From contig SVRW01000013.1 of assembly GCA_015064625.1 (NCBI GenBank), positions 1 through 63,680 of the forward strand: DNA of 63,680 bases. Reading direction: 5' to 3'. Position 1 is the stretch's first letter; each line of letters begins with the position of its first letter. The DNA comes from Oscillospiraceae bacterium (lineage in GTDB: Bacteria; Bacillota; Clostridia; Oscillospirales; CAG-382). The position numbers were made by a program, and so were the translations under genes. This document shows, one piece after another, positions 1-63,680 of the stretch. The notes beneath the pieces were generated by a model. That model ran no database searches, was not told where the DNA came from, and saw only the letters and a list, made by a program, of their open reading frames with translations.

Positions 1-1
1 T

Positions 2-82
2 CATTTGTCAATGGGCGTGTTGAACGTTCATTTTACCCTTGACAAATGGCAATTGATCATTTATCATTTCATCGGGTAAAAT
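2..82. repeat. Interleaved inverted repeats at window start
   Basis: Two inverted repeats share three bases. The arms at 2-15 and 36-48 (CATTTGTCAA..GGG against CCCTTGACAAATG) form one imperfect hairpin. The arms at 30-38 and 74-82 (ATTTTACCC against GGGTAAAAT) form another. Both use CCC at 36-38, so the stems are mutually exclusive. A promoter-like pair (TTGACA 39-44, TATCAT 62-67) lies inside. This could be an operator, an attenuator, or the edge of a small repeat element cut by the window; I cannot tell which. Confidence 0.45.
39..67 (+). promoter_or_regulatory. Candidate sigma-A promoter
   Basis: TTGACA at 39-44 and TATCAT at 62-67 are separated by 17 bases. The -35 box is part of an inverted repeat, so a repressor could act here. 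A transcript from here would have a leader of almost 190 bases before the first gene. A second candidate promoter lies closer to that gene. Confidence 0.45.
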
Positions 83-197
83 CTTTTCTTTTCTCTCTAC
101 TTTTTCATTTTAACTTTACAAAACCATTTTTACGACATGATTATAACACTTTTTTGACCATAAATCAATATGCTGAAAAAATAATTATATTCAATAG

Positions 198-226
198 TTG
201 AAAAACTCAATAAAATGTGTTAAAAT
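198..226 (+). promoter_or_regulatory. Candidate promoter of the PP-loop gene
   Basis: TTGAAA at 198-203 and TAAAAT at 221-226 are separated by exactly 17 bases. Transcription would begin near 233, about 30 bases upstream of the ATG at 264. This argues against the longer reading frame that opens with the TTG at 198, because that TTG would be the -35 box itself. Confidence 0.55.
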
Positions 227-263
227 AAAAATGAAATTCATAAAAAGTTTTCTAAGGATAATT

Positions 264-1676
264 ATGGATAAACATGAAATATATTTTCTTCAGAATCGTT
301 GGAAGCTTGAAAAGAGACAATTATATTATTATGGTTTGAGAAATAAAAAGAATCTCTTTAAAAATTCTGTTTCACTTTCTAAAAAACAAATAGATATTAT
401 CAAAAAACTTCCATGCGTACTAAATGAATCTGAAAAGAAGATTCTTGGCAAATTGATGAATGAACATATAGTTTTGAAATCCAATTTGAAGAATACACCC
501 GAAGCTTTAAAAGATGCAAGATTTTGTATTTCGTGCGCCGCAAATGATTTTATCATTCCTGGCTTAGAATTTGATGAAAAGGGATTATGCCCTTTTTGTC
601 AAACTGTATCTGACGTTGAAGAATTAAAAAGCATTGTTCCTATTGTTGAAGATATACCTAAAAGTAAAAAATCACGGTTTGACGTTGCTGTATTCTATAC
701 AGGCGGAAAAGATTCAACTTTTTTGCTTTATCATCTTGCTATACAAAAGAAGCTTCGTGTTCTTGCTTTGACGTGGGAAATTCCGTTTATGTCTGAAAGT
801 GCTAAAGCGAGTATTCAAAATGCAAAAAAGCATTTTTCTAATGTGGAATTTTTATCAAGAACTGTAATGTCTGAGGATCTTTGCAAGGTTTACGATAAGT
901 TATATGAACTTAGTGAAAACAATTGTGCTTGTCCATCTCTTGCATATATGCTATTCTATCCTGAACTTGTGACAAACCGTGTTCCGTATTTCGTTGCAGG
1001 GAATGAACCCGTTCAGATGCTTGGTTTGTATTATAACCATATGGCTCCTAAAATTGCATATAAATTTTCTGATAGTTGTTTTTTGCTTTCCCTTATTAAC
1101 GTGGGGCGTATATTGACATTAAGACCGCCATTAAAAAAAGGACAATTTGAAACCTTGGCGACAATGAAACAGCTCGCCTTCGGAGATAACCCTTTCAAAA
1201 AAATAAGCGGATATTCAAATCAGTTAGTTTCAAACGTAGTGGAATCTATAAAAGAAGTACCGGGTTTTTTACCTCCTTTGAAAAAAATGATCAGAATATC
1301 TTCCTTAAGTGGAAATATCCCTGCGTTTGTTCATATCGATTTTGATAAGGTTTGCGGTGGTAAATACGATTGGAATAAAATAAAGGATGTTTTGATAGAA
1401 GAATGTGGATGGGTTCCTCCTGATGACAGCAAGAAAGCACTTCACACAAGCTGTAAAATAGAAAAATGTAAAGATCATTCCCAATTTGTGAGATTTTATC
1501 ATTGTAAAAGTAAAATGATTCCGTTTAGTGCTATAGAAATCTCTCTTGCAAGCAGAAATTGCGGGAGAACACGTGAAGAACTTCTTTATGAAATGGAAAA
1601 TCATTTGGGATTTTCTCTTTCACCCTTGCCTGAATGTTCTTTAATGCGGGGATATGTGAGATATCATGGGGATTAA
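264..1676 (+). CDS. PP-loop ATPase, N-acetyl sugar amidotransferase-like
   Basis: A 470-residue cytoplasmic protein. A zinc-ribbon-like set of cysteines (C88, C91, C109, C112) precedes an adenylation-type PP-loop (TGGKDS, residues 146-151). This order is typical of N-acetyl sugar amidotransferases (WbpG type) and related ATP-pyrophosphatases. The C-terminal third has further cysteines and does not clearly match a named domain. The ATG at 264 is preferred: AAGGA lies just upstream, and the in-frame TTG at 198 coincides with a promoter -35 box. The gene overlaps the next one by 11 bases, so the two products probably work together. Substrate is unknown; a sugar amidation or a tRNA or cofactor modification are both possible. 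Confidence 0.7.
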   Translation: MDKHEIYFLQNRWKLEKRQLYYYGLRNKKNLFKNSVSLSKKQIDIIKKLPCVLNESEKKILGKLMNEHIVLKSNLKNTPEALKDARFCISCAANDFIIPGLEFDEKGLCPFCQTVSDVEELKSIVPIVEDIPKSKKSRFDVAVFYTGGKDSTFLLYHLAIQKKLRVLALTWEIPFMSESAKASIQNAKKHFSNVEFLSRTVMSEDLCKVYDKLYELSENNCACPSLAYMLFYPELVTNRVPYFVAGNEPVQMLGLYYNHMAPKIAYKFSDSCFLLSLINVGRILTLRPPLKKGQFETLATMKQLAFGDNPFKKISGYSNQLVSNVVESIKEVPGFLPPLKKMIRISSLSGNIPAFVHIDFDKVCGGKYDWNKIKDVLIEECGWVPPDDSKKALHTSCKIEKCKDHSQFVRFYHCKSKMIPFSAIEISLASRNCGRTREELLYEMENHLGFSLSPLPECSLMRGYVRYHGD

Positions 1677-2364
1677 AATATTTTGTTTTTCAGGAAGCGG
1701 CAATAGTTTGAGTGTTGCAAAATATCTCTCTGAAAAATTAGATGCTGAGATAGTAGAAATTTCATATGATGAAACACTGTATGAAGCGAAAGTCTCTATT
1801 GTAATTTTTCCTGTATATTGTCAAAATATTCCATCGGTAGTAATAAATTTTTTAAGAAGATTAAAAGGTAAGTATGCAGTTTTAATTGCAACGTATGGAA
1901 AAATATCTCATGGGAACGTTTTATATGAAGTAAGCCAAATGTTAGGTCCAGATTTAATTGGTGCGGCATATATACCCATGAAGCATACTTATTCTGATCT
2001 CAATTTGAACAATAAACATTTATTTGAAACCGAACCATTGCAAAAAATTATTGAGCGTATCAATTTTCCGCAAAAGATTTTTTTGCCGAAATGCAAAAAG
2101 AACTTATTTGCTGGTTTTTTCCCAACTTGGCGAAGCAGAGTCGCTTTAAAAATAATAAGAAATTCCAACTGTAATTCATGTGGATTATGCGAAAATAAAT
2201 GCTCGTTTAATGCTATTAAAAAAGGTATTACAAATAAAAAATGCATAAGATGCTTGCGTTGTGTAAAGCTCTGTCCTAACAATGCACTTTATATAAAAAA
2301 GAGCTTAATTCTGAAGATGTATTTGCACAACGAAAAAGATAAATCAGCAGAGCTTTATCTTTAA
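1666..2364 (+). CDS. EFR1-type flavodoxin/ferredoxin fusion protein
   Basis: A 232-residue protein with an N-terminal flavodoxin-like domain (FMN phosphate loop FSGSGNS near residues 8-14) and two C-terminal 4Fe-4S clusters of the CxxCxxCxxxC type (about residues 169-184 and 193-208). This is the EFR1-family ferredoxin architecture, a soluble electron carrier. The start overlaps the end of the PP-loop ATPase gene, suggesting translational coupling. One reading is that it supplies electrons to the reaction of the upstream enzyme, but no radical SAM partner is visible beside it. Domain assignment is secure; the redox partner is unknown. Confidence 0.8.
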   Translation: MGIKIFCFSGSGNSLSVAKYLSEKLDAEIVEISYDETLYEAKVSIVIFPVYCQNIPSVVINFLRRLKGKYAVLIATYGKISHGNVLYEVSQMLGPDLIGAAYIPMKHTYSDLNLNNKHLFETEPLQKIIERINFPQKIFLPKCKKNLFAGFFPTWRSRVALKIIRNSNCNSCGLCENKCSFNAIKKGITNKKCIRCLRCVKLCPNNALYIKKSLILKMYLHNEKDKSAELYL

Positions 2365-2398
2365 AATAATATAAAAAAACATATATATGGAGGAAAAC

Positions 2399-2782
2399 AT
2401 GACAAAAGAAGAATTATATAACGTTGCACTTGAAGCAACTAATTTTTCGTATGCCCCTTATTCAAATTTCAAGGTTGGAGCTGCTCTTTTGACTTCCTGC
2501 GGAGAGGTATATACGGGCTGTAATGTTGAAAATGCGTCATACGGTGGAACAATGTGTGCAGAAAGAACGGCTGTTTTTAAAGCGGTTTCCAATGGAAGTC
2601 GTGAGTTTTCAAAAATCGCTATAGCTTCTTCCACGGAATGTGATTGCACTCCTTGCGGACTTTGCAGACAGGTGCTTTCTGAATTTTCAGCGGACGGTTC
2701 TCTGATTGTAATTTGTAAAGTAGATGGTAAATTGAGAGAATTTACCCTTAAAGAGCTTCTACCTTGCAGCTTTACTTTTTAA
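2399..2782 (+). CDS. cdd: Cytidine deaminase
   Basis: A 127-residue homotetramer-type cytidine/deoxycytidine deaminase of pyrimidine salvage. The zinc site is visible as CAE (C53, E55) and PCGLC (C86, C89), with the conserved NVENASYGGTMCAER block. An upstream in-frame ATG at 2387 overlaps the ribosome site TGGAGG (2388-2393), so the ATG at 2399 is the real start. In many Firmicutes cdd sits beside era; here era lies more than 50 kb away. It follows the flavodoxin gene by about 35 bases and may be co-transcribed with it. Confidence 0.93.
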   Translation: MTKEELYNVALEATNFSYAPYSNFKVGAALLTSCGEVYTGCNVENASYGGTMCAERTAVFKAVSNGSREFSKIAIASSTECDCTPCGLCRQVLSEFSADGSLIVICKVDGKLREFTLKELLPCSFTF

Positions 2783-2792
2783 GGAAAATCAC

Positions 2793-2821
2793 TTGACAAA
2801 AATTGTTTTATGTGATATATA
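2793..2821 (+). promoter_or_regulatory. Promoter of the cobalamin riboswitch operon
   Basis: A consensus TTGACA (2793-2798) and TATATA (2816-2821) are spaced by 17 bases. Transcription would start near 2828, just before the first conserved bases of the riboswitch. Confidence 0.75.
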
Positions 2822-2829
2822 TTTATCAT

Positions 2830-3043
2830 AAAACCGAATAATTGATAAGAAAAGTACGGTTTGAAAAGTTGTAAACTGAGTAAATGAAAAGGGAATCCGG
2901 TTCGAATCCGGAACAACCGCCATTACTGTATTTGACGAGAGAAAGCACATAGTCCATTGGGATACCCCGAGAAGGAGTGTTTTTTGCATTTTTTTGCTAT
3001 GTCATAAGTCAGGATACCTGCCGTATTTTTTAAGGTTTAACAC
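2830..3043 (+). promoter_or_regulatory. Cobalamin (B12) riboswitch
   Basis: The leader carries the conserved core of the adenosylcobalamin riboswitch family: GGGAA followed by GGTT and GAATCC, then ACTGTA (about 2891-2930); a CCATTGGGATACC..GAGAAGG segment (2954-2976); and the B12 box AAGTCAGGATACCTGCC (3006-3022). Consensus order and spacing are intact. It follows a strong promoter and precedes a terminator hairpin, so it most likely shuts off the downstream genes when cellular cobalamin is plentiful. Boundaries are approximate. Confidence 0.93.
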
Positions 3044-3134
3044 GTTTTGGGCGTGAAGGGTGCAACCGATTTATCGAAGCGTTATAGCAAAAAGGGCTTT
3101 TCTCGGCATTGTGCGTTCGACTCTTTTTGATATC

Positions 3135-3162
3135 GCTTTGCGGAAGCATTTTTCTGCAAAGC
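3135..3162 (+). promoter_or_regulatory. Leader hairpin between riboswitch and terminator
   Basis: GCTTTGC (3135-3141) pairs with GCAAAGC (3156-3162), with GAA/TTC pairs inside. No T-run follows, so it is not a terminator by itself. It may belong to the switching platform. The rest of the 3043-3190 leader shows only a small CACG/CGTG hairpin. Confidence 0.4.
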
Positions 3163-3189
3163 CTGTTTGACTGCGCCTTAAATCTGTTG

Positions 3190-3227
3190 TACTCTCCCGA
3201 CCTTGAAAACGGGGGAGTATTCTTTTT
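3190..3227 (+). terminator. Riboswitch-controlled intrinsic terminator
   Basis: TACTCTCCCG (3190-3199) pairs with CGGGGGAGTA (3210-3219) around a short loop and is followed by TTCTTTTT. It lies four bases before the AGGAGG ribosome site of the first coding sequence. The hairpin is the obvious output element of the cobalamin riboswitch upstream. Confidence 0.75.
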
Positions 3228-3243
3228 GAGAGGAGGTATTTTT

Positions 3244-3441
3244 TTGAATGACAATGAAAAGCTGTCCTGGGCGGTAGAACAGTTGAAGGAAAAATACGAA
3301 ACTCTTGGAAGACTTCCGAAAAAAGAAGATTTTGATGAAAAGACGAGAGCTCGTATTAAATCATTTTTAGGGCCATGGCCCAGAGCCTTGGAAAGCGCAG
3401 GCTTAAAAGAGCGAAAAAAAGAAAACAAAAAAAGGAGTTAA
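3244..3441 (+). CDS. Small HNH-repeat-like protein in B12 operon
   Basis: A 65-residue basic protein starting at TTG. The ribosome site AGGAGG at 3231-3236 has a 7-base spacer, and the nearby ATG at 3248 opens a different frame with an early stop. The sequence has the pattern of the homing-endonuclease-associated HNH repeat: an amphipathic helix, LGRLP, an acidic FDE block, then GPWPRALESAGL. Such repeats are small, probably nucleic-acid-binding helical units. It has no signal peptide or membrane segment. It is the first gene after a B12 riboswitch, followed 7 bases later by surface proteins. Function unknown; it could be a small regulator of the operon. A longer frame opening at 3109 reads through the terminator and is rejected. 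Confidence 0.65.
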   Translation: MNDNEKLSWAVEQLKEKYETLGRLPKKEDFDEKTRARIKSFLGPWPRALESAGLKERKKENKKRS

Positions 3442-3448
3442 AACAAAA

Positions 3449-4261
3449 ATGAAAAAACTTTTAGTATTATTTTTAATGGCTGTATTATTTATCAATTCTG
3501 CGGTTACTGTTTTTGCAAGCAGTGACAATTATGTTTATGTTTCAATCGCAAACGGAGATCTTGTTCTTGCATACGAAAATGTAAGCCTTTCGGATGCTGA
3601 TAATGATGGAAAGCTCACGATAAATGATGCTTTGTATCTTGCACATGAAGCAAAATTTGAAGGCGGAGCAGAAGCAGGTTATGCTTCCTCTGTAGGAGCG
3701 TATGGATTGAAAATTGATAAATTGTGGGGCTATGAAAATGGTGATTCCTTCGGTTATTATCTGAACAATGCTTCTGCTATGAGCTTAGGTGATGAAGTTA
3801 AAAACGGAGATCACGTATACGCTTTTTGCTATACTGATCTTGTAGCTTGGTCCGATACCTATTCATATTTTAATACAGCTTCTTCTAAAAAAGATGTAGG
3901 AGATACTTTATCCTTGGCTCTTTATTCCGCAGGATATGATGAATCATGGAATCCGATTTCTTTGCCTGTAAACAACGCAAATTTACTTGTAAACGGAGTT
4001 AAACAAGAAATTAAAACAGATGAACAAGGTAAAGCTACCGTTACATTCGATAAAATTGGAACGTACGTAATAAGTGCTGTTTCTGAATCTCAAAACCTTG
4101 TTCCTGCCGTATGTGTAGTTACGGTATCTGAAAAAAATAATGAAACAATACCTACAGATCCTGCTAAGCCTGGCGATATTTCTTCGTATGTAATTGTAAT
4201 GTATTCGGTAATTGCTATGATATCTATATTTGTTATTTCGAGAAAACGTAGAAGTATATGA
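3449..4261 (+). CDS. Membrane-anchored surface protein, DUF4430-like
   Basis: A 270-residue exported protein. Residues 1-24 form a signal peptide ending near VFAS. A calcium-binding EF-hand/dockerin-like loop (DADNDGKLTIND, 49-60) follows. The core around residues 60-140 contains GDSFGYYLNNAS, resembling the GWxxxVNG region of DUF4430/transcobalamin beta domains. A probable Ig-like segment spans about 150-228. One C-terminal membrane helix (about 247-263) ends in RKRR, anchoring the protein with its body outside. The stop overlaps the start of the next gene (ATGA), so the two are probably made together. In context it is likely an accessory ligand-handling protein for cobalamin uptake. The fold assignment is by motif only. 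Confidence 0.65.
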   Translation: MKKLLVLFLMAVLFINSAVTVFASSDNYVYVSIANGDLVLAYENVSLSDADNDGKLTINDALYLAHEAKFEGGAEAGYASSVGAYGLKIDKLWGYENGDSFGYYLNNASAMSLGDEVKNGDHVYAFCYTDLVAWSDTYSYFNTASSKKDVGDTLSLALYSAGYDESWNPISLPVNNANLLVNGVKQEIKTDEQGKATVTFDKIGTYVISAVSESQNLVPAVCVVTVSEKNNETIPTDPAKPGDISSYVIVMYSVIAMISIFVISRKRRSI

Positions 4262-5928
4262 ATTTAAAAATTTTAAAATCAATAATTTGTTTTTTTGTTG
4301 TTTTAATTATATTTAATGCGTTCACTCCATTTGGAGTGAACGCTTCGGACAAAGATATAAGCCTACAGATAACAGACGGCGTTATTTCTTATAATTTATC
4401 AGTAAGCGGATATGATTCTTTAGAAGAATGGATATATGAATATTTACCAAATGACATAGGAATATGCGCTGAATGGTACGTTTTAGGGCTTTCTCAAAGT
4501 GGAAAATACAACTTTTCCGAATATGAAAAATCACTTATTGATTATTTAGAAAACCATAAGATAAGTTCAGCATCAACAAGGTTGAAATTTGCTTTATCTC
4601 TTGCCTCGTGTAGTTGTGATGACGAATATATAGAAGCGACTCTGAATTCGTCCATGGGAAAGCAGGGGATAATGAGCTATGTTTACGGCCTTCATCTTTT
4701 AAATAACGGATTTAAACATTCGGAATACAGCATTACATCTGTAATTGATTTTTTGATTGAACTTCAGCTTTCAGATGGAGGATGGTCTTTGCGTGGAGAT
4801 ACTTCTGACGTTGACGTAACTGCTATGACTCTCCAAGCACTTGCACCTTATTATTCTGATGAAAAAATAAAAAAATCCGTAGATTCAGCAATAAATTTTC
4901 TTTCAGAAAAACAGCAAGATGACGGAGATTATATTTCATATGGTGTTTCAAATCCTGAAAGCGGTGCGCAAGTTATAACTGCTCTTTCGGCGTTGAATAT
5001 CGACTTCATGTCTGACAGCCGTTTTATAAAGAATGAAAATACTTTGCTTGACGGAATCTTAAAATATCGCTTGAAGGACGGAAGCTTTTCTCATACTTTG
5101 AACGGTGAAAGCAATAATAATTCAACAGTTCAGGTTTTTTATTCCATGATTTCTTATCAGCGAATGAAAGACGGAAAAAGCGGACTTTATATTCTTGATT
5201 CAGTTAATATATCAAAAGATCAAAGTGAAGAATCAACAGAATCAACAGAATCAACAGAATCAATAGAATCAACAGAATCAATAGAATCCGTTGAGTCAAT
5301 AGAATCATCTATGAATTCTTCTGTTGCTTCAGAAGATATTCAAACTGAAAAAGTCAGCGTAAAATTTATAATAATAATTGTTGAAATATGCCTTTTTGCA
5401 TTTTCCGTAGTTTTATTATTTCTTCTAAAAAAATTCAACTTAAAAAACTTTTTAGCTTTATTTTTAGTTTTTATAATTCTTATAATTTTATCTTTAACAA
5501 TAAAAATTCAAAGTAAAGAAGAGTATTACAATAACGAAGGAATCTCAAAAGAAAATGTTATTGGTACGGTTACTATTTCAATAAAATGTGAAACGATTAT
5601 CGGTAAAGGTGATAATAGTTATATTCCAAAAGACGGAATCATTTTGAATGAAACAGAATTTGCAATTTCAGATGGTGATACGGTATATGATATTCTTATT
5701 GAAGCTGCAAGAAAACATTCATTACAAATAGAAAATAACGGTAACGATAAAATGGCATATATTTCAGGTATAAATTATCTTTATGAATTTGATTACGGTG
5801 ACCTTTCAGGTTGGATGTTTTTAGTTAACGGAAAAGAAAGCTCTGTTGGATGTACTTCCTTTGCCTTGTCTGACGGTGATATAATAGAATGGGTGTACAC
5901 TTGTGAATTAGGTAAAGATATTAAATAA
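4258..5928 (+). CDS. Transcobalamin/intrinsic-factor-like surface protein
   Basis: A 556-residue protein with a signal peptide (1-29). An alpha-helical domain (about 35-315) carries prenyltransferase/squalene-cyclase-type repeats (GGWSLRGD, DDGDYISYG, KDGSFSHTL). An acidic Ser/Thr linker of nine EST/ESI-type triplets follows (325-351), then two membrane helices (about 370-390 and 398-416) joined by a short basic loop. A C-terminal DUF4430 domain (about 430-550) contains the hallmark SGWMFLVNG. Alpha-alpha barrel plus DUF4430 is the layout of animal intrinsic factor, haptocorrin and transcobalamin, which clamp cobalamin between the two domains. The helix hairpin would place both domains outside the cell. 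Its position in a B12-riboswitch operon with an ECF transporter supports cobalamin capture. Binding itself is inferred. Confidence 0.8.
   Translation: MNLKILKSIICFFVVLIIFNAFTPFGVNASDKDISLQITDGVISYNLSVSGYDSLEEWIYEYLPNDIGICAEWYVLGLSQSGKYNFSEYEKSLIDYLENHKISSASTRLKFALSLASCSCDDEYIEATLNSSMGKQGIMSYVYGLHLLNNGFKHSEYSITSVIDFLIELQLSDGGWSLRGDTSDVDVTAMTLQALAPYYSDEKIKKSVDSAINFLSEKQQDDGDYISYGVSNPESGAQVITALSALNIDFMSDSRFIKNENTLLDGILKYRLKDGSFSHTLNGESNNNSTVQVFYSMISYQRMKDGKSGLYILDSVNISKDQSEESTESTESTESIESTESIESVESIESSMNSSVASEDIQTEKVSVKFIIIIVEICLFAFSVVLLFLLKKFNLKNFLALFLVFIILIILSLTIKIQSKEEYYNNEGISKENVIGTVTISIKCETIIGKGDNSYIPKDGIILNETEFAISDGDTVYDILIEAARKHSLQIENNGNDKMAYISGINYLYEFDYGDLSGWMFLVNGKESSVGCTSFALSDGDIIEWVYTCELGKDIK
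5230..5310 (+). repeat. Nine-base tandem repeat encoding EST/ESI linker
   Basis: Nine consecutive 9-base units related to GAATCAACA (with GAATCAATA and more diverged copies at the 3' end) lie in frame inside the transcobalamin-like gene. They encode the Glu-Ser-Thr/Ile linker before the membrane hairpin. Changes in copy number would alter linker length without breaking the frame. Confidence 0.85.
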
Positions 5929-5941
5929 AAGTGAGGAAAAA

Positions 5942-6810
5942 ATGAGAGGATTTCGGATATAAATCCATTTGCACTGTTTTTATATTTTGTGTTCGTTTCC
6001 GCTTTGCCAATGTTTTGTGGCGATGGTATTATATATTTAATATCTTTTTTAGGGGCTTTATCTTTATATCTTTTCAGAAATGGAATAAATAATCCCAAAA
6101 CTCATCTTTCCTCTTTTTTGTTTTTTCTTATTCTGACTATAATAAACCCTTTGGTATCTCATAATGGGGTTACAGTTTTATTTGTTATAAATAATTCTCC
6201 AATAACACTTGAAGCTTTGATATATGGCTTTTTTGCATCGATTCTTATTATATCAGTTTTGTATTGGTTCAGAACGTTTAGTCAGATTATGACGAGTGAT
6301 AAGCTTCTTTATATTTTTGACAGGTTTTCTCCAAAGCTCGCATTGATTATTTCAATGAGTCTCAGATATATTCCGTTGTTTGGCAGACAAATAAAAAAGA
6401 TAAATCAATGTGTGAAAGCATTAGGCTCATATAATGAAGAGAACGTTATTGATAAAGCTAAGCTTTACTTGAAAACTTTTTCTGCTATGGTGACATGGAC
6501 TATTGAAAACGGCATAATCACTGCTGAAAGTATGGATGCCAGAGGATATGGAGTGGGAAAACGGTCAAGATATTCAAATTACTTTTTTAGCTTTCCCGAT
6601 GTTATTTTTATATTGCTCACGTTTGTCTTGTTCATGTTTTCTGTGTTTTTAATTAGAAATAAAAGCTTTGAATTTTATCCTTCATTTTCGGTTTCTTTTT
6701 CTGACGAATCAATTATTGGATATGTTTTATATGGAATTATAGCTTTTGTTCCGTTGTTCATTGAAGTAAAGGAGGAATTAAAATGGAAATACTTAAAACT
6801 GAAAATTTAA
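5942..6810 (+). CDS. ecfT: ECF transporter T component EcfT, apparent frameshift
   Basis: Integral membrane scaffold of an energy-coupling factor transporter, with several hydrophobic segments and the ARG signature ESMDARGYG that couples to the ATPases. The natural start, ATG 5942 behind GAGG, reads only MRGFRI before a TAA. The conserved EcfT beginning (DINPFALFLYFVFVSALP) is in the -1 frame from 5956 on. Adding one G at GG 5955-5956 would give MRGFRDINPF, the expected family start. Without it, the first usable in-frame start is GTG 5989, which would lose the NPF segment. This is either a real single-base loss or an assembly error. The 3' end overlaps the next gene by 28 bases. Confidence 0.85.
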
Positions 6811-8393
6811 CCTTTACTTATGCTGGGAAAAAGCAACCAACAATAAAAAATGTATCTGTCAATGTAAATTTAGGGGAATTTATAACTATTTGCGGAGCAA
6901 CTGGAAGCGGAAAATCGACATTTTTAAAACTTCTAAAAAAAGAAATATTACCTTTGGGCGAAAAAAGCGGTGATGTTTTTTTTGAAGGTGAAAGCCTTAA
7001 TACAATTTCGGATTTAAAAAGTGCGTCTCACATAGGTTATGTTATGCAACGTCCTGAACAACAGATTGTAACCGATAAGGTTTGGCACGAGCTTGCTTTT
7101 GGACTTGAAAATCTTAACGTACCTAAAAATGTTATTTCAAGAAAAATAGCTGAAATGGCTTCATATTTTGGTATAGAAGATTGGTTTGATAAGAGTGTTG
7201 ATACGCTTTCGGGTGGACAAAAACAAATGCTTAATCTTGCTTCAGTTATGGTTATGAATCCCAAGCTTCTTATTCTTGATGAACCAACTTCACAGCTTGA
7301 TCCCATTGCATCCTCCGATTTTCTCTCTACTTTGAAGAAAATCAATAGAGATTTAGGGGTAACTGTTATAATTGCCGAGCATAATTTGGAAGAGCTTTTA
7401 ACCTTCAGTGACAAGTTAATGGTTTTTAACGAGGGGGAAGTTTTATTTTTTGATTCACCTGAAAACGTAATACAAAAATTATCGGAAAGTTCTCCATTTA
7501 TAAATTACCTTCCTACACCTGCAAGAATATATAAGCTTTCTGAAGTAAATGGAAAATGCCCATTGACCGTTCGCGAAGGAAGGGAATTTATAAAACAAAA
7601 TTTAAAAAATAATGATGTAGATCTTTTTGTAAAGGATATAAATACATCGAAAACAAAAGATGTATTTTTAGAATTTAAAAACGTTTATTTCCGATATTCG
7701 ATAGAGCTTCCTGACGTTTTGAGAGATTTGAATTTGAAAATATTTAGAAATGAAATTTTCTGTATTCTTGGCGGTAACGGAAGCGGAAAATCAACGCTGT
7801 TTTCGGTAGCTTCCAATCTTGAGAAACCATATTCGGGACATGTTAAAGTAAAAGGAAAGAAGCTTAAGGAATATACAAACCAGAGTTTATATAAAAATTG
7901 TATCGCTTTTTTACCTCAGGATGTTCAATCTGTTTTTCTCTCTGATTCTGTTTCTGAAGAAATTTCTGAAGAAAGCATTTCACGCTTTAATCTTGAATCT
8001 CTTAAGGATATGAATCCGTATGATTTATCAGGAGGAGAGCAACAGCAAGTTGCCATTGCAAAGGTTTTAGAAAGCAATCCTCAGATACTTTTACTTGATG
8101 AACCCACAAAGGGAATAGATAAAGCTTCTATTTTAAAAGTTATAGAAATAATTAAGGACTTGAAGAAAAGCGGAAAAACTGTTGTTATTGTAACACACGA
8201 TTTGGAATTTGCCTCAAATGTTGCTGACCGATGTGCGTTGCTTTTCAGAGGCACTATTCAATCTGTTGAAAATTCAAAAGATTTTTTCTGCGAAAATAAT
8301 TTTTATACAACGGTTGAAAATAAAATGACAAGAGATTATCTTTCAGGAATAGTTACGTTTGATGATTTAAAGAATGTTTTTGAGATAAAGTGA
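6783..8393 (+). CDS. ECF transporter ATPase, fused EcfA-EcfA'
   Basis: A 536-residue protein made of two ABC ATPase domains in one chain. Domain 1 has Walker A GATGSGKST, signature LSGGQKQM and Walker B LLILDEP. Domain 2 (from about residue 300) has GGNGSGKST, LSGGEQQQ and ILLLDEP. All catalytic motifs are intact in both halves. In ECF transporters two such domains, usually separate EcfA and EcfA' proteins, power vitamin uptake. The ribosome site AAAGGAGG lies inside the end of ecfT, and the small S-component gene follows 11 bases later. Given the riboswitch, cobalamin is the likely cargo. Confidence 0.92.
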   Translation: MEILKTENLTFTYAGKKQPTIKNVSVNVNLGEFITICGATGSGKSTFLKLLKKEILPLGEKSGDVFFEGESLNTISDLKSASHIGYVMQRPEQQIVTDKVWHELAFGLENLNVPKNVISRKIAEMASYFGIEDWFDKSVDTLSGGQKQMLNLASVMVMNPKLLILDEPTSQLDPIASSDFLSTLKKINRDLGVTVIIAEHNLEELLTFSDKLMVFNEGEVLFFDSPENVIQKLSESSPFINYLPTPARIYKLSEVNGKCPLTVREGREFIKQNLKNNDVDLFVKDINTSKTKDVFLEFKNVYFRYSIELPDVLRDLNLKIFRNEIFCILGGNGSGKSTLFSVASNLEKPYSGHVKVKGKKLKEYTNQSLYKNCIAFLPQDVQSVFLSDSVSEEISEESISRFNLESLKDMNPYDLSGGEQQQVAIAKVLESNPQILLLDEPTKGIDKASILKVIEIIKDLKKSGKTVVIVTHDLEFASNVADRCALLFRGTIQSVENSKDFFCENNFYTTVENKMTRDYLSGIVTFDDLKNVFEIK

Positions 8394-8404
8394 GGGAGTT
8401 TTAG

Positions 8405-9091
8405 ATGATAGTTATTAAAAATTCCTCTTTGAGAAATGTTCTTCGAATAATAATACCTTTTATTATTATGCCTTTGGTTGTCCTGATTGGTGCTATATTT
8501 TTAAACGAAAAAAGACATTTGTTTATTTCTCTCGGGCTTGTTTTTTTGTCTCTGATTTTCTTTGTTTCAGGAGTAGAAAAGAAGAACCTAGGCACGCGAA
8601 GACTTGTTATGGTTTCCGTAATGACTGCTTTGTGTGTAGTTGGAAGATTTATTCCTTTTTTTCAACCAATAACAGCTATTACTGTTATAACTGCAATATA
8701 TTTGGGAGGAGAGTCTGGTTTTCTTGTTGGAGCTTCTTCTGCATTTTTATCTAATTTCTATTTTGGACAAGGTCCTTGGACTCCGTTTCAGATGTTGGCG
8801 TGGGGACTTGTTGGACTTATAGCAGGACATCTTTCAAACCCTCTTTTGAAAAGAAAATGGCTTTTAATTTTATATGGAATACTTGCGGGTGTTTTGTATT
8901 CTTTCATTATGGATGTATGGTCAACCTTATGGTATAACGGAAGCTTCAATTTTGATTTGTATAAAGTTTCCCTTATGACCGCAATTCCTCATACAGCTAT
9001 TTATTCTATTTCCAATTTCATTTTCCTTTACATTTGTGCTGACCCTATCGGAAAAAAGCTTTCGAGAATTAAAACAAAATACGGTATATAA
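8405..9091 (+). CDS. ECF transporter substrate-binding S component (probable B12)
   Basis: A 228-residue integral membrane protein of the ECF S-component family, with about seven hydrophobic segments. The alanine/glycine-rich MVSVMTALCVVGRF stretch (about residues 75-88) and the conserved FGQGPWTPFQMLAWGLVGLIAG region (about 119-140) are visible. The S component binds the vitamin and topples in the membrane against EcfT. Position under a cobalamin riboswitch and beside the transcobalamin-like protein makes cobalamin or a corrinoid precursor the most likely substrate, as for CbrT-type S components. Specificity is inferred from context only. The gene is preceded by GAGGGAG and followed by a terminator. 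Confidence 0.85.
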   Translation: MIVIKNSSLRNVLRIIIPFIIMPLVVLIGAIFLNEKRHLFISLGLVFLSLIFFVSGVEKKNLGTRRLVMVSVMTALCVVGRFIPFFQPITAITVITAIYLGGESGFLVGASSAFLSNFYFGQGPWTPFQMLAWGLVGLIAGHLSNPLLKRKWLLILYGILAGVLYSFIMDVWSTLWYNGSFNFDLYKVSLMTAIPHTAIYSISNFIFLYICADPIGKKLSRIKTKYGI

Positions 9092-9092
9092 G

Positions 9093-9127
9093 AAAATCGG
9101 GGGTGTATTTCGCACCCCCGAAATTTT
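9093..9127. terminator. Bidirectional terminator
   Basis: CGGGGGTG (9098-9105) pairs perfectly with CACCCCCG (9113-9120). The stem is flanked by A-rich sequence on the left and AAATTTTTAT on the right, so it can stop transcription from both the B12 operon and the convergent dockerin gene. Confidence 0.85.
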
Positions 9128-11103
9128 TATTTTGTAAGTAATGAATTATCTACGAAAACAGAATTATAAGATGTGGATTTAACTGAAAAATCGTAAGAAT
9201 AAACGAGCGTTTTTCCATCATCTAAAGAAAAGCTTATTTTTGCATTATTTTCGATTATTTCGTGAGTACCTTTTTTAAAAGTAATAGCTCCGCTTGCATT
9301 TTTTAATATAAACTGTTCGTCGCTATATTTTGAGATTTCATTTTCTATGTTGGAATCCTTTGCAAGCTCCGAATTTTTTAATAGCGAAATGGCGTAATCT
9401 TTCTTCATCATGTAATCCAGTGTATACGAATCTCTATTATCAGTAAGTGAAAATGATTCAAACGTAGATATGTTATTTACTGATTCATAATGAGGCGTTG
9501 AAAAATAACCTGTTTTTTTAACTGAAAGGGATTCTGTATCTAAATCCATTGACATAATGTTTCTGTTCGTTTCAGTTATATATTTTCCATTACCGATATA
9601 AAGTTTAGTTATGTAGTCTTTATTGTTAATTGTTGTATTTGTTTCTTTATAAAGCTCAACACCGTTTTGTACGTTTTTTATGTTTGTAACGGATTCTGTG
9701 GATGCTTGTACATCTCCAATAACTAAACTTTCTTTATAAGTTGTTGAAACAGCAGACGCTATATCGAAAACATTATCGTATGCTGAAAAAGCAAATCTCG
9801 TGTGAATATTATCAACGTTTGCATACTCCGAGGATGAAGGCATAGGGACGTTAATATTGCTCCCTATATTTTCGTATAACACGTTTATAGCCACTGTAAC
9901 ATTTTTTGGTGTTCCTACACCAAGCTTTGATAACGCTTCGTCTTTTGTAGTAGAATGGATGTTAACTGATATTCCACAGAGGTATCCATCGGAGTTTACA
10001 TATAAAGTTCCATCCAAAACAATGCTTTCGAAGATGTCGTTTGTTTTAGAGTTTTCAAAATTTTCAAATCCGTATGATTCAAGAAATTCAGAATTGAAGA
10101 ATTTTGAAAGAAGTAGATTTCTTGTTTTAAAATTATAATTTGTGATTGTACCTTCTGTATCAGACTCTATTAAATCAAAAATAGATGATATTTCGGGAAA
10201 GTTTCTTCCGAGAAATTTTTCTTTGTTTACATGGGGAACAAAAACAAAGTTGCCATCAGAGTCGGTAGGGGAGGCTGTAACGTAATTTGAAAGATATTCC
10301 GATACCTCTGAAAATGAAGCTTTTACTTTGTATTTTGAATACTTATCTTGTGTATAAAGAAAACCATCACCATAATATGTTTCTGTTATAGGATAAATAA
10401 CGTTTGAAGATGCAGCATCAAGTTTGAATGAGAAGTTGGGTGTGTCAGTATTCAACGAATTGCCAAGAAAAACACCGTCTAATGTGAAATCACCAATATC
10501 TGTTGTAACGGTTGCATTTACGATAGTATTTAGCTCATTTAAATTAGAAAGCTTGTTTGCTGAATTTATTGCATCTGAAACAAGTTTTTTTCTAGACATA
10601 TAGTCTTTTGAACTTTGTATAATGTTTAATCTCAAAAAAGATGACTTAATTTTAAGAAAGTCAGTCGAATCAATGAAGCCTGAAGCATCAATATCCGCGG
10701 CTTTGAATTGAGTTTCAGATATGGTTAAAGTTTTTAAGAAAAAGCTTTTTATAATAAGATAATCTGTTGCATCGATGGCAGAGGAATAATCAACGTCACC
10801 TGTGATTATTACAGTATATCTTTCAGAATCAATATCAAAATAGCATCCCGTTGCTAAATAATCAGACTCATCTAATTTCGTGCCGTTCTCATAATATACG
10901 GGAAAGGAATCGTTGAAATTATCAGTAAATTGATTTAAAGTTGTTTCTTCAGTAACGTCAAAAATATAATTATCCGATATAACATACAGGGAATCATCTG
11001 TCAGAATTGGTGTTTCTGCTGAAGCTATGGAGAAAACAAAAGTTGAAATAATAGAACACAATGTAAGTAATATAGCTAATAGTTTTTTTGAAAAAACATT
11101 CAT
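9127..11103 (-). CDS. Secreted dockerin-containing protein
   Basis: A 658-residue exported protein with a signal peptide (1-29). A type I dockerin pair lies unusually near the N-terminus: GDVDYSSAIDATDYLIIKS (102-120) and ADIDASGFIDSTDFLKIKS (137-155). The remaining 490 residues are beta-rich repeats of the kind seen in LppX-like bacterial lipoproteins, and resemble the lipoprotein encoded just upstream. It has no recognisable catalytic motif. Dockerins dock onto cohesin modules, so the protein is probably held in a cell-surface or secreted complex. Only 12 bases separate it from the lipoprotein gene, so they form one operon. Function unknown. Confidence 0.75.
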   Translation of the reverse strand: MNVFSKKLLAILLTLCSIISTFVFSIASAETPILTDDSLYVISDNYIFDVTEETTLNQFTDNFNDSFPVYYENGTKLDESDYLATGCYFDIDSERYTVIITGDVDYSSAIDATDYLIIKSFFLKTLTISETQFKAADIDASGFIDSTDFLKIKSSFLRLNIIQSSKDYMSRKKLVSDAINSANKLSNLNELNTIVNATVTTDIGDFTLDGVFLGNSLNTDTPNFSFKLDAASSNVIYPITETYYGDGFLYTQDKYSKYKVKASFSEVSEYLSNYVTASPTDSDGNFVFVPHVNKEKFLGRNFPEISSIFDLIESDTEGTITNYNFKTRNLLLSKFFNSEFLESYGFENFENSKTNDIFESIVLDGTLYVNSDGYLCGISVNIHSTTKDEALSKLGVGTPKNVTVAINVLYENIGSNINVPMPSSSEYANVDNIHTRFAFSAYDNVFDIASAVSTTYKESLVIGDVQASTESVTNIKNVQNGVELYKETNTTINNKDYITKLYIGNGKYITETNRNIMSMDLDTESLSVKKTGYFSTPHYESVNNISTFESFSLTDNRDSYTLDYMMKKDYAISLLKNSELAKDSNIENEISKYSDEQFILKNASGAITFKKGTHEIIENNAKISFSLDDGKTLVYSYDFSVKSTSYNSVFVDNSLLTK

Positions 11104-11115
11104 TTTGACTCTCCT

Positions 11116-12648
11116 TTATTTGTTTTTAAAGTCTGGGAATTTAATTTCAACGTCTTCGTTTAATGCTAAAATTTCCGTCGAGTTTATTATTTGTATTTTT
11201 TGTGTTTCTGATAGATTTATTGAAATATTGAAAGAGCTTTCAATGATAATCAAATCTGTTTTTCTTATGGTCAAAGTCCCAATTGATTTTTCAACTGTAT
11301 AATTACTTAATTCGGTTTTATCGATAACATTCTCTTTTAAATTTTTTAAGTAAAAATCTTTGTATGAACATAAAATACTATATGCAGATTCGCTTGTATA
11401 AGTGTAATCAATGATATAATAATCAGCATTTTCTGTCACAGTATAACTTAATGTATCGAGTAATGAGAATATATAAGGACACCAAATTCCAATGGTATCA
11501 TTTTTCGATATTGGAGAATCTATATAGGATTCTTTAAAATCCATATTATTGTTTTTACTCGTTAATAACCTTTCATAATTAAAACCACCGTCTACGTATT
11601 TCTCTAATTTAACGTTTTTTGAAGTTTCCATAATGAAAGAAGTAGTTGGCGATTTCGTGAGAAAGCTTGATGAAAAATTCGTATTTATATCTGTATATTT
11701 TTTATCCGAATCTTTAGTATTGTATATTCTTGTTTCTGAGAAAATCGAATATGCAGAAAGTTCGGTGAGATTATAAAAAACTTTTGAAAAAGTAAAGCTT
11801 TCTGCAGAATCAAAAAGCTTATATTCGGTAAAATCCGAAGAAAAGTCCATTTTTAATTTATCAACTGTAATCTCAAAGTATATAGTTGCAGGATATTCAG
11901 CATCATCAAAAAATGCAAATGTATTTATCTCTGAAAAAGCTTTTATATTATTTTCAGAGATTATTATTTCTATTTTACCATCGGTGAATTCAAGATTTTT
12001 TATTGATAAAACAGATTTAAGAAGATCAACGAATTTTTCTTCAAGAATATGATATGTAAAGCCATAACTGAAGGAAGTACCTGTTTCTGTTTCTTCCTTT
12101 GATACATTAGTGTATGAAGAAGAAAAATCAAAGTAACAAAGGTTTTTATCTATATATCTGCTATAGATATCTACAGGGCATTGAAAAGATGATTTACCCA
12201 GGTATATATCATTCAAATATGCTTTTCCGTCAACATAATAATCTTCAGTTTTCCAAATTTCACTTTCTTCTGACATGATTTTACAAACAGAATATCTGTT
12301 ACCTTCAAATGCACCGTATTTATAACATAAAGTTGTAACATCGTCCACTAATGTAAAATCTGCTTTCAATTCATATGAAAATTCATCAGAAAGTAAATAT
12401 TTATTTAAGCTGTTTGACAATTCATCTTCAATAGAAAGTTCCGTATCCTGCGATGAGCTTTCTTCTGAATTTATCGGCTCAGAAACGTATTCTTCAAAAC
12501 TTTCGTTTGCGTTTGAATTCTCTGATGATATGTTGCTACTCTCATTTTCTCCTTCGCAAGAGCAGAGGAAATATAAAGTGAAGAGTAAAACAGTCATCAA
12601 TGATAGTATGGAGAAGAGCTTTTTTGATTGAGATGTAATATTTTTCAT
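11116..12648 (-). CDS. Lipoprotein, paralogue of adjacent dockerin protein
   Basis: A lipoprotein of about 510 residues. The N-terminal hydrophobic stretch ends in a lipobox (FLCSC), followed by an acidic Ser-rich linker. The body is beta-rich and resembles the C-terminal part of the neighbouring dockerin protein, especially the final segment with an Ile/Phe-rich strand and a charged tail. No enzyme motif is seen. ATG at 12648 is chosen; an in-frame TTG at 12660 is an alternative, and neither has a strong ribosome site. A good promoter lies directly upstream. It is possibly a sensor or carrier of hydrophobic ligands by analogy with LppX/LprG folds, but this is weak. Confidence 0.65.
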   Translation of the reverse strand: MKNITSQSKKLFSILSLMTVLLFTLYFLCSCEGENESSNISSENSNANESFEEYVSEPINSEESSSQDTELSIEDELSNSLNKYLLSDEFSYELKADFTLVDDVTTLCYKYGAFEGNRYSVCKIMSEESEIWKTEDYYVDGKAYLNDIYLGKSSFQCPVDIYSRYIDKNLCYFDFSSSYTNVSKEETETGTSFSYGFTYHILEEKFVDLLKSVLSIKNLEFTDGKIEIIISENNIKAFSEINTFAFFDDAEYPATIYFEITVDKLKMDFSSDFTEYKLFDSAESFTFSKVFYNLTELSAYSIFSETRIYNTKDSDKKYTDINTNFSSSFLTKSPTTSFIMETSKNVKLEKYVDGGFNYERLLTSKNNNMDFKESYIDSPISKNDTIGIWCPYIFSLLDTLSYTVTENADYYIIDYTYTSESAYSILCSYKDFYLKNLKENVIDKTELSNYTVEKSIGTLTIRKTDLIIIESSFNISINLSETQKIQIINSTEILALNEDVEIKFPDFKNK

Positions 12649-12690
12649 AATTATTTTCAAGTTTCAAATCAATTATTTTATATCACAATA

Positions 12691-12719
12691 ATGATATCAT
12701 ATAGCTTTATTTTTGTCAA
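12691..12719 (-). promoter_or_regulatory. Promoter of the lipoprotein-dockerin operon
   Basis: On the minus strand, TTGACA (12719-12714) and TATCAT (12696-12691) are separated by 17 bases, about 40 bases upstream of the lipoprotein start. Confidence 0.65.
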
Positions 12720-12745
12720 GAAACAAGAGTTGAATTTAAAGTAAT

Positions 12746-13363
12746 TCAAGAAAATTCCAAGGCGTGTTTTAAAAGTCCTAACAATCTTTTTTTTAATCTT
12801 CTGCAGATTTTATCTTCATAAGCTTTAAAGCATTCGTTTTCGGGCCTAAATTTTCCAAAAATCAAGTCTTCATATTCATATTGAATTTTTTTTCCTATAA
12901 AGCTTGCAAGAATTATAACATAAGGTTTTTTATTGTCTATTGCAAAAACTTCGTTTTCAATTTCGAATCCATTATCATATAAATATTTTCTTAAAACTTC
13001 AGGATATGACATTGGCTGAAGTATAAGTTTGCAGGATTTTGATTTGTTTTCTCCGCTTTGGATAATTTCAGCAATTAAATGCCCTCCCATACCGCAAATT
13101 GCGGCACAATCATAATCATTCTCGCTTACGTTTTCAAATCCATTTGATAAGACGGTTTTGATTTTATCCGACAAATTATGTTCTTTAATATCATTTTCAG
13201 CGCGTTTGAGTGGCATCGGATTTACATCTGAGGCAATGGCTTCTTTTATAATTCCTTCTTTGACAAGTTCAATTGGCAGAAGTGCGTGGTCACATCCTAT
13301 ATCTAAAAGCCTCGTCCCCTTGGGAACGAGGCTTTTAATTGCAGAAAGTCTGTTATAATACAT
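12746..13363 (-). CDS. trmK: tRNA (adenine(22)-N1)-methyltransferase
   Basis: A 205-residue SAM-dependent methyltransferase of the TrmK family, which makes m1A22 in bacterial tRNA. The SAM site is seen as LLDIGCDHALLP (about residues 19-30), with ASDVNPMPL and the family-specific ICGMGGHLI further on. Length is near the family norm (about 230). Its ATG shares one base with the TGA of the upstream lipoprotein gene (TGATG), so translation is coupled. In other Firmicutes trmK often lies next to a NIF3-type gene; here the NIF3 gene is 25 kb away. Confidence 0.88.
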   Translation of the reverse strand: MYYNRLSAIKSLVPKGTRLLDIGCDHALLPIELVKEGIIKEAIASDVNPMPLKRAENDIKEHNLSDKIKTVLSNGFENVSENDYDCAAICGMGGHLIAEIIQSGENKSKSCKLILQPMSYPEVLRKYLYDNGFEIENEVFAIDNKKPYVIILASFIGKKIQYEYEDLIFGKFRPENECFKAYEDKICRRLKKRLLGLLKHALEFS

Positions 13364-14751
13364 CAGTTTCCTGATATAATGGAATCTATGTTATCTTCAG
13401 AAATAATTACAAATACATAATCAACGTATTCGTTGCCTTCTGAAGCATAATCTGATATAGCTTTTGTAATTGTTGAATTTGTCAAAGAAAAACTGTCGTT
13501 AGCTTCAAAATAGGAATTATTGAAGTTTTGAACAAGCATAGAAACCATTGCATTGGAAGTATCATCTCTAAGGAATATTGCGCTGGGAAGCTCTACTCGA
13601 TTTGTTTTGAAATAAAGGCTTTCACAAGCACCGAAAACTGTATCATCTTCTGTGTCTGTATAATACGAATTAGTTTCTGCATCTTCATATATGACAACAT
13701 CAGAAAGAGGGCAGATGCAATCGGTATCCTCAGGAATAGTTGTAGTAAAGTCTTTAGTTGCATAATAGTATTTCTCTGTAAAGATATCTTTATCCAAACC
13801 TAAAGAAGTTACAAGGTTACCACCTTTGCCAATAACTTCGTCAAATTTATATTGATAAGCTTCAGAAGAAATATATTCACATATTGCTTTGTAAGTAAGA
13901 TATGCACCGAAATCGGAAAGGTTTCCACTGGTGTTGTAATACAAAGGAGTTGAAGCTTCTCTGTTTGCCATAAATGCATCTGTAAGATTGATAACGTCAA
14001 CAGTTTCAACCTCAGAAAGAGCTTTGCAAATCTGTTCAAACTTTGTATTGTAGCTTACTTTTTTAATGGATTCAGGAATTTTATCTTCACAAACCGTAAG
14101 CATCCCGGGAACCATAACGTAAACATATTTGACGTCTTTTTTGTTAGTGGCAGAAGATACCTTATCTTTGAATTCTTTAAGCTCTGTATTGGTGAGAAGA
14201 TTTTCGCCAATGTATGCACTTATAAGATTTTCAAAGAAAAGTGTAGAGTTGTTTCCCAACGTTACTGCAGAGCCGTCAAGGGGGTTTTCTGCAACTGCAT
14301 TGTATTTAGCAGTAAAGTGTGTTTTAACACTCTCTTCTTTACCTTCAACAGTTGCGGAAATTTCGTAATATTGCTCTGTTGTACTATTAAGTGTGATTTC
14401 CATTATGAAGTAGTTACCGATAGAATTAGTCGTATAAACTTCTTCATCATCCGCAACGTTAACAATCTTAACGTTTGCATCATTTTCACAAGTACCTGCA
14501 ATGATTACAGAATAGGGTTCTGTATTAAGAATGTGCTTAACTTCAGGACATTCTGTGTAACCTTCTTCTGTAGAAGGTGTTGTAGAAACCTCGGTACTTT
14601 CTTCTTCCTCACTATATGCTTCAGCTGCAGAAATCTGATCAAGAAATGCAGTATCATTTTTGTTTCCTGAGCATGAAGCCATCGAGAAAATCATTAAAGT
14701 GATAAGCAATAATGAAAGCCCCGATTTAATGTTAAATATGTTTTTGTTCAT
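13363..14751 (-). CDS. Lipoprotein with degenerate AlgJ/DHHW-type SGNH domain
   Basis: A 462-residue lipoprotein with lipobox MASC near residue 26 and an acidic Thr/Ser linker. After a small beta domain the main part follows the layout of DHHW/AlgX-AlgJ SGNH proteins: YVYVMVPGML, YYNTSGNLSDFGAYLTYKAI, and FLRDDTSNAMVSMLVQNF near the end. In active relatives the second block holds a D-x-H-W/H motif and the third reads RDSFGNA. Here the Asp/His pair is lost and the Ser-Phe-Gly is DTS, so it is probably not an esterase or acetyltransferase. It is translationally coupled to trmK. The role may be structural or ligand-binding. Confidence 0.6.
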   Translation of the reverse strand: MNKNIFNIKSGLSLLLITLMIFSMASCSGNKNDTAFLDQISAAEAYSEEEESTEVSTTPSTEEGYTECPEVKHILNTEPYSVIIAGTCENDANVKIVNVADDEEVYTTNSIGNYFIMEITLNSTTEQYYEISATVEGKEESVKTHFTAKYNAVAENPLDGSAVTLGNNSTLFFENLISAYIGENLLTNTELKEFKDKVSSATNKKDVKYVYVMVPGMLTVCEDKIPESIKKVSYNTKFEQICKALSEVETVDVINLTDAFMANREASTPLYYNTSGNLSDFGAYLTYKAICEYISSEAYQYKFDEVIGKGGNLVTSLGLDKDIFTEKYYYATKDFTTTIPEDTDCICPLSDVVIYEDAETNSYYTDTEDDTVFGACESLYFKTNRVELPSAIFLRDDTSNAMVSMLVQNFNNSYFEANDSFSLTNSTITKAISDYASEGNEYVDYVFVIISEDNIDSIISGN

Positions 14752-14789
14752 TACAGTTTTCCTTTCGTGCCATAAAACTTGGCGAGGGG

Positions 14790-16862
14790 TTATTCGTCTT
14801 GAGCGTTTGCTTTGGCCTCTTCGATTATTTTCATCTTAACAGGACCAGGTGCTTCCTCGTATTTTACAAATTCGAAAGTGAAAGTACCTCTGCCTTGTGT
14901 CATAGCACGAAGTTGAATTGCGTAATCGCTCATTTCCGCAGTAGGAACTTCTGCTTCAACAATGGTGTATCCCTTCTTTTCGGAGCTTTGCTCTGTACCG
15001 CTTATTCTACCTCTGCGCTTGTTAACGTCACCGATTATATCACCCATAAGTGAATCGGGGGTGAGAACCTTAAGAACGCCGATAGGTTCGAGGATCGCAG
15101 GGTCAGCCTTGGGAATACCATCTTTGAACGCCAATATAGCTGCAAGCTTGAAGGACATTTCAGAAGAGTCTACATCATGATATGAACCGTCGAAAAGATT
15201 TGCATGGATGTTGATAACAGGGTAACCAGCAAGAATACCCTTCTGCATTGCTTCAAGAAGTCCTTTTTCAACTGCAGGATGGAAGTTCTTGGGAACGCTT
15301 CCTCCGAAGATGGATTCGGTAAATTCAAGTCCTTCGGATGCCCCAGGGGAGAATTCGATTTTAACGTGACCGTACTGACCATGTCCACCAGACTGTTTCT
15401 TATGTTTTCCTTCTGCTTGTGCCTTACGTTTGATAGTTTCTCTGTAAGCAACCTTTGCAGTTACTGTATCAACACTTGCACCGAAGCGGTTTTTAAGCTT
15501 GGAAACCATAATATCAATATGCATGTTACCCATACCGTAGATGCACATCTGCTTGGTTTCAGCATTGTTTTCATATTTCAATGTATAATCTTCTTCAAGA
15601 ATCTTTGAAATACCTGCAGAAATCTTATCTTCATCACCCTTTGCCTTGGGAACAATAGCCTGACAATAGTAGGGAGTGGGGAATTTTATCTTTGCATATT
15701 TAACGTTTGAAGAAGAAAGAGTATCATTAACGTTTGTGTTTGCAAGCTTAACTGTTGCACCGATATCACCGTAGCAAAGGGTTTCAACGTTGCTTGTCTT
15801 TTTACCTACAAACGTATAGATGCTTGCAATTTTTTCTGATTGACCTGTAGTGCTGTTTGTGAGCACTGCTGGCAACGTAAGGTTACCATTCATAACGCGG
15901 AAGAAGCTGCGTTTTCCAACGTCTTTATCAGCAACAGTTTTGAAGATAAAGAGGTCAGGCGCACCGTTTTCATTTGCGCTGATTTCGGAAATAGTTCCAT
16001 CTGCGTTTTCAACGGATTCTTTCATCTTGTCAGCAGGCGAGCAGAAGAAGTTTGCAATAGAATCCATAAGAGCTTTTACGCCAGCAAGTGTTGTTGATGA
16101 ACCTGAGAAAACTGGAGCAATAGAACCGTCTACAAGACCTTTAAGGAGAGCATTCTTGGTTTCTTCGTGTGTGAATGCTTCACCTTCGAAATATTTCATC
16201 ATCAGTTCGTCGTCTGTTTCAGCAATTGCCTCTGTAAATATAAGACGATATTCTTCTATGAGATCATTTGCACCAGCAGGAAGAGTTGAAGCCTTGATTT
16301 CACCTTTAGCATCAAATTCAATTGCTTCATCTGTAAGGAAGTTGTAGAAGATTTTGGGATTTCCGCCTTCAGTTGCAGGAACGATAACGGGGCATACGGA
16401 TTTACCAAATGTTTCATCCAAGCCTTTAAGGGCTTTGCGGAAGTTAGAGTTTTCGTCATCAAGCTTGTTGATAAAGAAAGCTCTTGATTTACCCTGTGCC
16501 AATTCCCACGCAAGCTCTGTACCAACTTTATGTCCTGATTTACCGTCAACAACGATTATAGCGGAGTCAGCGACTCTGATAGCCTGTCTGACTTCGCCTT
16601 CAAAATCGAAATAACCTGGAGTATCAAGAATATTGATTTTAGTATTTTTCCATTCAAAGTTTGCAAGCGAAGCAGAAATAGAAATAGAGCGTTTAATTTC
16701 TTCGGGATCATAGTCACAAACGGTGTTTCCGTCAGCAGATTTTCCCAATCTGTCTGTAACCTTTGCAAGATAAAGCATTGCTTCAGCAAGAGCGGTTTTA
16801 CCATCTCCACCGTGACCGACTAATGCAACGTTTCTGATTTGGTTTGATTTGAAAATTGCCAT
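14790..16862 (-). CDS. Elongation factor G-like GTPase
   Basis: A 690-residue translational GTPase of the EF-G superfamily with the full EF-G domain order: GTPase domain, OB-like domain II, domain III, domain IV around the GGHGQYGHVKIEF stretch, and domain V ending near FEFVKYEEAP. The G1 motif is GHGGDGKTAL rather than the usual AHIDAGKTT; G3 is DTPGYFDF and G4 is NKLD. These changes mark the EF-G-like paralogue found beside true FusA in many Clostridia, not the canonical factor, whose str operon context is absent. It has its own promoter. The precise role (ribosome recycling, stress translation or other) is not established from sequence. Confidence 0.85.
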   Translation of the reverse strand: MAIFKSNQIRNVALVGHGGDGKTALAEAMLYLAKVTDRLGKSADGNTVCDYDPEEIKRSISISASLANFEWKNTKINILDTPGYFDFEGEVRQAIRVADSAIIVVDGKSGHKVGTELAWELAQGKSRAFFINKLDDENSNFRKALKGLDETFGKSVCPVIVPATEGGNPKIFYNFLTDEAIEFDAKGEIKASTLPAGANDLIEEYRLIFTEAIAETDDELMMKYFEGEAFTHEETKNALLKGLVDGSIAPVFSGSSTTLAGVKALMDSIANFFCSPADKMKESVENADGTISEISANENGAPDLFIFKTVADKDVGKRSFFRVMNGNLTLPAVLTNSTTGQSEKIASIYTFVGKKTSNVETLCYGDIGATVKLANTNVNDTLSSSNVKYAKIKFPTPYYCQAIVPKAKGDEDKISAGISKILEEDYTLKYENNAETKQMCIYGMGNMHIDIMVSKLKNRFGASVDTVTAKVAYRETIKRKAQAEGKHKKQSGGHGQYGHVKIEFSPGASEGLEFTESIFGGSVPKNFHPAVEKGLLEAMQKGILAGYPVINIHANLFDGSYHDVDSSEMSFKLAAILAFKDGIPKADPAILEPIGVLKVLTPDSLMGDIIGDVNKRRGRISGTEQSSEKKGYTIVEAEVPTAEMSDYAIQLRAMTQGRGTFTFEFVKYEEAPGPVKMKIIEEAKANAQDE

Positions 16863-16911
16863 TATTGTACTCCTCTGTTTTATTTTGAATTATTCATTCA
16901 ATAACATACCT

Positions 16912-16940
16912 ATTATATAATATTTTTTTTAAATATTCAA
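16912..16940 (-). promoter_or_regulatory. Promoter of EF-G-like gene
   Basis: On the minus strand, TTGAAT (16940-16935) and TATAAT (16917-16912) are spaced by 17 bases, about 50 bases before the start codon. Confidence 0.65.
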
Positions 16941-17005
16941 TAGTTTTTTTTATAAAAAATCAACTTTTTTTGAGAAAAATGCCAATTTTTTATCAAAATT
17001 GTAGG

Positions 17006-19534
17006 TTATTTTAAAAATGAGAGAATGAAAATCACAAGTGACCAGAGGGTTTGGAAAATAAAAGCATGCTCTGATGAGAAATCGGAAATGCCTCCTGTAA
17101 TCGATAAAAAAACCATAAGTAATGACGTAAGAATTACACCCGAAAGCATAATAATTCCGTTGCTTTTAATAGAATGTCTTGCTTTGTCGCAGAGCATAAA
17201 CGTTTTCAAAAATGAACGCATTGAATGTTTTGAAACGATTCCGGAATCTATTGTTTCAAAATGTTCAGTTACGTCGGCAGGGGATTCGGATTTGAGGATA
17301 GATATTGGACATTCCAATCCGTCAGCGTGAAATGCAAGGAGTGTATTGTTTATATTGGGATCAAGTGTTTTTATTCCGATACAAAGACCGCATTTATACA
17401 TATCGGAAAGAAGCTTTTTAAAGCCTTTTTGCGGTGTATACTTAAAATAAAGCTTTGCGGCAAGAATGCTGTTTGCTCCGAAGAACATAACTGAACCGCC
17501 ATTTTTTTCATAAATTCTGTCTTCGTCTTCTTCTTCAAAAAGCAGACCACGACTTTTCATGAAACTTCCGTTGCCGAGATAATAATCAACACCGTCTGCT
17601 GCTATAATCAAACCATTTTCTTCAGACTCAATAACCTTGATAACAGTGTGTTCTTCAATAACACCGTCAACTGCATCTGAAAAAAGAGACTTAAGAGGCC
17701 CGCCAATATGTGCAAAAAGTTTTGAAAGCTCAACGATTATCTGATCGATTCTCATATTATGATAAGCTTTCATATTTGTCATCTTAACTCTGTTTGAAGG
17801 GAAAATTTCCAAATCTTCAAAAGAAATAACTGATGCGTTGGCGTATTCTTCAGCAGCTCTTTCACCAATTATAGCGGAATCGAGATTTTTACATATCAGG
17901 TTGGCTCTTATAAGGGGGATTGTAATAACAAAGAATGAAGTTGCAGGCATTGCGGCACACAAAAAAGCTGTTGATGCTGTGAAAGATGAATATATGTTCA
18001 TATTGCCATGGAAAAAGCAAATTGCAAATATTGTTGCTGATACGAAGAATAATCCTGGAATTATTGCAATAAGAATATCTTCGCTTTTCGGTTTTTCTGA
18101 AATTCTTTTAAAAAATGAAGAAATAAAGGAAGATTTTGATACGGTATAAACGTCTGAATCTTCAAGAAGATACGTATAAAAGCTGGACGCTTCTTTTGAG
18201 TTTGCTGATAATTCAGCGGCAGCATATTTTTCCTCATCTGTGGAAATTATACTAAAGCAGTAAAGATCTTTTTTGCATTTAAGATACGTGGCAATGCTGA
18301 TAAATAATGCCATAAGTGCAGGGATAGATGTAAATATAACAATACCGTTCTTTTGATTGAACAAAGCACAAATTGTATGTAAAGTCGTTATCAATGTTGT
18401 AGCTGAAAAAACTGATTCCGAAGATAATTTTCCAGTTGTAAAGGATTTTAGTCCGTTGAGAAACGTTCCTTTGTGGAGTGCTATTGCAAAGAACATAAGC
18501 TGAAGTTCAGCAAAAATATACAATATACCGTATTTTGTGTATGAAATCAATTCAGCAAAGGAATCGTTCAACCTTGCAGTTGTCTTTAATATAAATATCA
18601 AAGCAAAGATTGCCAATGTGCAAATAAGCTTCTTAAAAGCAAGGGATGCAGAATTCTTAAGTAGTTTTTCTGACTCAGCCTTGTCAGCTGTTGATTCATA
18701 TTCAAAACCTTGATATTCTTCATTTTCCTTTGCAATTTCTTCTTTTATCTCGTCATCATCAGAAAAAACACGGTATTTGAAGAGCTTTGAAAAAATTGTT
18801 TCGTCAGTTTCATCAGAGTCGCTTGATACTTCGGACAATTCATCATTGTTAATCATGTCGAAAGCAATTTTGAGATTGATATCATCTTCGTTTTCTTTTT
18901 CTTCCTTATCAGGAACCATATCGAGCGTGAGTTGAGATGAGTTTTCATCTTCTGTTTGGATTCCAATTTCACCACTCATTATTCGTTCTGAAAGATTATC
19001 AAAATTGTTTTCGTTTGTAGCTTCAAGGGAAGTGTTTTTTTCTTCAGGAATTTCATCTTCTCCGTCAGTTATTGTTTCTTGAATAAAACGCGGAGAAATT
19101 TTAAAATCTGATTTATGGGTAAGATGTCTGTTTTCTTTCAAGGTAAATGCTTTTGTTTCAGCATTTGAAGAAGATTTCCTAAAAGGCGTAAGGGGGATAT
19201 CCGACCTTACGATATTATAAATTTCGTCAATCTTTTTTTGATTAAGACGGGATTGTAAACCTTTGTAATATTCTTCGATGTCGGAATCTTCCATGACGAG
19301 TTCTTCCAGCTTTGTTTTTAACATTACTATAGAATCATCATCATCGTTTTCTGAATTTTCGCTCATCGCTCTGATATCGGGAGCTTTGAGATCAGTTTTA
19401 AACTTTGGAATAGATGAAGAAATCATCAATTCATTTGATTCATCGGCATTGTTTAAAAGGTCATTTATTTTTATTCTGTTCAATTTACGGGATGTGGCGT
19501 TAAAGCTACAAGCATAAGCTGTATTGGCGGACAA
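17006..19534 (-). CDS. Degenerate P-type-ATPase-like membrane protein
   Basis: An 842-residue protein. Residues 1 to about 300 are acidic and probably disordered. The rest has about eight membrane helices in the layout of heavy-metal P-type ATPases: a late pair including LCAAMPATSFFVITIP (where CPC-ALGLATP would be), then VISFEDLEIFP (where FDKTGTLT would be), a nucleotide-domain-like stretch with YYLGNGSFMKSRG, a GLCIGIKTLDPNINN segment (where TGDN would be), and two final helices. The phosphorylated Asp and the DKTGT, CPC and GDGxND motifs are all missing, so it cannot pump by the usual cycle. TTG start at 19534, behind GGGAGG with an 8-base spacer. It follows rlmB by 33 bases. The homology is judged by eye. 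Confidence 0.55.
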   Translation of the reverse strand: MSANTAYACSFNATSRKLNRIKINDLLNNADESNELMISSSIPKFKTDLKAPDIRAMSENSENDDDDSIVMLKTKLEELVMEDSDIEEYYKGLQSRLNQKKIDEIYNIVRSDIPLTPFRKSSSNAETKAFTLKENRHLTHKSDFKISPRFIQETITDGEDEIPEEKNTSLEATNENNFDNLSERIMSGEIGIQTEDENSSQLTLDMVPDKEEKENEDDINLKIAFDMINNDELSEVSSDSDETDETIFSKLFKYRVFSDDDEIKEEIAKENEEYQGFEYESTADKAESEKLLKNSASLAFKKLICTLAIFALIFILKTTARLNDSFAELISYTKYGILYIFAELQLMFFAIALHKGTFLNGLKSFTTGKLSSESVFSATTLITTLHTICALFNQKNGIVIFTSIPALMALFISIATYLKCKKDLYCFSIISTDEEKYAAAELSANSKEASSFYTYLLEDSDVYTVSKSSFISSFFKRISEKPKSEDILIAIIPGLFFVSATIFAICFFHGNMNIYSSFTASTAFLCAAMPATSFFVITIPLIRANLICKNLDSAIIGERAAEEYANASVISFEDLEIFPSNRVKMTNMKAYHNMRIDQIIVELSKLFAHIGGPLKSLFSDAVDGVIEEHTVIKVIESEENGLIIAADGVDYYLGNGSFMKSRGLLFEEEDEDRIYEKNGGSVMFFGANSILAAKLYFKYTPQKGFKKLLSDMYKCGLCIGIKTLDPNINNTLLAFHADGLECPISILKSESPADVTEHFETIDSGIVSKHSMRSFLKTFMLCDKARHSIKSNGIIMLSGVILTSLLMVFLSITGGISDFSSEHAFIFQTLWSLVIFILSFLK

Positions 19535-19567
19535 AAAACATACCTCCCTTGTGGGGTTATCTGGAAT

Positions 19568-20302
19568 TTAAGAATTTTTAAGCATTGGGGCGGCTTTGAA
19601 CATTATAATCGCAGCAGCGGCAGAAACATTGAGAGAATTTATTTTACCATACATTGGGATGGATAAAACAAAATCTGATTTTTTTCTGAGAAGCTCAGAA
19701 ACACCTTCACCTTCGCTGCCCATAATAATGCAGGTAGGGGAGTCGAATACTGTTTTGGAATAATCCTCACCGTCGGCTTCCATAGCATATATCCACAAGC
19801 CGTTCTTTTTTAATTCTTCAACAGCGGCTGCTAAGTTGGGAACTTTAGCAATAAGCATATGTTCAGATGCGCCTGCAGAGGATTTATGTACTACAGGTGT
19901 AACGGATACGGAATGTCGTTTGGGAATTATAATTCCATGTACTCCCGCACATTCTGCAGAGCGAATAATAGCTCCTAAATTGTGAGGATCATTGATCCCG
20001 TCTGCAATAATAATGAAAGGCTTTTCGTTTCTTTCACGGGATAAATTTATTATATCCTCTATTTCGCAGTATTCCTTTGTAGCGGCAAGAGCAACAACCC
20101 CTTGGTTATTTGAACCAAAGGAGTCAATTTTGAATTTGTCTGCCTTAACCACTGGAATTCTTCTCTTGGTGCAGAGATCGTATATTTTTTTCTTGAATTT
20201 CTCCTCGCAGCCGTTAAACAAATAAACTTTTTCAACAGCTCTTTCAGAGAGAAGAAGTTCTGTAACAGAGTTTCTGCCTAAAACAATATTTTCGTTTTCC
20301 AT
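19568..20302 (-). CDS. rlmB: 23S rRNA (guanosine-2'-O)-methyltransferase, TrmH family
   Basis: A 244-residue SpoU/TrmH-type methyltransferase. An N-terminal substrate-binding domain (1 to about 80) precedes a knotted SAM-binding domain with the family motifs DGINDPHNLGAIIRSAECAG (I), IIMGSEGEGVS (II) and SIPMYGKINSLNVSAAAAI (III). RlmB methylates G2251 of 23S rRNA; some relatives act on other positions, so the exact target is inferred. It has its own promoter and leads an operon with the P-type-ATPase-like gene. Confidence 0.88.
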   Translation of the reverse strand: MENENIVLGRNSVTELLLSERAVEKVYLFNGCEEKFKKKIYDLCTKRRIPVVKADKFKIDSFGSNNQGVVALAATKEYCEIEDIINLSRERNEKPFIIIADGINDPHNLGAIIRSAECAGVHGIIIPKRHSVSVTPVVHKSSAGASEHMLIAKVPNLAAAVEELKKNGLWIYAMEADGEDYSKTVFDSPTCIIMGSEGEGVSELLRKKSDFVLSIPMYGKINSLNVSAAAAIIMFKAAPMLKNS

Positions 20303-20344
20303 ACAAATTCCTATTAAAAAATGATTATTTTTGCTGTTTGTTTG

Positions 20345-20373
20345 AGTATATCACATAAAACTCTCTTTGTCAC
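20345..20373 (-). promoter_or_regulatory. Promoter of rlmB
   Basis: On the minus strand, GTGACA (20373-20368) and TATACT (20350-20345) are spaced by 17 bases, in the divergent region between rlmB and the DUF421 gene. Confidence 0.55.
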
Positions 20374-20466
20374 TATAAATTTTATAAAATCCCTAAAATG
20401 GTAAAATATTTTCTCGAAATTATGGGAATAATATCGAAAAAAGCAATTTTACGGAGAAATAGTTTT

Positions 20467-21147
20467 ATGTTTACGCTGATTGTCAGAACGTTTGCTTTTT
20501 ATATAACTTTAATGTTTTTAATGCGTATATCAGGAAAGCGTCAGGTAGGCGAGCTACAGTTATCTGAATTTGTAACGGCTGTAATGATATCGGAATTGGC
20601 TGTTTTGCCAATAACGTCAAAGGATACACCCGTTTTAATATGCTACGTGCCGCTTATAACGGTAATATTTATTGAAGTTGCACTTTCTTTACTCTGCAGA
20701 AAATCTGTTAAGATAAGACGTTTTTTTGACGGTTCCCCAATAACTCTTGTTTCTAAAGGAAGAATTGTTGAAAAAAATCTATCGAAAACAAGAGTAAGTG
20801 TTGACGAAATTTTTACAGAAATAAGACTTTGCGGATACAGAGATATTTCTGAAATTCAATACGTGATTCTGGAACAGAACGGAAAATTAAGTGTTATTCC
20901 GAAAACCGGGAATCAAAATGTAACTCTCGACGATTTGAATATTAAAAATCCTGATATTGGAATGGGGCATTGCGTTGTGATAGAAGGTTTTATAGATAAA
21001 AACGCTCTTGAAACTATTGGTAAAAAGGAAGAATGGCTTATGGGAAGAATAAAAGCAAGAGGAATTACCGATATAAATAAAATCCTTTATTTTATTATTG
21101 ACGATATAGGGAATGAAAATATAATCGTAAAGGGTGATAAAAAATGA
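20467..21147 (+). CDS. DUF421 (YetF-type) membrane protein
   Basis: A protein of about 226 residues in the YetF/DUF421 family. Three N-terminal membrane helices, including MFLMRISGKRQVGELQLSEFV, lead into a cytoplasmic alpha/beta domain with the GSPITLVSKGRI and SVDEIFTEIRLCGY segments. Relatives in Bacillus affect spore germination or membrane properties, but the biochemical role is unknown. The ATG at 20467, behind CGGAG, is preferred over the upstream start at 20398. Its end overlaps the next gene by four bases (ATGA). Confidence 0.85.
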   Translation: MFTLIVRTFAFYITLMFLMRISGKRQVGELQLSEFVTAVMISELAVLPITSKDTPVLICYVPLITVIFIEVALSLLCRKSVKIRRFFDGSPITLVSKGRIVEKNLSKTRVSVDEIFTEIRLCGYRDISEIQYVILEQNGKLSVIPKTGNQNVTLDDLNIKNPDIGMGHCVVIEGFIDKNALETIGKKEEWLMGRIKARGITDINKILYFIIDDIGNENIIVKGDKK

Positions 21148-21467
21148 GAGGATTTTTTATAATGCTCTTTGCTTTTTTATTGATTTTATCTGTTGTTTTC
21201 ATTGAAGAATATTACGTCAGAAATTCTTCAAAAGAGCTTGTTTCAGCACTTGATGAAGCTAAAACAATCCAAGAGTTTGAATCAGCACTTCACAAATGGG
21301 AAGAAAAGAAGAATAAGCTTTCCTGGTTCATAAATCATAGAGATCTTGAGAATATAACCCTGGAATTAAAAACTGCCGAGAAATTTCTCCAAGATAATAA
21401 CGAAACTCTTTTTGAAGCATATCTTGTAAGATCAAAGATAAAAATTGAAAATTTGCCGAATTATTGA
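21144..21467 (+). CDS. DUF4363 family protein
   Basis: A 107-residue protein with one N-terminal membrane helix (about residues 4-20) and a helical, charged outer domain (KWEEKKNKLSWFINHRDLENI) typical of DUF4363 proteins. These are regularly encoded directly after DUF421 genes in Clostridia, as here with an ATGA overlap. It is probably a partner subunit of the DUF421 protein. Function unknown. Confidence 0.8.
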   Translation: MRGFFIMLFAFLLILSVVFIEEYYVRNSSKELVSALDEAKTIQEFESALHKWEEKKNKLSWFINHRDLENITLELKTAEKFLQDNNETLFEAYLVRSKIKIENLPNY

Positions 21468-21502
21468 GAAGTAAACAAGATTATATCAAATAATTTAAAA
21501 GA

Positions 21503-22657
21503 TTATTTTAAAATCAGATTGCTCAGGTCTTTTCCTTCAAGTGAATTTTCAACGCCAAGTAAAGAACAGATAGTTTTTCCAAGGCTTGCAAAGGCAGAAA
21601 GAGTACCCAAATCACAGGACTCAATATTTTTTCCGTAGAATAAACCGAAGGTGTATTCTCTTGAATGGTCTGTTGACGGAGTTGAAGGGTCACAGCCGTG
21701 GTCACTTGTCAGAATGAAAACATCGTCGTCTCTCAGTTTTTCAATGGATTCTTTTAAAAATACGTCAAAGTCGGAAACAGCCTTTGCATATCCGTCTATA
21801 TTGTTTCGGTGACCGTAAACTGCATCAAAATCAACTAAGTTAGTAAAACAAAGACCGTCAAAATCCATATCAAGAACTTTTGAGAGAGAATCCATTGCAA
21901 CTGTATTGGTAGCACCTGGATATGCCTCTGTTATTCCTTTACCAGCAAAAATATCCTTGATTTTTCCAACAGAAATAACGTCTTTTCCTGCATTCTTTAA
22001 AACATCAAGGGTGCAGGTAGGCGGTTCTAATGAATAATCATGTCTGTTTGCTGTTCTTTTGAAATCACCCGGTGTTCCGATAAATGGTCTTGCAATAACT
22101 CGTCCGACCGCATGTTCACCGCAAAGAATATTTCTTGCAATTTCACAATATTTGTATAGTTCTTTTATTGGAACGTATTCTTCGTGAGCAGCAATTTGAA
22201 AAACGCTGTCTGCAGAGGTATAAACGATAAGCTTTCCGTCACGAATACTTTCTTCTCCGTAATCGTTAATTACTTCTGTGCCTGAATAGGGGAGATTACA
22301 GATTGTTTTTTTACCCGTTTGTTTTTCAAATTCATCAATAATCTCTTTAGGAAAACCATTTGGATAGGTTGGGAAAGGACGGTTTGAGATAATCTGGCAC
22401 ATTTCCCAATGTCCCGTAACTGTATCTTTTCCCGCAGATGCTTCGGAAAGACGGCAATATGCTGCAGTTGGATTTTTAACTGCTCTATCTGGCGTACCAA
22501 CGATGTTGAAAAGACCCATATCAGTCATTGTAGGAGCGTTAAATTCGGGCGAATTGTAAATAGCTTTAAGAGTGTTTGAGCCTTTGTCACCGTAAAGGTC
22601 TGCATCGGGAAGCTCACCAATTCCAAGGCTGTCAAGTACTGTTAAAAATATTCTCAT
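21503..22657 (-). CDS. deoB: Phosphopentomutase
   Basis: A 384-residue metalloenzyme of the alkaline phosphatase superfamily. It interconverts ribose or deoxyribose 1- and 5-phosphates in nucleoside salvage. Visible are the N-terminal VLDSLGIGELPDA metal site, the DTVTGHWEM nucleophile region (Thr of TVTGHW) and the C-terminal TSDHGCDPSTPSTDHSREY. Full length. A small ATACGG/CCGTAT hairpin lies between the ribosome site region and the upstream rarA gene, with which it is probably co-transcribed. It pairs functionally with the cytidine deaminase in this window. Confidence 0.93.
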   Translation of the reverse strand: MRIFLTVLDSLGIGELPDADLYGDKGSNTLKAIYNSPEFNAPTMTDMGLFNIVGTPDRAVKNPTAAYCRLSEASAGKDTVTGHWEMCQIISNRPFPTYPNGFPKEIIDEFEKQTGKKTICNLPYSGTEVINDYGEESIRDGKLIVYTSADSVFQIAAHEEYVPIKELYKYCEIARNILCGEHAVGRVIARPFIGTPGDFKRTANRHDYSLEPPTCTLDVLKNAGKDVISVGKIKDIFAGKGITEAYPGATNTVAMDSLSKVLDMDFDGLCFTNLVDFDAVYGHRNNIDGYAKAVSDFDVFLKESIEKLRDDDVFILTSDHGCDPSTPSTDHSREYTFGLFYGKNIESCDLGTLSAFASLGKTICSLLGVENSLEGKDLSNLILK

Positions 22658-22707
22658 AGCATTACTTATACGGAAAACCGTATCCTTTCATAGTATAAAA
22701 ATTAGTG

Positions 22708-23964
22708 TTATTTTTTTCTGTGTCTTTCAATAATTCCTTCTCGGTATGCTTTGGCAGCTTGTTCGTTTTTGTTTTGTCCGAAGGAATAGTACTTTCTGTT
22801 TTTCAGGTCATCGGGCAAATATTGTTGTTCAACGTATGAATCGGGATAATCGTGTGGATATAAATATCCCTGACCGCCAATTTCACCGTAGCTATCCGCA
22901 TGTACGTTCTGAAGGCATCTGGGAAAAATTGCACCTTTGCCAGCTCTGACGTCTTCAGCGGCTCTGTCGTACGCCATATATGCGGAATTTGATTTTGGAG
23001 CTGTTGCAAGTAATACACAAGCTTCTGCCAAAAGTATTCTTGCTTCGGGCATACCAAGTTGAAGTGCGGAATCAACGCATGATTTCGTTATAGTAACAGC
23101 GAGGGGATATGCGAGTCCAACGTCTTCGCTTGCAATAACTAAAAGTCTTCTGCAAGCGGAAATTAAACCACCGTTTTCAAGTATTTTGGCAAGATAGAAA
23201 ATAGCAGCATTTTCGTCGGAACCACGAATGGATTTCTGAAGTGCGGATAGAGAATTGTAAAATTCATCTCCGCCCTTGTCAAAACGTTGCCCTGCGTTTT
23301 TTAAAAAAGCTCTTGCAATGTTTTCGTCGATTTCTCCCTCTGAAATGACGTAGCATAAGTTTTCAAGCATATTAACAGCTTTTCTTACGTCACCGCCAAC
23401 GGAGTTTGAAATAATCTGTAAAGCTGCTTCTGAAGCCGTTATATTTCTTTCACAGGATAAATTGAAAATATTTAAAGCACGGCTTAAAAATTCCTTTATT
23501 TCATCAGCGTCAACACTTTTGAATTCAAATACTGCAGAACGTGAAACTAAAGCAGGGTATATATAAAAATAAGGATTTTCCGTTGTGGAGCAAATAAGAG
23601 TTACTCGTCCGTCTTCAACGTATTCAAGAAGGGCTTGTTGTTGCTTCTTGTTAAAATATTGTATTTCATCGATATACAAAAGTATTTCTCCGCCTGTATA
23701 TACGGAATTAGTTTCAGAGAGTATTGCCTTTAAATCAGATAATGATGCAACTGTGGCATTAAGCTTTCTGAAAGCTTTACCTGTTTTTGAAGCAAGTATA
23801 TCAGCCGCCGTGGTTTTTCCAACTCCTGGAGGTCCGTAGAAAATCAAAGAGGGCATATGTCCACCGCTTATCATTTTCATGAACGGAGCATTTTCAGCAA
23901 ACAGATGCTTTTGCCCTACCATTTCTGAAAATTCTTTAGGGCGGACAATTTCGGCTAAATTCAT
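22708..23964 (-). CDS. rarA: Replication-associated recombination protein A
   Basis: A 418-residue AAA+ ATPase of the RarA/MgsA/WRNIP1 family, which acts at stalled replication forks. Walker A is GPPGVGKTT and Walker B is LLYIDEIQYF, with sensor and arginine finger regions (STTENPYFYIYPALVSR). The C-terminal tetramerisation domain includes SEDVGLAYP and the family-typical MAYDRAAEDV. The gene lies 3 bases after the dockerin protease gene in the same orientation. Confidence 0.92.
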   Translation of the reverse strand: MNLAEIVRPKEFSEMVGQKHLFAENAPFMKMISGGHMPSLIFYGPPGVGKTTAADILASKTGKAFRKLNATVASLSDLKAILSETNSVYTGGEILLYIDEIQYFNKKQQQALLEYVEDGRVTLICSTTENPYFYIYPALVSRSAVFEFKSVDADEIKEFLSRALNIFNLSCERNITASEAALQIISNSVGGDVRKAVNMLENLCYVISEGEIDENIARAFLKNAGQRFDKGGDEFYNSLSALQKSIRGSDENAAIFYLAKILENGGLISACRRLLVIASEDVGLAYPLAVTITKSCVDSALQLGMPEARILLAEACVLLATAPKSNSAYMAYDRAAEDVRAGKGAIFPRCLQNVHADSYGEIGGQGYLYPHDYPDSYVEQQYLPDDLKNRKYYSFGQNKNEQAAKAYREGIIERHRKK

Positions 23965-23966
23965 TG

Positions 23967-26405
23967 TTAACCCCCGTAAATATCTGTTAATTTTAAAAAG
24001 TGTAATTTAATCGATAAATAGTCTGTTGATTCAATTCTCCCGTTAGAATCAATATCAGCCGCTTTGATTTGTGAATTTGTGAGAGGTAGAGTTCCTAAAA
24101 AGTATTGTTTTATCCTCAAATAATCAGTTGCTGATAACATACCGTTTCCGTCAACGTCTCCTGAAAGAACTATAACGTAATCTCCAATAATCATATCAGT
24201 ATGGGCGTAGCCTTCTGTTATTGGTTCAATATCTTTTAAAAGCTTCACAAAAGAAGAAAGTAATGAATTAGGAACTTTTATTCCTTGTATAAATATACAA
24301 TCGTCTGAGGAATGTACTTTATAGGTATTCAAAGCATCATTACCCGTTATTGCGAAGGAGTTACATTCTGCAACGCAGTCTTTAATGGTTCCGTAATAGT
24401 TGGTGCCTGCAATTCCCCCAAAGTTACTTTGAGAAGTATCTGATTTAACGGCACAGTTAATAATTGTTCCGTCATTATATCCTGCAATTCCACCTGAATT
24501 CATATATTCAGAATGTAAGTCAGCATATACAGCACAATTTATAATAAGTCCTGAGTTCCTTGCTGCAATACCACCTGCATATGTGGTGGAAGAAAGGGTA
24601 CAATCTTTTACTATAATGTTTTTGATTATACCTTTGTTTTGTATGTGACCGAAAAGTCCCAAATCAATGTCATCTTGATGATTTATTCCTTTAATAGAGT
24701 GATTCTTGCCATTAAAAATTCCTCCAAATGTTGATGGAAAGGAAAATTCCAGCCCTGAAAAATCAAGATCATTTGTCAGAACAAAAACTGTATCCAGAAA
24801 TTTATTTCCATTATTTACAAGATCTGCGAATACAAAAAATTGTTCTTCGTTTTCAATGGTCACGTGCCCGTAATATTTTTCATAAAGGCAGAACAATCTC
24901 AGATAATTGTTTAATACCTCTCTTTCACTTCCGCCATTTGAAATTATTTCCTTTGCGTCTTCTAAAAGAGAAGAAAGTTTTCTGTCTTCATAATATTCAT
25001 TGCCCATTGGCAACATAAAATCGTAAAGCTTTTGTATATCGGGAGCTTCGTATATTTCAGGCTCAACGTGTGCTTTAATGCAGAGGTTCCCATAATTGTT
25101 ATCTGCAATATCGATCCAGTTAATACAGTCAGCTGATGCAAAGCTTTTTCCGATTGAAGATGTTCTATTGTCAGTTCCCTCTGTATAAAAATGCACTTCT
25201 GTATCTCCGCTTATTTTCAAAACTATAGAAAATGCTTTGCCTTCTATAACGGGAACAGGGGAGGGAAGATCGCATAAATAATAACCAACAGCAGGCGCAA
25301 AACGGTTAAATCTACATAAAAGCTCGCCATCTGTTGGCGATGTGTAACCTTCATTCAGGGCATAAACTGAAATTTCATGCTCTAATTCGGGATCAGCAGC
25401 GTAAAAAGCAATTTTTTTCAATAATCCGTTTTCAGTTGCATCAAAAATATTTGCATTGTACACCGTACCCGATTTGTCCAGTACTAATGATTTTGAGAAT
25501 CCGTAACCATCGTATTGGTAAATCTGATGAATATCATTTTCTGATGGTTTAGCTGTGAAGGATACAATTCTTTTTAAAGAAGATGTTTCGTATGATATCC
25601 AAAAATAACCATCATCGCCCCAAGATTCACCGCGCGTGTTTCTACAAAGCCATGCTCCGTCTGTGGTGGGTTTTATCGTTCCAAAATTATCCTTTGAAAA
25701 ATTATCATCCCATCCGACAATTAAAGCAGCATGGTTAGAGGTTGTATAAAGGTTTTCAAAGAAACAATATCCATTTTCACTGTCGCTATAAAACGTTGGA
25801 GTGTCGCGGTATGAAGCCATCAATGCTCCATTCTTTACAATAGCTTTTTTTATGGATGTTATTTCTGTTTTTTCAAAAATATTTACCTCTGTAACTGTGT
25901 ATTCAGAAACGTATCTTTCGTTTTCTCTTACAAAGGTTGAGTTTATATTATTCACGTCATATTCAGCAAATTCTTCAAGCTCCAAACCGAATCCTCTTGA
26001 TAAAGCCCAGATGACGTATAAATCATTTCCACCGTATTGGAAAGGATTGGATGTCGAATATCCGTCACCATATGTAAGATCGTTTTCATCGTCAATAGCA
26101 GTATTTATGCTGAACCATCCAAGATGGGCTTCAGATAAATCAATTGTTGAATCAGCGTATCCACCAACAATAAGGGAAGATTCTATTGCTCCTATTGCAG
26201 AAAAGACCCAACATGTATTTGCAGAGCCTTGATTTTTAACAGAAGTTACATAGCCAAAATCTCTCAGATCATATGAATCTGAGAGTTCGGCACTTACTAC
26301 TGTAAAATTTACTGAAGATAAAATAAAGATAAAAGCTAACAGGAAAGAAAAGAAAACACCGTTAACTTTTCTCAATGCTTCGTGAATAATAATTGTTTTT
26401 TTCAT
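23967..26405 (-). CDS. Secreted papain-like (C1) protease with GLUG repeats and dockerin
   Basis: An 812-residue exported protein with a signal peptide (1-39). The C1 peptidase domain has an intact active site: oxyanion Gln59 and Cys65 in VKNQGSANTCW, the His in SNHAALIVGWDD, and the Asn in CRNTRGESWGDDGYFWISY. A middle part with GLUG-type beta repeats (GGIAARNSG, GGIAGYNDG, GGIAGTNYYG; roughly residues 600-690) follows. A C-terminal type I dockerin pair (SGDVDGNGMLSATDYLRIK and ADIDSNGRIESTDYLSIK) ends the protein. It is probably a cohesin-docked extracellular protease. Its ATG overlaps the TGA of thiI, which is odd for a secreted protein. Confidence 0.9.
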   Translation of the reverse strand: MKKTIIIHEALRKVNGVFFSFLLAFIFILSSVNFTVVSAELSDSYDLRDFGYVTSVKNQGSANTCWVFSAIGAIESSLIVGGYADSTIDLSEAHLGWFSINTAIDDENDLTYGDGYSTSNPFQYGGNDLYVIWALSRGFGLELEEFAEYDVNNINSTFVRENERYVSEYTVTEVNIFEKTEITSIKKAIVKNGALMASYRDTPTFYSDSENGYCFFENLYTTSNHAALIVGWDDNFSKDNFGTIKPTTDGAWLCRNTRGESWGDDGYFWISYETSSLKRIVSFTAKPSENDIHQIYQYDGYGFSKSLVLDKSGTVYNANIFDATENGLLKKIAFYAADPELEHEISVYALNEGYTSPTDGELLCRFNRFAPAVGYYLCDLPSPVPVIEGKAFSIVLKISGDTEVHFYTEGTDNRTSSIGKSFASADCINWIDIADNNYGNLCIKAHVEPEIYEAPDIQKLYDFMLPMGNEYYEDRKLSSLLEDAKEIISNGGSEREVLNNYLRLFCLYEKYYGHVTIENEEQFFVFADLVNNGNKFLDTVFVLTNDLDFSGLEFSFPSTFGGIFNGKNHSIKGINHQDDIDLGLFGHIQNKGIIKNIIVKDCTLSSTTYAGGIAARNSGLIINCAVYADLHSEYMNSGGIAGYNDGTIINCAVKSDTSQSNFGGIAGTNYYGTIKDCVAECNSFAITGNDALNTYKVHSSDDCIFIQGIKVPNSLLSSFVKLLKDIEPITEGYAHTDMIIGDYVIVLSGDVDGNGMLSATDYLRIKQYFLGTLPLTNSQIKAADIDSNGRIESTDYLSIKLHFLKLTDIYGG

Positions 26406-27592
26406 GGTTTTATTTCCATAACAGTCCTTGTTTCAAAGGCACGTTCAACCAGACCTTCCACGTCAAGCTTTGCTTCTTCAGCAAGAACTCCTTCAAGGGT
26501 AGGCCTTGTGTTAGGATGTTTAGGTGTAAAAACTGTACAGCAGTCATCATAGGGAAGTACGCTTATATCAAAGCTTCCTATAGCTCTTGATATTTTAACA
26601 ATTTCTTCCTTATCAAGCCCTGCACATGGTCTAATAACAGGAATTGTTGCAATAGCATCGGTAACTGCCATTGCAGGGACGGTCTGACTTGCAACCTGAC
26701 CTATGCTTTCACCTGTGATAAGAAGCTGTGCGCCAATTCTCAATGCGTGCTTCAAAGCAAGACGCATCATAAACCTTCTGAGAAGGACAGTGAAAAGCTT
26801 GTTGTCACAATGCTTCATAAGCTGTTCCTGTATTTCGGTAACAGATATACAGTTGAGATATAGACTTCCGTTATATTCAGCTAATTTCGAAGCAAGATCT
26901 ATTACCTTTTGCTTAGCATTATCGCTTGTGTAAGGTGGGCTTTCAAAGTAAACACAGTCGACGGAAATGCCTCTTTTTGACATCATAAATCCAGCAACGG
27001 GGCTGTCAATACCGCCTGATAAAAGCAAAAGTCCCTTTCCTGCACTACCCGAGGGCATACCGCCCAATCCCTTTTCTCCGCCATTATGAACGTAAGCATA
27101 TTTTTCACGTACCTCAACGAAAATGGTAACGTCGGGATTTTTAACATCAACCTGCAAATTATGCGTCGAATCAAGAATAACTCCGCCTACTTCCGCGCTT
27201 ATTTCAGGGGATTTGAGAGGGAAGGATTTATTACTTCTTTTTGATTCGCATTTAAAGGTTTTTGCTTTTCCAACGAGAGAGCGGATATTTTCCTTGACAC
27301 AAGCGGATATAGCATCCATATTTTTATCACATTGATAACCAATACAGATAGTAGCTATTCCGAAAAGCTTTTTCAAAATGGAAAAAGCTTCATCAATATC
27401 AGCATCTTCGTCACCGCTTATATAAAGAGTGGACTGTGCATATTCAAGGCTGAAGTTTCCCTCAGCCTTTTTCAGCATTTCTTTGGCTCTCTTAACGATA
27501 AGGCTCTCGAAGTATCCTCTGTTGAGACCCTTCATAACAACTTCGCCGTATTTCAGTAAAAGGACTTTTTTGTTTTCTTTTGAATTATTCAT
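26402..27592 (-). CDS. thiI: tRNA 4-thiouridine synthase
   Basis: A 396-residue sulfurtransferase that makes s4U8 in tRNA. An N-terminal ferredoxin-like/THUMP region (to about residue 165) precedes a PP-loop ATPase (LLLSGGIDSPVAGFMM). There is no C-terminal rhodanese domain, as usual in Firmicutes, so sulfur transfer must use another persulfide path. No cysteine desulfurase (nifZ/iscS type) is adjacent. It lies 6 bases after valS, in a tRNA-related operon, and overlaps the protease gene by four bases. Confidence 0.93.
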   Translation of the reverse strand: MNNSKENKKVLLLKYGEVVMKGLNRGYFESLIVKRAKEMLKKAEGNFSLEYAQSTLYISGDEDADIDEAFSILKKLFGIATICIGYQCDKNMDAISACVKENIRSLVGKAKTFKCESKRSNKSFPLKSPEISAEVGGVILDSTHNLQVDVKNPDVTIFVEVREKYAYVHNGGEKGLGGMPSGSAGKGLLLLSGGIDSPVAGFMMSKRGISVDCVYFESPPYTSDNAKQKVIDLASKLAEYNGSLYLNCISVTEIQEQLMKHCDNKLFTVLLRRFMMRLALKHALRIGAQLLITGESIGQVASQTVPAMAVTDAIATIPVIRPCAGLDKEEIVKISRAIGSFDISVLPYDDCCTVFTPKHPNTRPTLEGVLAEEAKLDVEGLVERAFETRTVMEIKP

Positions 27593-27598
27593 AAATAA

Positions 27599-30238
27599 TT
27601 ACACAAGTTTTTCAAGTGCTAAAGTGATGCTTTGCTTCATCGCTTCGTACTTTTTAACTTTTTCTCTTTCAGCATCAATTACTTTTGCAGGAGCTTTTGC
27701 AACGAAGTCTGTATTAGCAAGCTTTGCTGTTGCTCTTGCAAGCTCTTTTTCAGCATCTTCAAGCTCTTTAGCAAGACGTTTACGTTCCCCTTCGATATCA
27801 ACCATTTCTTTTGTACGAATGTAAACGGTAGCACCAGATGTGATTATTTGAACACATTCATCGGCATCAGCAGGTGCGTTATCAATTACTTCAACAGCAG
27901 AAGCGGATGCAAGCTTTTCAAACCAAACGTTAGAGCTTTCGAAAAGAGCTTTATGTTCAGTTTTAATATAAAGAGCTGATTTCTTTGAGGGAGGAACGTT
28001 CATTTCAGAACGTCTGTTTCTTATAGCTTTAATAGCATCAATTACATATTGAACGTTTTCTTCATCATTGGAGAATGAAAGCTTTTCGTCATATACAGGG
28101 AAAGATGAAATCATAATGCTTTCGCCTTCGTGGGGAAGCTTCTGCCATATTTCTTCAGTAATGAAAGGTGTGAATGGATGCAAAAGCTTCATGGTGTTTG
28201 AGAGAACGTATACGAGAACCTTGCAAGCAACATGATAGCCTTCTGTTCCTTTAGCGTTGAGTCTTGGTTTAACAAGCTCAATGTACCAATCGCAGAATAC
28301 GTCCCAGATAAAGTCGTAAAGCTTGGAAACGGCAACGCCCAGTTCGTATTTGTCGATATTGTCGTTAACTTCCTTAACCAAAGTGTTATATTTGGAGAGA
28401 ATCCATTTATCCTCTTTTTCGAGAGCAATAGAGGTTATATCCTCTGGAAACTGGATTTCATCTGCAAGATTCATAAGAACGAATCTTGCAGCATTCCATA
28501 TTTTGTTGCAGAAGTTTCTTGAGGCTTCAACACGTTCTTCATAGAAACGCATATCATTTCCAGGGCTGTTACCAGTAGCAAGAGTAAATCTTAACGCGTC
28601 AGCACCGTACTTATCTATTATTTCAAGTGGGTCAATACCGTTGCCAAGGGATTTACTCATTTTTCTTCCTTGAGAGTCTCTTACCAATCCATGAATAAGA
28701 ACGTCACTGAAGGGCTTTTCCTTCATACCTTCAAGTCCTTGGAATATCATTTTTGAAACCCAGAAGGTTATAATATCATATCCTGTAACAAGTACGTTTG
28801 TTGGATAGAAATATTCAAGATCTTCAGTTTGATTGGGCCATCCGAGCGTTGACATTGGCCAGAGAGCAGATGAGAACCATGTATCGAGAACGTCTTCATC
28901 CTGTGTGATTTTTTTGCTTCCACATTCAGGACAAACTGTAACGTCTTCTTCTGCAACTGTCATTTTACCGCAATCTTCGCAGTAGAATGCGGGAATTCTG
29001 TGTCCCCACCAAAGCTGACGTGAAATACACCAGTCAAGGATATTTTCCATCCAGTTCAAATAGTTCTTGGAAAATCTTTCAGGAACAAATCTGATATCAC
29101 CATTCTTTACAGCTTCAATAGCAGGCTTTGCAAGCTCTTCCATTTTTACGAACCATTGTCTTGAAGAAAGGGGTTCAACTATTGTTCCGCATCTGTAGCA
29201 ATGCGCAACAGCGTGGGAATGTGGTTCAATTTTAACGAGAAGTCCAAGAGCATCAAGATCTTCAATAATTGCTTTTCTTGCATCAAAGCGATCCATACCT
29301 TGATACTTACCGCCGTTTTCGTTGATTTTACCATTACCGTCGAGAACAACGATCATTTCAAGGTTATGTCTGAGTGCAACCTGATAGTCGTTGGGGTCAT
29401 GGCAAGGAGTCATTTTAACGCAACCTGTACCGAATTCTTTATCAACGTATTCGTCAGCAACAATTGGAATTTCTCTGTTCATCAAGGGCAAAATAGCGGT
29501 TTTACCGATGTATTTTGCATATCTTTCGTCTTCGGGATTAACAGCAATACCTGTATCGCCCAACATTGTTTCAGGACGTGTTGTAGCGATGATAAGCATT
29601 TCGTCGCTGTCTTTAATTGGGTATTTTACGTAGTAGAAATTACCTGCTGTATCTTTGTGATCAACTTCGGTATCAGAAAGAGCAGTGTTACAGTTGGGAC
29701 ACCAGTTGATGATTCTGTAGCCACGATAAATCTGACCTTTATTGTATAAAGAAACAAAAATTTTTCTTACTGCGGCAGAGCAAGTTTCATCCATTGTGAA
29801 ACGTTCACGTGTCCAGTCACAAGAAGAACCAAGCTTTTTGAGCTGGTTTATTATACGACTGCCGTACATCTTCTTCCAGTCCCATACACGTTCAAGGAAT
29901 TTTTCTCTGCCGAGATCATGACGGGAAAGACCTTCGTTTTTGCGAAGCTGTTCTTCAACCTTGATCTGAGTTGCAATTCCAGCATGGTCCGTACCTGGGA
30001 TCCAGAGTGTACAATATCCTTGCATACGTTTTGTACGAATAAGAATATCCTGCAACGTTTCGTCGAGAGCATGTCCCATATGAAGCTGACCTGTTACGTT
30101 TGGTGGTGGAATAACTATAGAAAAAGGTTTCTTTGATTTGTCTATTTCAGGGGTGAAATATCCGTTTTCGGACCAGAACGTGTAAAGTCTGTCCTCAACG
30201 TTTTTCGGATCGTATTTTTTATCAAGTAAATTGTTCAT
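27599..30238 (-). CDS. valS: Valyl-tRNA synthetase
   Basis: An 879-residue class I synthetase. The HIGH motif appears in [15 protein letters not shown] (HMGH) near residue 50, the editing domain includes [19 protein letters not shown], and the KMSKS motif is in [11 protein letters not shown]. The C-terminal coiled coil ([19 protein letters not shown]) for tRNA binding is present. Full length. No T-box leader is possible: only 17 bases separate it from the upstream DUF1015 gene, so it relies on an operon promoter. Confidence 0.96.
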
Positions 30239-30255
30239 ATAAAAGCTCCAATATA

Positions 30256-31506
30256 TTATTTGTCAAGACAGTTAATTACAAGACCTGTGATAAGCTTGGG
30301 ATAGAAATATGTGGATTTTTGAGGCATTTTATCGCCTGCAAGGGAAACAGCCTTTATTTGCTGAACCTTTGTGGAATTAAGAATAAATGCGCAGGAAGCA
30401 TCACCGCTTTTAACGAGGGATACAGCTTCATCAATGCTTCTTGTATAAATAAGACTCTTTTGGTTAGCCATATTTTCCTTGTCAATTCCAAATCCTTTTT
30501 CAAGAATGAGTGTATGAAGTACAGAAACGTCAAGACCGCAGTATGCATCGGAATGGCCTTCTATAACAGCATCCTCTTTTCGTTTGAAAAGAGTGAATCC
30601 GTTTCCGCCGCTGTAAAGAGCATAAGCGTGAACGTCGGAAAGTGAGGCGAGAACTTCCTCTGCTTTGGATACGTCATCCATTTCTGTGATTTCAAATTCT
30701 TCCTTGCATTTTTCCTTGAGAGCTTCAAGGTCAAGTCCTTTTTCTGTGATTACACGGTGTGTTGGCATGATAACCAAACCTTTGTTATCCATATCAACAA
30801 GAGTCATAAGTATATAATCAGTGTCCTGTCCCTCAACGCCGTTTTCTTTGCAGATTCTTCTGTAGTTAAGGCTTGTTTCGTATCTGTGATGTCCGTCGGC
30901 AATAAAAAGCTGTTTATCTGCAAATGCAGAAACAAGAGCATCAAGATCATTCTTGTCAGTAATCTTCCAAAGAGTATGTGTAACGTCTTCGCTATCCGTA
31001 AAGGAACATTCAGCTTCAAGCTTCTTTGCATTTTCAATAATCGCTTCAACCTTCTTTTCTTCGTCAACGTAAAGTGAATATACGGATGAGAAGTTGCAAT
31101 GTGTAGCAGTAAGAAGATTCAATCTGTCCTGTTTTGCTTTTGAAAGTGTTTCTTCGTGGGGAAGGACTACCTTTTCTGCAAATTCATAAAGCTTTGCAAG
31201 ACAAACAAGACCATCGAAAACGTAGTCTTTTCCTGCAACTGAAAATTTTTCTTGATATACGAAAATTCCCTCGGAATCATCACGTTTCAAAACGCCTTCT
31301 GCAACCCATTCTTTGAGAAGCTTTGCAGCGTTTTCATATTTGTTTTCGCCTTCGGGCTTTTCAAGAATAACAATGTTGTGGCTGTTTCTGCCGACAATTT
31401 CTTCTCTTTCCTTGTCGCTTATTATGTCATAGGGAGGGCATACGCAAGTATCAATATTTTTTTTGTCCGTAAAACGGAGAGGTTTAATAGGTTTGATTAC
31501 TGCCAT
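30256..31506 (-). CDS. DUF1015 family protein
   Basis: A 416-residue cytoplasmic protein of the DUF1015 family, with the diagnostic CPPYDII near the N-terminus and [11 protein letters not shown] in the middle. The family is widespread in anaerobes and has been linked by annotation to HTH or kinase-like functions without firm proof. The ATG at 31506 (MAVIKPIKP) is chosen because AAGGA lies just upstream; the longer frame starts at 31533. It lies between pcrA and valS in one transcription unit. Confidence 0.85.
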
Positions 31507-31543
31507 GAATAAATCCTTCTTTCTATATTCCAATTTTTAAATC

Positions 31544-33943
31544 TCAGTTTATTTTTTTGAGCTTACAAAAGCTTGCCATAACTTTTTTCGTTGTTCCCGA
31601 ATCAAGCTTGATTTCGTAAATGAAATCTTTTTTCAAATCAACTACGGATATGATTTCACCGTTTCCAAAAATGTTATGTGAAACTCTGTCACCGACTTTA
31701 ATATCTTCTGTTTTATCACTGAAATCATGATGTGAACTTTTTGCCGCAGTTTGTGTATTCTTAACGAATGAGTCTCTGCTGTTAGCGTATTTACGCTTGG
31801 ATTCGGAAGCGTTATGGTTATAAACGGTCTTCATCGGTTGTTCTATAATGACAAGCTCCTTGGGAATTTCAAGAGCAAATCTTGAAAGTGGATTAGAGGA
31901 TGTCTTACCATAAAGAAGACGTGTGTTTGCGTGGCAAATAATAAGCTGTTTTTTAGCTCTTGTAACTGCAACGTATGCAAGTCTTCGTTCTTCTTCCATT
32001 TCGCTTGTGGTTGCCGCCATAGTTTGAGTTCCTGGGAAAACACCTTCCTCGAATCCTGGAAGGAATACTGTGTTGAACTCAAGTCCTTTTGCACTGTGAA
32101 CAGTCATAAGTGTTACAGCATTTTTCTCGCTGTCCATATTATCAACATCAGTAATCAACGCTATTTCTTCAAGGAAGCCTTTAAGTGTTGCTTCTTCACC
32201 GTTTTCTACGGCTCTCTGTTCGTACATCAATGCACCAGATATAAGTTCTTCGAGAAGCTCTGCTTTATCCTTGTCGTCTTCAGTTTCAAGTATATATTCC
32301 TTATAAGCAGTTTTTGTAATTATTTCCCTGATCAACGCAGAAACGGAAGCAGTTTTTGCGAATTCTCTGAAATAATCAATGAGACCTTGGAAAACACGAA
32401 GTTTGGCTGTAGCTTTTTGCAATTCGGGGTAATTTTCAAGATTGGAAATTATGCTGTAAATACTTACATCCTTCGTTGCAGAAATATCTTCAAGGAGAGA
32501 AACCGTTGTATTACCTATAGAACGCTTGGGAACGTTTATTATCCTCTTAATTCGTATAGTATCATCGGGATTGTCAACAACGTGAAGATAAGCAGTAAGA
32601 TCTTTTATTTCTTTTCTGTCATAGAAACGTTGGCTTCCGAAAACGCGGTAGGGGATACTGCTTTTTGAAAAGATAATTTCCAAAGCGTTAGCTTGAGCCT
32701 TCTGTCTGTAAAGCACAGCGAAATCCTTATATGAATTTTCACCTGAAGCAACCTTATCTTTTATATATGTTACGATATATCCAGCTTCTTCGCTTTGCGT
32801 GAATTGTTTCTTTAGGATAATTCTTTCACCTTTTTCGGAATCCGTCCAAAGCTCTTTTCCTCTTCTGCCTTTGTTGTTGGCTATAATTGCGTTTGCGGCA
32901 TTAAGGATTGTCTGAGTAGAACGGTAATTGCGTTCCAATTTAATAATCTTAGCATCAGGGAAATGCTTATCAAAAGAAAGAATGTTTTCGACAACCGCCC
33001 CTCTGAATGCATAAATGCTTTGGTCGTCGTCACCGACAACACATATATTTTTATGAGTGGATGCAAGGTATCTTACAAGAAGGTCTTGAGTTGTATTTGT
33101 GTCCTGATACTCATCAACAAGAATATATCTGAACTGATTTGAGTATTTGTTAAGTATTTCTCTGTGACCTTTGAAAAGTTTCAGAGTGTTAAGTATAATA
33201 TCATCAAAATCCAAAGCGTTTGCAGCAACAAGCTTTGCTTGATATGTTTTATAAACTTCAGATATGAGTTCTGCTCTTAAATCTGTTGAAACTGCCAGAT
33301 ATTCTTCAGCCTCTATACATTTTTCTTTTGCTTTGCTTATAGCTTCAAGCATTGATTTTGGAGTATAAATTTTGTCGTCTATTTTGAGCTGTTTGAGAAC
33401 TTCTGTCATAAGGCGTTTGCAATCGGGTACGTCGTAAATGGTAAAATCATTTCTGTATCCGCCAAGAAGGTCTATATGTCTTCTCAATATCTTTGCACAA
33501 ATAGAATGGAATGTACCTGCCCACACATATTTGCTGGATTCACCTAATGTGATAGCTAATCTGTCCTTTATTTCATTTGCGGCTTTGTTTGTAAACGTGA
33601 TACAAAGAACTTCCCAAGGCGCAGGAGCATTCTTCACATATTTTTTCAAATGTGCGCGAATTTCAGCTTCAGATGAATTTGAAAGAGCTTCAAGCGCGTT
33701 TAAATCATCCGCTTTTGCGACAATATTCTCCTCGTATAGTTTACCGAAATAACAGAGGTATTCAACTCTGTTAACAAGTACAGTTGTTTTTCCGCTACCT
33801 GCACCTGCTATAACAAGCAATGGTCCGTTAGCTGTGAAAACAGCTTCCTTTTGTTCGGTGTTAAGTTTTTGGTAGATTTTTTCCAACAGATTCTTCTTCA
33901 GGTCGTTGAAAGAAGTCTGTTCGGCTGGTATGCAATCAATCAT
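31544..33943 (-). CDS. pcrA: ATP-dependent DNA helicase PcrA/UvrD
   Basis: A 799-residue superfamily 1A 3'-5' helicase for DNA repair and replication-conflict resolution. Visible motifs: I (VIAGAGSGKTTVL), Ia, II (LVDEYQDTN), III (VVGDDDQSIYAFRGA), IV (KLERNYRS), V (TVHSAKGLEFNTVFL) and VI (RRLAYVAVTRAK). The C-terminal RNA-polymerase-binding Tudor-like domain ends as VGDRVSHNIFGNGEIISV. An insertion of about 35 residues with several acidic stretches sits after motif I. Confidence 0.94.
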   Translation of the reverse strand: MIDCIPAEQTSFNDLKKNLLEKIYQKLNTEQKEAVFTANGPLLVIAGAGSGKTTVLVNRVEYLCYFGKLYEENIVAKADDLNALEALSNSSEAEIRAHLKKYVKNAPAPWEVLCITFTNKAANEIKDRLAITLGESSKYVWAGTFHSICAKILRRHIDLLGGYRNDFTIYDVPDCKRLMTEVLKQLKIDDKIYTPKSMLEAISKAKEKCIEAEEYLAVSTDLRAELISEVYKTYQAKLVAANALDFDDIILNTLKLFKGHREILNKYSNQFRYILVDEYQDTNTTQDLLVRYLASTHKNICVVGDDDQSIYAFRGAVVENILSFDKHFPDAKIIKLERNYRSTQTILNAANAIIANNKGRRGKELWTDSEKGERIILKKQFTQSEEAGYIVTYIKDKVASGENSYKDFAVLYRQKAQANALEIIFSKSSIPYRVFGSQRFYDRKEIKDLTAYLHVVDNPDDTIRIKRIINVPKRSIGNTTVSLLEDISATKDVSIYSIISNLENYPELQKATAKLRVFQGLIDYFREFAKTASVSALIREIITKTAYKEYILETEDDKDKAELLEELISGALMYEQRAVENGEEATLKGFLEEIALITDVDNMDSEKNAVTLMTVHSAKGLEFNTVFLPGFEEGVFPGTQTMAATTSEMEEERRLAYVAVTRAKKQLIICHANTRLLYGKTSSNPLSRFALEIPKELVIIEQPMKTVYNHNASESKRKYANSRDSFVKNTQTAAKSSHHDFSDKTEDIKVGDRVSHNIFGNGEIISVVDLKKDFIYEIKLDSGTTKKVMASFCKLKKIN

Positions 33944-34040
33944 TTCTCATTGCCTCAGCATACTTAGCGCTTAATGCGTTTGTGCCGACGTTCCTTTCTT
34001 AAATGCTTTTTTGAATTAAATTTATGTTTGTTGACATTTT

Positions 34041-34727
34041 TTATTTGTTTGAATCTTTTTTTGATTCTTTCGAATCAGTTTCCGTGGATTTATTTTCATT
34101 TCCAACGGAACTTGCAATTTTTTTATAATTTTGCCAAATGGAAACTCCATTCATAGCCAGAGATAATACTTTCCAAATTTTTATAGAAAATCGTAAATCA
34201 GCATAAAAATCAGCTGTTTCGGCTATAAAATCGGGAGTTATTTCAACGTATACTGCATTTTTTCTAATCCCTTTTGCGTTCTCAGCAAATTGGTGAAGTA
34301 CAGCACCTGCAGTACACATAATACCATAAAGGTCTGCTGTTTTTGCGGCATCCTCTGATGCAGCTACAGCTTTGAAGTGAAGCTTTTCGAGTTTAAATGC
34401 GTGAATCGCTTTTCCAAAAAGACTTATTGCGCTGTCCTTAAAGAAAACCACAGCTTTTTTAACTCCTGGAAAGGGAAGCTTTTCTTCTTTTTTTCCTTCT
34501 TTTGTTTTTTTTCTTTTTTGAGCTTTTTCTTTGAATACGTACTCTGTTTCTTCGTCATCTTTTTTTTGACGGTATAATATGGGAATATAATATTCAAATT
34601 TAACAAATAAAACGCTTATAGAGAATTTAATGTTTCCATCAAATTTCAATGTGAATTTTATCTTCAATGATAAAATCAAAATTAAAAGCAGAAGAATGGC
34701 TGATAAAATATATAAGAATATCATCAT
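34041..34727 (-). CDS. DUF2953 domain membrane protein
   Basis: A protein of about 228 residues with one N-terminal membrane helix (about residues 2-21), a beta-rich stretch (IKFTLKFDGNIKFSISVLFVKFEY), a very lysine/glutamate-rich insertion, and the conserved tail DFYADLRFSIKIWKVLSLAM. This matches DUF2953 proteins such as B. subtilis YtfI, which lie next to scpA-scpB and the sporulation gene ytfJ. No ytfJ is present here. Start chosen at the ATG at 34727, 7 bases past scpB. Confidence 0.75.
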   Translation of the reverse strand: MMIFLYILSAILLLLILILSLKIKFTLKFDGNIKFSISVLFVKFEYYIPILYRQKKDDEETEYVFKEKAQKRKKTKEGKKEEKLPFPGVKKAVVFFKDSAISLFGKAIHAFKLEKLHFKAVAASEDAAKTADLYGIMCTAGAVLHQFAENAKGIRKNAVYVEITPDFIAETADFYADLRFSIKIWKVLSLAMNGVSIWQNYKKIASSVGNENKSTETDSKESKKDSNK

Positions 34728-34733
34728 CAAAAA

Positions 34734-35387
34734 TCAATTGTTGTCAGATTGTTTATTTAACGAAAGCTCTTTGTTGTTGTGGGCTTCATCTGATTTTATT
34801 CCATTTTCTGTTGAAAATTCATCGTCAGATGGAACACCTTTGCCTTTTTCATCAAAATCAAGGGACATTTGTCCGTTATCTAATGAAAATTCATCAGGTA
34901 ATTCAGGAAGAGCATCCAAGGAATCAAGCCCGAAAGAGCGTAAAAAAGCTTCTGTCGTTGTGAAAAGTGCTGGTCTGCCTGGAGCATCCAAATGTCCGCA
35001 TTCAACCAAAAGCCCTTTTTCCTCAAGACCTGTAACTATAGATGAGGAATCAATTCCTCTTACTTGCTCAATAAATGAACGTGTTACAGGCTGATGATAA
35101 GCTGTTATAGCAAGAACCTCCAATGCTGCTTTAGAAAGAGGAGGTGATTTTTTCATCTCAAGAAATTTTTTAACGTGTTCGGAAGTTTCTTGCTTTGTAC
35201 AAAGCTGATAAGCGCCGTCAAGCTTAATGAGTGAAAGTCCACTGTTTTTATCTTCTTTCATCTTTTCAAGAGATTCAAGCTCAGTAAGCATCTCATCGGG
35301 AGGTAATGAAAAAATTTCGCATAATCTGTCGAAATGAACAGGATTTCCGCTCACAAAAAGAACAGCTTCTATTTTGCTTTCGTACAT
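34734..35387 (-). CDS. scpB: Segregation and condensation protein B
   Basis: A 217-residue winged-helix kleisin-partner subunit of the SMC condensin complex. The N-terminal IEAVLFVSGNPV and the middle LSKAALEVLAITAYHQPVTRSFIEQVRGIDSSS are family hallmarks. The acidic C-terminal 45 residues look disordered. The ATG at 35387 is preferred over GTG 35396, because the AAGGAAG ribosome site runs into the GTG. It is 25-35 bases after scpA. Confidence 0.93.
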   Translation of the reverse strand: MYESKIEAVLFVSGNPVHFDRLCEIFSLPPDEMLTELESLEKMKEDKNSGLSLIKLDGAYQLCTKQETSEHVKKFLEMKKSPPLSKAALEVLAITAYHQPVTRSFIEQVRGIDSSSIVTGLEEKGLLVECGHLDAPGRPALFTTTEAFLRSFGLDSLDALPELPDEFSLDNGQMSLDFDEKGKGVPSDDEFSTENGIKSDEAHNNKELSLNKQSDNN

Positions 35388-35420
35388 TTGATTCACTTCC
35401 TTTCTTAAAATGATTGAATT

Positions 35421-36134
35421 TTATTCATCGTTTTCTGAAACGTGGATTATAACTTCTTCATCTTTTTTTATTATGTAAGCCATCCCCAAACGAATAATAT
35501 CAAGCAATGCAAGAAAAATAGCTATTATTTCGTTATTTGATTCAGAGTTTTCAAAGAAACTATAAAATCTGACTGATTTTTCAACGTTAAGTCTTTTACA
35601 TAAAATTACAGTTTTGGATTCAACAGTATGATATCTTTCTTTTTCAATTTTATCGAAGAAAACTTGTTTATCGTCTTTGAAAGTTTCAACAGTTTTTCTA
35701 AGACTCATTCTTTCAAATGCATCTCTTAAAAGAGAAATTGCGATTTTTCCTGTGTAAACCCCATCCGTTGGTTCGGGTTCTTTGGGATATCTGTTGAAAT
35801 ACAATTCAAGTCTTTTTGAAAGCATTTCACTTGCCAATTTTGCTTGCCTGTGAGCAAGAAGATTGTCAACAAGCTCTGCTCTTGGGTCAGGTTCTTTTTC
35901 GTCTCTCGGAAGAAGCATTTTTGATTTAATGAGCATAAGATAGGAGCCCATTTCAATGAATTCAGAAGTTATATCAAGATTTAGCTCTTGAAACTTATTG
36001 ATTTCTGCCATGTATTGATCAGCAAGTGTTGCTATGGGAATATCGAATATATCAATTTCATGTTTAGTTATAAGTGAAAGCAATAGCTCAATAGGCCCGT
36101 TATACATATCGAGAACAATGCTGAAATCTTCCAT
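35421..36134 (-). CDS. scpA: Segregation and condensation protein A
   Basis: A 237-residue kleisin subunit that bridges the SMC heads. The N-terminal SIVLDMYNGPIELLLSLITKHEIDIFDIPIATLADQY stretch is the classical ScpA start and contacts the SMC neck. The C-terminal winged helix (IIAIFLALLDIIRLGMAYI) binds the SMC cap. It is paired with scpB downstream and acts in chromosome organisation and segregation. Confidence 0.94.
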   Translation of the reverse strand: MEDFSIVLDMYNGPIELLLSLITKHEIDIFDIPIATLADQYMAEINKFQELNLDITSEFIEMGSYLMLIKSKMLLPRDEKEPDPRAELVDNLLAHRQAKLASEMLSKRLELYFNRYPKEPEPTDGVYTGKIAISLLRDAFERMSLRKTVETFKDDKQVFFDKIEKERYHTVESKTVILCKRLNVEKSVRFYSFFENSESNNEIIAIFLALLDIIRLGMAYIIKKDEEVIIHVSENDE

Positions 36135-36155
36135 AAAATAACCGCCTGTTTAAAA

Positions 36156-36899
36156 TCAGAATATCAAACTTAAAATATAAATCATTCCTTCAATAATCAA
36201 AATTCTCAATTTATATACTGGATAAAAAACAAGATCATACAATGATGAGAAAGGACCTATGTTGAAAGGAATATACGATGCCAATACGAGAAAAAGAAAT
36301 ATATATCTTGTATAGCTTTCAATCTTCGAATAAGAATAAGAAAGACGAGGAGGTAAAATAACACTCAGAATTCTAGACCCGTCCAAAGGTGGCAGGGGAA
36401 TAAGGTTGAATACAGCCAGACCAACGTTAAGCACTCCGAAAAGGTAGAAAAAAGTGAAAACAAGTTCTCCTAAAACGCTTAAAGTGCCTGAGTAAAAAAC
36501 TCCGTTTGCGTATATAAGGTTAGTGCTTATAATTTTACTCGTTACGAACATAAGTGTAAATCCAATGAACGCGAGAAGCAAATTTGAAACGGGACCCGCA
36601 AGAGAAACAAGAACTAAATCACGTTTGAATTTTTTGAAATTTCTTGTATTTATGGGAACGGGTTTTGCCCAACCAAATCCAAAAATAAGCATCATCAAAG
36701 CACCGATAGGGTCAAGATGTTTGATTGGATTCATTGTAATTCTTCCGAAGTTTCTTGCTGTATTATCTCCGCATAAATATGCAACGTAGCCATGACTCAT
36801 TTCGTGAAACGAAAGGCTTATCAACACAATTGGGATTATCATAAGAAATTGAACAAATGAATCTGTGCTGAAACCGTTTGCAAAAAAAGATGTTATCAT
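36156..36899 (-). CDS. Site-2-type M50 membrane metalloprotease
   Basis: A 247-residue intramembrane zinc protease of the short M50 family. The zinc motif HEMSH (HExxH) is in the second hydrophobic segment, and NLIPLPPLDGSRIL supplies the third ligand Asp. Additional hydrophobic helices follow. These stand-alone proteins lack PDZ domains, and their substrates are mostly unknown. The ATG at 36899, 8 bases after GGAG, is preferred over the longer frame from 36956, which would run through the upstream terminator. The gene lies ahead of scpA-scpB, as in many Firmicutes. Confidence 0.88.
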   Translation of the reverse strand: MITSFFANGFSTDSFVQFLMIIPIVLISLSFHEMSHGYVAYLCGDNTARNFGRITMNPIKHLDPIGALMMLIFGFGWAKPVPINTRNFKKFKRDLVLVSLAGPVSNLLLAFIGFTLMFVTSKIISTNLIYANGVFYSGTLSVLGELVFTFFYLFGVLNVGLAVFNLIPLPPLDGSRILSVILPPRLSYSYSKIESYTRYIFLFLVLASYIPFNIGPFSSLYDLVFYPVYKLRILIIEGMIYILSLIF

Positions 36900-36911
36900 G
36901 TATATTCTCCG

Positions 36912-36955
36912 ATAAAAAAAGCTCCGCAGAGAAGCGTTCTCCTCTGCGGAACGCA
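36912..36955 (-). terminator. Terminator downstream of gpmI
   Basis: Read on the minus strand, GCGTTCCGCAGAG pairs with CTCTGCGGAGC across a short loop and is followed by TTTTTTT. It lies directly after gpmI and before the M50 protease start, separating the two units or attenuating read-through. Confidence 0.85.
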
Positions 36956-36965
36956 AAAATTTTAA

Positions 36966-38600
36966 TTATTTAATGTTTATAAGAGATTTCTCCCACATTT
37001 CGGGAGCATCAAAACCGAGCATATTTACAACTGTTGCTGCAACGTTTGCAAGGCCTGGAGCTTCAACTTCTGCAGTTTCATAGTTTTCTGTGTAGAAATT
37101 ATCATAGATATAAAGGGGAACAGGATTAAGTGTGTGGCTTGTTTTGGACTTGATCTTGCCATTTGAATCAACGGAGGGTAATCCTGTTTTCTTGTTAATT
37201 TCATACATTTCATCTGCATTTCCGTGGTCTGCTGTTATAATTGCAACACCCTTGGCTTCATCAACGGCTTTGAGAATTCTTGCGAGACAGATATCAAGAG
37301 CTTCTACGCTGATTCTTGCAGCATTGAAATCACCTGTGTGTCCTACCATGTCACCGTTAGGGAAGTTAACACGAAGGAAAGAGAATTTTCCCGATTTAAT
37401 TTTTTCGATAAGAAGATCCGTAATAAGAGCGCATTGCATCCAAGGACGCTGTTCAAAAGGAACGATATCTGATGGAATTTCAGCATATTCTTCGAATTCT
37501 TCATCAAAATAACCACTTCTGTTGCCGTTCCAGAAATAAGTTACGTGTCCGTATTTCTGTGTTTCAGATGCAGCGAATTGAGGAACTTTGTTTTTAGCAA
37601 GGAATTCACCCATTGTATTGCTTATTTCAGGGGGAGAAACAAGGAAATGAGAAGGAATATGTTTATCACCGTCATATTCAAGCATTCCTGCGAAGAAAAC
37701 GTCGGGAACTCTGACACGGTCAAAGTAGGGAAGGTCTTTTTCTTCAAATGCTCTTGAAATTTCAATGGCTCTGTCGCCTCTGAAGTTGTAGAATACAACT
37801 GCATCACCATCAAGGATTTTACCAACGGGTTCACCGTTTTCCTCAATAACGAATGCAGGAAGATCCTGGTCTATTTTACCGGTTTCAGCTCTGTATGTTT
37901 CTATAGCTTCTTTAGCGGATGCAAATGTTCTTCCTTCACCGAGTACGTGTGTTTTCCAACCTGCCTCAACCATTGCCCAGTTAGCATCGTATCTGTCCAT
38001 GGTGATAACCATTCTTCCACCACCAGAAGCTATTTTAACGTCGAAGCTTTCGTCTCTCAAATCAGAAAGGAATTCTTCAAAGGGAAGAACGTATTCAAGC
38101 GCGCTTGTTTCTCCAACGTCTCTACCGTCAAGAAGAGTGTGAATTCTTACTTTCTTAACGCCTTCTGCTTTGATTTTCTTAACAAGAGCTTTCAAATGGT
38201 CGATATGAGAATGAACGTTTCCGTCGGAAAAAAGTCCGAGGAAATGTACTGTTCCGCCTGCAAGACCCTTTTCCACAATTTTTTTCCAGGTATCAGATGC
38301 GAATATTTTTTCAGATTCAATAGCGTTGGAAACGAGCTTTGATCCTTGAGCAAAAACTTGTCCTGAGCCGAGAGCGTTGTGTCCAACTTCGGAGTTACCC
38401 ATATCATCATCAGATGGAAGTCCTACAGCAGTTCCGTGTGCTTTGAGCATGAATTTTGGGTATTTTTCCCAAAGCATATCAAGGGTAGGAGTGAAGGCAG
38501 CAGCTATTGCATTTCCTTCTTTTCTTTCGGTATATCCGATACCGTCCATGATGATTGTAACGACGGGTTTTTTCTCGCCGTTAAAGATTCCTTTTTTCAT
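36966..38600 (-). CDS. gpmI: 2,3-bisphosphoglycerate-independent phosphoglycerate mutase
   Basis: A 544-residue manganese-dependent glycolytic enzyme of the alkaline phosphatase superfamily. Visible are the metal Asp in IIMDGIGY, the catalytic Ser in MGNSEVGH, the arginine-rich HTLLDGRDVG and YNFRGDRAIE segments, and the C-terminal ITADHGNADEM. Full length. It has its own promoter and terminator, so it is a monocistronic unit. Confidence 0.95.
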   Translation of the reverse strand: MKKGIFNGEKKPVVTIIMDGIGYTERKEGNAIAAAFTPTLDMLWEKYPKFMLKAHGTAVGLPSDDDMGNSEVGHNALGSGQVFAQGSKLVSNAIESEKIFASDTWKKIVEKGLAGGTVHFLGLFSDGNVHSHIDHLKALVKKIKAEGVKKVRIHTLLDGRDVGETSALEYVLPFEEFLSDLRDESFDVKIASGGGRMVITMDRYDANWAMVEAGWKTHVLGEGRTFASAKEAIETYRAETGKIDQDLPAFVIEENGEPVGKILDGDAVVFYNFRGDRAIEISRAFEEKDLPYFDRVRVPDVFFAGMLEYDGDKHIPSHFLVSPPEISNTMGEFLAKNKVPQFAASETQKYGHVTYFWNGNRSGYFDEEFEEYAEIPSDIVPFEQRPWMQCALITDLLIEKIKSGKFSFLRVNFPNGDMVGHTGDFNAARISVEALDICLARILKAVDEAKGVAIITADHGNADEMYEINKKTGLPSVDSNGKIKSKTSHTLNPVPLYIYDNFYTENYETAEVEAPGLANVAATVVNMLGFDAPEMWEKSLINIK

Positions 38601-38639
38601 TGTCTATTTTCCCCCATTATTACTTTTTATTCTTATTTG

Positions 38640-38668
38640 ATTATACACCAAAAACCTTGAAATTTCAA
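38640..38668 (-). promoter_or_regulatory. Promoter of gpmI
   Basis: On the minus strand, TTGAAA (38668-38663) and TATAAT (38645-38640) are spaced by 17 bases, about 40 bases before the start codon. A GGGGG ribosome site follows. Confidence 0.75.
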
Positions 38669-38718
38669 TAGTTTTTTTCAAAATAAAATGCTAATAAAAC
38701 AATTTTCTCGACAAAAAT

Positions 38719-38753
38719 AAATAAAGGACGAAATTTCGTCCTTTATTTCAGAT
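38719..38753 (-). terminator. Terminator downstream of NIF3-like gene
   Basis: A perfect palindrome, AAATAAAGGACGAAA / TTTCGTCCTTTATTT, lies 10 bases after the NIF3-like gene and is followed on the minus strand by T-rich sequence. It ends the long cell-division/transketolase operon. Confidence 0.8.
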
Positions 38754-38763
38754 AAATAAACTA

Positions 38764-39507
38764 TTAAAGTTTTTCTTCGTACTTAATAAGCACAGGAACG
38801 TCAGGAAACTTTTCTTCAATTATTCTTTTCAGAAAAGGTAATACTAAAGCTTCCGTTCTGTAGTGCGTACCCAAAATCAAATTGATTTTATACTCTGCGG
38901 CATTTATCAACGCCATATGGTCAACTTCACCCGTCAGATACGTGTCAACTTCCTCATTAGGAAGTTGTCCCAGAAGGGATTTTCCTCCACCTCCACAAAC
39001 TGCAATTTTTCTGAAATTATCATTGTTTTGGAATGATGAAATATTATCTCCAAGAATTTCTTTTGCTGATTTTACAAAAGAATCAAATTCAGTTTCTTTG
39101 GCAGAACAAATATTAACAAGACCGTCGCATATGGAGTATTCTTTTTTCAGTTTAAGTCTTTCACAAAGAGTGTCATTGACTCCGCCTTCATGTCTGTCAA
39201 GTCTTGTATGATAGGATATGGCAGAAATACCGTTTTTTATGAGAGAAACTACTTTTTTTCCCGTCGCCTCTGAACCATCAATAACGTTTATTTTATCAAA
39301 CAGTAAGGGATGATGGGAAATAATCAAAGAAGCTCCTTCTTTTTTTGCATATTCAATAACAGGAGTTGTTACGTCAAGAGCAAGAACGATTTTTTTGATT
39401 TCTGCACTTTTATCAATACAAATATCCAAACCGTCACAATCCCAAGGTTCAGAATCTGTTCTTGGAAATACGGACTCAAGATACTGATAAACGTCATTAA
39501 AAATCAT
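38764..39507 (-). CDS. NIF3/DUF34-family dinuclear metal protein
   Basis: A 247-residue Nif3-like (YqfO/DUF34) protein, often mislabelled GTP cyclohydrolase I type 2. Metal-binding residues are seen in IISHHPLLF (two His), SYHTRLDRHEGGVND and the C-terminal ILGTHYRTE. The short form lacks the inserted PII-like domain. Proposed roles include metal-ion handling; none is proven. The last gene of its operon. In many Firmicutes it is the neighbour of trmK, which here is separate. Confidence 0.87.
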   Translation of the reverse strand: MIFNDVYQYLESVFPRTDSEPWDCDGLDICIDKSAEIKKIVLALDVTTPVIEYAKKEGASLIISHHPLLFDKINVIDGSEATGKKVVSLIKNGISAISYHTRLDRHEGGVNDTLCERLKLKKEYSICDGLVNICSAKETEFDSFVKSAKEILGDNISSFQNNDNFRKIAVCGGGGKSLLGQLPNEEVDTYLTGEVDHMALINAAEYKINLILGTHYRTEALVLPFLKRIIEEKFPDVPVLIKYEEKL

Positions 39508-39529
39508 TTGAAATCCTCAAAACAAGAAA

Positions 39530-40462
39530 TTAGCCTTTAAGCTCAGCAATAATTCTTTCAGCAATTTTCTCCGCACAGAGACCGTGTTTTTCGAGCACTT
39601 CAAGTGCTTTGCCACTTTCTCCAAAAACATCGTTAATGCCTATTTTGGTTATGAAACGAGGCGACTCTGAAACAATTACCTCGGAAACTGCATCACCCAA
39701 ACCACCAATAATTGAATGTTCTTCAACTGTAAATATTCTCTTTTTGCCATCGGAATGTTTAACAACCGCTTCTCTGTCAATGGGCTTGATAGTGTGTATG
39801 TTTATAACTGATGCATCAATTCCATGCTTTTCGAGAATTTTTGCTGCTTCCAAGGATTCAGATACCATCATACCTGTTGCAAAAATAGTTGTGTCTTTTC
39901 CTTCTTTCAATGCAACTGCTTTTCCGAATTCAAATTTATAGTTATCCTTTTCGAATAAAACAGGAGTTGCAAGACGAGCAAGTCTGAGATAAACAGGACC
40001 GTTGTAATTCATTATAGCTTCAACTGCAGCATAAGCTTCAGTTGCATCTGCAGGAACGATAACAGTCATTCCTGGAATTGAACGCATCAGCGAAATATCT
40101 TCAACACACTGATGAGTTGCTCCGTCTTCACCAACAGAAACGCCTGCATGAGAAGCACATACTTTAACGTTGAGCTTTGGATATGCTATAGAGTTTCTTA
40201 TCTGTTCAAATGCTCTGCCAGTTGCAAACATTGCAAAAGAGGAGATGAATACAGGAACACCTGTTGATGCAATACCTGCGGCAACAGATGCCATATTTCC
40301 CTCAGCAATACCACAGTTTGCAAATCTTTCAGGAAAGCTTTTTCCGAAAACAGCTGTTTGTGTGGATGAAGAAAGATCAGCATCCATTACGTAGAAATTA
40401 TATTTATTGCCCAAATCTTTGAGAGCATTTCCATAAGCGGTACGAGTTGCGATTTTTTCCAT
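39530..40462 (-). CDS. Transketolase, C-terminal subunit
   Basis: A 310-residue half of a split transketolase. It carries the pyrimidine-binding domain (FANCGIAEGNMASVAAGIA, with the catalytic Glu that activates the thiamine ring) and the C-terminal domain (TVEEHSIIGGLGDAVSEV). It pairs with the N-terminal subunit encoded 62 bases upstream to form the TPP-dependent enzyme of the non-oxidative pentose phosphate pathway. A related two-gene DXP-synthase-like enzyme is an alternative reading, but the partner fits transketolase. Confidence 0.9.
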   Translation of the reverse strand: MEKIATRTAYGNALKDLGNKYNFYVMDADLSSSTQTAVFGKSFPERFANCGIAEGNMASVAAGIASTGVPVFISSFAMFATGRAFEQIRNSIAYPKLNVKVCASHAGVSVGEDGATHQCVEDISLMRSIPGMTVIVPADATEAYAAVEAIMNYNGPVYLRLARLATPVLFEKDNYKFEFGKAVALKEGKDTTIFATGMMVSESLEAAKILEKHGIDASVINIHTIKPIDREAVVKHSDGKKRIFTVEEHSIIGGLGDAVSEVIVSESPRFITKIGINDVFGESGKALEVLEKHGLCAEKIAERIIAELKG

Positions 40463-40523
40463 AATTACAGTTTCCTTTCATACTTTAAAACTTATTTCAG
40501 AATTTTCAGGTCTATGGAAATTA

Positions 40524-41360
40524 TTACGAAAGAGCATCAAGCTGCGTTTTAAGTTCAGCAACAGCTTTTTCGTATTCTTCAGCTTTGGGAGCTTTTCCAT
40601 GCCATCCTGCATTGTTTTCCATGAAGGAAACACCTTTACCTTTAACTGTTTTGCAGATTATAACAGAAGGCTGATTTGACTTTTCTGCATTTTCTACTGC
40701 TTTTTCAATTTCCTTGAAGGAATGTCCGTTGATGGTCTGTACGTGCCAGCCAAATGCGGCAAATTTATCTTCAAATTTTCCAGGATTCATAACTTTTTTA
40801 ATTTCTCCGTCAATCTGAAGCTTGTTGAAATCCACAAAAAGTGTAAGCTTTGAAAGCTTATAGTGAGAAGCAAACATTGAAGCTTCCCAAATTTGACCTT
40901 CTTGAGATTCTCCATCACCAATCATGGCGTACGTTCTGAAACCTAATTTTTCACGTTTTTCACGAAGGGCAATACCACAAGCGGCAGAGAATCCCTGTCC
41001 TAAAGATCCTGTTGACATATCGATGCCTGGAATTTCGTGCATACTTGGATGTCCTTGAAGCATTGAACCCAACTTTCTTAAATCTTTGAGTTCAGCTGTA
41101 TCAAAAAAGCCTCTAAGAGCGAGAACGGAATATAAGGCAGGGCAGGCATGACCTTTTGAAAGTACAAATCTGTCTCTTTTTTTCATATCTGGGTCAGCAG
41201 GATTGATATTCATTTTTTCAAAATATAAATAAGTCAACACGTCTGTAGCAGATAGTGATCCGCCCGGATGACCCGACTGTGCATTATATATGCCTTCAAG
41301 AGCGAGCAATTTTGCGTTTAATGAAATTTTTTTGAGTTCAGATAACTTTTTGTTTGTCAT
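40524..41360 (-). CDS. Transketolase, N-terminal subunit
   Basis: A 278-residue TPP-pyrophosphate-binding half of split transketolase. The signature GDGESQEGQIWEASMFASHYKL (G-D-G near residue 150, metal/TPP site) and the HPGGSLSATDVLTYLYF and LSKGHACPALYS segments are all intact. It lies just upstream of the matching C-terminal subunit. Split transketolases are common in Clostridia and archaea. Confidence 0.92.
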   Translation of the reverse strand: MTNKKLSELKKISLNAKLLALEGIYNAQSGHPGGSLSATDVLTYLYFEKMNINPADPDMKKRDRFVLSKGHACPALYSVLALRGFFDTAELKDLRKLGSMLQGHPSMHEIPGIDMSTGSLGQGFSAACGIALREKREKLGFRTYAMIGDGESQEGQIWEASMFASHYKLSKLTLFVDFNKLQIDGEIKKVMNPGKFEDKFAAFGWHVQTINGHSFKEIEKAVENAEKSNQPSVIICKTVKGKGVSFMENNAGWHGKAPKAEEYEKAVAELKTQLDALS

Positions 41361-41398
41361 ACAAAGTTATGTCCTTTCCTGCCGAAATTACGGCTTAA

Positions 41399-42382
41399 TT
41401 ATTGGATTTTTTCAAGCTTTTCTATAACGTCTTTGAAATAGTCTGGCATTTCAGCCGTAAAAGAAATAGTTTCTTTTGAAATCGGGTGTACAAATGAAAT
41501 ATATTTGGCGAGCAAGCATTGACCTTCAAGACGGGGAAACGTCTTTGATTTATTACCGTAAACCGTGTCTCCCAAAACAGGGTGTCCCATATGTGACATG
41601 TGAACTCTTATCTGATGAGTTCTTCCTGTGTGGAGAAAAAGTCTGACATGTGTATATCCATTGTAACGCTTTAAAACAACTACGTCTGTTTTAGCGTTTT
41701 TAGAATTTTCATAAACTACAGCCATTTTTTTTCTGTCTACGGGATGCCTACCGATAGGTAAATCAACGGTAAATTGATTTTCTTTTAAATTGCCAACGAC
41801 AACAGCTTCATACATTCTTGTAAAGCTGTGTACGGATATCTGTTCGGCAAGCCCTTGATGAGCTTCATCTGTTTTGGCTACGATAAGTAATCCAGATGTA
41901 TCTTTATCAATACGATGAACTATCCCAGGTCTGATATACCCGTTTATTCCGGAAAGAGAATCTCCGCAGTGATGCATCAATGCGTTTACCAACGTTCCTG
42001 AATAATTGCCTGGGGCAGGATGAACAACCATCCCTTTGGGCTTGTCTACCACCAACAAATGTTCGTCCTCATAAACAATTTTAAGTGGAATATCTTCGGG
42101 AAGAATATCTGTTTTCTCAGGCATTGGAATAGTTACGGATATTTTGTCACCGTTTTGTACCTTATAATTCTTTTTTTTAGTTTTTCCGTTTACAGAAATA
42201 AGATTTTCATCAAACAGTCGTTGAATAAATGCTCTTGTTTTTTCTGTTCTTTCGGAAAGAAAAACATCAATTCGTATTCCTTCGTCAGCTGATTCTGCAA
42301 TGAAATTCAAAAATTCATTTTTGTTTTCTAAATCTGACGTATTATCTGTGTAAGAATTATTAGGAATTTGATTCTTTGACAT
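41399..42382 (-). CDS. RluA/RluD-family pseudouridine synthase
   Basis: A 327-residue rRNA pseudouridine synthase. An N-terminal S4 RNA-binding domain (RIDVFLSERTEKTRAFIQRLF) precedes the catalytic domain with GIVHRIDKDTSGLLIVAKT (the catalytic Asp is in RIDKDTSG) and HTGRTHQIRVHM. The family member beside lspA in Firmicutes is usually called RluD (YlyB in B. subtilis). Its start overlaps the end of lspA by 23 bases. Confidence 0.92.
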   Translation of the reverse strand: MSKNQIPNNSYTDNTSDLENKNEFLNFIAESADEGIRIDVFLSERTEKTRAFIQRLFDENLISVNGKTKKKNYKVQNGDKISVTIPMPEKTDILPEDIPLKIVYEDEHLLVVDKPKGMVVHPAPGNYSGTLVNALMHHCGDSLSGINGYIRPGIVHRIDKDTSGLLIVAKTDEAHQGLAEQISVHSFTRMYEAVVVGNLKENQFTVDLPIGRHPVDRKKMAVVYENSKNAKTDVVVLKRYNGYTHVRLFLHTGRTHQIRVHMSHMGHPVLGDTVYGNKSKTFPRLEGQCLLAKYISFVHPISKETISFTAEMPDYFKDVIEKLEKIQ

Positions 42383-42920
42383 CAGTTTCTTCTTCCGGCT
42401 TGTTATTATCTATTTCATTTGGGGTTTCGTCTTTAAATAAGAAAAGAAGATATATAGCGAGTAGAACAGCTCCAACCGTTACAAAACAATCTGCGACGTT
42501 GAATACAGCGAATTTGACAAATAAAAATTTAAAAAAATCTATAACGTATCCTCTTGAAATTCTGTCAATCATGTTTCCGATCCCGCCACCTATCAACATT
42601 GAAAGAGAAATGACTAGAAGGGGATGGGAATCTTTTAATGTTAACAGAAAGTATATCATTACACCAATAGCAAAGGTGGAAAAAACCATAAATATCCATC
42701 TATTATCAGCAAACATTCCAAAGGCGGCACCTTCGTTTTTAACGAATGATAATCCTAAAATGTTTGGAATAACTTCAATCTCATCACTTTTGGTCAAATG
42801 TTTATCCGCAAGTATTTTCGTAATCTGGTCAAGAATAACAGAAAAAATAATAACCGAAGTTGAGACTATGATTGATTTTTTCTTTGATAAGAAATTAGTT
42901 TTTTTACTTGTCTGATTCAT
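42360..42920 (-). CDS. lspA: Lipoprotein signal peptidase (signal peptidase II)
   Basis: A 186-residue membrane aspartyl protease that removes lipoprotein signal peptides. It has four membrane helices. The catalytic Asp pair lies in GGGIGNMIDRI and FAVFNVADCFV, and the conserved LSFVKNEGAAFGM is present. It processes the lipobox proteins of this window. It overlaps divIVA by 17 bases and rluD by 23. An acidic tail of about 25 residues (DETPNEIDNNKPEEETD) follows the last helix. Confidence 0.95.
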   Translation of the reverse strand: MNQTSKKTNFLSKKKSIIVSTSVIIFSVILDQITKILADKHLTKSDEIEVIPNILGLSFVKNEGAAFGMFADNRWIFMVFSTFAIGVMIYFLLTLKDSHPLLVISLSMLIGGGIGNMIDRISRGYVIDFFKFLFVKFAVFNVADCFVTVGAVLLAIYLLFLFKDETPNEIDNNKPEEETDVKESNS

Positions 42921-43548
42921 CAGTTTTGTTTATATTGAGAATGGATAGTATATCTCCATCTTCTGTTTCTTTCTTAATTTCATCTGCATTGTCAGATGTT
43001 GTATTTGCGTTTTTCTGCTCATCAAATTCTTTGATTTTTTTGGCAGATGACTGATAAACGGAATTGATTATGGTATGGTTTTCAGGTAAAACAAGCTCTT
43101 CAAGCGTACCAATAGGGAGGTTCTGAAGCTCGTATATATGTGCTTTATACATTCCGAAAATTTCTTTTCTGAATTCAAGTATAGAAGCTCTCATGTTCAA
43201 AAGTTCATTCTTTTCTTCGTTAAGCTGGCTCTTGAACCTTGCAATGATTTCGTCACAGCCTTCCTGAACGGAATTCTGAATAAAATCTGCTCTCTCTTTC
43301 GCATCCTTGATTATCTTTTCACCAATATTTTGCGATTTAACGAGAGTACCTCTGATGGAATCCTCTTCTGCCTTTAATTCATCAAGCTTTGCCAAAACAG
43401 TTTTGAGCTTCTGCTCAAGCTCGTTGTTGGCATTATAAACCTCGGTATACTTTTCAATTATAAAAGATATATGATTATCAACCTCAGCAGGGTTATATCC
43501 CATAACTGATTTTTGAAAGCTTTTGTTCAATTCGTGTGGAGCTAACAT
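42904..43548 (-). CDS. divIVA: DivIVA-domain cell division protein
   Basis: A 214-residue coiled-coil protein. The N-terminal membrane-curvature-binding segment (SFQKSVMGYNPAEVDNHISFI) is typical of DivIVA/GpsB. A long coiled coil spans about 25-150, followed by an acidic, polar C-terminal tail. DivIVA marks cell poles and septa. The gene lies between yggT and lspA, the standard position in the Firmicute division cluster. Confidence 0.88.
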   Translation of the reverse strand: MLAPHELNKSFQKSVMGYNPAEVDNHISFIIEKYTEVYNANNELEQKLKTVLAKLDELKAEEDSIRGTLVKSQNIGEKIIKDAKERADFIQNSVQEGCDEIIARFKSQLNEEKNELLNMRASILEFRKEIFGMYKAHIYELQNLPIGTLEELVLPENHTIINSVYQSSAKKIKEFDEQKNANTTSDNADEIKKETEDGDILSILNINKTDESDK

Positions 43549-43589
43549 AAATTACCTCTTAGGAGTGAAATAGTAAAATGCGTATTCTT

Positions 43590-43856
43590 TTAAACGAAAA
43601 ATAGCAAAACGTTTATTATAAGCGCGGTTATCATAATAGAAAAATCTATTGGAATGGATTGAAACAATTCAAATTTCATTAAAAAGCTTCTTACAGGGAA
43701 AACGACTGGCTCCGTAACACTGTATATGAATAATGAGGGCTTTGACGGTGTTTCTGAAATGAAGAAAGACATAATAGCTCTCAACATTAAAAAAACGAAC
43801 AAAATCATAAGGTAAAGTGATACAGTATTAGAAAGCAATAATAGAATATTTCTCAT
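43590..43856 (-). CDS. YggT family membrane protein
   Basis: An 88-residue protein with two membrane helices (about 5-27 and 66-86) and a central segment SVTEPVVFPVRSFLMKF that matches the YggT/YlmG family signature (TEP...PxR). Relatives are encoded between sepF and divIVA and affect cell division or membrane protein distribution. The exact role is unknown. Confidence 0.88.
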   Translation of the reverse strand: MRNILLLLSNTVSLYLMILFVFLMLRAIMSFFISETPSKPSLFIYSVTEPVVFPVRSFLMKFELFQSIPIDFSIMITALIINVLLFFV

Positions 43857-43888
43857 AAAATAAAATACAAATCTCCAAAATTATAATT

Positions 43889-43912
43889 CAAGCCGCCGCA
43901 AGCGACGGCTTA
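43889..43912 (-). terminator. GC-rich hairpin between sepF and yggT
   Basis: On the minus strand, AAGCCGTCG pairs with CGGCGGCTT around a three-base-or-so loop, directly after sepF. It lacks a proper T-run (GAATTATAATTTT follows), so it is more likely a weak attenuator or mRNA-stabilising hairpin than a full terminator. Confidence 0.4.
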
Positions 43913-43920
43913 AACTCTGT

Positions 43921-44400
43921 TTAGCAACTGCCGAAATAACTTCTTGTGTTGGTGTTGGTTTCGGGTTCAGAAGATACTGCTTCTGTTATAAGGGGGGATA
44001 CTGCAACGTTTTTGGGAGCGAGAATATATGAGCTTTCAGAAAGCTTTGTATAATTTGCACCAAGAACGTATGTAGCACCAAAGAAAGCATCTGCAAAGCT
44101 TGCACGAATCTCGGGTCTCGTATTTTCAAAGTTGACCATAACAACCTGATTGTTTTTAAGACTGTCAAGAATTGTTGTAATATTGCTCTTGTCATCGCCT
44201 GGCTTGATTATTTTGATATTAAGACTTTTTGCATCTTCAATTTTAGCAGAGCCAGCGTCTTTTTTCACAGCCTTGGAAGCAGCCTTTACAGTATCGTTGT
44301 TTTCTGTAGCTTCAAATGCTTCGTCAGCACCGTCGTTTTCTTCTTCCTGCATAAAAATCCCTTTAAGAGAATCGAATAAGCCTTTTTTTTCTTCTGCCAT
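43921..44400 (-). CDS. sepF: Cell division protein SepF
   Basis: A 159-residue FtsZ-binding membrane anchor. A short N-terminal segment (residues 1-14, AEEKKGLFDSLKGIF) resembles the amphipathic lipid-binding helix. An acidic linker follows, then the compact SepF domain with ILDSLKNNQVVMVNFEN and FFGATYVLGANYTKLSESSYILAP. SepF tethers FtsZ to the membrane and can replace FtsA, which is often absent in such genomes. Confidence 0.92.
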   Translation of the reverse strand: MAEEKKGLFDSLKGIFMQEEENDGADEAFEATENNDTVKAASKAVKKDAGSAKIEDAKSLNIKIIKPGDDKSNITTILDSLKNNQVVMVNFENTRPEIRASFADAFFGATYVLGANYTKLSESSYILAPKNVAVSPLITEAVSSEPETNTNTRSYFGSC

Positions 44401-44441
44401 TTTTATTTTCCTCCGACTAATATAATAATTTATTTTTTATC

Positions 44442-45122
44442 TTAAACATTATAATTTCTTCTTCCGAAAACACGGGAGCCGATTCTGACCATTGTAGAAC
44501 CATTCATAACAGCCTCCTTGTAATCATCAGACATTCCTATAGATAAAATATCCATATCTATATTATCTAACATTTTGTTCTTAATGTCAAGGTATATTTG
44601 AGACATTTTTTTAAAATTTTCGATAATTATATTTTTATCATCAGATGCAGGCGGTATTGCCATAAGTCCTTTTACCTTCAAATGAGGATATTTTGATAGT
44701 GATAAAAGAAAATCTTCCGTTTCTTCGGGAGCGATTCCGGATTTACTTTCTTCGTATCCAACATTGATTTCTGCAAGAATAGGCATTGTAATATTTTTCT
44801 TCGCACATTCTTTTTCAATCTCTTCAGCCAATCTTATACTATCAACTGATTGAATCATATCAACCTTGTCAACTATATATTTCACTTTGTTTCTTTGAAG
44901 ATGACCGATAAAATGAAGCTCTACTTTGTCTCTGTCAATTTTTTCGTATTTTTCAAGAAGCTCGTTGACTTTATTTTCGCCTATGTGAGTTATTCCGCAT
45001 GAAATTGCATAGTTGATTCTATCAGCATCAACACATTTCGTTGCAAGAAGTAAAGTAGCTTTTCCGTCAGTAGTCTTTCTTATTTCTTCAATATTTTCTT
45101 TTATATCTATATACTTGTCCAT
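44442..45122 (-). CDS. YggS/PLPBP family pyridoxal-phosphate protein
   Basis: A 226-residue PLP-homeostasis protein of the alanine-racemase-like TIM-barrel fold. The Schiff-base Lys is in LLLATKCVD (K28 region), followed by GITHIGENKVNELLEKY, LHFIGHLQRNK and SIGMSDDYKEAVMNGSTMVRIGSRVFG. No enzyme activity is known for the family. It precedes sepF, as in most Firmicutes. Confidence 0.92.
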   Translation of the reverse strand: MDKYIDIKENIEEIRKTTDGKATLLLATKCVDADRINYAISCGITHIGENKVNELLEKYEKIDRDKVELHFIGHLQRNKVKYIVDKVDMIQSVDSIRLAEEIEKECAKKNITMPILAEINVGYEESKSGIAPEETEDFLLSLSKYPHLKVKGLMAIPPASDDKNIIIENFKKMSQIYLDIKNKMLDNIDMDILSIGMSDDYKEAVMNGSTMVRIGSRVFGRRNYNV

Positions 45123-45151
45123 TGATGTTTCCTTGTATCAAAATAAAAATA

Positions 45152-46417
45152 CTATTTTGCTTTCAGTACGTTTTTAATAACTTTTCCGTGATAAAGGTTA
45201 GTGCCTTCAACTATAACTGCATCAAAAAGAGAAACCTTATTGCTGTCGGGAGCTGAAATGTTTGTACTGTCAGGTACAGAACAAAGAACGTAACCGTTTT
45301 TTTCCATAAGCTTTGTAAATGTTTTGAATTTTACAACTGTTTCGTCAAGAATATAAACTCCTGCCTTGCTCGCACCAGTAGCATCATAATCAATATGAAT
45401 GGCTGATGATGGAAAAGCAAGACCCGAACAAGTCAGGGCAGTAACACTTATAGCTTGCTTTCTTGAAAAATTAAAATTATCAAATATCGCATTGGAAGAC
45501 ATGACGACAATTTTTTTGTCATCTGATGATGAGTCCACTCTTTTTTCAACCTTCATCTGAATATTTCTGTCAGATGCGGGAAAATATACGGAATATTTTT
45601 CGTTTGGAGCGAGAGTTATTGCATCAGCTGTTTTTAATTCATATGCGATATACCATCTTGAATTCTCAACAATTTTACCAACAGCTTGTGAATGATCGGG
45701 GGAAGCATTTTTTAGTATTTCAAATGATTCCGCTGAAAGCTTCTCTATTTCTTCGAAATTGAAAATATCTTCGTATCCGTCGGTTTCGCTGTAAAAATAT
45801 CCAGATGTCGGACTGCTAACGAAGGAAGTTGGCTTCGACGAAAAAGAGGAGAGTCTTTCAAGCTCTTTTTTGTACGAATCAAGAAGTTCTTCATGCATTT
45901 CTGTGCCATTTAGCAGACAATATTTCAAATCAATATCGTATACGCTTTTTTTTACCGCATCAAGAGCATTTTTAAGATTACCCTTTTTGGAATGTACAGC
46001 AATCTCTGTTAATCTATCGCTGACATTTTTGTCCAATAAAGAAACAGAGGGTTTGGTAAATTTAACTTCCGTCAGTAACGTCTCCAGATATTCTATTTCT
46101 TTCTTTATATGAGTTATTTGTTCTTGAACTTCATTTGCAGATGAGTCGGAATAAATGGAAGCAATTTTTTGATTTGAACTGACCTTTTTTCCGTTTTCCA
46201 CATCGTAAACAACAAAACCGCCTTTGTTTGATATCAACGCTGACTCATCACGGAAAAAATATGCGGTTGAATCATACGTCAAATCCATAGTGGTGTAGTA
46301 TACGTTTTTAATTTCAAGCTCATTTTCGAAGCTTGATAAAGTATGAAGTACAAGATATGCCAGCACGGAAATTGCAATAAGAGTGCTTGCTATCTGAAAC
46401 ATTATATTTTTAAACAT
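45152..46417 (-). CDS. HlyD-like membrane-anchored protein in division cluster
   Basis: A 421-residue protein with one N-terminal membrane helix (about 6-25). The rest is extracellular and resembles HlyD/RND adaptor proteins: a biotinyl-lipoyl-like half-motif (GGFVVYDVENGKKVSSNQKIASI), a helical hairpin (about 95-190), a second half-motif (SPTSGYFYSETDGYE) and beta domains. No ABC permease or ATPase lies nearby, so an efflux role is unsupported. It is more likely a division- or wall-associated protein, given its position next to yggS and sepF. It overlaps miaA by 8 bases. Confidence 0.7.
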   Translation of the reverse strand: MFKNIMFQIASTLIAISVLAYLVLHTLSSFENELEIKNVYYTTMDLTYDSTAYFFRDESALISNKGGFVVYDVENGKKVSSNQKIASIYSDSSANEVQEQITHIKKEIEYLETLLTEVKFTKPSVSLLDKNVSDRLTEIAVHSKKGNLKNALDAVKKSVYDIDLKYCLLNGTEMHEELLDSYKKELERLSSFSSKPTSFVSSPTSGYFYSETDGYEDIFNFEEIEKLSAESFEILKNASPDHSQAVGKIVENSRWYIAYELKTADAITLAPNEKYSVYFPASDRNIQMKVEKRVDSSSDDKKIVVMSSNAIFDNFNFSRKQAISVTALTCSGLAFPSSAIHIDYDATGASKAGVYILDETVVKFKTFTKLMEKNGYVLCSVPDSTNISAPDSNKVSLFDAVIVEGTNLYHGKVIKNVLKAK

Positions 46418-47351
46418 ATGTTTTAATTATATTCGACCTATCAATAATTTCACGGGCTGTCTCGTTAATCGAGGTAAATTCTACCGTTTGTCTTTCAGAT
46501 AATCTTTTGAAAAAGGTTATCTGTCTTTTTGCGTAATTTCTTGTACCCTGAGCTATTTTTTCATAAGCTTCGTCTTCAGATATTTCATTCCTGAAATATG
46601 GGAAAAATTCCTTGTATCCTATTGCTTGTGAAGCTGTTGGGGTTTTTTCGATTCCTATGTCGTATAGTTTTCTTACCTCGTCCGTAAGACCCATTTCTCT
46701 CATTATATCTACTCTTTTGTTTATCCGTTCATAAAGAACGTCGCGGTTATGCTCCAATGTGTATATTTCGTATGGAAAAGGGGGAGAGGTTTTTTGTGAT
46801 TCCTCATCCCAAAAAGTCTTATTTTTACCTGTGAGAATATAAATCTCCAAAGCTCTGACAAGACGTTTTTTGTTGTTTGGATGTATCATTAAAGCAGATT
46901 GTGCATCCACACTAGCTAATTTTTTATGAAGTGCATCAGCACCAAATTCATCGTATTCGTCTTCGAGTTCTTTTCTTAGGCCATAATCGCAGGGAACGTC
47001 CGTCAATTTTATCCCTTTGAGAAACCATTCAATATATTGTCCTGTTCCGCCACAAATTATAGGCAAGCGATTCCTATTTAAAACGTCAATAACAGCTTCG
47101 TATGCGGCGGTGCAATATTCGTTGACGGAAAACGGTTCGAAAATACTGAGCTTGTCTATCAGATGATGTTTGATTTTCTCAGTATCGGCTACGGTAGGCT
47201 TGGCGGTTCCAATATCCATTCCGACGTATATCTGCATACTGTCGCCTGATATTATTTCACCGCCAAGTCTTTCCGCTAATTCCATTGCAATACTGCTTTT
47301 TCCCGAAGCTGTAGGCCCTGTAAGGGCAATTATTCCGGGAATTTTATTCAT
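46410..47351 (-). CDS. miaA: tRNA dimethylallyltransferase
   Basis: A 313-residue prenyltransferase that makes i6A37 in tRNAs reading UNN codons. The P-loop GPTASGKSS, the GGEIISGDSMQIYVGMDIGTAKP stretch and GGTGQYIEWFL are all intact. Length is normal. It follows the ROK-like gene by 3 bases. Confidence 0.94.
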   Translation of the reverse strand: MNKIPGIIALTGPTASGKSSIAMELAERLGGEIISGDSMQIYVGMDIGTAKPTVADTEKIKHHLIDKLSIFEPFSVNEYCTAAYEAVIDVLNRNRLPIICGGTGQYIEWFLKGIKLTDVPCDYGLRKELEDEYDEFGADALHKKLASVDAQSALMIHPNNKKRLVRALEIYILTGKNKTFWDEESQKTSPPFPYEIYTLEHNRDVLYERINKRVDIMREMGLTDEVRKLYDIGIEKTPTASQAIGYKEFFPYFRNEISEDEAYEKIAQGTRNYAKRQITFFKRLSERQTVEFTSINETAREIIDRSNIIKTYV

Positions 47352-47354
47352 TTG

Positions 47355-48710
47355 TCAGTTGATTTTTGGCAAGCTCGCTGCAGCAACGGACTGACCAACT
47401 CTTCTTGAATTTTCATCAGGAATATGAAGCTGCATTTTTTCAAAGAGGTCAGGAAATTCATCTTTGAGAACTTTTTTTGCGTTTTCAAGAATAAGAACTC
47501 CACCTTCGCCCGATGTGACACGTCCCATAATAAGAACGTGCTTGATGTCGTAAAACATTGAGTAATATGCGAGAGCATAACCAAAATATATACCAATTGT
47601 TTCGAATATATCTTTTGCTCTCTGGTCACCTTCAGCCATAAGCTTCTGAACTACTTTAAGCTTTTCGGCCGGGGAGAGATTTTCATCCAATTCGATTCCA
47701 GCAGCAGGAGCAAGCTTTATTACGCTATCTTGGGAAAAATACTTGACTCCGCAGCCATAGTCACCAGACCATTCGTCAATCATTGAGTTTTTGTTGGCAT
47801 CAACGGGAACGAATGCAAGTTCGTTAAGCCATCCTGTAATATTTCCTTTGGAATCAATAAAGCCTGCGGCTTCACTTGTGCCCATTGCAACCCCGAGGAT
47901 GTTGGTGTCATTAAGCTCCATTGCTCCTGCAAGAGCTGTAACGTCTCCGTCGTTGGCAACTTCTATGGGTACGTTTCCGATTTCCTTTGCAACGTCAATA
48001 TACATATTTAAAACGTGCTTATCGTATTCTTCATTTGGAACTTTGAGGAATAGGGAAGCTACCATTATTTGATTGTCAATATAAATACCTGCTGAGCTTA
48101 CACCGATAGCGTCAACTCTTGGCATTTTTGAAGCAGCAGTTTTGAAAGCTTCAAGTATTCCTTCGTAATGATATTTAGGATCGGAGTTAAGCTTGGGAAA
48201 CCAAACAACCTCTTCAGAATAAACAGCTTTACCATCTATAACAGCACTAACTTTTCTGTCACTTCCGCCTGCATCAAAACCGATTCGGCAACCGTCAAGA
48301 TTTCTTCCCACAGAAGAAGGTGCTTCGTTTTCAGCGGGAATATCCTTCTCATCACAAACAATAACTTCGAATTCACTACGGTAAATATCAGCCATGAATT
48401 TATTGTCAAAGTCACGAGCTCCGCCCGCAGTATAGTCTGCTTTTATTGCGTTTCCGACTTCTTTATCGCCTGCAAAATAAATTTTGAAACCGCCTTTGAG
48501 CCAAAGAAGCGTTTTAACAAGTCTTTCGCAAAGAGAATAGCGTGTTTCAAAATCCGCATCGGGAATATCCGCCTTGAAAACGGAAATAAGTCCACGATTC
48601 CTTTCAAGAGCTACAGTGATTTTTTTTGATGGACCGTTCTTTGCTTCTTTGAAAAGAATTGAAAGAGGTGCAAACTGAGGATCTAATTTTGGAATGTGCT
48701 TAAGCTTCAT
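47355..48710 (-). CDS. ROK-like sugar kinase with extra N-terminal domain
   Basis: A 451-residue protein. From about residue 140 it has an ASKHA kinase fold of the ROK type: FDAGGSDRKVSAVIDG (phosphate-1), VDAIGVSSAGIY, EVANDGDVTALAGA and GVAMGTSEAAGFID. The classical ROK zinc motif CxCGxxGC is not evident. The first 140 residues form an extra domain without a helix-turn-helix. ATG 48710 is taken, 11 bases after AGGAGG; a TTG at 48731 would overlap that site. It overlaps nagA by 11 bases, so the substrate is probably an amino sugar such as GlcNAc or ManNAc. Confidence 0.75.
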   Translation of the reverse strand: MKLKHIPKLDPQFAPLSILFKEAKNGPSKKITVALERNRGLISVFKADIPDADFETRYSLCERLVKTLLWLKGGFKIYFAGDKEVGNAIKADYTAGGARDFDNKFMADIYRSEFEVIVCDEKDIPAENEAPSSVGRNLDGCRIGFDAGGSDRKVSAVIDGKAVYSEEVVWFPKLNSDPKYHYEGILEAFKTAASKMPRVDAIGVSSAGIYIDNQIMVASLFLKVPNEEYDKHVLNMYIDVAKEIGNVPIEVANDGDVTALAGAMELNDTNILGVAMGTSEAAGFIDSKGNITGWLNELAFVPVDANKNSMIDEWSGDYGCGVKYFSQDSVIKLAPAAGIELDENLSPAEKLKVVQKLMAEGDQRAKDIFETIGIYFGYALAYYSMFYDIKHVLIMGRVTSGEGGVLILENAKKVLKDEFPDLFEKMQLHIPDENSRRVGQSVAAASLPKIN

Positions 48711-49836
48711 AACAGGTTCTGCCTCCTGCAATAGTAAGTTTTATTGAGAAATCGCTATCAAATAAGGTAAAATCTGCATCCTTATTGATTTCGATAGAAC
48801 CTTTTGTTTTATCAATTCCAATGGATCTGGCAGGGTTGAGAGAAGCGGCATTAACTGCTTCCCATAGAGTGCATCCAGAATTTTCATAGAAATTTTTAAC
48901 TCCTTGATTCATTCTGAGAACGCTACCCGCTATTGTTCCGTCATCAAGCGTACATTTGATTCCATTGAGATTAAATGCAAGGCTTCCGAGCATATATCTT
49001 CCATCAGGCATTCCGCCTGCTCTTACACAGTCAGTAATTATACAGAGCTTATCACCCTTCATTTTATAAACAAGAGGGAAAAGATTCTTGTTAACGTGGA
49101 AAGTATCACATATCAGTTCTGTGTAAACATCAGAAACAAGAGATGCACCAACAATTCCAGGGTCTCTATGGAGCAATCCCGTCTGAGCATTGAAAAGATG
49201 AGTTATATGGTCTATTCCACCGTCTATAAAAGAGCTGACAGCTGTATCGTAATCCGCATCACTATGTCCAAGGGAGACTATAATTCCAAGCTCTTTCATA
49301 CGCTTGATATTTTTAAAGCCTTCATCCTTTTCAGGCGCAACCGTTATAAGTCTTATAACATCCGCATAATCTTCAACCGCTTTTGCAGAAGGGGGAATTA
49401 TGAGAGAAGCTTCATGTGCGCCTTTACGTTTAACGTTAAGAAAAGGACCTTCAACGTTAACACCGAGAATTTCTGCCCCTATCCATTCACGGCTCTCAGG
49501 CATCATTTTTCTGACAACCTCAAGTACCTTTATAACATCCTCCATTGGAGCTGTTATTGACGTGGGAACCCAGGCTGTAACACCATTTTCGGGAAGTCTC
49601 TTTGATACATTTTTTATTCCTTCGTAGTCAGCATCTGCAACGTCCGTATTTGCATATCCGTGAATATGGATATCGATAAAACCAGTAGAAAGGAAAAGCC
49701 CCTTGCAATCAATTACTTCACAGCTTTCATCGGGCATATCCGAAGTTATTGCTCTGATTTTTTCATCAAAGTATACGTTAAGATTTTCGGCAATGCGGTC
49801 TTTTAGAATAACCTTCGCGCCTTTCAAACATTTCAT
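48700..49836 (-). CDS. nagA: N-acetylglucosamine-6-phosphate deacetylase
   Basis: A 378-residue amidohydrolase of amino-sugar catabolism or peptidoglycan recycling. The metal and substrate sites are seen as STGFIDIHIHGY (HxH), NVEGPFLNVKRKGAH (Glu), SLGHSDADY, HLFNAQTGLLHRDPG and ITDCVRAGG (catalytic Asp). ATG 49836, behind GGAAGG, is preferred to the longer frame at 49845. No nagB is visible in the window; its partner here is the ROK-like kinase. Confidence 0.94.
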   Translation of the reverse strand: MKCLKGAKVILKDRIAENLNVYFDEKIRAITSDMPDESCEVIDCKGLFLSTGFIDIHIHGYANTDVADADYEGIKNVSKRLPENGVTAWVPTSITAPMEDVIKVLEVVRKMMPESREWIGAEILGVNVEGPFLNVKRKGAHEASLIIPPSAKAVEDYADVIRLITVAPEKDEGFKNIKRMKELGIIVSLGHSDADYDTAVSSFIDGGIDHITHLFNAQTGLLHRDPGIVGASLVSDVYTELICDTFHVNKNLFPLVYKMKGDKLCIITDCVRAGGMPDGRYMLGSLAFNLNGIKCTLDDGTIAGSVLRMNQGVKNFYENSGCTLWEAVNAASLNPARSIGIDKTKGSIEINKDADFTLFDSDFSIKLTIAGGRTCYEA

Positions 49837-49880
49837 AAAAAACACCTTCCCTTATAAAATATTTGTAGTAAGAATCGAAA

Positions 49881-50102
49881 TTACATATTGTCAAGATAAT
49901 CAGCAATATCCTGAACTGTTTTTATTTTGAGGACGTCTTCGTCAGAAATATAAATTCCGTGTTTATCTTCAATTGTCATGAGAACTTCTGCCATTTCAAG
50001 AGAGTCAGCGCCTAAATCCTCTATAAGTCTGTCAGAATTTTTAATTTCTTCGGGTTTAATTCTGAGTTGCTTCGCAATTATACCTTTGATTTCTTCAAAC
50101 AT
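49881..50102 (-). CDS. acpP: Acyl carrier protein
   Basis: A 73-residue acidic four-helix carrier. The phosphopantetheine attachment serine is in LGADSLEMAEVLM (the usual DSL motif; Ile/Val replaced by Met/Ala nearby). It is not surrounded by fab genes, so it may be the housekeeping ACP encoded away from fatty acid synthesis, or a specialised one. It has its own promoter and is 45 bases from nagA. Confidence 0.92.
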   Translation of the reverse strand: MFEEIKGIIAKQLRIKPEEIKNSDRLIEDLGADSLEMAEVLMTIEDKHGIYISDEDVLKIKTVQDIADYLDNM

Positions 50103-50157
50103 TGTAGTAACTCCTTATGTTATTATTAAATTTATTCTAAAAAAAATACTAAATTAC

Positions 50158-50186
50158 ATTATACAGTATTTTTTTAAATTTTTCAA
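50158..50186 (-). promoter_or_regulatory. Promoter of acpP
   Basis: On the minus strand, TTGAAA (50186-50181) and TATAAT (50163-50158) are spaced by 17 bases. An AAGGAG ribosome site precedes the acpP ATG. Confidence 0.75.
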
Positions 50187-50243
50187 TAGCTTTCAAAAGA
50201 TTTAAAGCTGTTTTTTGTAAAGATTTAAAGCATTTTTGTATCT

Positions 50244-50954
50244 TTAAAATTGAGTATCCTTTGGATTTTCCAGAATTTTTTTCATTACCTCTGATGAAAT
50301 AATCATTCCTGCGGCAGCAGGAACGAAAGGTAAAGTTCCTATGTTTTCACCGCATTTGATTGGCTGTTCATCGCTATATACAACCCTGAGCTTTTTTATA
50401 CCTTTTTCTTTTAGTAAACGTCTCATGGTTCGTGCTAAAGGGCAAACGGTGGTTTTATATATATCTGTTGCAACGAAGCGGGTAGGGTCTGTTTTATTCC
50501 CCGTTCCCATTGATGAAATAATAGGAATATTTCTTTTCTCACATTCAACTGCAAGGGATATTTTTGCAGTAATATTGTCTATGGCATCAGCAACACAAGA
50601 GGGCTTGTATTTATCCAGCAGTGCGGGAATGTTTTCAGGAGTTAGAAATAGTTCAAGGGGAATAAACTTTCCGTTTTCATTTATGCTATTAGCTCGATTA
50701 ACAGCGGAAATTACTTTTGATACACCTATTGTTTCCTTTGTTGCTAAAATCTGTCTGTTAAGGTTAGTAACGTCTGTTTTATCGGAGTCAATAAAAACGA
50801 TTTTTCCAACACCGAGTCTGACAAGGGATTCTGCAACGTATCCGCCGACACCGCCGACACCACATATCATAACAGTGGCGTTTTTTATTTTGTTTATATT
50901 TTCTTCTCCAAGTAAAAGCTCGGTTCTCGAATATAAATCATTGTTTTTAGTCAT
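50244..50954 (-). CDS. tcdA: tRNA threonylcarbamoyladenosine dehydratase (TcdA-like)
   Basis: A protein of about 236 residues of the ThiF/MoeB/HesA E1-like family, TcdA/CsdL type, which cyclises t6A37 of tRNA to ct6A. The nucleotide motif GVGGVGGYVAESLVRLG, the adenylation Asp in FIDSDKTDVTNLNRQ, and ADAIDNITAKISL are present. It starts a few bases after mutS2. Start is MTKNN at 50954 or the ATG nine bases earlier; the sequence does not decide. TsaC, which makes the t6A precursor, is encoded at 57.6 kb. Confidence 0.88.
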   Translation of the reverse strand: MTKNNDLYSRTELLLGEENINKIKNATVMICGVGGVGGYVAESLVRLGVGKIVFIDSDKTDVTNLNRQILATKETIGVSKVISAVNRANSINENGKFIPLELFLTPENIPALLDKYKPSCVADAIDNITAKISLAVECEKRNIPIISSMGTGNKTDPTRFVATDIYKTTVCPLARTMRRLLKEKGIKKLRVVYSDEQPIKCGENIGTLPFVPAAAGMIISSEVMKKILENPKDTQF

Positions 50955-50974
50955 TTTGAACATCTCTTGTATTT

Positions 50975-53350
50975 TTATTTCAATTCAAGAATTGTAACGC
51001 CGGTATCGCCCTCTCCATATCTTCCGAGTCTGAAGGAGCGGATTCTTTTGTCGTTTCTCAAATATTTCCAAAGAGCAGCTTTTAATGCCCCTGTTCCTTT
51101 TCCGTGAACGAGTGTAACGTTCTTATATCCTGCTGTAATGGCTGAATCAAGATAAGAATCTACCATAAACCACGCATCGTCACCTGTTTGACCTCTAAGG
51201 TCAATTTCCTTTGGAAGAGCTTCTGTTCTGTGTGGAACAGTGATGCCCTTTAAGCCTTTTTCAGCATTCTTCTTTATGGATACGTCATTTGGAACTGATG
51301 CAAGCTTTGAAAGAGCAATTTTTGTCTTTGCCATACCTGTTTTTACAATGGCGTTATCTCCGCTTATATCAAGAATTGTAACAACTTGATCAAGTCCTTT
51401 GATTCTGACGGTGTCTCCAACCTTGAATTCTTCGTTTGAATCTTCTTCGTCCTCGTCATTCTGATTATCCATTGAAATATGTTCACTTGCAACTCCGAGA
51501 GAAGTTCTTATTTTATTTCTTGCTTCTGCCATGGCAGATTTAAGATTATCCTTGTCTTTTTCCTTTTGGAGCTTTGCAAGTTCATCATAAACGAAATCAC
51601 AAGAGGATTTTGCTGCCGTAAGAATTCTTGAAGCTGTTTCTTTTGCTTTTTCAAGCTCTCTTTTGGCGTTTTCTTCAATTATAATACATTTTCTTCTTGC
51701 CTCTTCAAGCAGGGATTCGGCGTCGGATTTTGCCTTTTCAGCCTTCATTTTTTCTTTTTCCAAAGAACTTTCTGTTTCCTCGAGCTTTCTTATTGCATCC
51801 TCAAATTTGGAGTTTTCCTCTTTCATTATGGATTTTGCACGTTCAATAATATAATCAGGCATACCAAGTCTGGAAGATATTGCAAAAGCATTTGATTTTC
51901 CTGGGAGACCAACAACAAGTCTGTAGGTTGGTTTTAAAGATTCGACGTCAAATTCACAGCTTGCATTTAAAACATCCTCATTCTCGAGAGCATAAAGCTT
52001 TAATTCTGCGTAGTGAGTCGTTGCAGCAAGAATTGCACCTTTTTGCTTTATTGCTTCAAGAACAGCAATAGCAAGAACAGCACCTTCAACGGGGTCTGTA
52101 CCTGCTCCGATTTCATCGAAAAGGACGAGAGAACGGCTGTCACAGTTGTTAATAATGTTAACTATATTAACCATGTGGGATGAGAAAGTAGAGAGAGATT
52201 GTTCAATGCTTTGTTCATCACCAATATCGGGGAAAACCGCTTCAAAAACTGGAAGAATGGTTCCGTCATTAACGGGAAGATGAAGTCCCGATTGAGCCAT
52301 CAGTACCATAAGACCTATGGTTTTTAAAGTTACGGTTTTTCCACCCGTGTTAGGTCCTGTTATAACGAGCGAGCTTTTTTTAGCTCCAAATTCAAGACTT
52401 ATAGGTACAACAGTTTCCTTGGGCAAAAGTGGATGTCTTGCTTTTACAAGCTTAATTATTCTTTCTTCATTTGAAAATTCAATAGGGGATGCGTTAAGCT
52501 GAAAAGAATATTCGGATCTTGCAAATATCAGGTCTATATCGCAAATTGCCTTGTAGTTTATTGCAAGCGGACCAGAAAATCTACCGACTTCTGATGATAA
52601 ATCTGAAAGAATTCGTTCAATTTCGAATTTTTCTTTTGCGGCAAGTTCGCGTAGCTTGTTGTTCCCTTCAACAATTGCCATAGGTTCAATAAATAGAGTT
52701 GCACCTGATGAAGAAGAATCGTGAACAAGACCCGGAAATTCGTTTTTATGCTCTGCCTTAACGGGAACAACGTATCTTCCGCTTCTGATTGTTACTATAT
52801 TTTCCTGCAAATATTTAGAGCGTTGACCCGTTGTGTATTTTGACAGAGTATCTCTTATTCCGTTTTCGCATTTTCTGATTTCTTTTCTTATTCTGTAAAG
52901 CTCATCTGAAGCTTCGTCAGCAATAAGATCTTCGGCAATTATAGCCGTTGTTATTTTCTTTTCAAGAAATTGATTTTCAAGCAAGGAAACAAAATAAACG
53001 TTAAGAGAATTGTCTGTACTTCCGCTGTAATAACGTTTCAAGGACGAAACGGTTCTAAGCATATACGCAATGTCAAGAAGCTCTCTTGGAGAAAGAATAG
53101 CTTCTTTTTTTGCTCTTTCCAAGGCTTCTGTAATATCTTTTGCTCCGCCAAAAGGAGGACGTCCTTTTTTTACGGAAATTTCTTTCGCATCTGTAGTTTC
53201 CTTCTGAAGTCTTGAAACTGTGAATGGGTCAGTTGAAGGAACTGTTGAAAGAATATTTTTTTTAGCTCCCTCTGTTGAAGCGAGGGAGGCGAGGGCGGAA
53301 AGAATTTTATCAAATTCAAGAATTTTCTTGCTTCTGTCGAAGTTTTTCAT
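50975..53350 (-). CDS. mutS2: Endonuclease MutS2
   Basis: A 791-residue MutS-family protein. The core and ATPase domains carry Walker A VITGPNTGGKTVTLKT and Walker B SLVLFDEIGAGTDPVEGA. A long coiled coil (about 515-620) follows, with a KOW-like segment and a C-terminal Smr nuclease domain (IDLRGQTGDDAW, LVHGKGTGALKAALWKYL). MutS2 suppresses recombination and acts in ribosome collision rescue. It overlaps recO by 35 bases. Confidence 0.95.
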   Translation of the reverse strand: MKNFDRSKKILEFDKILSALASLASTEGAKKNILSTVPSTDPFTVSRLQKETTDAKEISVKKGRPPFGGAKDITEALERAKKEAILSPRELLDIAYMLRTVSSLKRYYSGSTDNSLNVYFVSLLENQFLEKKITTAIIAEDLIADEASDELYRIRKEIRKCENGIRDTLSKYTTGQRSKYLQENIVTIRSGRYVVPVKAEHKNEFPGLVHDSSSSGATLFIEPMAIVEGNNKLRELAAKEKFEIERILSDLSSEVGRFSGPLAINYKAICDIDLIFARSEYSFQLNASPIEFSNEERIIKLVKARHPLLPKETVVPISLEFGAKKSSLVITGPNTGGKTVTLKTIGLMVLMAQSGLHLPVNDGTILPVFEAVFPDIGDEQSIEQSLSTFSSHMVNIVNIINNCDSRSLVLFDEIGAGTDPVEGAVLAIAVLEAIKQKGAILAATTHYAELKLYALENEDVLNASCEFDVESLKPTYRLVVGLPGKSNAFAISSRLGMPDYIIERAKSIMKEENSKFEDAIRKLEETESSLEKEKMKAEKAKSDAESLLEEARRKCIIIEENAKRELEKAKETASRILTAAKSSCDFVYDELAKLQKEKDKDNLKSAMAEARNKIRTSLGVASEHISMDNQNDEDEEDSNEEFKVGDTVRIKGLDQVVTILDISGDNAIVKTGMAKTKIALSKLASVPNDVSIKKNAEKGLKGITVPHRTEALPKEIDLRGQTGDDAWFMVDSYLDSAITAGYKNVTLVHGKGTGALKAALWKYLRNDKRIRSFRLGRYGEGDTGVTILELK

Positions 53351-54137
53351 TGTCTATACTCCGCATTAAATGATTGTAAAATGAAAGTGTTTTCGGTATT
53401 GATTCAAAAATATTGCAAATAAATCTTTCCGAAAATTCACGAAATAGCATTTGACTTTTTTCGTCAGACAATAAGGCTCTGACGTGGAATATCTTTTTCA
53501 AATCGCTGTAACAAAGAAGCTCTAATGCTTTTATGCATTCGCTGTTTAATTGGAAAAATCTATGACTTTTTATCATAGCTCCCGATTCTCTTGCACATTT
53601 TTTGCACAAAATTCCAGATGTAAAAAAATCAAAGGTAAAAGTGTCAGCTTTTGAACTACATGACGGACAATAAGACGTGTCTGGTGCAAATCCGCATATT
53701 GATGCAAGCTTGATTTCGAAAAAAGGTTTGACTGTATCGGGAGGATATTTTTTCTCTGAAAGTACAAAAAAACAATTAAGCATCAACCTCAAAATATCTG
53801 AAGATGAGTTATCATTGACGCATACCTTTGAAACAGCTGACGAAAAATAACAAGCGAGAGCATAATTGAGAACGTCGTTTCTCAAACCGAAAAAATTGTT
53901 TTTTGCTGTAGCACCCGTTATTGTAAGATATCCGCCTTTTCCCTTGGCAACAGAAAATTCGCTGTACGTAAAAAGCTGAACGGCTGAATGTGTGGAGCTT
54001 TTCAGATTTTTAGCACCTGGTGCTTTCATCTTCATAATTCCGTTTTCTGCTGTTAGAACAGATAAAAGCTTAGCGTTTTCTCCGTAGTGTTCTTCTTTTA
54101 TAATCAGTCCTGTAATAAAATTATTCGTTTGCGTCAT
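53316..54137 (-). CDS. recO: DNA repair protein RecO
   Basis: A 273-residue recombination mediator. An N-terminal OB fold begins with ITGLIIKEEHYGENAKLLSVLT. A helical domain holds a zinc site of four Cys (CGFAPDTSYCPSCSSKA and GILCKKC). RecO loads RecA onto SSB-coated DNA with RecR. It overlaps era by 17 bases upstream, the usual order in Firmicutes. Confidence 0.93.
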   Translation of the reverse strand: MTQTNNFITGLIIKEEHYGENAKLLSVLTAENGIMKMKAPGAKNLKSSTHSAVQLFTYSEFSVAKGKGGYLTITGATAKNNFFGLRNDVLNYALACYFSSAVSKVCVNDNSSSDILRLMLNCFFVLSEKKYPPDTVKPFFEIKLASICGFAPDTSYCPSCSSKADTFTFDFFTSGILCKKCARESGAMIKSHRFFQLNSECIKALELLCYSDLKKIFHVRALLSDEKSQMLFREFSERFICNIFESIPKTLSFYNHLMRSIDNEKLRQKQENS

Positions 54138-55017
54138 TGTATCCGAAATTACTTACAAGACTTTGTCTCTCGCGCCAATTTTCTTTAACCTTAACCCAGA
54201 GATCAAGATATATACTTGCACCGAAAAGCTTTTCAGCATCTTCTCTTGCGTACATACCGATTTTTTTGAGCATAGCACCGTTTTTACCTATAATTATTCT
54301 CTTGTGGGCTTCTTTTTCACAATAAATTTCAGCTCTTATGAAAAGCGCATTTTTCTTTTCCTTGAATTCTTCAACAACAACAGCAACGCCGTGTGGAATT
54401 TCATCTTCCATAAGACGAAGTATTTTTTCTCTTATAACTTCTGCAATTATCTGTCTTTCGGGTTGGTCTGTATAAATATCGTCAGGGAAGAAGTGAGGAG
54501 ATTCGACGAGGAAAGGGTTTACTTCTTTGAGAATGATATCAACGCCTTCCCCTGTAAGAGCGGAAATGGGAATAACAGATTTGAAATCCATATCTCCTGC
54601 AAGTTCGGAAATGGTTTTTGCGATATCGGTTTTATTTGTTCTGTCAACCTTGTTTATTATAAGGAAAACGTTAGGGCTTGATTTTGTTATTTTTCTGAGT
54701 GTATCTTTTTCATTTTCGGATACAGGGCCGTTTGAAACGTCAACAACAAAAAAGATTATATCGGCATCAACGGTAGCGTTTCCTGCCACGTTCATCATAT
54801 ATTGACCTAAAAGATTTTTTGGCTTGTGAAGACCAGGAGTGTCAGTGAAAACGTATTGGTTTTCACCCTCGGTGAGAATACCTGTTATTCTTGTTCTTGT
54901 TGTCTGAGGCTTTTTTGATACAATAGCAACTTTTTCTCCAAGAAGCGAATTAAGCAATGTTGATTTCCCAACGTTTGGTTTACCGGCTATTGTAATAAAT
55001 ACTGTTTTTTGAGCCAT
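54121..55017 (-). CDS. era: GTPase Era
   Basis: A 298-residue ribosome-assembly GTPase. G1 is GKPNVGKSTLLNS, switch KPQTTRTRITG, G3 DTPGLHKPK and G4 NKVDR. The C-terminal KH domain (IIIGKNGAMLKKIGMYAREDAEKLFG) binds the 3' end of 16S rRNA. Full length. It lies 1 base after ybeY. Confidence 0.96.
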   Translation of the reverse strand: MAQKTVFITIAGKPNVGKSTLLNSLLGEKVAIVSKKPQTTRTRITGILTEGENQYVFTDTPGLHKPKNLLGQYMMNVAGNATVDADIIFFVVDVSNGPVSENEKDTLRKITKSSPNVFLIINKVDRTNKTDIAKTISELAGDMDFKSVIPISALTGEGVDIILKEVNPFLVESPHFFPDDIYTDQPERQIIAEVIREKILRLMEDEIPHGVAVVVEEFKEKKNALFIRAEIYCEKEAHKRIIIGKNGAMLKKIGMYAREDAEKLFGASIYLDLWVKVKENWRERQSLVSNFGYNDANE

Positions 55018-55018
55018 A

Positions 55019-55465
55019 TCAAAGTCCCGCCTTCTCTAAAATTTCCTTTTGTTTTGATATCATGTATCGTTCATCTTCTTCAGAAGTTTCATGGTCGTAT
55101 CCGAGAAGATGAAGTGATGAGTGTACAGAGAGAAAACAAAGCTCTCTTTCCAAAGTATTTCCATATTCCTCTGCCTGCTTTGTTGCTGTGTCAACGGAAA
55201 TAATAATATCACCCAACAAGGTCATAACGTCTGGAGTGTCAAATTCAAGCATAGGGAATGAAAGCACGTCGGTTGGCTTATCTTTTCCTCTGTATTCACG
55301 GTTCAGCTGGTGGATATAATCATCATCACATATTGTAACGGAAACCTCAAACAAGTTTTCGGGGTATGCTTCTTCAACCGTGAGTCTGATTGCCTTTTTA
55401 ATTTTACATATTGTGCTTTGTGAGATTTTTGCTTTAGTCTGATTTTTATAATAAACCTTTGTCAT
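55019..55465 (-). CDS. ybeY: Endoribonuclease YbeY
   Basis: A 148-residue single-strand RNase for 16S rRNA 3'-end maturation and ribosome quality control. The zinc motif HSSLHLLGYDH (HxxxHxxxxxH) is intact, and NREYRGKDKPTDVLSFP is the family signature. It overlaps phoH by four bases. Confidence 0.95.
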   Translation of the reverse strand: MTKVYYKNQTKAKISQSTICKIKKAIRLTVEEAYPENLFEVSVTICDDDYIHQLNREYRGKDKPTDVLSFPMLEFDTPDVMTLLGDIIISVDTATKQAEEYGNTLERELCFLSVHSSLHLLGYDHETSEEDERYMISKQKEILEKAGL

Positions 55466-56469
55466 TTTAAAGTACGGAATCTCCTTCTTTGATTTTCTTC
55501 ACCGTCTTTGCGTTTTTTTGTATCGTTTTTCTCGTATGCAAGAATTATTTTCTGAACGAGAGGGTGCCTTACAACGTCCTTGTGAGAAAAACGGTATATG
55601 GCAATTCCCTCAATACCGTCTAAAATATCAAGAGCTTCAATTAAACCGCTTTTTTTCATAAATGGCAAGTCTATCTGCGTTACGTCACCCGTGACTATTG
55701 CCTTCGAGTTGTTTCCAAGTCGGGTCAGAAACATTTTCATCTGTTCTGGCGTTGTGTTCTGTGCTTCATCAAGAATAATAAACGCATCATCAAGTGTTCT
55801 TCCTCTCATGTATGCAAGAGGAGCAATTTCTATAGTACCTTTTTCAAGATGCTTCTGAAAGCTTTCATTCCCAAGCATTTCTCCAAGGGCATCATAAAGC
55901 GGACGGAGATATGGGTCGATCTTGCTTTGTAGATCTCCTGGAAGAAAACCCAACTTTTCACCAGCTTCAACTGCAGGTCTTGTAAGAATGATTTTTGAAA
56001 TTTTCTTTTCTTTCAGAGCTGTTACAGCCATAGCAACTGCAAGGAAGGTTTTTCCTGTTCCCGCAGGACCAACACCCATTATAACAGTATTGGTCTTTAT
56101 CAGATTTACATATTTTTGTTGACCTACTGTTTTCGCTTTAAGAGGTTTTCCTTTAGCGGTAAGGCATATACAGTTACTGTAAAGGGATGAAAGCTCTTCG
56201 CTTTTGCCATCAATAACTTCTGCAATAACGTAGTTGACAGTGTTTTCGTCAAGCTCTGTGCTGACTGGAGAAAGTTTTTCAAGCTGTTCTATAACAATTT
56301 TAGCGTTATCAACAGAAGAAACATCTTCTCCAACAATTTTCAGACCGTCACCTCTGTTCAGAAGTTTAACAGCAAGGGCATTTTCAATAAGTTTTACGTT
56401 TGATTCGTATGTCCCGAAAAGCTTGAAAAGAAAATCGATGTTTAATTCTTTAAGTGTGACTTCAAACAC
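55462..56469 (-). CDS. phoH: PhoH-like ATPase
   Basis: A 335-residue PhoH/PhoL-type ATPase. A small N-terminal KH-like domain (to about 90) precedes a P-loop domain with Walker A GVGPAGTGKTFLAVA and Walker B AFIILDEAQNTT, plus PAVEAGEKLGFLPGD and YMRGRTLDD. Probably an RNA-related helicase or nuclease partner, since it is consistently encoded with ybeY and era. A basic tail (KKRKDGEENQRRRFR) ends the protein. Confidence 0.93.
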   Translation of the reverse strand: MFEVTLKELNIDFLFKLFGTYESNVKLIENALAVKLLNRGDGLKIVGEDVSSVDNAKIVIEQLEKLSPVSTELDENTVNYVIAEVIDGKSEELSSLYSNCICLTAKGKPLKAKTVGQQKYVNLIKTNTVIMGVGPAGTGKTFLAVAMAVTALKEKKISKIILTRPAVEAGEKLGFLPGDLQSKIDPYLRPLYDALGEMLGNESFQKHLEKGTIEIAPLAYMRGRTLDDAFIILDEAQNTTPEQMKMFLTRLGNNSKAIVTGDVTQIDLPFMKKSGLIEALDILDGIEGIAIYRFSHKDVVRHPLVQKIILAYEKNDTKKRKDGEENQRRRFRTLK

Positions 56470-56496
56470 AGTATACTCCTTTTTTATTTCTAAAGC

Positions 56497-57414
56497 TTAC
56501 ATAATTTCTTCCGTATTGTACGGAGTGCCTTGATAAACGCAATAGTTAAGCCAGTTTGAGAAAAGTAAATGAGCATGGGAACGCCAAAGATTTTTAGGCG
56601 TTTTTGAAGGGTCATTATCAGGAAAATAATTTGCTGGTATTGCGGGATTTATCCCCTTGTCAAGGTCTCTGAAATATTCTTTTGAAAGAGTATCAAAGTC
56701 ATATTCTGGATGCCCCGTTATGAAAATTTCTCTGTATTTTTTTGACGCAATAAGGTATGCGCCTGCTTCTTTAGAGCTGGCAAGTAAATCAAGGGCAGGA
56801 TTCTTTATTATGTCCTTTTCGTTTACACCTGAAAACCTTGAATGTGGAACTCTGAATACTTCGTCAAATCCTCTCGTCACAGGATGTGAAGGTATCAACG
56901 TGTTATGTTCGAATATACCCGAAAGCTTTTTTTCAAAATTAACCTTTTTAATTCCGTAATAGTAATTAAGAGCAGCAATAGCACCCCAACAAATATAGAG
57001 CTTTGAAAAAACGTTATGTTTCGACCATTCAAAAATTTCGCAAAGCTCGTCCCAGTAATCAACGTCATTAAAGTCAAGATGTTCAACAGGTGCTCCCGTT
57101 ATTATCATTCCATCAAATTTAAGATGCCTGAAATCATCAAACGTTCCGTAAAACGCTTTCAGATGTTCGGCAGGTGTATTTCTGCTTACTCTTGAAACGG
57201 TGTTCATAAAGCTGACGTCAACCTGCAAAGGCGTGTTTGATAAAAGCCTGAGCAACTGAGTTTCAGTGACAATTTTTGTTGGCATCAGATTGAGGATTGC
57301 AATTTTCAAAGGGCGGATATCCTGAGCAGTTGCTCTTGATTCGTCCATAATAAATATATTTTCGCCGTAAAGTATATCTGCGGCAGGAAGGGAATTAGGT
57401 ATTTTAATGGGCAT
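56497..57414 (-). CDS. metA: Homoserine O-acetyltransferase (MetA type)
   Basis: A 305-residue methionine biosynthesis enzyme that activates homoserine. The catalytic Cys142 (LYICWGA) and the His/Glu pair in FITGHPEYD are present. The residue that decides acyl donor is Glu111 (TGAPVE); in this family Glu111 directs acetyl-CoA use, whereas Gly in the E. coli enzyme gives succinyl-CoA. So O-acetylhomoserine is the likely product. No SAM riboswitch or T-box is seen upstream. Confidence 0.94.
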   Translation of the reverse strand: MPIKIPNSLPAADILYGENIFIMDESRATAQDIRPLKIAILNLMPTKIVTETQLLRLLSNTPLQVDVSFMNTVSRVSRNTPAEHLKAFYGTFDDFRHLKFDGMIITGAPVEHLDFNDVDYWDELCEIFEWSKHNVFSKLYICWGAIAALNYYYGIKKVNFEKKLSGIFEHNTLIPSHPVTRGFDEVFRVPHSRFSGVNEKDIIKNPALDLLASSKEAGAYLIASKKYREIFITGHPEYDFDTLSKEYFRDLDKGINPAIPANYFPDNDPSKTPKNLWRSHAHLLFSNWLNYCVYQGTPYNTEEIM

Positions 57415-57463
57415 GTTTATATCTCCGCAATTATATATTTATCCAATTTAAATTATCCTCAAT

Positions 57464-57492
57464 ATTATAGCATCTTCTTTCAGAAAATACAA
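57464..57492 (-). promoter_or_regulatory. Promoter of metA and the era operon
   Basis: On the minus strand, TTGTAT (57492-57487) and TATAAT (57469-57464) are spaced by 17 bases, about 45 bases before the metA start, which is preceded by GCGGAG. Confidence 0.65.
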
Positions 57493-57583
57493 TAGATATT
57501 TTATAAAAATAAAGCTTTTTTCATAATAATATTATATTCGTTTTCACTAATTTGCAAATTCTAATATAAATGCTTCAAAATAC

Positions 57584-57612
57584 TTGAAATTTTAAATCAA
57601 AGATGATAAAAT
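57584..57612 (+). promoter_or_regulatory. Promoter of tsaC-coaE-slt operon
   Basis: TTGAAA (57584-57589) and TAAAAT (57607-57612) are spaced by 17 bases. An AAGGAGAG ribosome site and the tsaC ATG follow. Confidence 0.7.
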
Positions 57613-57636
57613 CAAAAAAAGAAGGAGAGATTTTTT

Positions 57637-58287
57637 ATGTTTACTGAAAAGATTGAAACGAAAATATACCGTATGTCCGATGAGAGTATTGACTCAAATA
57701 TGCTTTTTGAATGTGCAGAAATAATAAAAAAAGGCGGAGTTATTGCATTTCCTACAGAAACAGTTTATGGACTCGGCGCAAACGCACTTGATGAATCCGC
57801 ATGTAAGAAAATATATGAGCTTAAAGGCAGACCTGAAAATAAGGCTTTGATATGTCATTTATCCGACCCTTCTCAAGGCGAGGAAATAGCATATATGGAT
57901 AAAAGGGCATATAAGCTTTTTGAAGCCTTTTCTCCTGGTCCTATGACAGTGGTTTTGCGTAAAAAAGACGTTTTAGGACCAACAGTTACGGGAGGAATGG
58001 ATACTGTTGCAATAAGAATGCCTTCAAACAAAACCTTTATCGAGCTTTCGAAAATTGCAAAATGTCCTATTGCAGGAACTTCTGCAAACATTTCATCAAG
58101 ACCAAGTCCAAAAGAATGCATTGGTGTTATTGATGATTTTTACGGATATATTCCCGCCATAATAGATACAGGTAAAACAAGCGTTGGTATAGAATCCACA
58201 ATAGTTTCTCTTGTGGGAGAAAAACCAATAATTTTGAGAGTAGGTGCAATTTCTCCTGAGGAAATTGGAAAGGTTATAGAGTTATGA
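57637..58287 (+). CDS. tsaC: L-threonylcarbamoyladenylate synthase
   Basis: A 216-residue YrdC/Sua5-fold enzyme that condenses threonine, bicarbonate and ATP for tRNA t6A37. Visible are GGVIAFPTETVYGLGANA, KIYELKGRPENKAL, FSPGPMTVVLRKK, RMPSN and PIAGTSANISSRPSP. It is the short YrdC form without the extra Sua5 C-terminal domain. It overlaps coaE by four bases. Confidence 0.93.
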   Translation: MFTEKIETKIYRMSDESIDSNMLFECAEIIKKGGVIAFPTETVYGLGANALDESACKKIYELKGRPENKALICHLSDPSQGEEIAYMDKRAYKLFEAFSPGPMTVVLRKKDVLGPTVTGGMDTVAIRMPSNKTFIELSKIAKCPIAGTSANISSRPSPKECIGVIDDFYGYIPAIIDTGKTSVGIESTIVSLVGEKPIILRVGAISPEEIGKVIEL

Positions 58288-58886
58288 TTATTGTCGGGAT
58301 ATGCGGCAGAAGCGGCAGTGGAAAAAGCACTGTTGGGAAGATTATAAAAAACAAATATCCTGCTTATATTGATTGCGATAATGTTTCAAGGGAAATTACG
58401 AAAAAAAACAGCCCCTGTCTTTTGGAGCTTGTTGACTATTTCGGAAATGAAATTTTACTTTCTGACGGTAATTTAAACAGAGCAAAACTTGCATCCATCG
58501 CTTTTGGCGTTGATGAAAAATTAGCTGTTTTGAATAAAATAACACATAAGTACATCACGGAAGATATAGAAAAAAGAATTCTGAATTTTAAAAACGATTT
58601 TGAAAAATTTGTATTTCTTGATGCTCCAACACTTTTTGAAAGCGGAATTCACAAAAGATGTGATTTTATTCTTTCGGTTATTGCCGATGATACGGTTCTT
58701 TTGGAAAGAATAAAAAAAAGAGATAAAAAAAGCGATGAAGATGCAAAAAAACGCCTTTCATCCCAATATTCCAATGATTTTCTTATTAGAAACTCTGACT
58801 TTGTTATAGAAAATAATGGAACGCTTGAACAGCTTGAAGAAAAAACTGAAAATTTCCTGAAAACGCTTGAGGAAACCTATGAGTAA
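58284..58886 (+). CDS. coaE: Dephospho-CoA kinase
   Basis: A 200-residue P-loop kinase that phosphorylates the 3'-OH of dephospho-CoA, the last step of CoA synthesis. Walker A is GICGRSGSGKSTVGK, the substrate Asp is in YIDCDNVSREI, and LDAPTLFESGIHKRCD and the lid RIKKRDKKSDEDAKKRLSSQ match the family. The operon position between tsaC and the lytic transglycosylase is tight, with overlapping ends. Confidence 0.92.
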   Translation: MIIVGICGRSGSGKSTVGKIIKNKYPAYIDCDNVSREITKKNSPCLLELVDYFGNEILLSDGNLNRAKLASIAFGVDEKLAVLNKITHKYITEDIEKRILNFKNDFEKFVFLDAPTLFESGIHKRCDFILSVIADDTVLLERIKKRDKKSDEDAKKRLSSQYSNDFLIRNSDFVIENNGTLEQLEEKTENFLKTLEETYE

Positions 58887-59484
58887 AAAGTTAATATTTT
58901 TTTGTTTTTTTCTCGTTTTCGGGTTTTTAGCACTTTTCTTTGGATTGTATTTCAAGGAAGATATCAAAATATTTGTCAAAGAACACTTATACGTTGAAAC
59001 CTACAATCTGGAATATTCAGAGTACGTAAAAGAAGCATCCATTGAATTTGATGTACCCGAATCCATGATATATGCAATTATTAAAACCGAAAGTAATTTC
59101 CAACATGATGTTGTATCACATGCAGGAGCCGTTGGACTTATGCAGCTTTTGCCTGAAACATATTCATGGGTCGCTATGAAGCTTGGCGAGAATCCTGATA
59201 TGAATAACATATCTGACCCAAAGACAAATATAAGATATGGAACTTATTATCTTGCATTTCTTTCAGAACGCCTCGAAAATGATGAAACTGTTTATGCAGC
59301 TTATAATGCAGGATTTTCACGTGTTACGGGATGGCTTTCTGACAGTCGATATTCTGACGATGGTAAGATTCTTTCAAAGATTCCGTATAAAGAGACAAAG
59401 GCTTACGTTGACAAAGTGAAAAAAGCGCGTGGAAAATACGAAGAAATTATAAAAAAAGTTCCAGCTTCTTCCCAAATTTCTTAA
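58879..59484 (+). CDS. Membrane-anchored lytic transglycosylase
   Basis: A protein of about 201 residues with one N-terminal membrane helix (about 4-23) and a Slt-type lysozyme-like domain outside. The catalytic Glu is in IIKTESNF, followed by AVGLMQLLPETY and NIRYGTYYLAFL, the usual three motifs. It cleaves peptidoglycan glycan strands. The ATG at 58879, within the end of coaE and behind GAGG, is preferred over the start at 58867. It lies just ahead of spoIIQ, but a separate promoter follows. Confidence 0.9.
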   Translation: MSKKLIFFCFFLVFGFLALFFGLYFKEDIKIFVKEHLYVETYNLEYSEYVKEASIEFDVPESMIYAIIKTESNFQHDVVSHAGAVGLMQLLPETYSWVAMKLGENPDMNNISDPKTNIRYGTYYLAFLSERLENDETVYAAYNAGFSRVTGWLSDSRYSDDGKILSKIPYKETKAYVDKVKKARGKYEEIIKKVPASSQIS

Positions 59485-59490
59485 AAAATT

Positions 59491-59520
59491 GAATAAATGC
59501 CCTTTTGTTTGGAAAAACTA
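59491..59520 (+). promoter_or_regulatory. Candidate sigma-F promoter of spoIIQ
   Basis: GAATA (59491-59495) and GGAAAAACTA (59511-59520) are spaced by 15 bases. The -10 element fits the forespore sigma-F type consensus (GgnrAnAnTw). Transcription would start near 59527, leaving a short leader with a GGAGGG ribosome site before the spoIIQ ATG at 59547. spoIIQ is a known sigma-F gene in Bacillus and Clostridia. Confidence 0.6.
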
Positions 59521-59546
59521 CTCACAACAAACAATGGAGGGCAATT

Positions 59547-60299
59547 ATGGAACACAACAAAAAAAACAAAGAAAATAAAATCGAACGAAAAATGCTCGAT
59601 TTTAAAAAACGTTTATCCGAATTCAAATCAAAGGAATTTATGAAAAAATACGGCGCATCTGTTTATATGTCCCTTGCGTTGATGGCTGTCGTTGCAACTG
59701 CAGTTGGTGTTTTTTCTCTCAGCTATTCCTATGATGACATTGGCGACATTAACATAGAAACTCCTGAGATAAGCGTTCCAGAGATAATAATCCCCGATTT
59801 TAACGTTAGCACAGATGAGCCTGAAAAGCCTGTCGATAACAATCAATCGGGAATTGAAGCAGATCCTGTTGAAAAGGAATATTATTATCCTGTTAAAGGA
59901 GAAATAATAAAAAAATATTCCACAGATTCATTGGTGTTTTCTGAAACGCTTAATGATTACAGAACTCATCAGGGCATAGATTTTGCCGCTGAGATCGGAT
60001 CGGCTGTACGTGCATATACAGATGGTGTTGTTCTTGGAATATACGATGATCCTATGATGGGAAAAACTGTAGCGATTCAGCATGATTACGATATGGTTTC
60101 TTATTATATGAATCTTGACAGCAATATTCCGGAAGGTCTGAAAGTTGGTTCAAAGATAAAAGCGGGTGACGTTATTGGCGCCGTTGGAAAAACTGCTTTA
60201 ACAGAGGTTGGAGATAAACCTCATATTCACTTTGAGCTTAAGGTTGGCGGTGTAACCATAAACCCCGAAAAAGAGCTTGACGGAGCTTCTAAAAAATAA
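59547..60299 (+). CDS. spoIIQ: Forespore engulfment protein SpoIIQ (M23 family)
   Basis: A 250-residue type II membrane protein with a basic N-terminus, one helix (about 36-60), a linker, and a LytM/M23 peptidase domain (about 120-240). The zinc ligands are present as H..D in THQGIDFAAE and HxH in KPHIHFELKV, as in clostridial SpoIIQ and unlike the Bacillus subtilis form, which lacks a ligand. It forms the intercellular channel with SpoIIIAH. Assignment rests on this layout and on spoIIID next door. ATG 59547, behind GGAGGG, is chosen over the frame from 59505. Confidence 0.88.
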   Translation: MEHNKKNKENKIERKMLDFKKRLSEFKSKEFMKKYGASVYMSLALMAVVATAVGVFSLSYSYDDIGDINIETPEISVPEIIIPDFNVSTDEPEKPVDNNQSGIEADPVEKEYYYPVKGEIIKKYSTDSLVFSETLNDYRTHQGIDFAAEIGSAVRAYTDGVVLGIYDDPMMGKTVAIQHDYDMVSYYMNLDSNIPEGLKVGSKIKAGDVIGAVGKTALTEVGDKPHIHFELKVGGVTINPEKELDGASKK

Positions 60300-60388
60300 A
60301 AAAGAATTAACTGTATTTCGATAGTAAACGAATAAAAACGGACTTTTTTTCATATAGTTTACCGTATAAAACATACGGGAGAAGCTAT

Positions 60389-60709
60389 ATGTCACAAAAA
60401 GAGTCCGTTTTTTGTTATGCATACGACAATGATAAGAAAAAGCTGATATGCGAACTTGGGCATTATATAGTTGACAATATGTCAACCGTCCGAAAAACAG
60501 CAAAGCATTTCGGACTTTCAAAATCAACGGTTCATAAAAATCTGACCGTAGCATTGAAAGAGATAGATTTTCAGCTTTTTGAAGAAACCAAATCAATTTT
60601 AGAAAAAAACAAAAAAGAAAGACATATCAGAGGCGGGATGGCAACGAAAATGAAATATCTTAATTCAAGAAACGATTTGAAAAAATCGGAGGAATGCATT
60701 GAAGGTTGA
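60389..60709 (+). CDS. spoIIID: Sporulation regulator SpoIIID
   Basis: A 106-residue mother-cell DNA-binding protein. The helix-turn-helix (STVRKTAKHFGLSKSTVHKNL, about 32-52) and the C-terminal IRGGMATKMKY closely follow the Bacillus protein. The first 15 residues and the last 15 are longer or different. It is the classic neighbour of spoIIQ. GGGAG precedes the ATG. Its last bases overlap the lipase-like gene. Confidence 0.94.
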   Translation: MSQKESVFCYAYDNDKKKLICELGHYIVDNMSTVRKTAKHFGLSKSTVHKNLTVALKEIDFQLFEETKSILEKNKKERHIRGGMATKMKYLNSRNDLKKSEECIEG

Positions 60710-61334
60710 TCTGTGCGATATTTTTGAAAAATGTCTGTCTGCAAAATACATACACGTTGAAAATGATGGAAGCTATTCTTCTTATACTGTTGATAAAACG
60801 AGATATATTTTTTTTCAGCAAAGTAATGGAAAAACGGATTGGATGAACAATTTTGATTTTCCGTCAAAGGCGTATAAGGGGATGGATATTCCATGGAGAT
60901 GTCATAGAGGATTTCTGAAGGTGTGGAAAAGCATTTTACCCTATGTGGAAAAGCTACTCAAAACATCTTCTTTTGAATCTGCAGTTGTGGTAGGATATAG
61001 TCACGGTGCCGCTTTGTCGGCGTTATGCTTTGAATACGTCTGGTACAACTATCCTGATATAAGAAATAATTTATATGGTTTTTCATTTGGAAGTCCAAGA
61101 ATTTTTTATGGAAAAAGAAATTACAGCTTCCTCAAAGAACGTTTTTCAAAATACATAAACGTAATCAATTCCGATGATATTGTTACAAAAGTGCCGCCTT
61201 CAATTTTAGGCTACAGACATATGGGAAAGCTTCTTTATATCGGACGCGATAAGAAATTCTTTTCAATAAATGCTCATAGGGCGGAAAGTTATAGAGAATC
61301 ATTGAAGGAAATACGTTGTATAATAGACGTATAA
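60699..61334 (+). CDS. Class 3 lipase-like protein
   Basis: A 211-residue alpha/beta hydrolase of the class 3 lipase type. The nucleophile elbow is GYSHG (Ser101), Asp159 or 160 lies in NSDDIVTKVPP and His193 in NAHRAESY, so a full triad is possible. No signal peptide or membrane helix, so it is probably cytoplasmic. It starts at TTG 60699 behind GGAGG, inside spoIIID, and is likely co-translated. A role in spore membranes or germination is a guess from context. Confidence 0.85.
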   Translation: MKVDLCDIFEKCLSAKYIHVENDGSYSSYTVDKTRYIFFQQSNGKTDWMNNFDFPSKAYKGMDIPWRCHRGFLKVWKSILPYVEKLLKTSSFESAVVVGYSHGAALSALCFEYVWYNYPDIRNNLYGFSFGSPRIFYGKRNYSFLKERFSKYINVINSDDIVTKVPPSILGYRHMGKLLYIGRDKKFFSINAHRAESYRESLKEIRCIIDV

Positions 61335-61359
61335 TGGGAAAAATTTAGCAAATTGCCTA

Positions 61360-61387
61360 TTGCAATTTTAAAAAAAGATGTTATACT
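61360..61387 (+). promoter_or_regulatory. Promoter of tyrS
   Basis: TTGCAA (61360-61365) and TATACT (61382-61387) are spaced by 16 bases, 38 bases before the tyrS ATG. A small hairpin AAATTGC/GCAATTT overlaps the -35 box. There is no room for a T-box leader. Confidence 0.6.
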
Positions 61388-61424
61388 ATCTACAAGATAA
61401 TATAACGAGAGGATTTATAGATTT

Positions 61425-62642
61425 ATGACAGTGTATGATGAACTGAAAGCCCGAGGACTTATTGCTCAGGTTACAGATGAAGAAGAAATAAAAGAATTGG
61501 TTAATTCTGGAAAAGCTGTTTTTTATATTGGCTTTGATCCAACGGCAGATAGCCTTCATGTTGGACATTTTATGGCTCTTTGCCTTATGAAAAGACTTCA
61601 GATGGCTGGAAATAAACCAATAGCTCTTATCGGCGGCGGTACAGCCATGATTGGTGACCCTTCGGGAAGAACCGATATGCGTACGATGATGACAAAAGAA
61701 ACAATAGCTCATAACTGTAAATGCTTCAAAAAACAGATGAGCCGTTTTATTGATTTTTCTGAAGGAAAAGCGATAATGGTTAATAATGCCGACTGGCTTC
61801 TTGACCTTAATTATGTTGAGGTTCTCAGAGAAGTTGGTGCTTGCTTTAGTGTTAACAGAATGCTTACTGCTGAATGTTATAAGCAAAGAATGGAAAAAGG
61901 TCTTTCCTTCCTTGAATTCAACTATATGATAATGCAGAGCTACGACTTTTATGCTCTTTATCAGAAATACGGCTGTAATATGCAGTTTGGCGGCGACGAT
62001 CAATGGAGCAATATGCTTGGCGGCACAGAGCTTATAAGAAGAAAGCTTGGTAAAGATGCATATGCTATGACAATAACCCTTCTTCTTAATTCCGAAGGTA
62101 AAAAGATGGGTAAAACTCAAAGCGGTGCTGTTTGGCTTGATCCAAATAAAACTTCTCCTTACGATTTCTATCAGTATTGGAGAAACGTAGACGACGCAGA
62201 CGTTCTCAACTGCATCAGAATGCTCACATTCCTTCCTATGGAAGAAATAGATGCTATGAATTCTTGGACAGGTAGCGAGCTTAACAAGGCAAAAGAAATT
62301 TTGGCTTTCGAGCTTACAAAGCTTGTTCACGGTGAAGAAGAAGCAGAAAAAGCCCAGAATGCTGCAAAAGCGGTTTTCGGGGCGGGTGACTCTGCAAATA
62401 TGCCTTCTGTAACTCTTAATGCTGAAGATTTCACAGACGGAAAAATAGATATTCTTTCTATGCTTTATCGTTCAGGACTTGTTCCTTCAAAATCTGAAGC
62501 GAGAAGAGCTGTTGAACAAGGCGGTGTTACCGTTAATGGCGAAAAAGTTACAGATATCAAAAAGATTTATCTTGCTGATGAATTCACAGACGGTATTGTT
62601 TTGAAAAGAGGCAAGAAGAACTTTATAAAGCTTGTTAAATAA
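61425..62642 (+). CDS. tyrS: Tyrosyl-tRNA synthetase
   Basis: A 405-residue class I synthetase. The HIGH motif is HVGH in [11 protein letters not shown], the KMSKS motif is KKMGKTQSG, and the C-terminal S4 domain ([19 protein letters not shown]) is present. The KMGKT form is typical of the longer bacterial TyrRS type. It converges with the radical SAM gene, overlapping it by 8 bases. Confidence 0.95.
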
Positions 62643-63531
62643 TTGATTTTTCGGAGAAGTCGGGGATGAAGCTCTCATCTGCGGCTTCTCCTTCTTGTAT
62701 ATATGAATTTTCGATTCCGAGATTTAATGCAAAAGAGATAATCTCTTCGTATTCTTCCTCGGATACTTTTCTGTTAAGTTCTTTATATTTGTGCGTTTTA
62801 ACAGGAGTATATTGATTCATTATACTGATATAAATTTTATTTCCAAATTTTTCGTGAAGGTAGGATATTATCTTTTTCGAATCGTGGATATTTCCTGGCA
62901 AAATCATGTGACGGACAATAACGCCTTGTTGCAAGATTCCATCAGAGTCGAAAACACATTCAGGTTGTTGTGAAACCATAAGGTCAATAGCATATTTTGC
63001 AACGTCTGGATAATCCTTTGCTAAAGAATATTTGTTTGCAAGGAGAGGGGACATATACTTGAAATCAGGAAGATATATGTCAATAATTCCTTCTAAAGAC
63101 TTTATCATTTCTGCGTTTTCGTAGCCTGAGCAGTTCATAACAAATGGAAGATTTAAACCCTCCGATTTAGCTTTTTTTATTATTGGAATCAACTTATATA
63201 TATACATATCTGGGGTAACGAGGTTTATATTATGAACGCCTTTGCTTTTTAATCCGAAAAATATTTCCAAAAGTTTCTTTTTCGAATTGCTTTCTTGAAG
63301 GATGTTTTCTGTTACTATTCCATTTGATATTTTATGATTCTGGCAGTAAATACAATGAAGCTGACATCCAGCAGAAAAAATCGTTCCTGAACCATTTTTC
63401 CCAGATAGGCATGGCTCTTCCCAAAAATGCGGAGCGGCTCTGCAAATATGTATTGTGTCTGTACAACCGCAAAATCCTGCTTCAATTTTTCTGTCAACAC
63501 CACATTTTCTCGGACAAATAAAGCATTTCAT
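62635..63531 (-). CDS. Radical SAM protein, PflA-activase-like
   Basis: A 298-residue protein. The N-terminal Cys-rich part ([18 protein letters not shown]) precedes the radical SAM cluster motif CxxxCxxC in [15 protein letters not shown]. Strong blocks [21 protein letters not shown] and [11 protein letters not shown] follow. This matches the short AmmeMemoRadiSam-related/PflA-like group rather than true pyruvate-formate-lyase activase; its target is unknown. The start has GAGGAG upstream. Confidence 0.85.
62653..62691 (+). terminator. Candidate tyrS terminator inside convergent gene
   Basis: GGAGAAG (62653-62659) pairs with CTTCTCC (62685-62691), with an inner GATGA/TCATC pair, and is followed by TTCTTGT. 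It lies in the coding 3' end of the radical SAM gene on the other strand. Confidence 0.4.
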
Positions 63532-63578
63532 AAATTTTCTCCTCGTTCTGACCTTCGTTTTGTTAAGTTAAATGAAAG

Positions 63579-63607
63579 TTGAGATCTTGAATCCTTTGTG
63601 GTATAAT
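63579..63607 (+). promoter_or_regulatory. Promoter of truncated right-edge gene
   Basis: TTGAGA (63579-63584) and TATAAT (63602-63607) are spaced by 17 bases, upstream of the partial gene at the window edge. Confidence 0.7.
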
Positions 63608-63662
63608 GATTTTACCCCTAAAACCAAAACCTCCCGAAAAACGAGAAAGGAAACAAGACCTC

Positions 63663-63680
63663 ATGGGTAAAATAATAACA
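63663..63680 (+). CDS. Truncated gene start at window edge
   Basis: An ATG at 63663 opens a frame reading MGKIIT up to the window end. AAAGGA lies about 11 bases upstream and a strong promoter precedes it. Too short to identify. Confidence 0.4.

Follow-up and report, generated by a model that had tools for sequence, protein, structure and literature searches.

The window analysed here is a stretch of 63,680 nucleotides from an Oscillospiraceae bacterium (contig SVRW01000013.1), and all positions refer to it. Five open reading frames (ORFs; 3449-4261, 4258-5928, 5989-6810, 6783-8393, and 8405-9091), all on the plus strand and with neighbours overlapping or tightly spaced, form a single gene string with a cobalamin riboswitch (2840-3039) at its head and a terminator-like hairpin (9097-9121, plus strand) at its end. 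This hairpin has 10 pairs, 7 of them G-C, and a T-rich tail, and the terminator scanner lists it on the minus strand too. Rfam, ORF, Pfam, and terminator scans confirmed the original prediction of a riboswitch-headed unit that carries surface proteins and an ECF module. A small gene in the operon had been overlooked: an ORF of 65 amino acids (3244-3441, plus strand) with a TTG start after GAGGAGG is located between the leader and the first surface gene and matches HNH_repeat (PF18780; E = 6.7e-10, scored on the longer reading 3109-3438). Of 20 loci retrieved, 6 have this ORF conserved.

The aptamer (RF00174, plus strand) scored 91.9 bits (gathering score, 31.5; E = 1.7e-21), as expected from the earlier riboswitch assignment. 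The match spans all 189 model positions. At the gathering threshold, the window contains no other Rfam match, and no further RF00174 match was found in the 2.07-Mb genome. In the proposed promoter-riboswitch-terminator arrangement, the riboswitch and the hairpin at the end stood up to analysis, but the promoter was read by eye and was not supported by the scanner. It is composed of TTGACA (2793-2798), 17 nucleotides, and TATATA (2816-2821) on the plus strand; 2793-2821 is absent from the list of the scanner, whose rule requires the second hexamer to end in T and whose 26 listed promoters are at the level of chance (mean, 24.6; standard deviation, 4.8). The leader also contains a terminator-like stem (3191-3218, with a 10-base loop), found in the MFE and centroid folds and followed by a T-run read from the sequence (3191-3226 in all, plus strand). 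Since the loop exceeds the scanner limit of 8, only a fragment of this stem was listed. Bound adenosylcobalamin would repress the operon via this leader terminator.

The larger surface protein (4258-5928, plus strand; 556 amino acids) was analysed by Pfam, an AF2 model (pLDDT 84.9, pTM 0.66), and Foldseek. It is predicted to consist of a signal-like helix, an alpha/alpha toroid (about residues 30-305), a low-confidence linker (319-364), a membrane hairpin (368-389 and 395-414), and a DUF4430 region (about 430-556). DUF4430 (PF14478) matched residues 473-548 with 56.4 bits against a cut-off of 23.8 (E = 4.1e-15), and the toroid families of Pfam cover about residues 142-290. In the model, the DUF4430 domain has a helix at 476-486 and strands at 491-496, 499-505, 518-523, and 542-548. 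In every one of the 95 aligned rows, the loop of the hairpin has a net charge of at least +2, and the toroid and the DUF4430 domain are each predicted to be outside the cell. With a positive inner loop and both domains outside, one chain could close on a ligand.

Does this protein have the two-domain plan of transcobalamin and intrinsic factor, as had been claimed? By structure, a match was indeed found: Foldseek ranks 1 to 15 in the PDB were all transcobalamin, intrinsic factor, or haptocorrin, albeit with low whole-chain TM-scores, and the bacterial model has in common with them an alpha/alpha toroid that precedes a beta-grasp domain. By sequence, it was not. A profile of 95 homologues searched against the PDB gave cyclases and chance matches and no link to transcobalamin; a DUF4430 profile placed the transcobalamin beta domain at rank 4 and covered nearly the whole domain, but with a non-significant E of 0.7; and Cobalamin_bind (PF01122) was neither among the 10 families listed for the protein up to an E of 10 nor present genome-wide at an E of up to 10. 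VIA alignment of the model gave 50 rows without transcobalamin, the whole list being filled by one domain. The plan of the animal carriers also needs a correction, in that two predicted membrane helices separate the domains; the bacterial protein differs from the animal carriers in its predicted membrane tether and in the long linker and hairpin between its domains. Polar residues of the toroid that are invariant in 95 of 95 rows (E72, K110, H146, N150, D186, Q193, S235, Q238, H279, and Q292), together with C444 (invariant) and C532 (94 of 95 rows), are leads as candidate cobalamin contacts, judged from conservation.

The first surface protein (3449-4261, plus strand; 270 amino acids) is predicted to have a signal-like helix, a transcobalamin beta-domain fold (about residues 20-130), an Ig-like domain (about 135-228), and a C-terminal membrane helix. 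Structural re-alignment of the model gave the transcobalamin beta domain as nearest to its N-terminal domain, and an acidic DxDxDG loop at residues 49-60, within the predicted beta domain, suggests calcium binding. The protein had been called DUF4430-like, a label that rests on its modelled fold and its position in the operon and for which significant sequence support was not found: Pfam gave no significant match, profile-profile comparison with DUF4430 by hhalign gave a probability of 0.5% (7.6% for the N-terminal part alone), and the DUF4430 HMM reached a best E of 0.056 on 79 homologues and 0.99 on the protein of the window itself. DUF4430 was also absent from the best 25 of 29 families listed for the homologues. 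Homologues that might bridge the two types were rejected; in L040/L055 and L049, the segments resembling the 270-amino-acid protein (A2 type) and DUF4430 are in different parts of the protein and, therefore, form no bridge, and in L052/L053, the A2 matches land on short DxDxDG loops. From its modelled fold, the protein is possibly a second beta-domain binder that makes the first contact with the ligand.

The remaining three genes encode EcfT, EcfA, EcfA', and the S component in one operon, which we take to be a group I-like transporter with its own module. EcfT (5950-6810, plus strand) belongs to the CbiQ family (PF02361; E = 3.2e-9); its frame has 291 codons, the first ATG, GTG, or TTG being the GTG at 5989, and is open further upstream. 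A second, separate EcfT is located elsewhere in the genome (at C31). The fused EcfA-EcfA' ATPase pair (6783-8393, plus strand; 536 amino acids) has two ABC_tran stretches and matches TIGR04520 with 333.9 bits at a cut-off of 315. The S component (8405-9091, plus strand; PF07155/PF12822) is CbrT-like from residue 62; the N-terminal part before this, about 60 amino acids, is a conserved extension. These Pfam families bear out the claim of a complete ECF module. CbrT (6fnp_A) is the only strong solved relative of the S component (E = 8.5e-10; 2e-14 with a 28-row profile), and a different vitamin as the substrate is not indicated. The homology to CbrT of Lactobacillus delbrueckii extends over residues 62-227, and the ECF architecture is shared as well, but CbrT lacks the about 60 additional N-terminal residues and, according to PMC5997447, shares its module with FolT2, whereas here EcfT, EcfAA', and S are encoded together with surface proteins.

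One cobalamin riboswitch, one DUF4430 domain, and a corrinoid protein were found in the genome; neither a corrin-ring methylase nor a BtuC-type permease was found in it above the cut-off. Ribonucleotide reductase was considered as a reason for a B12 requirement, but the genome has no PF02867 match. The count of DUF4430 genes after cobalamin riboswitches, proposed originally as a check, revealed a strong linkage: across the 80 genomes searched, a DUF4430 match was located 0.3 to 4.2 kb downstream of 28 of the 46 cobalamin riboswitches, with 0.11 expected, and DUF4430 was present in 69 of these genomes. In a class-level search, among the matches listed, an A1-type match occurred in 109 and RF00174 in 229 of 291 genomes.

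Taken together, the surface proteins and the ECF transporter probably act in series, with cobalamin or a related corrinoid being captured outside the cell and imported when B12 is low. The 270-amino-acid protein could make first contact with the ligand via its second beta domain, the toroid and DUF4430 domain of the 556-amino-acid protein would close over it like the two domains of transcobalamin, and this clamp would hand it to the S component, after which ATP would power its import in the manner of other ECF transporters. The earlier clamp-to-ECF interpretation is supported in part, by the modelled fold, the kinship with CbrT, and the riboswitch linkage, but not by a sequence link to transcobalamin.

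DxDD is the catalytic motif of class II cyclases. In 95 of 95 rows, the aligned site of the toroid reads DVDV or similar and never DxDD, a motif found elsewhere within the first 330 residues of one row. This, the predicted export and outward topology, and the B12 riboswitch make it highly improbable that the toroid-DUF4430 protein is a relative of terpene/squalene cyclases or prenyltransferases acting on a membrane lipid, despite Pfam matches to Prenyltrans and SQHop_cyclase_C barely over the cut-off, weak PDB sequence matches to hopene and drimenyl cyclases, and the VIA alignment of the toroid. The surface pair could instead anchor or organise the transporter, with the toroid as a protein-binding or enzyme-like scaffold, DUF4430 bound to wall polysaccharide, and capture left to the S component alone, as in CbrT. 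Indeed, the best alignments of the toroid by itself are to cyclases, epimerases, and glycoside hydrolases. ECF-CbrT, moreover, is described in PMC5997447 as functioning unaided, and SLBB domains are believed to have further ligands as well, a concern raised by a reviewer (PMC1796856). Nevertheless, Foldseek places the animal B12 carriers, matched with both domains, ahead of every cyclase, and the riboswitch linkage of DUF4430 and the missing DxDD also speak against such a role, which we regard as unlikely. Within capture by the surface proteins and ECF import in series, the ligand could be cobinamide or another cobamide, with the clamp picking or excluding variants; riboswitch control would signal the need for the coenzyme rather than the form imported, and cobinamide is also carried by ECF-CbrT according to PMC5997447, but we consider this sub-case somewhat doubtful.

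The idea that toroid-SLBB proteins scavenge B12 in bacteria is not new. Burroughs et al. described such proteins in CbiO/CbiQ operons in 2007, often with a second surface SLBB protein and mostly in hosts without key enzymes of B12 synthesis, and proposed that they serve to scavenge B12 and that the animal B12 carriers were obtained from such bacteria (PMC1796856). The operon described here has the same combination of a toroid-SLBB protein with an ATPase like CbiO and a permease like CbiQ. When the 2007 paper was searched by term, neither a riboswitch nor an S component nor HNH was found in it. The arrangement had been thought undescribed, and in the open-access literature, the range covered, no biochemistry of it was found, but the comparative-genomic prediction has been in print since 2007 (PMC1796856). 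The present analysis adds a count of the linkage to riboswitches, an S component of the CbrT type, a predicted single-chain form whose two domains flank a membrane hairpin, the modelled fold of the 270-amino-acid protein, and the conserved small HNH_repeat gene. Another structure considered for comparison, 3u7z (RUMGNA_00854 of Ruminococcus gnavus), was deposited as a putative metal-binding protein.

More tentatively, a single-chain, membrane-hinged B12 clamp, with two outer domains that are joined via the hairpin and close over cobalamin next to an S component of the CbrT type, and with a further beta domain as the receptor that supplies it, may constitute a Gram-positive three-step relay of receptor, clamp, and ECF importer that mirrors the animal B12 carriers and may share their descent. 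ECF importers are usually described as drawing their substrate directly from solution via the S component, and BtuB/BtuG and BtuF are the capture components of other bacteria. If an ECF importer is supplied by a surface clamp that has the fold of the animal B12 carriers, Gram-positive anaerobes unable to build the corrin ring would gain a capture step with a role comparable to that of BtuB/BtuG or BtuF, and the uncharacterised domain DUF4430 would gain a ligand, at least in this operon context. The 2007 proposal of a bacterial origin of the animal B12 carriers would then become testable with compact, expressible proteins.

A cobalamin riboswitch aptamer (2840-3039; RF00174, 91.9 bits over 189 of 189 model positions) heads a gene string that, like all its parts, lies on the forward strand. 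The aptamer is followed 3′ by an approximately 200-base leader, in which the computed fold contains a stem with a T-run (3191-3226), and then by a small open reading frame (3244-3441), the genes for surface protein 1 (3449-4261) and surface protein 2 (4258-5928), the EcfT gene (first standard start at 5989), the fused EcfA-EcfA′ gene (6783-8393) and the S component gene (8405-9091). A terminator-like hairpin detected in a hairpin scan (9097-9121) closes the string. The start of the surface protein 2 gene overlaps the preceding stop codon, and the ATPase gene start (6783) overlaps the end of the EcfT gene; within 3449-8393, these overlaps are as in a tight operon. The riboswitch and terminator of the single unit originally predicted were recovered; its promoter was recognized by eye only, and the scanner's promoter count equaled chance. 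An ATG at 5942 with good ribosome-site spacing is out of frame with EcfT. Either translation of EcfT begins at another codon (ATT at 5950 or GTG at 5989), or the assembly may contain an error around 5942-5989; the first of these, too, is only a possibility. On the minus strand, the operon terminator is faced by a gene (9127-11103) for a protein of 658 aa that has a dockerin type I domain and, at its N terminus, a signal-like stretch.

The small frame at 3244-3441, which matches HNH_repeat (PF18780), had been missed in the original prediction. A counterpart was present in 6 of 20 loci fetched from relatives (L036, 1367-1540; L037, 1318-1491; L038, 5524-5724; L039, 2604-2741; L050, 1693-1884; L054, 4389-4514; E values of 1.2e-9 to 2.6e-24), always 3′ of the riboswitch and 5′ of the first surface gene. 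The gap from riboswitch to surface gene, measured in 10 loci, was 379 to 437 bases in the five with the small frame and 109 to 244 in four of the five without it; in the remaining one (L047), the open reading frame as called overlaps the riboswitch. We can only speculate that the product is a nucleic-acid-binding regulator of the operon. Inside the predicted beta-domain fold of surface protein 1 (270 aa), residues 49 to 61 (3593-3631) form a conserved DxDxDG loop similar to a dockerin/EF-hand calcium site.

The EcfA-EcfA′ ATPase (536 aa) passed TIGR04520. For the S component, a PDB search up to E 10 gave CbrT of the cobalamin importer (6fnp, E 8.5e-10) as the strong relative and 4hzu as a weak one (0.011); an S component for another vitamin is not indicated. 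A 28-row profile gave CbrT at 2e-14, 4hzu at 5.8e-4 and six others listed at E values of at least 0.44. ECF-CbrT is described as importing cobalamin and cobinamide (PMC5997447). Unlike CbrT, the S component carries an N-terminal extension of about 60 residues (8405-8590) that falls outside the alignment; it is conserved in the family, with P23, E58 and K60 invariant in 28 rows. A second EcfT is encoded on another contig of the source genome (C31) beside two genes read by eye as ATPase-like, and therefore the operon's ECF module is separate from that one.

Do DUF4430 genes commonly follow cobalamin riboswitches? In 80 genomes, source genome included, DUF4430 was found in 69 (101 matches, one below the cut-off) and RF00174 in 41 (46 matches, one below the cut-off); 36 genomes had both, 33 only DUF4430 and 5 only RF00174. 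Indeed, 28 of the 46 riboswitch matches, in 27 genomes, were followed within 7 kb on the same strand by DUF4430, at 305 to 4,187 bases (the G053 pair with a below-cut-off DUF4430 match), compared to about 0.11 pairs expected for random placement in 2-Mb genomes. In L054, an AdoCbl-II riboswitch (RF01689, 4067-4141, 38.7 bits over 36.5) takes the place of RF00174 at the head of the operon; the operon therefore seems able to switch riboswitch class and still retain B12 control. L052 and L053 had only subthreshold, possibly chance AdoCbl matches (30.6 and 29 versus 50), and L051 had no AdoCbl riboswitch among the matches listed.

The source assembly (2.07 Mb, 44 contigs, 96.86% complete) has one RF00174 and one DUF4430 match, both within the operon. 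The sole TP_methylase found in it is RsmI (TIGR00096 above cut-off), and hence corrin-ring methylases of this family were not found in it. Three B12-binding domains were present. One belongs to a corrinoid protein of 212 aa (TIGR02370, scoring under its cut-off) and another to a protein of 512 aa whose matches to B12-dependent radical SAM families likewise fall short of the cut-offs; the third lies in a 526-aa protein in which inspection by eye suggests a cysteine motif like that of radical SAM proteins. The genome had no match to ribonucleotide reductase PF02867 and no FecCD permease above the cut-off (one match, 22.8 versus 26.5 bits). Judged from sequence, this gene content fits a corrinoid user and importer.

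The original prediction could name no biochemical description of the arrangement. We found no biochemical study of a riboswitch-surface protein-ECF arrangement in the open-access literature searched, but a comparative-genomic prediction exists: Burroughs et al. 2007 (PMC1796856) described bacterial SLBB-plus-toroid surface proteins, often alongside a second SLBB protein and generally in operons with CbiO/CbiQ, in hosts usually without key B12 synthesis enzymes, and proposed B12 scavenging and transfer to animals. The central idea of the original prediction is therefore a rediscovery. The terms riboswitch, S component and HNH were not found in the searched text of that paper. B12 riboswitch control of known or predicted B12 transporters is generally well described (PMC3766115), ECF Ni/Co systems are mentioned in PMC2667541, and the passages on DUF4430 in PMC4350170 concern fish proteins only. 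New here are the counted and structural support and, as modeled, a distinct membrane-hinged form of the clamp.

At low adenosylcobalamin, formation of the leader terminator would fail, allowing transcription of the operon; both surface proteins would be exported and then anchored. A beta-domain would probably contact the corrinoid first; the 5np4 entry from the structural comparison is titled as the human beta domain with cyanocobalamin bound. The toroid would next close over the corrinoid, the adjacent CbrT-like S component in the membrane would take it from the clamp, and EcfT-EcfAA′ would empty the S component inward. The analysis demonstrates only that the parts are present and linked and what folds are predicted for them; corrinoid binding, contact order and handover to the S component we infer.

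The 20 loci represent 16 of the 28 linked pairs plus four DUF4430 loci without RF00174. EcfT, EcfAA′ and S lay downstream in 14 (L036-L041, L047, L049-L055); the set was not found in L042, where the contig ends, or in L043-L046 and L048. The window's five-gene order recurred in L036, L037 and L054, as well as in L038, where the contig ends within the S gene. In L043 (1530-2499) and L044 (9347-10241), the riboswitch precedes a short DUF4430 protein and a small membrane protein that, by eye, resembles an S component (a family HMM gave E 0.07 in L043 and no match in L044); no ECF module was found beside either set. EcfA-EcfA′ and S apparently form one fused frame of 799 to 879 aa in L040 (3672-6068), L049 (8588-11224) and L055 (7391-9787). 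The single-chain toroid-hairpin-DUF4430 form, judged by length and match, occurred in 8 of the 14 loci (L036-L039, L051-L054). In L040, L049 and L055, a surface protein 2 match (518, 506 and 518 aa) without a significant DUF4430 match precedes a DUF4430 protein of 170 to 191 aa with a gene of its own, and separate frames for the two parts also occur in a class sample, where 109 of 291 genomes had a match, e.g., in G362. Therefore, the single-chain form may have arisen by fusion of a two-gene clamp; if true, this would strengthen the case that the toroid and DUF4430 parts work together.
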